Positions 1 through 35,881 of a DNA stretch of 35,881 bases are shown one piece after another; the stretch's first letter is position 1; each line of letters begins with the position of its first letter. This DNA comes from Akkermansiaceae bacterium (GTDB taxonomy: Bacteria; Verrucomicrobiota; Verrucomicrobiia; Verrucomicrobiales; Akkermansiaceae): positions 1 through 35,881 of the forward strand of contig CAIQXC010000046.1 in NCBI GenBank assembly GCA_903875675.1, read 5' to 3'. The notes beneath the pieces were generated by a model. It was not told the DNA's origin, made no database searches, and saw only the letters and a program-made list of their open reading frames with translations. Position numbers and translations under genes: made by a program.

Positions 1-750
1 CAATTGCCGGGCGAGCTGGTTGATCGTCAGTTCGCCGCCATAGCCGGCATTGAACACGCCGCTGACACCTGGTGTCTGGGCGGCAAAGGTGAGGGCACCG
101 ACGATATCCTTCACGTAGATGAAATCGCGCGTCTGTTCGCCATCTCCGAAGACCGTGATGTCCTCATTGCGCAGCGCCTGTTCGATGAAAATGGGCACAG
201 CGGCGGCATAGGCCCCCTTGGGATCCTGGCGCGGACCAAACACGTTGAAAAAACGCAGTGCTGCGGTCTGAAGACGGTCTTCGCGCTGATAGAGGTCGAG
301 GTAGTATTCGCCGTCGAGTTTGGTGATGGCATACGGGCTCCTGGGTTCCGGCAACATCGTCTCCACTTTAGGAACCGTCGGATTATCCCCATAGACGGCT
401 GCCGAAGATGCAAGCACTAGCTTCTTTACCCCCGCGTTGGCCGCCGCTTCCAGCACCGTGAGCAGGCCACTGACGTTGATCTCAACGCACTCGGCAGGCT
501 TGGCCATCGATTCCGGCACACTCACCAGGGCAGCGAGGTGAAACACATAATCGACGCCATGCATGGCTTGTTCGACCAACCCCCGATCAGTGACCGACCC
601 CTCAATGAATGTATGCTTGAGGCCGTTGAGGTTGTGCCGATAGCCACTTCGCAAATTATCCAGCACACGAATTTCGTCCGCAAGCTCCTGATAGTGCTCG
701 ACCAGATGGGAACCAATGAAGCCACTGCCGCCAGTGATTAGAACGTTCAT
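1..750 (-). CDS. NAD-dependent epimerase/dehydratase (SDR, WbpP/GalE-like), 3' end truncated by window edge
   Basis: Not in the ORF track because no stop lies inside the window. Reverse strand from ATG at 750 reads MNVLITGGSGFIGSHLVEHYQELADEIRVLDNLRSGYRHNL...HLAALVSVPES...SSAAVYGD...PYAITKLDGEYY...LRFFNVFGPRQDPKGAYAAAVP; Rossmann GxxGxxG and YxxxK-type motifs. Confidence 0.93.
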   Translation of the reverse strand, partial: MNVLITGGSGFIGSHLVEHYQELADEIRVLDNLRSGYRHNLNGLKHTFIEGSVTDRGLVEQAMHGVDYVFHLAALVSVPESMAKPAECVEINVSGLLTVLEAAANAGVKKLVLASSAAVYGDNPTVPKVETMLPEPRSPYAITKLDGEYYLDLYQREDRLQTAALRFFNVFGPRQDPKGAYAAAVPIFIEQALRNEDITVFGDGEQTRDFIYVKDIVGALTFAAQTPGVSGVFNAGYGGELTINQLARQL

Positions 751-865
751 GAATTTACTACTAAATGTGTTAGGTTATAAGTGGAAGACAAAGGAAAAAG
801 CGCTCGTCGCAGCCAAACGGCACTGGATTCTCTTGTCCCGCAGCGCGGCAATCTTCTGCCTATGT

Positions 866-1777
866 TCAACCTAGCATTTCCGGGTACTCCCCGGCGGCGA
901 TGAGCTGTTGGATGGAAGCCACCACGTGCGGCTTGTCGTCTGGGTAGGTTACACCGAACCAATGGCTGCTAGTCGGAATGACCGTGCAATCCGCCTGATC
1001 GGAACGGATTAGGCAATCAACGATGGTCGGAATATAGTACTCGGATTTCTCTGCCTGGCCATGCGCCTCTAGGAACTGACTGAAACCGGCCTCAAGCTGA
1101 TCAAAAAAAACGCGACCGAAAGCCCAGAAATTCATCGAGACCGGGCCGCTTTCTGCGATTGGCTTGCGCTTGCCGTCAAGGGCAGTGCCGCGCACAACCC
1201 CATCGGCTTCGCGCAGAATACTGACGTATTCCTCAACACCGGTGAGCAGCCCATCAGAGTTCGTGCTGCAAATGCCCCGATTGACATCCCCATGGTCGGA
1301 GAGCGTGTTGACTAATGGGTAGCCAATCATGGCATAATGGGCTTTGCCATCTGCGGCGGGTGCCTGGGCAAGAAAGGTAGCGGCTCGCTGATAGGCGTCG
1401 CGCCCATAAAAGTCGTCGGCATTGATAACAGCAAAGGGTTCATTGACCAGTGCACGGGCAGCCCGGACAGCGTGGGTAGTACCCCACGGCTTGCTGCGCC
1501 CAGCCGGCACACTGAAAGGGGCTGGCAAGTCATCAAGGCGTTGGAACGCGTAGTCCACTGCGATACGGCCCGCAAAGCGCGAACCGATGCCATCTCGGAA
1601 TGCCTCGGCGAAATCCTCGCGGATGATGAAAATCACCCGCCCGAAGCCGGCACGGATGGCGTCGAACACCGAATAGTCGAGCACTGTCTCGCCGTTAGGG
1701 CCCATTGGATCAATTTGTTTGAGGCCGCCGTAGCGCGAGCCCATGCCAGCGGCGAGAACAAGAAGGGTTGGTTGCAT
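866..1777 (-). CDS. Sugar nucleotidyltransferase (NTP_transferase family)
   Basis: ORF 866..1855; likely start at internal Met (1777) giving MQPTLLVLAAGMGSRYGGLKQIDPMGPNGETVLDYSVFDA, the signature N-terminus of nucleotidyltransferases; NADDFYG motif. Confidence 0.88.
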   Translation of the reverse strand: MQPTLLVLAAGMGSRYGGLKQIDPMGPNGETVLDYSVFDAIRAGFGRVIFIIREDFAEAFRDGIGSRFAGRIAVDYAFQRLDDLPAPFSVPAGRSKPWGTTHAVRAARALVNEPFAVINADDFYGRDAYQRAATFLAQAPAADGKAHYAMIGYPLVNTLSDHGDVNRGICSTNSDGLLTGVEEYVSILREADGVVRGTALDGKRKPIAESGPVSMNFWAFGRVFFDQLEAGFSQFLEAHGQAEKSEYYIPTIVDCLIRSDQADCTVIPTSSHWFGVTYPDDKPHVVASIQQLIAAGEYPEMLG

Positions 1778-1871
1778 CTGATATTGGGTGGTTGGGATGT
1801 GCGGCTTCGTCACAAAAGCCACGCGCCTTATGAGCGTGCATAGCGATTTGCGCAATCCATTTTTGAACCAC

Positions 1872-2048
1872 TCAGCGACGATTCTGCGTGGCGGCGGGGG
1901 GGCTAGGCGGTGTCAAGGATCCAGCGGCGGGATGAGCATCTTTTCGCGTGAATTCGCTGGAGTCGCTCAAATACCACAGAAACCCAGCACCGACGATGAT
2001 GGTGAACAAGACTAAAACCACGAATGCCAAGCCAAAGAAGGATTTCAC
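1872..2048 (-). CDS. 58-aa single-TM membrane microprotein (GTG start, probably leaderless)
   Basis: Reverse-strand reading from GTG at 2048 to TGA at 1872-1874: MKSFFGLAFVVLVLFTIIVGAGFLWYLSDSSEFTRKDAHPAAGSLTPPSPPAATQNRR. Hydrophobic helix then charged/proline-rich tail; in-frame upstream TGA at 2079-2081 limits the start. Not in ORF track. Confidence 0.6.
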   Translation of the reverse strand: MKSFFGLAFVVLVLFTIIVGAGFLWYLSDSSEFTRKDAHPAAGSLTPPSPPAATQNRR

Positions 2049-2054
2049 CAGGCA

Positions 2055-2082
2055 ATTATACCCCGCGGGGTCTGCGCGTCAA
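2055..2082 (-). promoter_or_regulatory. Sigma70-like promoter TTGACG-N16-TATAAT with palindrome CCCCGCGGGG in the spacer
   Basis: Reverse strand TTGACG CGCAGACCCCGCGGGG TATAAT; last base of -10 at 2055, predicted +1 about 2048, coinciding with the GTG of the microprotein. Confidence 0.6.
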
Positions 2083-2117
2083 GCCAATGCAAATCCGTCC
2101 GAAAATCACCGCACTGC

Positions 2118-2137
2118 GCCAGCACGCCGCTGCTGGC
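2118..2137 (-). terminator. Possible hairpin downstream of the SLBB gene
   Basis: GCCAGCA-N6-TGCTGGC perfect 7-bp stem; no U-tract immediately following. Confidence 0.3.
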
Positions 2138-2169
2138 ATCGGTGCCTCAGTCCCCCGCCTCCAATCCCA

Positions 2170-2898
2170 TCACCAAAAACTCTGTTTCACATAGACAACG
2201 TCGAATGCCCTCACATAAAACGGAATGCTCTCTGAACCACCAAGGGTTTCATTCATGTCCAGCACGTAGCGCCGACTCTTGCCCTCCTGGTTCCTCAAAA
2301 TGAGCACTTGCTTCGGATTCGCAAGTTTGGTGAATCCGCCCGCCTCCATCACCGCTTCAAGTGCCGTCATGGGCCGGTCCAGCGGAATCTTGCCAGGCCG
2401 AAGCACTTCGCCAGATACGTACACGCCGGCTGCGGCACCGGCTAGGGACACCACCACTGTCGAGTCCTGCAAATGGGGTTGGTACAGAGTGCTCAATTGC
2501 TGCTGCAGTCCGGTAATGGTCTTGCCGGCAGCACTCACGTCGCCGACCGTCGGCAGGCTGACCCTGCCGTTAGGCTGGATCTTTTGCTTGGTGCTCAACT
2601 CGGGAGCGCCCGAAAATATCACATTGATCACGTCGCCGGGCGCAAGATTACCACTTGGCATTGAGACTGATGCCTCGGCCGGAACTGGCCCGGCTGACTG
2701 CATATCACCGCATCCCACCATTGCGGATCCCGCGATTAAGACGATAATCCACCACAAACAGGTCGTCAACCACCGTCGAAACTCAACCGTCAAAAAATCC
2801 TGGTTTATCATGTGTTCCATCCATGTTTCCACTCCGTCGGCCATGCCATTCATACGTTTGCCTTCATCTGCCATGTCATGCTTCATTTTTGTTATCAT
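2170..2898 (-). CDS. Polysaccharide biosynthesis/export lipoprotein (Wza-like, Poly_export + SLBB)
   Basis: Lipobox-like AMVGC; LAPGDVINVIFSGAPELSTKQKIQPNGRVSLPTVGDVSAAGKT...VYVSGEVLRPGKIPLDRPMTALEAVMEAGGFTKLANPKQVLILR. Confidence 0.9.
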   Translation of the reverse strand: MITKMKHDMADEGKRMNGMADGVETWMEHMINQDFLTVEFRRWLTTCLWWIIVLIAGSAMVGCGDMQSAGPVPAEASVSMPSGNLAPGDVINVIFSGAPELSTKQKIQPNGRVSLPTVGDVSAAGKTITGLQQQLSTLYQPHLQDSTVVVSLAGAAAGVYVSGEVLRPGKIPLDRPMTALEAVMEAGGFTKLANPKQVLILRNQEGKSRRYVLDMNETLGGSESIPFYVRAFDVVYVKQSFW

Positions 2899-3127
2899 AA
2901 TTGCATTAGGTGAATTTTCTCCTGAACATCAGCAACAGTAGGGAATTTATGCGAGGATTGCCAGCAAATCTTTTCCTTCTGGGAATAAATGCAAGCGAGG
3001 CAACTCCTCAAACCCATGCCGAAAAACATGAAGGCAAACAATATTTATTGGTTCAACTGGCCAAGAAAGTTCTTGGATTAGCATTCAAACCCTGTAACTT
3101 GGCAATTGACTTAGCCTTCTACAAACC

Positions 3128-4594
3128 ATGAAAATTAGATATTCCGTATTGTCCTCCCTGCTCTCAATGATGACCTCCGTCAGCCATGCAGGAACCGTAA
3201 CCACCACCAACGACAGCGGCACGGGCTCCCTGCGGGATGTCTTGGGTACCGCAATCGACAACGATGCTATCGAATTCTCGCCGCTTCTGAACGGCGCGAC
3301 TATCACTCTGAGTTCCGGCTCACTCAATATCACGGCCCTCAAGCTTACGCTCGATGCCTCCGCGCTTCCCTCCGGCATCACCCTGAGTGCCAACAACAGT
3401 TCCCGCATCTTCACCATCACAGCCAACGCCGACGTTACGCTACGCTCGCTGCATCTTCACAATGGACGCGCTGTCGGTGGCAATGGCGGAGGACTCTTTG
3501 CATTGTCAAGCCATCTGGTGCTTGAAGCCTGTTCGATCAAGGATTGTGTTAGTGATTTCGATGGCGGCGGCCTCTGGGGCAATGGTATCACAGGCAGCAT
3601 CCAGCGTTGCATAATCTCAGGAAATCAAGCAAGCGGCTTTGGGGGGGGGGTCTTCCTCATAGGCATTAACGGAACCAAATCCTTGGACATCTCGAGTTCG
3701 CAGATCTCGGGCAATCTGGCTCCGTTCGGTGGTGGGATCTACAATCTAATGGCTAACCCAACACTGTCCAACTGTAGCATCCAAGGGAATTCCGGCAGCG
3801 GAATGCGAAGTGAAATCGCCTCCCATCCGATTCTGCGAAACTGCATCATTTGGGGCAACACGATGAGCGGAGGATCCATCGCCGCCAGCCAACTCAACAA
3901 CACCGGAGATTCTCACCCGGATGTAACCTACTCCCTCATCGAAGGTGCCTCCGACTCTGGCAGTTTCAGGGATGGCAATCTAGTGACCTGGGGAGTAGGA
4001 AATCTCGACGGAGGCTTGACTGCCAATGATCCTGGATTTGTCCATGCATTGGGCGGGTCGAATGCCCCGAACCCTACAGCCGATCTGCGGGTTTTCACAG
4101 GTTCGCCCTGTTTGAATATAGGCAACAGTGACTTTTGCACCACGGCCAAAGATCTCGCAGGGTCCCAACGAACTCAGGGCCTCACCACCACCCTTGGGGC
4201 ATTTGAAGGTGCCTATGAGTCGTTCTCCCACCTTTACCCGGCCCTAGATCCCGAAGCAGATCAAAATGGTAACGGACTGAAGAATTTCACCGAGTACGCC
4301 CTCGGCATCGACCCAATCAGTCCAGTCGCCACAGTAGATCTGCCCATATTGGCAATCAAGGATGGTACATTCTATCTTACCACCACCCGGCGTAGCAATG
4401 GGATTGATATCGTGCCGTTGCTGGAAACCTCCACCAGTCTGGATCCGTCGTCTTGGGTGCCCATGATCCAAGATGTTGACTACCAGGCCGACTCAATCAC
4501 AACGATCTCCCCTGACCGACAACAGGTTGTTATCAAACTACTTGCTAGTGATCCAGCCCGCTTCTTCCGTCAGGGATTCACAGATGGAAGTTAA
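3128..4594 (+). CDS. Secreted right-handed parallel beta-helix / choice-of-anchor-Q-like surface protein
   Basis: Signal peptide, GTVTTTNDSGTGSLRDVL..., glycine-rich helix repeats (GGNGGGLFAL, DGGGLWGNGI, GFGGGVFLIG, FGGGIYNLM), C-terminal DQNGNGLKNFTEYALGIDP module. Confidence 0.85.
   Translation: MKIRYSVLSSLLSMMTSVSHAGTVTTTNDSGTGSLRDVLGTAIDNDAIEFSPLLNGATITLSSGSLNITALKLTLDASALPSGITLSANNSSRIFTITANADVTLRSLHLHNGRAVGGNGGGLFALSSHLVLEACSIKDCVSDFDGGGLWGNGITGSIQRCIISGNQASGFGGGVFLIGINGTKSLDISSSQISGNLAPFGGGIYNLMANPTLSNCSIQGNSGSGMRSEIASHPILRNCIIWGNTMSGGSIAASQLNNTGDSHPDVTYSLIEGASDSGSFRDGNLVTWGVGNLDGGLTANDPGFVHALGGSNAPNPTADLRVFTGSPCLNIGNSDFCTTAKDLAGSQRTQGLTTTLGAFEGAYESFSHLYPALDPEADQNGNGLKNFTEYALGIDPISPVATVDLPILAIKDGTFYLTTTRRSNGIDIVPLLETSTSLDPSSWVPMIQDVDYQADSITTISPDRQQVVIKLLASDPARFFRQGFTDGS
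3641..3650 (+). repeat. Homopolymer G10 tract inside coding sequence
   Basis: gggggggggg read directly at 3641-3650, in frame as Phe-Gly-Gly-Gly-Val. Confidence 0.97.
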
Positions 4595-4653
4595 AACCGG
4601 CGAGCATCAAGCATCCGCGTGCAGACTTCGTGAGAGTCTGAGACTAATCAGAT

Positions 4654-4689
4654 AAAAAAAACCGGGCAGGAATCTAAATCCCTGTCCGG
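4654..4689 (-). terminator. Rho-independent terminator of the VPDGG-CTERM gene
   Basis: Reverse strand CCGGACAGG-N10-CCTGCCCGG (9-bp stem with one G.U) followed by T8. Confidence 0.85.
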
Positions 4690-4726
4690 CTTGAAAGTTA
4701 CGGCAAAAAGTTGCTTTACGCGCAAT

Positions 4727-5281
4727 TCAATGTTTGCCGAGCTTGCGACGAACACCGTAAAGACTCAGCAGCGAGAACCCGAACAAGGCCATCGTGGTGC
4801 CACCATCGGGGACCGCCTCAGTGCTGGAAGAGAAGCGAAACGCAGTGCCGGATCCAGTCTGAGTGGAAAAGTCCCATGTACCGACGGTGGGCTCAAAGCC
4901 ATTACCACTAACCGTCCCAGTGCCGCTTACCCAAAGCGCTTTGGACGTTTGGAATTGTATAGCCGAGGACGTAAGATCGAATGTGAATCCACCACACGTC
5001 CATAACGGCGTTACCGACCCCGAGGTAAAAGCCCAACCATCCGTGAAGGCCGCTGGAGCATGATTACTCACAAACGCAGCGAAATCTCCGGTAATCGGAG
5101 GACCAGCCTCAACACCGCTCCAAGTTATGACCTTCGTCGCCAAGGCCAAATTTGAGTTGTCAAGATTTGCTTGTCCATCGAAGGAAATCAAGCCACTGAT
5201 GAACGCGGCATTTGCCGTAGACCCGAGCGCCAATGCAATCAGCAGAGACGCGCTAAACTTTGAACAGTAACGAATTTTCAC
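4727..5281 (-). CDS. VPDGG-CTERM (VPDSG-type) exosortase-sorted secreted protein
   Basis: N-terminal signal peptide MKIRYCSKFSASLLIALALGSTANAA; C-terminal VPDGGTTMALFGFSLLSLYGVRRKLGKH = motif, TM helix, basic cluster; GTG start. Confidence 0.88.
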   Translation of the reverse strand: MKIRYCSKFSASLLIALALGSTANAAFISGLISFDGQANLDNSNLALATKVITWSGVEAGPPITGDFAAFVSNHAPAAFTDGWAFTSGSVTPLWTCGGFTFDLTSSAIQFQTSKALWVSGTGTVSGNGFEPTVGTWDFSTQTGSGTAFRFSSSTEAVPDGGTTMALFGFSLLSLYGVRRKLGKH

Positions 5282-5353
5282 TGGAATAGTTTGTTGTTTG
5301 GATTGAGCTAGGGATTCTCCCGAAAGTGGGTGACTTGCTCTCGATAGATTTCA

Positions 5354-5369
5354 AGCAAAAGCCGTGCCA
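5354..5369 (-). promoter_or_regulatory. Sigma54 (RpoN) -24/-12 promoter
   Basis: Reverse strand TGGCACGGCTTTTGCT fits TGGCACG-N4-TTGC(A/T) at every fixed position; about 70 nt upstream of the VPDGG-CTERM gene, same orientation. Confidence 0.85.
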
Positions 5370-5542
5370 GAAGATTCATACATACTTGTATACCTCTGAT
5401 TGTTAATGATTTAGGGCTATCTAATATATTCCAATTGATATCGGATGCATGCCGTATGGAAAGATTCTCATCAAAATGTGTAAACATATCCGACACAAAT
5501 GCAGTTGGAACGAACTAAAGATTTATCACATCCCATATATAT

Positions 5543-5570
5543 CAGGATGACGGCTTCCGCCGCCATCCTG
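5543..5570 (-). terminator. Long hairpin downstream of the VPDSG-CTERM gene
   Basis: CAGGATGACGGC-TTCC-GCCGCCATCCTG, 12-bp arms with one mismatch; not followed by a clear U-tract. Confidence 0.45.
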
Positions 5571-5618
5571 TATGTAATTCCTTGGTTGAATGAAAACACA
5601 CTGCCACCGTGGGCAGCT

Positions 5619-6500
5619 TCAGGCCGATTTCAGCTTGCGGTTAAGCCCAGCCAGAACAAGCATGGTCAATGCCAAAAGGGAGACCGTGGTCCCGGAATCG
5701 GGCACTGAGGGATTGGTTCCGGGGTTACCACTGCCGGCGTGAAGATTGGAAATAAATATCCCGCTATCCAGGATATGGTCATTCACGTCTGCAAGCTCAA
5801 AAATGAGCGTATGAGCTCCAGCTGAGAGATTTGTTGCAGTAAACGTCGTCAAAGCCAAAAGGCCGTGCGGATCGGCGAACGCCGTATTGGTATCGTCGGT
5901 GGTCAACGCACTCGCGAAGGTGTTACCCACCTGAACCGCGTTATTGCTGGAGTCGAAGACAATCTGATCGATAGTCGAAGTTCCGTCCAAGAATGCCACG
6001 AAAGCGTCTGTGAAATTGCTTGTGTACTCTGGAAATTCGACTGAGCCGAAAATGAATTGGAAACCGATCTGGCTGGCGGCAGCCAAGGTAAAACAAACTT
6101 GAAGAGCGGCCACGTCATTGGAGTTGCTGAAGTTTGTGATGTGTCCGGGACCGTAGGCATTGAATTCGGTCGTCCCACCAACTCCCGTGTTGGTGCTCGG
6201 CGTGGTATAGGCCGCCTGCAAGCCGTTATTAGACATTGGTGTGACCTGCAAGGCTTGACCGGTCGACATGACAATACCATCCCCGATAGTGACAGGGAAG
6301 GAAGCAAACCCCGAATAGCTCCCAAACTGACTATCTGCCCCATTGATCACGTTTGCCGAAGTGATTGACAGTCCACCACCTCCTCCTAGCGAGGTCGAGA
6401 GTACAGCAGAACTTGTGGTTTGGACAATTGTCAGACCCGAGGCCATATTTACGGCAATGATCGGACAGATTACAGATGTTAATGCCTCAATGATTTTCAT
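5619..6500 (-). CDS. VPDSG-CTERM protein with choice-of-anchor-L-like domain
   Basis: Signal peptide; GDGIVMSTGQALQV...FTLAAASQIGFQFIFGSVEFPEYTSNFTDAFVAFLDG; C-terminus VPDSGTTVSLLALTMLVLAGLNRKLKSA. Confidence 0.92.
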   Translation of the reverse strand: MKIIEALTSVICPIIAVNMASGLTIVQTTSSAVLSTSLGGGGGLSITSANVINGADSQFGSYSGFASFPVTIGDGIVMSTGQALQVTPMSNNGLQAAYTTPSTNTGVGGTTEFNAYGPGHITNFSNSNDVAALQVCFTLAAASQIGFQFIFGSVEFPEYTSNFTDAFVAFLDGTSTIDQIVFDSSNNAVQVGNTFASALTTDDTNTAFADPHGLLALTTFTATNLSAGAHTLIFELADVNDHILDSGIFISNLHAGSGNPGTNPSVPDSGTTVSLLALTMLVLAGLNRKLKSA

Positions 6501-6632
6501 AGTCGTTGGGTGAGTCGGGCTCTACATCGCATCTACCGACCGATCATATTGGAAGAACCACTTATACCGAAAATTCGAAATGAATGTATGCGAGAGAATC
6601 GGATTCAAACATTATTCGATTATTGCACGTGA

Positions 6633-6658
6633 CTTATAGACTCGATAGGAGCTATAAG
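6633..6658. repeat. Inverted repeat CTTATAG-N12-CTATAAG between the TPR and VPDSG-CTERM genes
   Basis: Read directly; 7-bp perfect arms. Confidence 0.45.
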
Positions 6659-6715
6659 TTGGCATTTCGACACATGGCGGAAGATTCCCAATCAATGGGT
6701 AAACATACCTGAAAT

Positions 6716-9700
6716 CTATTTACCGTCATTTTCAGATAACTTTCCAAGCTTCTCGAAAGTTGCTTTGGCTATGGCGGAATCAGTTTGAGAGAGTTTTTTC
6801 TGGAGTGCCAGAGTGAGCGTCTGACGGGCATCATAGGGGCGATTAGTGGCAGCCTGTGACATACCAAGAGCGAAGAGTTCCTTGCCTTTCAGCGGGCGTT
6901 TGGCGGAGATTTCTGTGAGGATTTGGGCTGCGTAATCGAACTGGCCTTTGCTGTAGCTTATGATGGCAAGAATACCGCCCAAATCGGAATCATCCTTTAG
7001 CCGTTCGCGTGCAGCGAGGGCGAGTCTTTCCGCTGCATCAAGCTGTGTTGGATCATCGAGATAGACCCAGGCAAGGGCCTTTCGAGCGGGGTCGAACTGA
7101 GGGTATACCTCAAGTACCTTGGTATAGAATGGAAGCGGGCTGCCCCCTGCCAACTCTAGCAACTCTGCACGAACCATTAGGGCAGGAACATAGGCTGGAC
7201 TGGCCACCAGCTTATTCTCAATCAAAGCAGTCATGCAAGGGTCCGCTGCGGCTCTCGGGTCGGTCAGGGCGAGAAATTCCTTCGCATCTGCCATCCGGGC
7301 GGGATAACATAGGGCAAGTTTCCCTGCGATGGCGCGGGCGTCGGAAACTCGGCCAGTACTGTATGCAGCCCATGCGTAATCATATTGGACTCCGGAGTCC
7401 TCTGGGAGGGCACGGGCGGCTTCCGCCAGCAGGTTGTAGGCTGCATCATGCTTACCCATTCGGAAAAGTGATTTGCCGAGAGAAGCTGCTGAGTGCGGGC
7501 TTTGCGGTGCGAGTTTTCGGGCTTGGTTAGATGCGGCAAGTGCCTTTTCAGGTTGGTTGAGAGCGGATGCATACACATCGGCCTGTTCGAGATAAGCCTC
7601 TACGAGGTCAGGGTTGATGGCAATGGCTTTTTGATAGGCACCGAGGGCCTCTTGCGGGCGGCCTGCAGTAGCGAGTTTCTTAGCCAAGAGCATCATTAGA
7701 ACGACATCCTTGGGGGCTTCTTTGATCCGCTCTTCAAGGGTGGCTAGGTCCAAGTGATCGCCATCACGAAGAACGGCAAGGTGCCTCGCAGCCTGATCCC
7801 TTTCAGGAAACGCGCAGGAGATCGTTAGCGCTGTTTCGAAGGCGGCAATGGCTTCCGGCGTTTGATGCATCATGTAGTATGCCATCGCTAGATGGTACTG
7901 CACCGAAGCCACTCCTGGCAGATGGCTCACAGCCTCCCGCAAGAGTGGAAGTGCCTGGTGATAGTCGCTTCGGAGCCAGAGTATCCAGCCATAGGTATCG
8001 CAGATCGATGGGTCGTCAGGGGCGATCAGTCGGGCTTTTCGGGCGTTTTCCACTGCCTTGTCGAGATTCCCCGGAGTCGTCAAATCAATATAGGCCATAT
8101 TGTTGTATGCAGGCGCAAAGTTAGGCGACAACTTCGTCATTTTTTCGAAGCATGTTCTCGCCTCATCGAGGCACCCGAGTTTCATAAGAAGCGTGCCATG
8201 GCTCATCTGAACAGACAGGTTGTTAGGATATACTTCTATAAGTTTCTCAATTCTCTCAAGCGCCTGTTTCGATCGTCCGTCATTGCTCTGAATTGTCACT
8301 AATATGCCATAAGCCTGGACATCGTCCGGTTTAAGTCGGATGGTATATTCAGCTTCAATCTCGGCTTCTTTGAACTCTTTCCTGATATAGCAGAGCTGGG
8401 CTTTGAAGAAGTGGGCCTGCGCAGAGTCTGGATGGGTGGCTAGATAAGTATCAAGGCGTTCCAAAGCCTCTGCGCTCTTACCTTCCTGCTCGTCGAGCGT
8501 GACCAACTGAAGCACCGCTCTGATCGGGTCAGACGTATGTTCTAGGAGCTGCTCAAAGATGGCTCGAGCCTCGGCAGCTTTTCCTTGGGCACGTAGCAGT
8601 TGACCGAGTCGCAACTGCAGGTCTTCGTCCTTGGGCAATAATGTGGTTTGCTGCTCAACAATTGCGACAGCCTCATCGAGGCGGTTGGCGGCGGTGTAGG
8701 CTGCCACCAGCAGATCCTGAGCAGAGCGGTTTAGGGGATCAATGACGAGTAGCGGTTCGACGAGGCGGATTGCCTCTCCGGGGCGGCCGTCTTTTAGATA
8801 AAGACTGGAGCGCAGCAGGGTTGCTTCAGACTGCCCAGGCACGAGGGTGAGCACATGGTCTAGGGTGGATGTGGCTTTGAGGAGATTTTCAGCTGAGAGA
8901 TAAGCGTCGGCGAGGGCGAGTTCAACCTTCGGACGTGACGGGAATGTGGTGGTGAGTTTCTCGAGCAACGCCGCTGCCTTCGCTGGTTCCTTGCTCCGCT
9001 GCCAAAGCGCGGCTTGAACGAGAACTGCTTCGATATCCAGCGGACTTTTTGCTAGCACCTTGGATACATTTTCCGACGCCTCGGCATCTCTACCGCCCTT
9101 ATACGCGATTTGTGCTAGAAGCCTCCAGTTCGGCAGGTAGTCTGGAGCCGAACAGGTTGCATCCTTGAGCACCACGACTGCGTCGGCCCCGCGCCCAAGT
9201 TCAATGAGAAGCTTGGCATAGGTGCCACGCTCGCTGGAACGCGGACCTGCGAGATCTGAGGCTTTCTTCATTGGTACGAGAGCTCTTTCAGGCTGTTGGT
9301 TCACCCTGTGGAGCGCAGCTTTCAAGGCTAAGCCACGGACAAGATTTGGGGCGATTTCAAGAACCCGCTCCACTGTACGGGTGCCGGCTTCAAGGTTGCC
9401 CCGGCGCAATTCGATAAGGGCGGATGCCAGCATGACCGGGGCCTTGTTGCCGTCCTTTGCACGTGTAATCCGAACCTCGCACTCGGTCATAGCCTCGGGA
9501 GTGAGCGAGTTTTCAGCGAGCAACATCAAGGCCTCGCCATGGGTCGGGCTACGGTCGAGAACCTCAAAAATCTCCTTCCTACCGTCTGCAGTGAAACCGA
9601 GTTCTATATATGCGAACGCTAGGTTGACTCCGATCTGGTCATCAGTGGAAAGTTGACTCTTTGCAGCCGATAGAATCCGCCCTCCTTCAAGCAATGCCCC

Positions 9701-9930
9701 CTGCCGTATCCAAATCAAACCGAGCCCCTTAAGCGCCTGCGGATGTCCGGGTTCCAGCTTCAGTACATTCTTGAATTCAATTTCGGCAACGCGTCATCGC
9801 CTTTCGCGAAATATTCCTTGGCTGCGTCAAGCTTGCCTGCTGCCTTGGCTTTCTTGGTGCATCCGCACGGAAGGGTTGCAAGCAACAGTGCGACTGCCGT
9901 GCCAATTAGGAAATGTTTTACAATCTTCAT
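6716..9930 (-). CDS. prsT: PEP-CTERM/exosortase-system TPR-repeat lipoprotein PrsT-like; reading frame broken by a -1 shift near 9790-9800
   Basis: N-terminus in one frame (MKIVKHFLIGTAVALLLATLPCGCTKKAKAAGKLDAAKEYFAKGDDA, lipobox) and continuation in the next frame (AEIEFKNVLKLEPGHPQALKGLGLIWIRQGALLEGG... ~1000 aa of TPRs). ORF track splits it as 9760..9993 and 6716..9718. Confidence 0.82.
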
Positions 9931-9982
9931 GTGTCGTAGAATATATTGATCAGTGGACATAGTCATGTTAGAGTTGTTATTT

Positions 9983-11413
9983 TCAGAGATCATCTAAACG
10001 AGCGTCGAGGTTTCGGTTCCTGGAGATGCCGAGTTTGTTCAGGAGTTCGTAGAAGGTCGGGCGGCTGATGCCCAGTGCCTTGGCGGCGGAGGAAACATTT
10101 CCGCCATGCTGTTCGATGGCCACAGCGACCATGTCTCTCTCAAGATGTTCTCGGGCCTGCTTGAGGCTCTGGGAAATATGGGCACCATTCCTGTGGCGCG
10201 GGCCATCGGATTCAGCTAGGCAAGAGGCAGGGTAAACTGACGTTACGAGTTCAAGATCCATCTCGGTGATTTCGCGCTCATCGGCCATGACCACGGCGCG
10301 TTGGATTCTATTTTGAAGTTCCCGAACGTTGCCCGCCCAATAATGTCTCATGATCGCCTGTAACGCGCTGGAACTGAACTCCAATGCGTCCCGCCCGTGC
10401 TGCACACCAAAACGCTTGAGAAAGTCTCTTGCCACAAGGAGGATATCTTCGCCCCGATCGCGCAATGGTGGCAGTTTGCACGCAACCACCGCCAGACGAA
10501 AATACAGGTCCTCGCGAAATCGCCCTGCCGCAAGCGCCTTGGCAAGGTCAACATGGGTCGCCGCAAGCACTCGCGCCTCCACTTCGATTTCCAACCGCCC
10601 ACCCACTCGTTGAATGCGTTTCTCCTGAAGATAACGCAACAGTTTCACCTGGATCGGCGGCGGAAGGTCACCAATCTCGTCAAGGAACAATGTTCCTCCG
10701 GCAGCGGTTTCAACCAGTCCGACTCTCTGGCTGTTAGCTCCTGTAAAGGAACCCTTTTCATAGCCAAACAGCTCGCTTTCGATGAGGTTCTCAGGGATTG
10801 CGTTGCAGTTGATCGCCACGAAAGGCCCGGCCTTGAACGAGCTTCTGCGATGGATCGCGTTAGCGACCATTTCCTTGCCGGTGCCGCTTTCACCGAGAAT
10901 GAGGACAGGAACATTGGACTTCGCGACCTTGATTACGGTTTTAAAGACCTCCTGCATTACCTCACTCCCGCCGAGCATGCCCTCAAATATGTCCGGCCGC
11001 TCCCCATCCTGCATGCGTCGATAGTCCCGCTCTAGTTTGCTCACATAAACGCACCGCTCTAGCAATACCGTGAGTTGCCTGAGGTCCAGCGGCTTGTAGA
11101 GGAAATCATAAGCACCAGCGCCGATGGCCCTGATCGCGTTCACTCGTTCGCTCTGGCCTGAGATGATAATGATCTTCGCCAGACGATCAAGCGTAAGCAT
11201 CCCTGCTAGAGTGGCCATTCCTTCGTTTGTGTCGTTGGGGCTCGGCGGCAGTCCCAAGTCGAGCAGCACCACCTCGGGCCGCTGTTTGCGAAAGGCCACA
11301 AGGGCGCTCTTGCGGTCGGCCGCCATGGCTACTTCGTAGCCGTCCGCCACCGCCCACTTCATTTGGGTTCGGATTTCCTCGTCATCGTCGATGATTAGGA
11401 GTTTAGGTTTCAT
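9983..11413 (-). CDS. prsR: PrsR-like sigma54-dependent response regulator (receiver + AAA+ + Fis HTH)
   Basis: MKPKLLIIDDDEEIRTQMKWAV; GESGTGKEMVANAIH Walker A; GSFTGA (GAFTGA-like loop); GGTLFLDEIGDLP; C-terminal GGNVSSAAKALGISRPTFYELLNKLGI. Start set at Met 11413. Confidence 0.92.
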   Translation of the reverse strand: MKPKLLIIDDDEEIRTQMKWAVADGYEVAMAADRKSALVAFRKQRPEVVLLDLGLPPSPNDTNEGMATLAGMLTLDRLAKIIIISGQSERVNAIRAIGAGAYDFLYKPLDLRQLTVLLERCVYVSKLERDYRRMQDGERPDIFEGMLGGSEVMQEVFKTVIKVAKSNVPVLILGESGTGKEMVANAIHRRSSFKAGPFVAINCNAIPENLIESELFGYEKGSFTGANSQRVGLVETAAGGTLFLDEIGDLPPPIQVKLLRYLQEKRIQRVGGRLEIEVEARVLAATHVDLAKALAAGRFREDLYFRLAVVACKLPPLRDRGEDILLVARDFLKRFGVQHGRDALEFSSSALQAIMRHYWAGNVRELQNRIQRAVVMADEREITEMDLELVTSVYPASCLAESDGPRHRNGAHISQSLKQAREHLERDMVAVAIEQHGGNVSSAAKALGISRPTFYELLNKLGISRNRNLDARLDDL

Positions 11414-13518
11414 GGCAGCAGTTGATTTGCTTGGGAATGGTGGCGAAGTGGAAACCAGATTGCAAAACGAGTGCCCATTCCCGGCTCGCTTTTCACAGCG
11501 ATGGTTCCGCCATGTGCCTCGACAATTTTCCGGCATTGAAACATGCCGATGCCCAGACCGTTTGTTTTTGTGCTATGGAACGGGCGGAACAGCAAGTTTT
11601 TGATAAATTTCGGGCTCATCCCGCAACCGCTGTCGGCCACCGCAAACTCCACGCCTTTGGCCTCCAGGCACGTGGCGACTTTCACTTCGCCGCTGCCATT
11701 AAGTGCTTCGCGGGCATTGACAACGAGATTCGTCACTACGCTTCGCATTGCCTCTGCGTCAAGGGCCAGCAATGGAACCGGCCGCAAGTCCCGCTCTAAA
11801 TGTCTCTTTCCGTCCATAGTGGTTTCCAATCCGTCGAGCACCTCGGCACACAGCAGATCCAGTCTGCAAGGGACCTTGATCAATTGAACTTCGCGGCGCA
11901 AGCTGCTCAGTTTCAAGATCAATTGGTTAATCCGCTCAACGGTACGTCCAACCCCTTGAATCGCATCTGAACGAAATTTGGGATCATCAAAGTGAATCGG
12001 CATGTTTTGCAGCATCAGGCTCAATCCGGTGGCTGCGTTCTTGAGATCATGAACAAAAAAGGTCGATAGAGTTTGAAATGACTCCAACTCCTTAGCCTGC
12101 AAAACCTCGTCACTCAGCGCGCAATTCAACAGACCACCCGCCAACTGATCTCCGATACATTTGAGCAAATCCAACTCCTCGTGGCTGTACGGCACCCCGT
12201 TGACCCGATCAACCAACACCATCAAACCGACCAAGCGCTCCGCCGCTACCAGCGGAACCGCCAAGCTGTCTCCGCCGTGCTGAAATTTCTTGGGACAAGA
12301 CTTCCGGAAGACATCCGCCCATGCATCAGGCTCAAGTTCTAGAACAATAGGCCGTCCGCGCCTGGCAAGCCGCCGCAAGCTCTCGACATCGATTTGCAAG
12401 GCAACATGCCCCAATCTTATCTCCGTCGAGTGTAGCCACTCCCAGCTCAATGCCTCTGAGTCCACCCCGAACACAGTGACACCGAGGACATGAAAACTCT
12501 CGGAAATAACATTCGCCGCATTTTTCCCCAAAGTAACCGCGTCGAGTACGCTTGAGGTCCGCCGTGTGAACTCCGTCCAGATTTCTCGAAAATCATGTTC
12601 CGGCCGCCGGAAGTGACAACTGATGAAACGACGCAGAGCCATCCTGAAACGCTCCGACAACATCATGACTGCCACACCCACCACGCCAAGCAACAATACC
12701 AGCGCCTGTGCAGGAAAATTGGCAATCCCTCCCAGCAAAGCAACCGACTGCGCCAAAAGACCGACGATAATGAAATAGGCGCCAGCCAAGATCACCGTGA
12801 CCGACCCCTGTAGCACCGCCCGTGAAGGATAGATATCGAGTGCCCCAAAGCTCGACCTCACCTGCCCGACGCCGTTCAGGATGCACCCGAGGAACAATGA
12901 CACGAGTGTCAAATTGGCAACCTCGGAACGGTAACCCGAGAATAGCAGCATCTGGCTCAAGGTGTAAACCCTCACCCCGAAGATCAGCCCTACCCCGAGA
13001 ATCAGATACTTGATCCTCCAGCGAGCCATTCCCACCGAAGCCCGGAAGGTCTTTTCGAAATTGACCAGAATCGCCAATATCGCTGTTATCACCACCATCA
13101 CCCAAGCCTTGCCTGCCCAACCCAATTGAATCGCCAGTGCATTGCTGCTCTCCGCCGACTCAAATACCCGCTGCGGAAAGCCAAATATCAAGGCCACCGG
13201 GAGGAGCCATGCCACCACCAAGAACCACTTCCAGTGGCTCAAGAACTCGCCTTGGTTGCCCCGTGCATAAACCAGACTGAAGCTCAGCCAGATGCCTGGA
13301 TCGAGAGATTTGAGCAGCAAGCCTCTCCACAACCATGTGCTGATCTCCGCAGCGCTCGCTGCTTTCGCAACCTGGTAATCCAAGCCCAACTCCGCCGCCA
13401 GCAGCAGCATTCCTGTGAAAAATAGCCAACTCGCCACCGCTGTCGGACGAAAAACTATTGCTATCGTTCCGCAAGAAAGACAAAGCACAAAAACCACCAG
13501 TGAAAAGATAACCTGCAT
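11410..13518 (-). CDS. prsK: PrsK-like membrane sensor histidine kinase with GAF domain
   Basis: Multiple N-terminal TM helices, GAF-like region, FVHDLKNAATGLSLMLQN H-box, NLVVNAREAL, ADSGCGMS, GLGIGMFQCRKIVEAHGG, GTRFAIWFP. 4-nt ATGA overlap with the regulator. ATG at 13518 preferred over TTG at 13545. Confidence 0.9.
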   Translation of the reverse strand: MQVIFSLVVFVLCLSCGTIAIVFRPTAVASWLFFTGMLLLAAELGLDYQVAKAASAAEISTWLWRGLLLKSLDPGIWLSFSLVYARGNQGEFLSHWKWFLVVAWLLPVALIFGFPQRVFESAESSNALAIQLGWAGKAWVMVVITAILAILVNFEKTFRASVGMARWRIKYLILGVGLIFGVRVYTLSQMLLFSGYRSEVANLTLVSLFLGCILNGVGQVRSSFGALDIYPSRAVLQGSVTVILAGAYFIIVGLLAQSVALLGGIANFPAQALVLLLGVVGVAVMMLSERFRMALRRFISCHFRRPEHDFREIWTEFTRRTSSVLDAVTLGKNAANVISESFHVLGVTVFGVDSEALSWEWLHSTEIRLGHVALQIDVESLRRLARRGRPIVLELEPDAWADVFRKSCPKKFQHGGDSLAVPLVAAERLVGLMVLVDRVNGVPYSHEELDLLKCIGDQLAGGLLNCALSDEVLQAKELESFQTLSTFFVHDLKNAATGLSLMLQNMPIHFDDPKFRSDAIQGVGRTVERINQLILKLSSLRREVQLIKVPCRLDLLCAEVLDGLETTMDGKRHLERDLRPVPLLALDAEAMRSVVTNLVVNAREALNGSGEVKVATCLEAKGVEFAVADSGCGMSPKFIKNLLFRPFHSTKTNGLGIGMFQCRKIVEAHGGTIAVKSEPGMGTRFAIWFPLRHHSQANQLLP

Positions 13519-13547
13519 CGGAACAACCCAATCTTTAGCCGCCAAAT

Positions 13548-13567
13548 ATCAAGCCTGTAGGCTTGAT
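13548..13567. repeat. Perfect 8-bp inverted repeat ATCAAGCC-TGTA-GGCTTGAT upstream of the PrsK-like gene
   Basis: Read directly; about 30 nt upstream of the ATG. Confidence 0.6.
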
Positions 13568-13777
13568 TCAAAGCTAACGAAAATATTATGCCAGCTGCGC
13601 ATCAGAGGACATTTACTGCTAAAAAGTAGATAATTATACGGATAGAATAGCGAAATAGGACTGTTACTTCATTACAAATATTAAAAACATCTCAATTTTG
13701 GCTTGCATTATTCCGCTCTTGACGTAAGTACAAATATCCTGGACGTAAAAACGCCTTAAGTGTTTCAGCCGGGCATT

Positions 13778-13808
13778 CATAAAACCAACATAAAACCAAC
13801 ATAAAACC
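13778..13808 (+). repeat. Tandem 11-bp repeat (cataaaaccaa, ~2.8 copies) abutting a start codon
   Basis: cataaaaccaa cataaaaccaa cataaaacc-ATG. Confidence 0.95.
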
Positions 13809-15506
13809 ATGAACCGACTCCCGCGAACTTTCTTCAGCATAACCTTGCTCACCATTGTATTTCTCCTCAATGTTCCGCTAGCGCTTGGCGGATCTTTGGG
13901 ACAGGCACGTTTCAGTTGGGACGCGGTTCCCGATCCAGTTGTCATCGGCTATAAGGTCCACTGGGGGACCCAAAGTGGCATCTACGACCAAAGCATCGAC
14001 GCGGGAAATGTGAGCGAAGTGGTCATCGGGACATTCACTCAGGGTGTCCCCTATTTCTCCTCAATCACCGCCTACAGCAGCACTGGGGAGGAAAGCGACT
14101 TTTCGGTGGAGATATCCTTCATCATTCCGCTCGCGGCCGCCACGACCACGCCAATAATCACAACGCAACCAGCCGCCTCCAATATCGTTTACGGTCAAAC
14201 GCTGGCCAGTGCCATCTTAATCGGTGGCGCTGCCTCGGTGCCCGGCTCCTTCGCCTTTACCACAGCGACGTCGACTCCTTCGGCCGGCACGACGCTACAA
14301 AGTGTGACCTTCACCCCAATCGACACAGCGAACTATCAAACTCTCAACTTCAGCTTGAATGTGACAGTACTCCCGGCGGCCCCAGTGATCATAACCCAGC
14401 CGTCGGCCAGCACCATCACCTACGGCCAATCCCTGGGCAGTTCCATCTTGAGCGGTGGCGTCGCCTCGGTGCCCGGCTCATTCGCCTTCACCACACGGAG
14501 CCCGGTACCGACTTCAGGCAGCTCTTTGGGACGTGCGCGTTTCAGTTGGGACGCAGTTGTCGATGCTCGCGTCAGCGGTTACAAAGTTTACTGGGGGACC
14601 CTGAGTGGGATCTATAACCATAGCTTTGACGCGGGAAATGTGACTGAGGTGATCATCCCCGATCTCTCTGAAGGCCTTGCATACTTCTCCTCGGTCACCG
14701 CCTACAGCAGCACTGGCGAGGAAAGCAACTATTCCGTCGAACTTTCCTTCACCGTTCCGACTTCGGATGGCCCAACAGCTCCGCCTGCCGGCGCAACCTC
14801 ACTAAGCGTGACCTTCACTCCTACTGACACTAGCAACTATCAGACTCTCGCCTTCAACATAAATGTGCCAGTGCTTCAGGCGACCCCAGTGATCACGACC
14901 CAACCCACAGCCACCACCATCACCTACGGCCAGCCCCTGGCCAGTTCGACCTTGATCGGTGGTGCTGCGTCAGTCCTAGGTACCTTTGCCTTCATCACGC
15001 CGAGCAAAATTCCGGCCCTCGGCAAGACATCACAGCGCCTGACATTCACCCCAACAGACACCAGCAACTATTTGACCGTCACGACCACCGTGACAGTAGA
15101 AGCCACAGCGACGCTGGCGAATGCACCGGAATCACTCGAGGCTTGGCGCACGCGTTGCTTCAGCCCCGAACAAATCGCTGTAGGCCTGGCGGCAGACGAT
15201 GCGGATCCTGATGGAGACGGATTAGTCAATGTGGCCGAATATGCTTTGGGCACCGATCCCCTTGTCTTTACCCCACCGTTAACAGCTGTCAAAAGCGAGA
15301 GCGGTCTCGTTCTAACGTTCACCCGGCCGCGTGGCTTGCCCGATGTGCTATACGCCGCTGAGTCATCGGAAGATTTGATCCACTGGAATCCTTGTCCATT
15401 GATAATGATTGCCGACGGACCGCTGCAAACGATGCAAGCGACCGCCCCTCTCACGTTGGGCAATCCGGCTCGGCGATTTATCTCCCTACGCGTCACGAGA
15501 CCGTGA
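13809..15506 (+). CDS. Secreted modular protein: FN3-like and MBG-like repeats with C-terminal EYALGTDP module
   Basis: Signal peptide; duplicated FN3 (ARFSWDAV...GYKVYWGTxSGIY...YSSTGEES); repeats ITTQPxAxxIxYGQxLxSSxLxGGAASVPGSFAF...VTFTPxDTxNYQT; C-terminal DPDGDGLVNVAEYALGTDP. Confidence 0.85.
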   Translation: MNRLPRTFFSITLLTIVFLLNVPLALGGSLGQARFSWDAVPDPVVIGYKVHWGTQSGIYDQSIDAGNVSEVVIGTFTQGVPYFSSITAYSSTGEESDFSVEISFIIPLAAATTTPIITTQPAASNIVYGQTLASAILIGGAASVPGSFAFTTATSTPSAGTTLQSVTFTPIDTANYQTLNFSLNVTVLPAAPVIITQPSASTITYGQSLGSSILSGGVASVPGSFAFTTRSPVPTSGSSLGRARFSWDAVVDARVSGYKVYWGTLSGIYNHSFDAGNVTEVIIPDLSEGLAYFSSVTAYSSTGEESNYSVELSFTVPTSDGPTAPPAGATSLSVTFTPTDTSNYQTLAFNINVPVLQATPVITTQPTATTITYGQPLASSTLIGGAASVLGTFAFITPSKIPALGKTSQRLTFTPTDTSNYLTVTTTVTVEATATLANAPESLEAWRTRCFSPEQIAVGLAADDADPDGDGLVNVAEYALGTDPLVFTPPLTAVKSESGLVLTFTRPRGLPDVLYAAESSEDLIHWNPCPLIMIADGPLQTMQATAPLTLGNPARRFISLRVTRP

Positions 15507-15591
15507 GATTGAATGATTTCCCTCTCCTATGCGGCAATCGCCAATTGCCGAATTCCAGTTCCGAATTGCTGGTTCAGCAACCACTCTGGAA

Positions 15592-16401
15592 TCACAGTGG
15601 AGGTACCACGCCGTCCTGTTGCATTCGGCGCCGCCCCTGCAAAATCCCCCAGCGGCTGCCTACAGCTCTCATAAAAACCCAGAGACAGGTTACGTTAGTT
15701 CCTAGATAGCGCCAGAACATTCTCTGGGGTTCCTGCAAAACTCGATAAAACCACTCGAAGCCGCAGTGTTGCATCCACACTGGCGCGCGTTTCACCCTAC
15801 CAGCCATCACATCGAAACTCCCACCGACGCCCTGGATGACCCGGGCACCGAGTCGATACTTCCACTCATCTGCCAACCGTTCCTTCAGTGGAGATCCCAT
15901 ACCAAGGAATAGAAAATCAGGTGCAGCCTCACACACGACACTCGCAATGGTGGGAATCTCTGCTTCCGTGAAGTATCCATTGCGATAGCCCGCTATCCGA
16001 GCCCCAGGAAATTCATATCCAATCCGCCGCACGCACTCCTCAACTATCTCCTGCTTGGCTCCAAGCAAATAGACCGAGAAGCCCTCGTGGTCGGCCAGCT
16101 TCAGCAGCTTGTACATCAGACCAATACCATCTATCCGCTCAGGGATCGTGATCCCCAGCATCGCCGCCATAGGAAGCATCGGCTGGCCGTCGGCTAACAC
16201 GTAGTCAGCCCGCTCGAGAACCTCGCCCATCCAAGGTTCCTTTCGGACCATCGCCACTTTATTTGCGTTGACAAACTGAATCACCTTCTCTGGCTGCCAA
16301 CTGCGGATCGATTCCGTTAGTTCCACCACAAGCTCCTCACTGGTCAGACAATCCAGCGGACAACCTAGAAATTCAACTCTTCTCGTTGCGGTAATGTTCA
16401 T
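15592..16401 (-). CDS. WecG/TagA/CpsF family (GT26) glycosyltransferase
   Basis: VNANKVAMVRKEP, ADYVLADGQPMLPMA, IPERIDGIGLMYKL, LFLGMGSPLKE, VIQGVGGSFDVMAGRVKRAPVWMQHCGFEWFYRVLQEPQRMFWRYL. Confidence 0.95.
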   Translation of the reverse strand: MNITATRRVEFLGCPLDCLTSEELVVELTESIRSWQPEKVIQFVNANKVAMVRKEPWMGEVLERADYVLADGQPMLPMAAMLGITIPERIDGIGLMYKLLKLADHEGFSVYLLGAKQEIVEECVRRIGYEFPGARIAGYRNGYFTEAEIPTIASVVCEAAPDFLFLGMGSPLKERLADEWKYRLGARVIQGVGGSFDVMAGRVKRAPVWMQHCGFEWFYRVLQEPQRMFWRYLGTNVTCLWVFMRAVGSRWGILQGRRRMQQDGVVPPL

Positions 16402-16402
16402 A

Positions 16403-17845
16403 TCAGAATGCTCCCTTGCCAGTTAGGACCACCGGAATCGTTCTTAGCAAAATCTTCAGGTCTAGCCAGACCGACCAGCTATCGATATATTTCCGATCCA
16501 GAACCATCCACTCCTCAAATGACAATTGATTGCGTCCGCTCACCTGCCACAGACAGGTGATCCCGGGCTTGATGGATAGTCGGCGCCGATCACTCCAGTC
16601 GTAGAGATCCACTTCGCTCGATAACGGAGGACGGGGCCCGACCAAGCTCATTTCCCCCTTGAGCACATTGATCAATTGGGGCAATTCATCAACGCTGAAC
16701 TTGCGCATAATCGAGCCGACCCGAGTCATGCGCGGATCCCTGCGGATCTTGAACGTCGGTCCATCCATCTCATTGAGGTGGGCCAGTTCCTTCTTCCGCT
16801 CCTCAGCATCAACCACCATTGAACGAAATTTCAACAAACGGAACCTGCGCTTGTTCATTCCAATACGCTCCTGGCCAAACAGCACCGGTCCAGGACTCGT
16901 AAACTTGACCACCACCGCCGTGACCAGCAACAAGGGACTCAGCAAGACAAGTAACAAAGCAGAGCCGAAAAGATCGGTCAACCGCTTGACGAACAGCTGA
17001 AAAACTAAGCTTTCCCTGAAGAAAGTCACCACCTGCTCCCCCTCGAACTCCTCCACCTGGGCTCGCGACAGCACCCGAGCATTACCAACGTCCGGCATCA
17101 GGCGGACAACAACGCCAAGGTCGTTACACAGACCCACCACATCGCAAGCTAGCGGAAAGTTGTCACGTAGTGGCAGGCAAATCATCACTTCATCAATCAC
17201 GCCATTTTCGAGCAGGCGACTCAGGTTAGCCATCGGACCCAGGACTCTCCAACGAGCGCCAATTCGGGTCAGAAGCCCGACGCTGGTGCTATCATCGAAG
17301 AGAAAACCTTCGATCTCATATCCAAGCTCCCTCCGTGACTCAATTCGATCCGCCAGCTCAAAGCCCTTGTCCGTTCCGCCAATGATCATGAGATGGCGTG
17401 CATTGCACCCATGTCGCCTCAGAGTTCCTAGCAATGATCGAACTACGACCCTACTGCCAATCAGCAGCACCGTAGAAACAAGCAGAAATAGACACACCAC
17501 CGAAGGCGTCACCATCTTGATGTAGAACATAGCACCAGCCAACAGCAGCAGCAGGCTGGTAACCGTCATGGCCTTGGCAATCTCGATGCTCTGGCTCGTC
17601 AGAGTAGTGAAACGGTTCGAATTATAGTGAACCAGCTTGTTAAAGATGAAGAACCAGCCGAAAAGCACTCCAAGCATCGCTAGCCCTTCGTAGACCTGGT
17701 AGCGCTTCTCCAAAATCTCCTTAATAAAATAGAAACGCCCCCGCTCCTGAATGTATCCAACCAACAGCACAAAAACTCCAACTAGGACGATCTGGTCGAA
17801 AACTCGAAACCCAAGAATTAGGAATTTATGGCGGAGGCGAATCAT
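16403..17845 (-). CDS. Exopolysaccharide biosynthesis polyprenyl glycosylphosphotransferase (WcaJ/PssY-like)
   Basis: N-terminal TM helices; KRLTDLFGSALLLVLLSPLL...GPVLFGQERIGMNKRRFRLLKFRSM...KFSVDELPQLINVLKGEMSLVGPRPPL...KPGITCLWQVSGRN. Confidence 0.96.
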   Translation of the reverse strand: MIRLRHKFLILGFRVFDQIVLVGVFVLLVGYIQERGRFYFIKEILEKRYQVYEGLAMLGVLFGWFFIFNKLVHYNSNRFTTLTSQSIEIAKAMTVTSLLLLLAGAMFYIKMVTPSVVCLFLLVSTVLLIGSRVVVRSLLGTLRRHGCNARHLMIIGGTDKGFELADRIESRRELGYEIEGFLFDDSTSVGLLTRIGARWRVLGPMANLSRLLENGVIDEVMICLPLRDNFPLACDVVGLCNDLGVVVRLMPDVGNARVLSRAQVEEFEGEQVVTFFRESLVFQLFVKRLTDLFGSALLLVLLSPLLLVTAVVVKFTSPGPVLFGQERIGMNKRRFRLLKFRSMVVDAEERKKELAHLNEMDGPTFKIRRDPRMTRVGSIMRKFSVDELPQLINVLKGEMSLVGPRPPLSSEVDLYDWSDRRRLSIKPGITCLWQVSGRNQLSFEEWMVLDRKYIDSWSVWLDLKILLRTIPVVLTGKGAF

Positions 17846-17866
17846 TAGGAATTCTCCAGCTAGATA

Positions 17867-18862
17867 TCAGCAGCCTGGGTGCAGTGTGCAGCTCGACTCG
17901 GAATTCTCTCCGTTCTGTGATCGAACTGTTCGATTCTCTCGCTGGCGGAACCAAATCGCCGTCAGCAGCAGCGGTGCAAGTGAGACCGCGAAAAACAAAG
18001 GACCGCCCTTGTGGTGAATCCAACTGTCGATCATCCGAGGACCGATATGGACGCAAACTTGCCCGATAACAAGCACCCTGATGGCATTGCGGAAGATTCC
18101 AAGCGGAATCACCATTGCCATCAGCGAACACCGGTGCCATGTTGACCTAAGAAACATATAGGAAGCTATCAGGCTGGTTATAAAGAGCACCAGCGAAGAG
18201 CGAATCCCACTGCAATTCCGGGCCACTTCAATCGTCATTCCCGGTAATTCAAGCACCTGGCCATTCCGTAGAACAGGCGTTCCTAACATTTGAAACAGCA
18301 CATTCGCCAAGGATACAGAGGCACGCATCAACAAGTCTTCAAAGTACACCACAGTGATGTCGGGCAGCGGCACCATGAACACCAGAACGCAGAAGGGGAA
18401 AACAAGCACGCGCATCCAGGTCACCCCTAGGAGGGCAAATCCGCCTGCCACCAATAGTAGCGCGTAACAAGCAGCAGCCTGCGTCATCGCGGCACTTTGA
18501 CCGCATCCAGCGGAGCCTGCTAGCGAAGGCCAGAAGAATAGTGTCACTGCAGCAATTGAAAAAATTAGTCCGCCACAAACCGAACCACCCAGTGATCCTC
18601 CCCGCTCCCGTGGCAGTGAGGCATGCTTGAGCGATGCCAAATAGAGTGAGACAACCGGAATAAGCAAAATGTACGAGTGTAGGTCCTTCTTCATCGCATA
18701 GCTGCAAAGGGCAACTAACGGCCCCCTGTACGCCAGTGACAAAATTACCACATACATGAAATATCTAAACAGCCTTCGGTCCGCCCACCACGCCGCAAGG
18801 GCATCAGTTTCGGTCATGTCAATCTCAGCCTTGGGTTCCGGCAAGTCGCGCTCTCCTTCCAT
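17867..18862 (-). CDS. xrtC: Exosortase, probably exosortase C (VPDSG-CTERM type)
   Basis: Multi-TM protein with exosortase catalytic signature: NCSGIRSS (Cys), IFRNAIRV (Arg), HHKGG (His). Type C assignment rests on VPD(S/G)G-CTERM cargo in the same window. Confidence 0.88.
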   Translation of the reverse strand: MEGERDLPEPKAEIDMTETDALAAWWADRRLFRYFMYVVILSLAYRGPLVALCSYAMKKDLHSYILLIPVVSLYLASLKHASLPRERGGSLGGSVCGGLIFSIAAVTLFFWPSLAGSAGCGQSAAMTQAAACYALLLVAGGFALLGVTWMRVLVFPFCVLVFMVPLPDITVVYFEDLLMRASVSLANVLFQMLGTPVLRNGQVLELPGMTIEVARNCSGIRSSLVLFITSLIASYMFLRSTWHRCSLMAMVIPLGIFRNAIRVLVIGQVCVHIGPRMIDSWIHHKGGPLFFAVSLAPLLLTAIWFRQRENRTVRSQNGENSESSCTLHPGC

Positions 18863-18955
18863 GGGTCAATAGTAAAAGGTGATTGGGCTTACGATGTCGA
18901 TACTAACTGACTTATCCTGTCCTTGCTTATGAATCTTGTAGCCGAAAATTTCCAC

Positions 18956-19282
18956 TCAACCTGGCCAAAACAGACAACCAGCATATGGATAGGCGAATCC
19001 TTCGATCAGCACTTCCTTGACTCACTCACTGTACTCCCACCAAATGATTGGATCGCTATCCCGGTTAGGGATCGTAATAACACCGATAGAGACGCCAGCA
19101 TCGAAGGCCTTATGAAACAGTAGGCGACTTCGTCGGGCCTGAGAAATTTTTTCTTGAATATTGATGGATCGAAGGCTAAAAAATTTATCTTCAAGCCACC
19201 TACTTTCGGCTTTTTCTCAGCATACCACCGAAGAATCAGTCAAAAACTTCGCTTCTCTGGAGTGTTGGTCGAACGTTGTCAT
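18956..19282 (-). pseudogene. Decayed DUF218/YdcF-ElyC-like C-terminal fragment with two in-frame TGA codons
   Basis: One reverse frame reads MTTFDQHSREAKFLTDSSVVC*EKAESRWLEDKFFSLRSINIQEKISQARRSRLLFHKAFDAGVSIGVITIPNRDSDPIIWWEYSE*VKEVLIEGFAYPYAGCLFWPG*; resembles the SEA..fL...V....i.lEd / ...P....WW.s.egv.evl.E...YlYA pattern of DUF218 proteins. Confidence 0.5.
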
Positions 19283-19366
19283 TGGTCCAGCAAACAGTGA
19301 TTAATCGACACACAGCGACTACTTCCTTCCATTCTCTCGAAACCATCTGCGGCCTGTGGCATCTGT

Positions 19367-20647
19367 TCACGATAAGGCCGCCTGTGCTCCTCTTGTCATG
19401 TGCCATTTTTCATTGGTGGATATGGCCTTTAACAAATTTGTTAGTGAATAGAATAACTGCGCCTGGGGCCAACGTAGAAACGGAAATCTATGGTGGAATC
19501 CACCACGGAAAACCCTCGTGACGAAATGACCGTCCTCAAGTTGGTAGTTTTGAATCAGCTTGTCCGCGAGACTCCTCGCCAAGGTTCCGGCCTCAGGAAT
19601 CATGTCGCCGAGCAATGCCCCCATCGTGATACCCTCTGCTAAATCATACATTTCAAGCTTTGCAAGTTGCAATCGTGGTTTGACAGAGAACGGCAAAGGA
19701 TTCCCTTCGACGTCGACCAGATGGGACCGATAGTAGGTGAAGCCGCGCCGAATCGCGGCCTCAATCCTCTGATTAGGGGCGAGCCTGTAGGTCTTAAACA
19801 GATTCTTGAGGTTGAAGCAAGTATGGAGATTATCGATATAGCTCTTCGCTTCGTTCATCGCGTATAGCCAGGATCCATCCCCCGCCTGGGATTCAAGAAC
19901 GAAGTTCAGATTACGCCAAGACGTCTCCAAATATTCCTGCCGCCCAAATCGTCGCCCAGCATCAGCCAGCACATAGGCCCTATAGGCGCTAGCATTGACC
20001 ACTTGGCGCTTGTCAAATGGCGAGTAGCTTCCAGCCGCCGAGGTCGGCCCGGTGGGAATGTCTTTCAAATCGCCGTGGACAAATTTCGCGATCCCGGAAG
20101 CAAGACTGAGATACTTTTTGTTCCCAGTCGCTTCGAGCAGACCGAGATAGGCTTCATAGCAATAAGGCGTGCAGGTGATATAGGGTGTGTTCTTCGGCCA
20201 TAGTGCGTCATTGTTGTTCTGCCAGTCGAATGGGTATCCCCAGCAAGGGCCTCCGAAGCCAGGAATTGCATATGCAAGTATCTCATCGCCAAGCGCTATA
20301 GCGTGCTCGAGGTGCCTATCTTCCTTCGTAGTTTGATAGATATTCAGCAATCCCAAGAGGATCTGCGAGTCGGCCGTTGCGAAGCGCGCCTTGGTGACGA
20401 ACATTCCCCGAACCGATGGCCAAACCAGATCCACCGCCACCAGCGGTGCCACGAGAGGTATTCCAAGGTTGCCTTTTGCGTAATAGACCTTTCTCGACCA
20501 CAGTCCATAGCAGGTCCCCCAGATATCGTATGGGTCGTAGCTCTCGTAGCCGACACGGTTGAGCCAGCAAAGAAACCGCTCACAGGCTGTAAGAATTGCG
20601 TCGCCTCTGTCAGTGATGTTAGAATCGGTAGCGGGTGGGATGGACAT
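19367..20647 (-). CDS. Uncharacterised EPS-locus protein, probably (alpha/alpha)-barrel fold
   Basis: 426-aa ORF with repeated helical hairpins: YESYDPYDIWGTCYGLWSRKVYY, GPCWGYPFDWQ, DGSWLYA, HTCFNLKNLF, DGHFVTRVFRGG; resembles six-hairpin glycosidase or terpenoid-cyclase-like proteins. Confidence 0.65.
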   Translation of the reverse strand: MSIPPATDSNITDRGDAILTACERFLCWLNRVGYESYDPYDIWGTCYGLWSRKVYYAKGNLGIPLVAPLVAVDLVWPSVRGMFVTKARFATADSQILLGLLNIYQTTKEDRHLEHAIALGDEILAYAIPGFGGPCWGYPFDWQNNNDALWPKNTPYITCTPYCYEAYLGLLEATGNKKYLSLASGIAKFVHGDLKDIPTGPTSAAGSYSPFDKRQVVNASAYRAYVLADAGRRFGRQEYLETSWRNLNFVLESQAGDGSWLYAMNEAKSYIDNLHTCFNLKNLFKTYRLAPNQRIEAAIRRGFTYYRSHLVDVEGNPLPFSVKPRLQLAKLEMYDLAEGITMGALLGDMIPEAGTLARSLADKLIQNYQLEDGHFVTRVFRGGFHHRFPFLRWPQAQLFYSLTNLLKAISTNEKWHMTRGAQAALS

Positions 20648-20766
20648 GGGAAAAGGCTTTCAGAGGGGGGGCTCGGATTCGGCAGAGATTTGCCCACAGA
20701 TTCGATCTCTCAACTCCATACTCCGGCCTCAGCAATTTGCCCGCAAGAATGGTGCCGGATTCATGA

Positions 20767-21876
20767 TCATGGAGATGAGCATACGACCGACCGTGTGGTC
20801 CGTGTCGGATAGCACTCGGTGCTGCGTCTCTGTGATGTATTCACAACTGTAACCGGGTTTACCAAATACCACTTCAGACCGGCAATCAGCCCTGCGGCGA
20901 TTTGATGAGTAGGCTGATAGTTTAGTAATCTTCTGGCCTTGCCGATGTCGGCGTTGGAGTGGCGGATGTCGCCTGATCGGAAGTCGTCGTAAGCCGGAGA
21001 CGCATCAGATAAATCGGGACGTTCCTTAATCAGATGAATCCTCAGCATTTCGTAAAGTTCGTTGAGGGTTGTTCGTCCGCCTGCCGCTACATTATATACG
21101 GTGTTCAAAGCATTTGGATTGCAGATAGTTGCAGCACACAAGTTTGCCTGTACCACATTCTTGACGTAACAGAAATCCCGGCTGGTTTCCCCGTCGCCAT
21201 GAATCACCACAGTATCTCCACGCAACATCGAATTGATCCACTTCGGAATCACAGCCGCATATGGCCCATGTGGATCCTGACGCGGACCAAACACATTGAA
21301 GTAGCGAAGCCCAATGCATTCAATCCCATAGCATTTCGAGAATACTGCTGCATACAACTCATTTGCTTTCTTTGAAGCTGCGTACGGAGACAGGCAATCG
21401 CCCACTTGATCCTCAACCTTCGGCAGTGCTGGATGATCACCATACACTGAGCTGCTAGATGCGTAAACAAATCGCTTAACACCGGCATCTTTCGCCTCAA
21501 TAAGCATCGACATGAAGCCAGACACATTGTTATGGTGAGTAATCTCCGGATAAACGATCGAACGAGGAACTGATCCCAGTGCCGCCTGGTGAAGCACGCA
21601 ATCAACTCCCATACATGCTTTTCGACATGCCAATCTGTCGGTAATATCCGCTTCCATCCAATTGAAACACGCCCACCGGGCGCTTCCCACTTGATCTCTA
21701 ACTTCTTCGAGGTTTCTTCGATGACCAGTAGATAGATTGTCAATTCCTACCACCCGCTGGCCAAATTGGAGCAATTCTAGTAGTAAGTTCGAACCAATAA
21801 ATCCAGCGACGCCCGTCACAAGCCAAGTCCGCGGCGACTTGATGAGTTCCCGTTCTAGTATTTGATAGTTCTTCAT
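20767..21876 (-). CDS. UDP-GlcNAc/GalNAc 4-epimerase-like (WbpP/TviC family)
   Basis: WLVTGVAGFIGSNLLLELLQFGQRVVGIDNLSTGHRRNL, HQAALGSVPRSI, YASSSSVYGDHP, YAASKKANELYA, LRYFNVFGPRQDPHGPYAAVIPKWI. Confidence 0.92.
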   Translation of the reverse strand: MKNYQILERELIKSPRTWLVTGVAGFIGSNLLLELLQFGQRVVGIDNLSTGHRRNLEEVRDQVGSARWACFNWMEADITDRLACRKACMGVDCVLHQAALGSVPRSIVYPEITHHNNVSGFMSMLIEAKDAGVKRFVYASSSSVYGDHPALPKVEDQVGDCLSPYAASKKANELYAAVFSKCYGIECIGLRYFNVFGPRQDPHGPYAAVIPKWINSMLRGDTVVIHGDGETSRDFCYVKNVVQANLCAATICNPNALNTVYNVAAGGRTTLNELYEMLRIHLIKERPDLSDASPAYDDFRSGDIRHSNADIGKARRLLNYQPTHQIAAGLIAGLKWYLVNPVTVVNTSQRRSTECYPTRTTRSVVCSSP

Positions 21877-21960
21877 GAAGAGAATCGTTTATTGAATTTG
21901 GATGTTTCAGTCAGATCCCAAACTGTCTCTGGTTCGTGTCAATCAGTCAATTCCTCTTGA

Positions 21961-23034
21961 CTATGAGACGCTGCCCATTTTGACTATCATCTCAGAGATT
22001 TCACTCATCGATACAACCTCAAGCGCTGGATCCGCTGCCACACTAACAAGGAACCGAGTGAAGTTCGCGTCATCGAAGTGCTCCTTGCTATGGCCGATCA
22101 ACACGATAACGTCGAGATCTCCTTCCGGGGCCGGAGGCACCTCCCTAATCCAGCGCAGCAACTGCCTAGACGACATGTTATGAAAATCCAACTTAATCGG
22201 AAATTGCTGTACTAGGAAGCGCAGCACGCTCGCCGGGGTTCGCCCCATGCCAAACTGCCTCACCATCTCCTGTTGCGTTCTCTTCGGAACGTTGCCAAAG
22301 AACTTTGCTAGCAGTCGTCGAGGTGTTAGCTGCTGAACACGCCTGCCCATCCTCGAATACACAGGAATCTCGGTCACATGGCCAGCGGTGTCCTCGGTAG
22401 CTACATCCAAAGTAACCTGCCAGTGACGCCGCGCTTTGGGGACTCCGGTGTAATCCAAATGCACCTGACCATCCTTGCGGACCATGCCCTTGACCGCAGA
22501 GCTTTCAATCACAATCCCGTGCTCACTGAGGGCCATTAGCAGCTTGCCTCCCGGTTGGGCGCAGAAAGCCCCGCAGCGATAGCCACGCACTCGCCGAGAA
22601 CTGCCCGCAGCCTCATATATTTCGTCGATCACCGCCTTGCGTTCGCCGATAAATGCCGACACCTCCACAGCAGTGTCAAACAGGCTATCAACTGTCCGCT
22701 TGTCCGACCTCAGGTGCCACTGATCATGCTCAAGGACCGCCCCCATCCATTCGGGATGAAGGTGAAGTTCAATATCGTGACCACGGCGGATCAGATCTAG
22801 CGCCTGTGCGTGGATTGCGGCCGCCGGATCGTAACCTAGTGTGGCGGTTAGTGCCTCCCGCTCCCGATTGAACGCCAAGTATTCTTCGACCTCAAGGAAT
22901 ACAGTTAATGGCATATCGAACATTTCACAGATCCGCGCCATCCGCTCAGTGGGCTCAACCATATGTCTGAGCACATCGCCGGTGCCATTGCCAAAGAGCT
23001 CGTAGTCAATCGATAATACCAGTTTTCTCTTCAT
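21961..23034 (-). CDS. Polysaccharide deacetylase-like protein
   Basis: MKRKLVLSIDYELFGNGTGD...LTVFLEVEEYLAF...RRGHDIELHLHPEW...GYRCGAFCAQ...GHSKEHFDD. Confidence 0.8.
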   Translation of the reverse strand: MKRKLVLSIDYELFGNGTGDVLRHMVEPTERMARICEMFDMPLTVFLEVEEYLAFNREREALTATLGYDPAAAIHAQALDLIRRGHDIELHLHPEWMGAVLEHDQWHLRSDKRTVDSLFDTAVEVSAFIGERKAVIDEIYEAAGSSRRVRGYRCGAFCAQPGGKLLMALSEHGIVIESSAVKGMVRKDGQVHLDYTGVPKARRHWQVTLDVATEDTAGHVTEIPVYSRMGRRVQQLTPRRLLAKFFGNVPKRTQQEMVRQFGMGRTPASVLRFLVQQFPIKLDFHNMSSRQLLRWIREVPPAPEGDLDVIVLIGHSKEHFDDANFTRFLVSVAADPALEVVSMSEISEMIVKMGSVS

Positions 23035-23061
23035 TTCAATTCATCCTTGACTTACCAAACA

Positions 23062-24129
23062 TTACTTGGCTCGGTGGCCCCTCAAACAGGTGTGTACCTC
23101 AGATCTCCAACCGCAGTATTTCAGCATTCTGGAAAAGCCTGAGAGGTCATAGCCTAGTTTGTAAGGTTCTGTTGTGATCGAGTATCGCTGAAGCAGAAAT
23201 GCATCTTGTCCCGCAAAATTTCGTCCTGGAGCGATTGTTGAAGTAGCGCACTTGTAACCTGCGGCTCGGACAAGATCCGTCACATCAGGGGAATGTTTCC
23301 CATATGGATAGCAGAAACTCCGGCACGGCAAGCCAAGTTTCAGCTCGATCCGCCTCTTCGAGTCGCCAAGCTCCTGGATGACCTCATCCCGTGTCAATAA
23401 CTCGAGGTTGGGATGAGTTACAGTATGTGAACCAATTTCAATCTCCTTGGCCGCAAGTTCACGGACATCGGCCCAGGTCATCGCCTCCGCATACGGATAA
23501 TTGACATCGGGATTTGACAGGCGTGCACCAAAGGCCTCTTCGACCTGCCCCACTTCGTGATCCCGCTGATTTGCTCGCATTGCCCGTAAATGGTCCTTGG
23601 CCCGGGCCATCGACGCTGGATCATCCCTTCTAATTACGACAACCTCGCCCTTCGGCCCGAAAAAGCTCGCCTGCTCGGTCCTCGCCTGCCGCCAGGCATG
23701 GTCAAGCCGTAACCACCAGTAAGGCTCACCTGTGTCGAGAATATCGGTCGAAACAAATACAGTAGCGGGAATACCAACTCGAAGCACTTCCGGAATCGCA
23801 ACCCGGCAGGTGCATGCAAGACTGTCGTCAAACGTCAGCACTCCATAGCGTCTCATTGGTCGCCTGCCTTCCTCAAGGATGGCGACAGCTGTAGAGAGAC
23901 TGATCACCTCGCGCGTTCTTGCTAGGGATTCAAGATTTGATCGAAACGACGCAAGCGATGTACTGCTCGGCGGCGGAAGTCCGTGGCGCAACATCCCAGC
24001 GCTATGCACGCCGTGGGTCATAATAATATCAATGAAGCCGTACCGTTCCTTTCCCCGCTCAGTGACACTCTCGGGCCAAGCGCACGAGATCAGCCTGAAA
24101 CAATTGCTCCTCAGCGTCTGCATTTGCAC
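23062..24129 (-). CDS. Polysaccharide deacetylase (NodB-like)
   Basis: RYGVLTFDDSLA, GIPATVFVSTDIL, EIGSHTVTHPNLELLTRDEVIQELGDSKRRIE, CRSFCYPYGKHSPDV. Confidence 0.88.
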   Translation of the reverse strand: MQMQTLRSNCFRLISCAWPESVTERGKERYGFIDIIMTHGVHSAGMLRHGLPPPSSTSLASFRSNLESLARTREVISLSTAVAILEEGRRPMRRYGVLTFDDSLACTCRVAIPEVLRVGIPATVFVSTDILDTGEPYWWLRLDHAWRQARTEQASFFGPKGEVVVIRRDDPASMARAKDHLRAMRANQRDHEVGQVEEAFGARLSNPDVNYPYAEAMTWADVRELAAKEIEIGSHTVTHPNLELLTRDEVIQELGDSKRRIELKLGLPCRSFCYPYGKHSPDVTDLVRAAGYKCATSTIAPGRNFAGQDAFLLQRYSITTEPYKLGYDLSGFSRMLKYCGWRSEVHTCLRGHRAK

Positions 24130-24142
24130 GTCGAATGGGTTG

Positions 24143-25288
24143 TCAGAGTCCGAGAACTTCCCGGTAAATCGCTTCGAGCCTCAAAGCTACCTTCGCCGCT
24201 GAAAACCTCTCATGTGCGAATTCCTGGTTGTGTCCTCCTATCCTACGTCGAACTCCATCCAATGCCGCCAGTTGCTCAATCCGCTCGGCCACAACGTCTG
24301 GTTCAAACCTTTCACCGACCTTTTTGGAACGGTCCTGCGCGACGATGTAACCTGTTACCCCTTCCTCAAGGATATCCTTCAGACCTCCGGCATCGCTTGA
24401 CACCAAGGGCAGGCCCATCGCCATTGCCTCGAGCACCGCGTTGGGCATTCCCTCTGTGTAGCTAAGGAAGGCAAATGCATCGGCTTCGGCGTAGCAACCA
24501 ATCTTGCGTCTACCTTCCACATACCCAGCAAATTCGATATTCACCAATCCAAGATCCACGGCCCGCCGCCGCACCAGTTCCAAATCCGGGCCGTCCCCGG
24601 CGATGGTGAGATGGTAGCGCCCTGGGCTGTGCTGGTTGAGCACTGAAAAGGCATCAAGCAGTTCCAGGACCCCTTTCGACACTTCGACCCTTGATAAGAA
24701 CAGCATTCGAAACACCCTGCTATTCCGAATGGACCTAAACTTCACGTTGGCATCAAGAATGGAGTCGGCCACGACTGTTGTCTCAACATAGACAGGTCTC
24801 GTGAACCCCCAACGCCGCAGATCATCGCGAAAATCACTCGCCAAGACGATATGAGCATCCGCCCACCGATAGACCCGGCTTATCCAACCACGATTTCCAC
24901 CGGGAAATTCGGGTGTCCCGCAGGCCAGGTTGTCCCAACCACGCCAAAAGACAATCACGGGTCGCCGAAACAGCTTGGCCAAGCAGAGATTTACTGCGTC
25001 TCGTCTTAGAGAGCGTAACTCCACCGGATCTAGGCATGCATTCAAATGAACGAGTCCGTGCCATGCAAACATTTTCAACACAAGGTTCAGCCAATCAAAT
25101 ATCAGCCTCATCACCGTCGGCATTCGGACAAACCATGTGCGGCATTCAGCCCCATAATAGCCATACGGACGGCCGACATCGACGAAACGATGAAGCACCA
25201 CAAGATGCCCACTGATGGCCTGATAATAGTTGAAGATCCCCCCCCCAGACGCGGCCCGATCACGAACGATAAGAACCTGAATTGACAT
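24143..25288 (-). CDS. Glycosyltransferase family 4
   Basis: SGGGIFNYYQAI N-terminus; MLFLSRVEVSKGVLELLDAF, LTIAGDGPDLE, VEFAGYV-like, FLSYTEGMPNAVLEAMAMGLPLVSSDAGGLKDILEEGVTGYIV. Confidence 0.92.
   Translation of the reverse strand: MSIQVLIVRDRAASGGGIFNYYQAISGHLVVLHRFVDVGRPYGYYGAECRTWFVRMPTVMRLIFDWLNLVLKMFAWHGLVHLNACLDPVELRSLRRDAVNLCLAKLFRRPVIVFWRGWDNLACGTPEFPGGNRGWISRVYRWADAHIVLASDFRDDLRRWGFTRPVYVETTVVADSILDANVKFRSIRNSRVFRMLFLSRVEVSKGVLELLDAFSVLNQHSPGRYHLTIAGDGPDLELVRRRAVDLGLVNIEFAGYVEGRRKIGCYAEADAFAFLSYTEGMPNAVLEAMAMGLPLVSSDAGGLKDILEEGVTGYIVAQDRSKKVGERFEPDVVAERIEQLAALDGVRRRIGGHNQEFAHERFSAAKVALRLEAIYREVLGL
25238..25246. repeat. Homopolymer C9 (G9 on coding strand) within the 5' end of a GT4 gene
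   Basis: ccccccccc read directly; encodes the Gly-Gly-Gly of SGGGIFNYY. Confidence 0.97.
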
Positions 25289-25333
25289 TTCCTGACGTGG
25301 GCCTCGGTTCGACACAGGCGAGCTGGGAATCTA

Positions 25334-26041
25334 TCACACAAGACGGTTTCGGCGGGCCTCAAATAGAATCATAGAACCCAGCGACCGGCGGCGTGAGAGC
25401 GCGATCCCCGCCTTTCCACACAACGGGAACTCAAAGGAGGTGCGCCGCTGAACTTCGAGGCCGAGGGATGATAATCTAGCGACAAACCGCGTGGCTGAAT
25501 AGTGGCGAAGTGAATAGTCAAAATGACGTCCAATATCCACCCGGCAGAAACGCCGAAATTTGCGCAACGAGCACTCGGCAATCCCGATGAGACTCCACGC
25601 ATTCGGTACCGACACGAGCAAAACTCCCCCCAACTTCAGAGAATGAACCAATTGCTCAAGAATCGCCATATCCTGCACAAGGTATTCAAGAACACTTGAA
25701 CAAATAATGACATCGAATGACTGACTAGCAAATCCCGTATTCGTCGCATCCATCAGTTCAAATCGTAGATTGCCTTGACCACCTACGGCAGCCGCGAAGC
25801 GGGATCTCCTTACCATGCCCTCGGAAACATCAGTTCCTAGAACATCGTAACCCATCGCCGAAACTGCGGAAGCAATCACCCCAGGACCACAGCCGAAGTC
25901 CAGCACTTTCGCACGTACAGGCGCTAATCTTTGAACCGCCGTTCGAATGAGATTGAGCCGATCCTTGAAGGAATGCTTACACGAATAATTTGTCGCAAAC
26001 CGCTCCGAATCCTCGGAAAAATATTCAGGAGTTGACTTCAT
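25334..26041 (-). CDS. Class I SAM-dependent methyltransferase
   Basis: AKVLDFGCGPGVIASAVSAMGYDVLGTDVSEGMV; FDVIICSSVLEYL; LKLGGVLLVSVPN. Confidence 0.9.
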   Translation of the reverse strand: MKSTPEYFSEDSERFATNYSCKHSFKDRLNLIRTAVQRLAPVRAKVLDFGCGPGVIASAVSAMGYDVLGTDVSEGMVRRSRFAAAVGGQGNLRFELMDATNTGFASQSFDVIICSSVLEYLVQDMAILEQLVHSLKLGGVLLVSVPNAWSLIGIAECSLRKFRRFCRVDIGRHFDYSLRHYSATRFVARLSSLGLEVQRRTSFEFPLCGKAGIALSRRRSLGSMILFEARRNRLV

Positions 26042-26053
26042 ATATCTATTTCC

Positions 26054-26351
26054 TCAGGCGCATTGGCGAGCTTGAATCGGAACTACAGACGGATTCCTAG
26101 GCGGAGCAATGGGGGATCCGAGAGGAATATATTCGAATGTTCCGATGTCCGATCCAGATCCATAGGCAGCCCCCCGTCAATACCCTTCCGTATGTCTATT
26201 CCATTCATAGCCAGCTTATCCTAGCTGACTGTGCCCCCCCCAGAGACACCATTAAATAGACAATTCACATAATTCACATTGAGTTCGTCACCGCCTGAAT
26301 TACTGCAGGAAATGTGACTGCTATATTGCACAAGAATCCAGGAATGAACGT
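26054..26351 (-). pseudogene. Decayed C-terminal remnant of a beta-helix/choice-of-anchor-Q-type surface protein
   Basis: Reverse frames give NVHSWILVQYSSHISCSNSGGDELNVNYVNCLFNGVSGGGTVS*, then GIDGGLPMDLDR, then frame-shifted AAYGSGSDIGTFEYIPLGSPIAPPRNPSVVPIQARQCA*; the DLDG...DIGxxEY pattern typifies the end of such domains. Confidence 0.55.
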
Positions 26352-26388
26352 TAGGCTTCAGGTTACAAATCAGATTTCCTTGCCCATA

Positions 26389-27573
26389 TCACCAACGGAA
26401 CTTCTTGAATTGGGACGCTTCGGCACCTTTGTGAATACGGTTTGGAAAATTGATAAGTTGATGGTACAGCGCCCTTGTTTGCTCGGATACTCTAAGTGGC
26501 GAAAATCGTTGCTCGGCGACGATCCGCCCGGTCTGCCCCATTTGTCGAGCTGTGACGGGGTCTTGTAGCGTCCGGGTCAAGCGGTCAGCGATCTCTCCGG
26601 TGTCCTCTGGATTGATCAGGAACCCACTAATATTCTCGCTGACCATGTAAGGCATGCCGCAACGGTTGGAGGCGATGACCGGCAATCCGGCGGCCATCGC
26701 CTCGGCAATAGCCATGGGTGAGTTCTCTTGCTTCGATGGGAGGAGGAAGACGCTCGCCTTTGCCAGTTCTACCATCAGCCGTTCATGGTCGATTTGCCCC
26801 AGTAATTCCACCCGTTCGGCAAGGTTGTGGCGGGCTATACAATGTAGCACTTTCCGATAATAGGCCGGTTGGTTGGCCAGCCCCGCGATGACGAGCGTAC
26901 CATCGGCCCCGTGCGAAACAGCCCGAGCAAAGGCTGCGATTGCTCCGAGCGTATTCTTGCGTTCGTTAAGCCAACCGACGCACAGCACGCGGCGACCATG
27001 CGGGGCTGGGGTAACTCCGAAGAAACGCTCATCAACGGGATTGTCGATGTCGTAGATGGTGGCGTGAGTCAGTGGCTCAATCATCTGGCGTACATAAGGC
27101 GAGATGGAAATGATGTGTCGCTGTCGGGCGAGTCCTCGCCGTTCCACCATGCCCCACAGACACGAGCGAAGCGCTGAAAGCCGGGTAGAGTCTGCCCGTA
27201 GATTCGCAGTGTCGAAACCATGCAGAGTGAAGACATGCGGGATATGTAGGTCACTAAGCATCAATCCGTGAGTTTCATGGGAATGCAGAATGTCTGGCCG
27301 CATGGCGAGAACGTAGTCAATCAGACGCCGTCGTCCTGGACCACACAACACATCGGCGATCTGTGGCCAACGTGAGCGGGTCAGACGATGGATTGTAGCT
27401 CCGTCTTGGGTTTCCACCACGGGCCCGGCCCGGCCACCTCCAAGAGTAACTACATGAACGTCCAAATCGTCCATGGCCGCCAGTGCCCGAACTAACACCA
27501 CGGCGACGGACTCTACGCCGCCGATCGCCATTTTGGGTGTCGGGGGATAACGGGTAAATATAGCGACTTTCAT
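26389..27573 (-). CDS. Glycosyltransferase family 4
   Basis: MKVAIFTRYPPTPKMAIGGVESVAVVLVRAL; VLCVGWLNERKNTLGAIAAFARAV; VFLLPSKQENSPMAIAEAMAAGLPVIASNRCGMPYMV. Confidence 0.94.
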   Translation of the reverse strand: MKVAIFTRYPPTPKMAIGGVESVAVVLVRALAAMDDLDVHVVTLGGGRAGPVVETQDGATIHRLTRSRWPQIADVLCGPGRRRLIDYVLAMRPDILHSHETHGLMLSDLHIPHVFTLHGFDTANLRADSTRLSALRSCLWGMVERRGLARQRHIISISPYVRQMIEPLTHATIYDIDNPVDERFFGVTPAPHGRRVLCVGWLNERKNTLGAIAAFARAVSHGADGTLVIAGLANQPAYYRKVLHCIARHNLAERVELLGQIDHERLMVELAKASVFLLPSKQENSPMAIAEAMAAGLPVIASNRCGMPYMVSENISGFLINPEDTGEIADRLTRTLQDPVTARQMGQTGRIVAEQRFSPLRVSEQTRALYHQLINFPNRIHKGAEASQFKKFRW

Positions 27574-27702
27574 ATTGATTCATCTGTGAGGATAGACACC
27601 GATCCATGGGCCAGCCTACGTCTCAGCAGCCTAGCACTTCAGACCGGGCCACGGCCTACTGGCTATACCTTCTTGAAATGAATATCACGATTCGTCGGAA
27701 AA

Positions 27703-28641
27703 TTATCTTACTCCGAGTCTTGAGCGACTCAGGTCGCGGGAGGGCCTGGTTGCCCTCCACCAGTCCCTGAGCACAAGAATCCCACCGACCGGCATTGCTG
27801 CCACCGTCATGGTCAAGTATAAAAGATGGCGGACACAAGTGGGACTCTTTCGTGCAAGGATAGAGCATTTCGCCAAAGAGACGGCGATTCGAGCCGCACT
27901 GGTGAGGCGGATGGGCAATTTTCCGTTAAGAATCTCAAGGTTGTAGAGGTAGTAGGCTAGAGGATTCCGAAAGCTATTGAGGCCTGACAAATCAGTCAAT
28001 CCATCAGTTTGGTATTCTTTTACTCCTATGACTGCATTCACGCATCGCAGGTGGTATTCTTGTGATATACGGTTCCAGACCAAAGATTCCGGAACCAACT
28101 GCCGACCAAGATAGTCAGGAAACGGAAACATGCGAAGAATGTCCGTCCGAGTGCAGCCGATCTTGTCGCCATGAATTCCAAGATTGTAGCGAAGATCTAC
28201 CGCGTCGCTCTCCATCTGATTCCTCGGGAAACAATCACCCACAGTCTCCCCGTCTTCATACTGGAACAGACAACAAACTCCAGAGTATCGCTGTTTGTCA
28301 GGGATTTGATCCCATTCCCACCTAAGCCGTTCCAGAGCGGTAGCAACCAGCCAATCATCTGAATCGATCATAACAAAGAGTTCACCTCGGGCGTTACGAA
28401 CACAGACATTGTGTGCCATGTGTTTGCCGCTGTTCTCTTGCCAGTAATAGCGAATCGGGAACGGGGATTCCACTCTCCATCGGGATACCAAATCGCCAGT
28501 TCCATCAACTGAACCGTCATCAACCACCAACCATTCAAAGTTAGTGAATGTCTGCATTCTCAAGCTGGCATATACCCGTGGCAGTAGCTCCCCCCGGTTA
28601 TACGTTGGAGTGCAGACCGTGAATAGTGGACTAGTGCACAT
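27703..28641 (-). CDS. Glycosyltransferase family 2
   Basis: FTVCTPTYNRGELLPRVYASLRMQTFTNFEWLVVDDGSVDGTGDLV; ARGELFVMIDSDDWL. Confidence 0.94.
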   Translation of the reverse strand: MCTSPLFTVCTPTYNRGELLPRVYASLRMQTFTNFEWLVVDDGSVDGTGDLVSRWRVESPFPIRYYWQENSGKHMAHNVCVRNARGELFVMIDSDDWLVATALERLRWEWDQIPDKQRYSGVCCLFQYEDGETVGDCFPRNQMESDAVDLRYNLGIHGDKIGCTRTDILRMFPFPDYLGRQLVPESLVWNRISQEYHLRCVNAVIGVKEYQTDGLTDLSGLNSFRNPLAYYLYNLEILNGKLPIRLTSAARIAVSLAKCSILARKSPTCVRHLLYLTMTVAAMPVGGILVLRDWWRATRPSRDLSRSRLGVR

Positions 28642-28749
28642 ACTACAGAATCGTGTTGTTGATCCCTAATGCGTAGTAGACGAGGCGCTTCTTCAGCAAT
28701 ACGATATCTGGCGCAAGAGATGACTCGAGGAGGGGCGTGATTGGTCCCT

Positions 28750-29574
28750 CTACTTCACCGAGATAGCCGGGGCTAGCCGATTTCGAGCCTGATCAACACT
28801 GCGGACAGCAAGGACATCCTCTATCTCATGGAATTGCAGGAAATCCCCGAATATCTCCTCAAGCAATGTTTCACTCGTCCATCTCAGAATATGAAAGCCA
28901 GCCGCCTGTAGTGTTCCGAGAACCTCCCTTGCTGACGACCCGTAATTGCGAAGAAATCTATCAGCAATCTCGATGTATATTGCATTCGTCTTGGACAGTG
29001 TCTCTCGTGCACCAGCAAGTACTTGTGCCTCGAAACCCTCGACGTCAATCTTTAAAAGATCGATTGAATGAAATGCATCGGCTAACGAATCGAGAGTCGA
29101 AAGCTTCACATCTAACGCCCCAATACCCTCTGATTCAATATGATTAAGATCGTCCGACTTGTAGTCACTGAACGAAGCCGATCCTGGTTCGGCGGCAAGA
29201 GCGATATTCATAGAGGTCACGTTTTTCAGGCCGTTTAGTTCAATATTTTTCAACATATAGCGAAAGATTCGTGGATGGGGTTCAACCGCAAGCACTCGCC
29301 CTCTAAGACCTACTTCTACTGCACCGGCGATCACCGTGCTTCCAATATTTGCGCCGACATCGATGTAACAGTCTCCAGGCTTCAGATAAGCACTAATTAA
29401 TCTGTTATCAGAAGCTCTGCTATCCGGATTGTACCACAACTCGGCTGACAGGTCGGTCGGATAGAAGCGCAATCTATATCCGTGAGTCCGAAATGTCATA
29501 AATTGGCATATTCCGGACCTCATAAGGACTCTTGAAAACAGATAATGGAGGCTCTTCTTTCTAAAATCGGTCAT
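28750..29574 (-). CDS. FkbM family methyltransferase
   Basis: YIDVGANIGSTVIAGA; VLAVEPHPRIFRYMLKNIELNGLKNV; LLKIDVEGFEAQVLAGARETL. Confidence 0.92.
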   Translation of the reverse strand: MTDFRKKSLHYLFSRVLMRSGICQFMTFRTHGYRLRFYPTDLSAELWYNPDSRASDNRLISAYLKPGDCYIDVGANIGSTVIAGAVEVGLRGRVLAVEPHPRIFRYMLKNIELNGLKNVTSMNIALAAEPGSASFSDYKSDDLNHIESEGIGALDVKLSTLDSLADAFHSIDLLKIDVEGFEAQVLAGARETLSKTNAIYIEIADRFLRNYGSSAREVLGTLQAAGFHILRWTSETLLEEIFGDFLQFHEIEDVLAVRSVDQARNRLAPAISVK

Positions 29575-29607
29575 GGCAGGGATGAGTTTACAAAGGATTC
29601 GACAATA

Positions 29608-30735
29608 TCATGATCCACCATCCCAACGCCCCGCGAAATTCGAAGCGTGACGCTTTTTCAAGTAGTCAGAGAAGCTGGTATCGGGGCGCAGAAAGACACC
29701 CAGTTGCCTCTTCTTTCCGGTCCCCTGGGTGGGGCCCAGGGAGTAGTAGTCAGATAACCCGCTATTTGATCGTATGAAATCTATTTCCAACTGAGGATCG
29801 GGGCCGCTCTCCCATATGAGAGCATGTCGGGTCATGGCGTCGAGTTTCGCCAATGCGCCAATCTTGTCCATACGGCCACACTCGGGGATATTTTGCTCTT
29901 CCTGCCTGAAAAACATATGATAGAGAACCGTCAATGCAACCACGATATCGAACGGTTGATCGGCTTGGAACTGCCGGAAATAGCAGTTTTGGAAGCGAAC
30001 GTCCAGCCCATATGTCGCATCGAGTGCTTTGGCAACAGCCAGATGATTCGCGTCGTAATCAATCCCAGTCATCCTGAAACTCTGCCTTTGCAAATGGTGG
30101 GATGTGTATCCCATGTTGCAGCCGATATCCAAGCCACAGAGGCCTGGTCCGATGGGACCAAGAAATTGCCTGATCCGATCCAAGCGAATCGAATCACGGC
30201 GAGCGATTTTCGCCTTGCGATATGCCGGGTGGTCGATGGGGTTGTAGAATGACTTTCTTAAAGATCTGGCAACTACATTATCCAAGTCGCCCGTGCCACG
30301 GGCAAGCCATTTCGCAAGGACCTTTTCAGGCATGGCAACCTTGATCCACGACTTGCCAAGAGCTTTGGAGAGACAACACAGCTCAATGCCATCCTGCACA
30401 ATGAGGCAGTCATTCCGAATGTCAGAGATGAGCGGTCTGCGGCTATAAGGATTCCACTGAAGGGCGCGGATTCTTGCGCTAAGGGCCTGAATGAAGTCAG
30501 TCTTGTTGATATGCGATCCACAAATTCCAGACGCTAGACAATCCTGATGGTAGGGACCAATATCCCCCTTGCCCTTGACAATACATTCAACCGCCTTCAT
30601 TGCCGACAAGACGACAATGGGAACAGGAAGGGTGGCTACGAGATCTGTATCACCGCTCTGTCTGTGTAAATCATCCGCTCGTTCTATGTACGAGAATAGA
30701 ATATTTAGCGGCACAAGTACATCATGCGTTGTCAT
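29608..30735 (-). CDS. SAM-dependent methyltransferase with ~180-aa N-terminal domain of unknown type
   Basis: GLDIGCNMGYTSHHLQRQSFRMTGIDYDANHLAVAKAL; FDIVVALTVLYHMFF; N-terminus not recognised. Confidence 0.8.
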   Translation of the reverse strand: MTTHDVLVPLNILFSYIERADDLHRQSGDTDLVATLPVPIVVLSAMKAVECIVKGKGDIGPYHQDCLASGICGSHINKTDFIQALSARIRALQWNPYSRRPLISDIRNDCLIVQDGIELCCLSKALGKSWIKVAMPEKVLAKWLARGTGDLDNVVARSLRKSFYNPIDHPAYRKAKIARRDSIRLDRIRQFLGPIGPGLCGLDIGCNMGYTSHHLQRQSFRMTGIDYDANHLAVAKALDATYGLDVRFQNCYFRQFQADQPFDIVVALTVLYHMFFRQEEQNIPECGRMDKIGALAKLDAMTRHALIWESGPDPQLEIDFIRSNSGLSDYYSLGPTQGTGKKRQLGVFLRPDTSFSDYLKKRHASNFAGRWDGGS

Positions 30736-31936
30736 AGAGAGTCAATCCATTGGTGTTGCTATTCAGTTTGACAAGATCAATGAACATCCGCTCAAATCGG
30801 GGGATCACTGTCTCAATCGAATGATTCCTTAAGAAGTATTCACGGACTCTTGCAGATGTCTCGGTGAAGCAGACGGGATCGGCAAGCAACTCGCCGATCC
30901 CGGTGATCAAGGCTGACGTATTTCGCCCAACCCGGCCAAGCATACGGCTTTCGATCAGGTTGTCAGGATCGACCATTGACACGATAGGCAGCCCATGACT
31001 CCACGCCTCTAGGAAGGTGTTGGGAAAACCCTCGTAATCTGAGGTACAGCAGAGCAGCGATGCACTGCGGTAGAGTCCTGAAATCTCTCCCCTTGGTACG
31101 GCCCCAAGCATGCGCACATTAGGCAGCATGTTTGCCCGTTTGGCTACCGAGCGCGTGTAAGCATCATCGTACAACGGGCCAGCAACGTCAAATCCCAGAT
31201 GTGGGCAGGCCGCCGCAATGTCAAGAAGGACGTCAGGTCGCTTCACCCGGCAGACCCGTCCTACCCACACGATGCGCCCGGTGGTGCGGTTGGGGGAGAA
31301 GTTTTCGGCAGGTTCCGGTCCAGGTGCGGGCATTGGGATAACCTGGGAATCGACACCGAAATGCTTCGCCAATCGTTTGCTTTGTGTTGCCGTCTGCGCA
31401 ACACGATGTGATGCAACACGGAGGCCGTGCTTATACAGGATGCGATCGCGCCAAGTCCGCAGCTCCGGCAGATTCGGATTGCAGTCGGCATCGCTGGCCA
31501 ATGAGAAAACGAACGGCTTTCCGTGCAGGCGGCACCAAATTGCCACTTGTCCGGTGACACATCCGCCGCAGTTCTGATAGTATATATCGGCATTCACTTT
31601 CCGGAGCGATTTGATCAGCCCGGTCCACTTCGGATGAAGGAATCGTAATCCGGCAAGTCCGGCGTCTTTTCCGCAGATCTTAATCACTCGAACGCCGTCG
31701 ACCATCTCCTCGTCGGGTCCACCTTCGTTCCAGGTCAGGAAGCTAACCAGGTGTCCCCGTCCCGCCAACCAGCGGGACAGCAGGCTAGTCTGGCGTTCGA
31801 CGCCACCAATATGGCCGGTCGTCACGCCTGAGATCGCTCCGTAGCCATTATGTGAGACGATACAGATGGAGACTGTCTTAGCCTCCGGTGGGTCTTCGTT
31901 TGAGTTCCCAATATCTCTTGGAAGTAATGTCGACAT
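30722..31936 (-). CDS. Glycosyltransferase family 4
   Basis: VSICIVSHNGYGAISGVTTGHIGGVERQTSLLSRWLAGRGH; RIVWVGRVCRVKRPDVLLDIAAA; ASLLCCTSDYEGFPNTFLEAWSHGLPIVSM. Confidence 0.92.
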   Translation of the reverse strand: MSTLLPRDIGNSNEDPPEAKTVSICIVSHNGYGAISGVTTGHIGGVERQTSLLSRWLAGRGHLVSFLTWNEGGPDEEMVDGVRVIKICGKDAGLAGLRFLHPKWTGLIKSLRKVNADIYYQNCGGCVTGQVAIWCRLHGKPFVFSLASDADCNPNLPELRTWRDRILYKHGLRVASHRVAQTATQSKRLAKHFGVDSQVIPMPAPGPEPAENFSPNRTTGRIVWVGRVCRVKRPDVLLDIAAACPHLGFDVAGPLYDDAYTRSVAKRANMLPNVRMLGAVPRGEISGLYRSASLLCCTSDYEGFPNTFLEAWSHGLPIVSMVDPDNLIESRMLGRVGRNTSALITGIGELLADPVCFTETSARVREYFLRNHSIETVIPRFERMFIDLVKLNSNTNGLTLYDNA

Positions 31937-32006
31937 AGCCTCTGGGATTGTGGGTATGCTTTTACCAGTAGATGGGTGGACTGCGATCAGAGTCCCCGAA
32001 ACTCCT

Positions 32007-33605
32007 TCACGGGCACGTTCGAACGGAAAGATTCAGCATGATAATCCTCAGGGCGTTTGTCAGATTTTTCCTCATCAAGGGTGGTACCAGCCATCGTAGG
32101 TAGAATATACTGCTGATCAAGGACCCGGCGGCAATCATTGCCATTGCCGACAGGGGATATGCCTCCAAAAGCTCGGCACCAACAGCCAGCGTTGCGGCAA
32201 ACGGCGCGACACAGAGCAATGGTCGAAGGAAAGTACACCAAATATAGCGGCGCTTTGAAACTCCTACTATGCAGCAGGCATACCATGAAGTGACAAAACC
32301 ATCTACAATAACTTGTGGCAATACAAAGCAGACAGCCGCTCCGCGGAGGCCCCAGTGAAATCCCCAAAGTCCGATTGTTAGTAGAATCATAGATGCGCCA
32401 GCAGCAATCAACTTGGCAAGCGCGGTCTGGCCGTGACAGTTCATTCCGCATAGCACACTCCAGACCGGTTCCTGAACCAGTGTGGCATAAGTGCCCATTG
32501 TCAGAATGGCGAGCAGGCAGGGTTGAATATAGGCTTGCCCCATCCATATGCCCATCAAGTGATTTCCAAGGAGCCCCAAAACAATTAGGACGGGTAACGC
32601 AAGGCTGGAGATGATGGAGGGAGTGGTCAGTAGGGTCTCCCGCAGGGCCGCCCGGTCGTTCCGTGCTTGGAGTCCGCTGGCAATTGGAACAACGATCATG
32701 CCGAACCTAGCGGCAAGGCTTCTCATCGTAGTCATTAGGCTTCTGGAACGGGAGAATATCGCCAGGCTAGCCGGGCCTATGAATACGACGATCAACAGGC
32801 TCAGGGCTTGGTTGGAAAGCAGGTTAGCAACCGAAGGGACCAGGCTTTTGATGCCGTAACTGGCTTGTTCGACAAACGTCGGCCATGAGGCGAGGCGGCG
32901 GTCGATGACCAACTCTGGACAGACGCGTTTCATCAAACGCTTACGCGCCAATGCGGAGCCGATCATGATTACGCAGTGGACGAGGGCAAGGGAGGGCAGT
33001 CCTTTGCCGAGCAACAGAACGCCGATCATCCCCAATGCTACCAAGCCGTTGGCGATCGCGGTGACCGAGTTCTGCAGGTCCCACCGGTGGCATCCTGCGA
33101 TCACAGATGCATAAACTGATAGAGAGAGGATGACCGCTATTTCTATCCCCTGATACAAAAGAACCAAGCGGGCCGTGCCCAACTCATCACCCAGACGTAG
33201 CCCGAATATTGGTAGCAACCACCATGCTGATACGACCGCTAGAACGAGTGCCAGCCAACCGACCGAGCGTTGAAAGAGTGCGATGGTTGATACCGACCGG
33301 TTTAAACCCTCCACATCGTTGCGAGCACGATGACCGGCGACGTAGCGACTGATAGAATCGCCAAGGCCGATTTCCAGCAGACCAAAGTAGGCAACCAAGC
33401 TCCAGGAGAAATCCCAGATGCCGAGGGTCGTTTGTCCGAGGTGATCGCTGATGAGTCGAGGCACGATGAACCCCGCTACAACATTCACCATGTAACCGCC
33501 CCAGGCAAACGCGACATTGCGTCCAAAGTGCTCGCGACCATCATTGGTGGATAGGGACGGAATTGTGGATGCCATGATCGGGAGATTGGGTGTCGATGGT
33601 GGCAC
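32007..33605 (-). CDS. Wzx-type oligosaccharide flippase / polysaccharide biosynthesis protein
   Basis: Many TM helices; VAFAWGGYMVNVVAGFIVPRLISDHLGQTTLGIWDFSWSLVAYFGLLEIGLGDSISRYVAGH. True start may be Met at 33572. Confidence 0.9.
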   Translation of the reverse strand: MPPSTPNLPIMASTIPSLSTNDGREHFGRNVAFAWGGYMVNVVAGFIVPRLISDHLGQTTLGIWDFSWSLVAYFGLLEIGLGDSISRYVAGHRARNDVEGLNRSVSTIALFQRSVGWLALVLAVVSAWWLLPIFGLRLGDELGTARLVLLYQGIEIAVILSLSVYASVIAGCHRWDLQNSVTAIANGLVALGMIGVLLLGKGLPSLALVHCVIMIGSALARKRLMKRVCPELVIDRRLASWPTFVEQASYGIKSLVPSVANLLSNQALSLLIVVFIGPASLAIFSRSRSLMTTMRSLAARFGMIVVPIASGLQARNDRAALRETLLTTPSIISSLALPVLIVLGLLGNHLMGIWMGQAYIQPCLLAILTMGTYATLVQEPVWSVLCGMNCHGQTALAKLIAAGASMILLTIGLWGFHWGLRGAAVCFVLPQVIVDGFVTSWYACCIVGVSKRRYIWCTFLRPLLCVAPFAATLAVGAELLEAYPLSAMAMIAAGSLISSIFYLRWLVPPLMRKNLTNALRIIMLNLSVRTCP

Positions 33606-33695
33606 TTATGCAAGTTTGAGGCTTGGTCAAGACACGATAATCCTCGGGATATTTGACCCGCACCCGCAGACTTCGAAACCTACTCATGGCTGCTT

Positions 33696-34667
33696 TCAGG
33701 TATAGCCGTAGCGGCGGTTCAGATCTCCGGCGGTGGCATCGAATACCCGGAGGTCATCCCTGCTCAAGTTGGATTTCCAACGCTCGTCGAGGCTGATCTC
33801 GGAGGATGAATCCATCCGCATGCCGTTGCCGATCACGTGTTGGGTTACCGCCCTGAAGTCAAGCCTGACCTTATCGGGATCGAGATCGAGGAAAGACACG
33901 AGTCGCTTGATGGTACCTTCGGGGTTGATACAGAGGTCCTCGTAGCGAACCTCGGTCCATAGCGTAGCAGGCAGTCGAGCCGTCAAGGCGTCGCATGATT
34001 CATTGCTGCGTTTCCATGAGTTGGCTGCTGCTTTCATTGATCCGAGCGGCGGGCGACGAATGCCGGTGCCGCCACCGCGCATACTCGGATCCTTTGAGTC
34101 GGCAAAAGTCCAATCATCGGTGTAAGTGAGAGCTACCGCCCGCCCATCGCGGATTACCCGGATCACCAGCAGGTCTAGGCCAGGGATCTTCAGCAGATAT
34201 CTCAGCCGTAAGGGTACCTTTGACGAGTCGATGACGACAGCGGATCCGGTCACCTCCAGCAGTGACTCGATGAGGGCAAGGTTGCGGTCGTTGCACTCGG
34301 CCAGACGGGCATTACACATGGGTAAGAGGGAGAGTGCGAGGTCGCGGATTATCTCGAGGGTACCGCCACGGTAGACAGGTGCCAGCAGGCGACGAATGTA
34401 GGGACTATCAATCTCAAAGATGTTGGTGCCGGCCCGGGTGATCTGAAAGTCAGCATAGCCACGCGCTGCCATTGCCGTGGCAACGTGTTGCCAAAAATCG
34501 CAATCGAGGATATGCTCGCGGCAGGAACATCGATAGGAGGCAGCATCGCCCAGCGAGGTGGCCTTGAGTTCACCGGCGGTACAGGCACCCGGTTGTGCGC
34601 CGAGAAGCATCGCTAGCAGGGTGGATCCGGAGTGGCTGGCAGCTAAGAGATATGCGAGTTTTGGCAT
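33696..34667 (-). CDS. Sulfotransferase family protein
   Basis: N-terminal 5'-PSB-like loop LAASHSGSTLLAMLLGAQP; 3'-PB-like VIRVIRDGRAVALTYTDDW; VRYEDLCINPEGTIKRLVSFLDLD. Confidence 0.88.
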   Translation of the reverse strand: MPKLAYLLAASHSGSTLLAMLLGAQPGACTAGELKATSLGDAASYRCSCREHILDCDFWQHVATAMAARGYADFQITRAGTNIFEIDSPYIRRLLAPVYRGGTLEIIRDLALSLLPMCNARLAECNDRNLALIESLLEVTGSAVVIDSSKVPLRLRYLLKIPGLDLLVIRVIRDGRAVALTYTDDWTFADSKDPSMRGGGTGIRRPPLGSMKAAANSWKRSNESCDALTARLPATLWTEVRYEDLCINPEGTIKRLVSFLDLDPDKVRLDFRAVTQHVIGNGMRMDSSSEISLDERWKSNLSRDDLRVFDATAGDLNRRYGYT

Positions 34668-34765
34668 GGGAGTGCGGATATACCGGCTGAAAGACCGGAG
34701 TCGGAAGTCTAAGTTTGAAAGCAGTGTTAGTTGTCAGACTATACGTAATCCCATTTGCCCAGGAG

Positions 34766-35881
34766 TCATTCCTCCTCTTCGTTGTCATCCGGGGTGTTGA
34801 CGAACCATTTGTCAGGCAATTCGTCCAAAAACACCGGCTCACCGGTCTCCGAGGCAATGAGCGAATTGACATGGACCCGCAGCAGCAACCCAATCGCCGC
34901 CCACATTCCAACCGAACCCTCGCGAGGATAGAATGTCTGGCCTCCAAAGGCTCCGATCATAAGCGCAAGCACGAGGCAAAAGGCGGTGCACCCGATGGAA
35001 CAGACCAAGGGATCGTTCCGCACTAGGACATAGGTTATACTGTTCCTAACCACATAGAAGAAGAAGGCGACGACCAGAGTCATGCCTACGAATCCGTTGT
35101 CGAGCCATAGCTCCAAGTAGGCTTGGTGCGGGTGATCGAAGGACTCGCCATAGACATTGAGTAGATTGTCTCGAACCCCACACGTCACCATGCCCTGTCG
35201 CCCAAAGCCGATCAGCGGAGACTTGCTGATTTGCTCGATCACCTGCGGCCAGGCGATGTCGCGCCCGGAAGTCATTTCGTAGGCGCTGGTGCCAACCGTG
35301 AAATTGCCCTTCGTGCCGCCGAAACCCTCGAGCATCCGCTCTCTTACGCTCGGCAAGGCGATTCCAATGGCCAGCATCGCCACCGGAATCACAAGCAGCA
35401 ACTTGCGCCAGCGCAACATCGACAGAACAAGCCCCACTGCGATCCAAGTGACATAGCCGGTTCGGCCTCCGGTTAGTGCCTGGCCAAAGGCGATGGCCCC
35501 CGCGATGGTGAGCAGGATGCAGCGGTGAACATTTTGTTTCAGGAGAGGCAGCGTGGCCAGCGCCGCCCACGATGCCCCTGCAAGCATCATTGACAAGGTC
35601 ACCCGGTTGTACCCCATTTCCTTCTGGATGATTCTGGAAGCTCGGGCCGCAAGTTCTGATCCGCCGCCGCCGATGGAGCTCAATGGCATCCAGCGCACCA
35701 CCTGAATTGCCAGCAGAAAATAGAGCCCAAGGATGAAACCCAACGCGATAGTTGCCCGCTGGCGACTCCTACAGGCGTCAAAAATCAGCAGTGAAAGCAA
35801 CACCCACTTGACGGTGTTCAGTAAAAACTCGCTGACAATCGAACCATTGGTGTAACCGCTCGGATAGTTACTCAGAAGCAA
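34766..35881 (-). CDS. O-antigen ligase/polymerase family (Wzy/WaaL-like), 5' end truncated by window edge
   Basis: Multi-TM; GGRTGYVTWIAVGLVLSML; SPLIGFGRQGMVTCG...HPHQAYLELWLDNGFVGMTLVVAFFFYVV. Confidence 0.88.
   Translation of the reverse strand: MLLSNYPSGYTNGSIVSEFLLNTVKWVLLSLLIFDACRSRQRATIALGFILGLYFLLAIQVVRWMPLSSIGGGGSELAARASRIIQKEMGYNRVTLSMMLAGASWAALATLPLLKQNVHRCILLTIAGAIAFGQALTGGRTGYVTWIAVGLVLSMLRWRKLLLVIPVAMLAIGIALPSVRERMLEGFGGTKGNFTVGTSAYEMTSGRDIAWPQVIEQISKSPLIGFGRQGMVTCGVRDNLLNVYGESFDHPHQAYLELWLDNGFVGMTLVVAFFFYVVRNSITYVLVRNDPLVCSIGCTAFCLVLALMIGAFGGQTFYPREGSVGMWAAIGLLLRVHVNSLIASETGEPVFLDELPDKWFVNTPDDNEEEE

Follow-up and report, generated by a model that had tools for sequence, protein, structure and literature searches.

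A predicted PrsR/RpoN-dependent promoter ahead of a VPDGG-CTERM gene in a Verrucomicrobiota-type bacterium

The best-described counterpart of the promoter analysed here is the element found ahead of PEP-CTERM genes, in which a motif 1 of 17 nt, with TTTACA at its end, is followed, after a spacer of 32-92 nt (mean 62.8), by a sigma54 motif 2 that lies on average 71 nt from the start codon (Haft 2006, PMC1569441). In that work motif 1 was predicted to be the PrsR site; the phylogenetic profile of the genes carrying it matches that of PrsR, and the element was reported to be exclusive to Proteobacteria, exosortase cargo elsewhere needing elements as yet unfound (PMC1569441). A second counterpart is pepA of Aquincola tertiaricarbonis, which has a TSS-mapped TGGCAC/CTGCTT promoter that is RpoN1-dependent by experiment (PMC9850573), and a third is the VPDSG-CTERM/XrtC system (TIGR03778, TIGR04151). 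Our literature search, which covered largely papers outside subscription, returned no account of VPDSG/XrtC regulation and no paper joining exosortase, Verrucomicrobia and RpoN.

The locus lies in a stretch of 35,881 nucleotides (the window) from a genome of 6.56 Mb in 952 contigs that is 92% complete (G000). With the PEP-CTERM element of Haft (PMC1569441) it shares a 17-nt box of the form TGTCGG...TTTACA, a downstream sigma54 site with -24 (GG) and -12 (GC) elements, a start codon about 71 nt further on (72 nt in the window), monocistronic secreted cargo, and PrsK and PrsR nearby in an exopolysaccharide (EPS) cluster. It differs in its tag (VPDGG/VPDSG, not PEP), in its exosortase (XrtC-like, not XrtA), in its non-proteobacterial host and in the gap between box and promoter, which at 109 bp (77-123 bp in related genomes) exceeds the 32-92 bp of the Haft system, so that the window element is a variant. 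Aquincola pepA resembles the window in being exosortase cargo with a sigma54-type promoter and a predicted enhancer upstream, and differs in being a PEP-CTERM gene of Proteobacteria; PrsR dependence is unproven in Aquincola too (PMC9850573). As for the VPDSG-CTERM/XrtC system, the window has a tag above cut-off, XrtC as the best match of its exosortase and the catalytic residues kept, the differing point being an exosortase score of 240.8 bits against a cut-off of 300.

Two DNA elements upstream of the cargo gene

The cargo gene (4727..5281, - strand) encodes a protein of 184 aa with a signal peptide and the C-terminus VPDGGTTMALFGFSLLSLYGVRRKLGKH, which scores above the cut-offs of both PF18205 (33.1 bits, cut-off 25) and TIGR03778 (32.9 bits, cut-off 22). 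Homologues of the protein are 79, 49, 32 and 29% identical to it, and its AlphaFold model is of low confidence (pLDDT 45). Because a strong intrinsic terminator with a following T run (4659..4692, - strand; -18.6 kcal/mol, z = -4.4) lies 3' of the gene, and no sigma70-like match was found on the - strand within 4600-10050, the unit is probably monocistronic. The genome contains just two VPDSG genes, and a gap of 337 bp separates the cargo gene from its VPDSG-CTERM neighbour, which has a choice-of-anchor L domain (5619..6500, - strand).

A preliminary description of this DNA, made from the letters alone, had placed a full-consensus sigma54 promoter on the reverse strand of this gap at 5354-5369, some 70 nt before the GTG of the VPDGG-CTERM gene, and had seen none as good in front of the neighbouring gene. 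We agree on all three points: the -24/-12 site TGGCACGGCTTTTGCT (5369..5354, - strand) has 12 of the 12 specified letters of TGGCACG-N4-TTGCW, 72 nt lie between it and the GTG at 5281, and the region upstream of the neighbour yields a best composite score for box plus promoter of only 9.2 (p = 0.10). To score such sites we used matrices for box and sigma54 site that were built only from the upstream regions of proteobacterial PEP-CTERM genes, sampled from five PrsR-bearing genomes with the record labels Simplicispira, Thauera, Massilia, Malonomonas and Paraglaciecola (TIGR02915 634-753 bits in each); with these, the promoter ranks first in the window at 14.9 bits, the next site reaching 12.8.

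Pattern searches of the whole genome returned nine exact matches to TGGCACG-N4-TTGCW. When up to one mismatch was allowed the count was 121, and the reversed pattern gave 46, so that the motif is over-represented. Inspection of the translated starts placed two of the exact sites (G000:C26:761-776, L001, and G000:C523:1875-1890, L007) upstream of PII/GlnK-like and glutamine-synthetase-like genes, respectively. Genes of these two kinds are classic sigma54 targets, and the two sites, which likely belong to a nitrogen regulon, serve as positive controls. Since five of the nine exact matches, neither of these two included, fall inside long ORFs, the 16-mer has little predictive power by itself; arithmetic from the genome-wide count gives a chance of about 2e-4 for an exact match on the right strand in a gap of such length, and the site without the box is therefore only moderately significant, good yet inconclusive.

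Further upstream lies a predicted PrsR box, TGTCGGATATGTTTACA (5495..5479, - strand), which rests on pattern, proteobacterial matrix and orthologue identity and which, unseen in the preliminary description, supplies the link from PrsR to the promoter. The box has the form TGTCGGAN4TTTACA, as read ahead of proteobacterial PEP-CTERM genes, and is the window's sole exact TGT-N8-TTTACA; it precedes the sigma54 site by 126 bp start to start, both elements being exact, in the right order and in the right orientation. Judged by its letters it is the same motif as the proteobacterial boxes, among them TGTCGGAGTTTTTTACA, TGTCGGAAATATTTACA, TGTCGGATTTTTTTACA, TGTCGGATAAATTTACA and TGTCGGACTTCTTTACA, each of which is followed by a -24/-12 site, and it matches the motif 1 type of Haft. 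The proteobacterial matrix puts it top in the window at 21.3 bits (next 14.9), and the composite of box and promoter scores 36.2 bits with matrices from proteobacterial sites alone, above every one of 940 dinucleotide shuffles. The only other composite of at least 20 bits in 145 kb of DNA from the same genome overlaps this one, on the same sigma54 site. Taken together, site and box are highly significant, and they make a convincing case that this short signal is a sigma54 promoter. From the geometry of such promoters, transcription is predicted to start near 5343 (- strand), 12 nt past the GC element, with a leader of about 62 nt.

A genome of the same genus, G152, keeps the gene order EpsY-like, cargo, prsT, prsR, prsK, fn3, WecG and EPS sugar transferase. 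When the upstream DNA of the two genes is aligned, the box stands out as an identical island (TGTCGGATATGTTTACACA), 14 of 16 promoter positions are kept and the surrounding intergenic DNA has diverged, which argues for purifying selection on the box. Composite spacings of 94, 113-117, 124-130 and 139-140 bp give Rayleigh p values of about 1e-4 for an 11-bp period and 0.003 for 10.5; this helical phasing is suggestive, and we do not count it as evidence because the set consists of related sequences and was tested against several periods.

The choice-of-anchor L gene stands between prsT and the cargo promoter and is missing from the syntenic place in G152, which suggests that it is probably a later, lineage-specific insertion. 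Just 3' of prsT, before this gene, we considered TTTCAGGTATGTTTACC (6714..6698, - strand) as a second PrsR box. It is a degenerate copy (13/17) with no sigma54 site behind it, and we set it aside because a comparison of its surroundings with the real upstream region scored 30, the best of 300 shuffles reaching 29, which is borderline.

Regulatory and sorting proteins

From a PrsR-like activator in the window, the preliminary description had proposed a closed circuit running from PrsK through PrsR and RpoN to the cargo of a VPDSG/XrtC-type system, and it had staked this on an rpoN gene in the genome and on conservation of the motif upstream of orthologues. The activator is a PrsR of the NtrC type (9983..11401, - strand, counted from where the TIGR02915 match begins, the start codon not being fixed) that scores 565.1 bits, above the TIGR02915 cut-off of 502.6; it is 86% identical in G152, and its closest named match, at 57%, is from a Pedosphaera-labelled MAG, which together with the VPDSG/XrtC content points to Verrucomicrobiota as the host lineage. 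Next to it lies the sensor histidine kinase PrsK (11410..13545, - strand; TIGR02916 356.6 bits, cut-off 300). RpoN is encoded elsewhere in the genome by an intact gene (395 bits) with the RpoN box ARRTVAKYRE, and the motif is kept both in the G152 orthologue and before VPDSG genes of other genomes. The proposed circuit thus has support in the sense of a run from kinase through PrsR and RpoN to cargo. No autoregulatory site was found before prsK in the window; one is seen in a relative, G442. The assignment to a VPDSG/XrtC-type system fits the tag and the best exosortase family, and is short only in the exosortase score.

This XrtC-like exosortase (17867..18862, - strand) has TIGR04151 as by far its best exosortase family even under the cut-off, and most homologues adjoining prsKR likewise score below 300 (171.6-304); its Cys217 (CSGIRSS), Arg258/Arg262 and His283 are invariant across nine homologues. 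The rest of the window (866-35881) is an exopolysaccharide cluster with a polysaccharide export protein, glycosyltransferases, a TviC-like epimerase, a polysaccharide deacetylase, an O-antigen ligase, a polysaccharide synthesis protein and a sulfotransferase (33696-34667).

Between prsR and the choice-of-anchor L gene lies a PrsT-like TPR lipoprotein gene (6716..9930, - strand; TIGR02917), which starts with a lipoprotein signal peptide at 9930 (MKIVKHFLIGTAVALLLATLPCGC) and whose frame near 9770-9780 is off by one base relative to the long downstream ORF. That ORF lacks the N-terminus because of this frame shift, and scores 290 bits, under the cut-off of 312.2. In G152 the gene is a full-length ORF; the shift in the window is an assembly error or marks a decayed gene, and decay may have touched part of the local system. 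As a promoter of prsT we rejected TGGCACGGCAGTCGCA (9904..9889, - strand), a sigma54 site with one mismatch, which falls within the signal-peptide codons of prsT itself (MKIVKHFLIGTAVALLL).

Occurrence across the phylum

We searched 388 genomes of the phylum with the strict composite pattern TGTCG-N7-TTACA-N93..123-TGGC-N8-TGC, which occurs only once in the 6.56 Mb of the window's own genome, at the window site. The search gave 13 matches in eight genomes, against five for the reversed pattern; nine of the 13 fall in VPDSG-positive genomes, and the pattern is present in 5/15 such genomes versus 3/373 of the others (Fisher p = 2e-6). A control pattern whose -24/-12 spacer was longer by one base gave three matches, none in a VPDSG genome. 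Downstream of the 13 composites we found six VPDSG-type cargo genes (window included), a PEP-CTERM gene in G426 and, in G442, two secreted proteins, one of them clipped by a contig end, as well as prsK, recognised by homology to the window PrsK. The composite in G352, with a kinase-like ORF behind it, and those in G517 and G426:C132, which lie within ORFs, were taken as chance. When the proteobacterial matrices were applied to the DNA upstream of VPDSG genes (47 regions, 13 genomes), 20 regions lay beyond the 99th percentile set by 940 dinucleotide shuffles, where about 0.5 would be expected.

VPDSG-positive genomes are sporadic (15/388). True PrsR is found in 11 of the 388 genomes, and all 11 are VPDSG-positive (p = 2e-18); in most of them PrsKR adjoins an XrtC-like exosortase. 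In a twelfth VPDSG genome, G442, a fragment of PrsR lies where a contig ends, and the remaining three have marginal tag matches only. The element is not universal among VPDSG genes. It was not found ahead of either VPDSG gene of G027, which has PrsR, nor in 16 of the 17 scored upstream regions of G397, most of the genes with a VPDTGSTAALL tail being affected.

Proposed circuit and alternative readings

On our reading, to which we give a probability of roughly 87%, a PrsR/RpoN enhancer-dependent promoter drives the VPDGG-CTERM cargo gene. PrsK, encoded with PrsR 4.6 kb from the promoter, would phosphorylate PrsR, which would then bind the box at 5495..5479, loop over about 110 bp and remodel RpoN-RNA polymerase at 5369..5354. 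Transcription would begin near 5343 and yield a monocistronic mRNA; its product, the secreted VPDGG-CTERM protein, would be processed by the XrtC-like exosortase of the same exopolysaccharide cluster. Comparison with other genomes strongly supports this putative PrsK-PrsR-RpoN-cargo circuit, and the RpoN1-dependent pepA promoter of Aquincola (PMC9850573) also speaks for it. The sequence itself establishes the two DNA elements, how conserved and specific they are, and that the proteins are intact; PrsR binding, RpoN dependence, the start site, the signal to PrsK and sorting of this cargo by this exosortase are predicted.

The alternative that survives best, which we still think improbable, is that the sigma54 promoter is real and answers to another enhancer-binding protein, NtrC-like or similar, with TGTCGG-N5-TTTACA bound by something else. 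The genome encodes at least five further sigma54 activator domains that are complete or nearly so, and the binding specificity of PrsR is here predicted only; the box, however, is that of the proteobacterial genes whose profile matches PrsR (PMC1569441), and the PrsR-bearing and VPDSG genomes coincide. Nor is the box a general companion of sigma54 sites in this genome, since among the nine exact sites it is present (at 21.3 bits) only at 5369..5354, the other eight all scoring below 0. The recognition helix points the same way: SRPTFYEL in the window PrsR is close to the SRPTLYDL of proteobacterial PrsR, a likeness common to both phyla, and unlike that of the two paralogues from the same genome that we aligned.

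Less credible still is a chance -24/-12 match, in which case a sigma70 promoter, or read-through out of prsT and the choice-of-anchor L gene, would serve the cargo gene. Such a reading can draw on the exact matches inside long ORFs and on the VPDTGSTAALL-tailed genes of G397, yet it must account for a composite that is unique in the genome, kept in the orthologue and recurrent upstream of VPDSG genes, and for a - strand that has no sigma70-like match nearby. Equally hard to credit is an element conserved merely through a recent cross-phylum transfer of the exosortase/EPS module, with regulation no longer live here, because although the sporadic distribution and the broken prsT frame would suit it, the box has stayed identical to that of G152 in diverged intergenic DNA, and PrsR is only 53-59% identical among the VPDSG-group genomes outside the same genus.

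On the PrsR/RpoN reading, a surface protein sorted by an exosortase would be turned on in a Verrucomicrobiota-type bacterium by a two-component circuit previously described only in Proteobacteria. Box and promoter are now seen in a VPDSG/XrtC system outside that phylum, where activator, kinase and exosortase are encoded close by and the sigma factor at another locus. The element thereby offers a regulon that can be tested, a likely binding site of PrsR and a means of predicting cargo without the sorting tag. Whether the pair is a cross-phylum code for exosortase cargo, independent of tag (PEP, VPDSG or variant) and of exosortase type, we regard as evenly balanced; if true, such a code could locate exosortase cargo that has gone unrecognised.

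Several composites in other genomes have features of their own. Three stand 5' of secreted proteins tagged RVADGGMT (L306 4229-5034), SVPDGLST (L306 10510-9617) and SVPDGAST (L314 6545-7541); some such proteins with off-consensus tags are not listed by the VPDSG family model, so that the element can find unrecognised cargo. In G442 a composite of 37.0 bits lies immediately 5' of prsK (L318 6414-6557, G442:C63), which suggests autoregulation there. The PEP-CTERM gene of G426 (L320 495-650, G426:C120) has two PrsR boxes, 140 and 66 bp start to start from the promoter, and among the matches listed for this genome no PrsR is over the cut-off. In G397, exact PrsR boxes occur as back-to-back pairs on opposite strands at three places (538818-538853, 543176-543211 and 2213593-2213628), in each of which a sigma54 site stands 115 bp away from the forward box, followed by a VPDTGPG-tagged gene.
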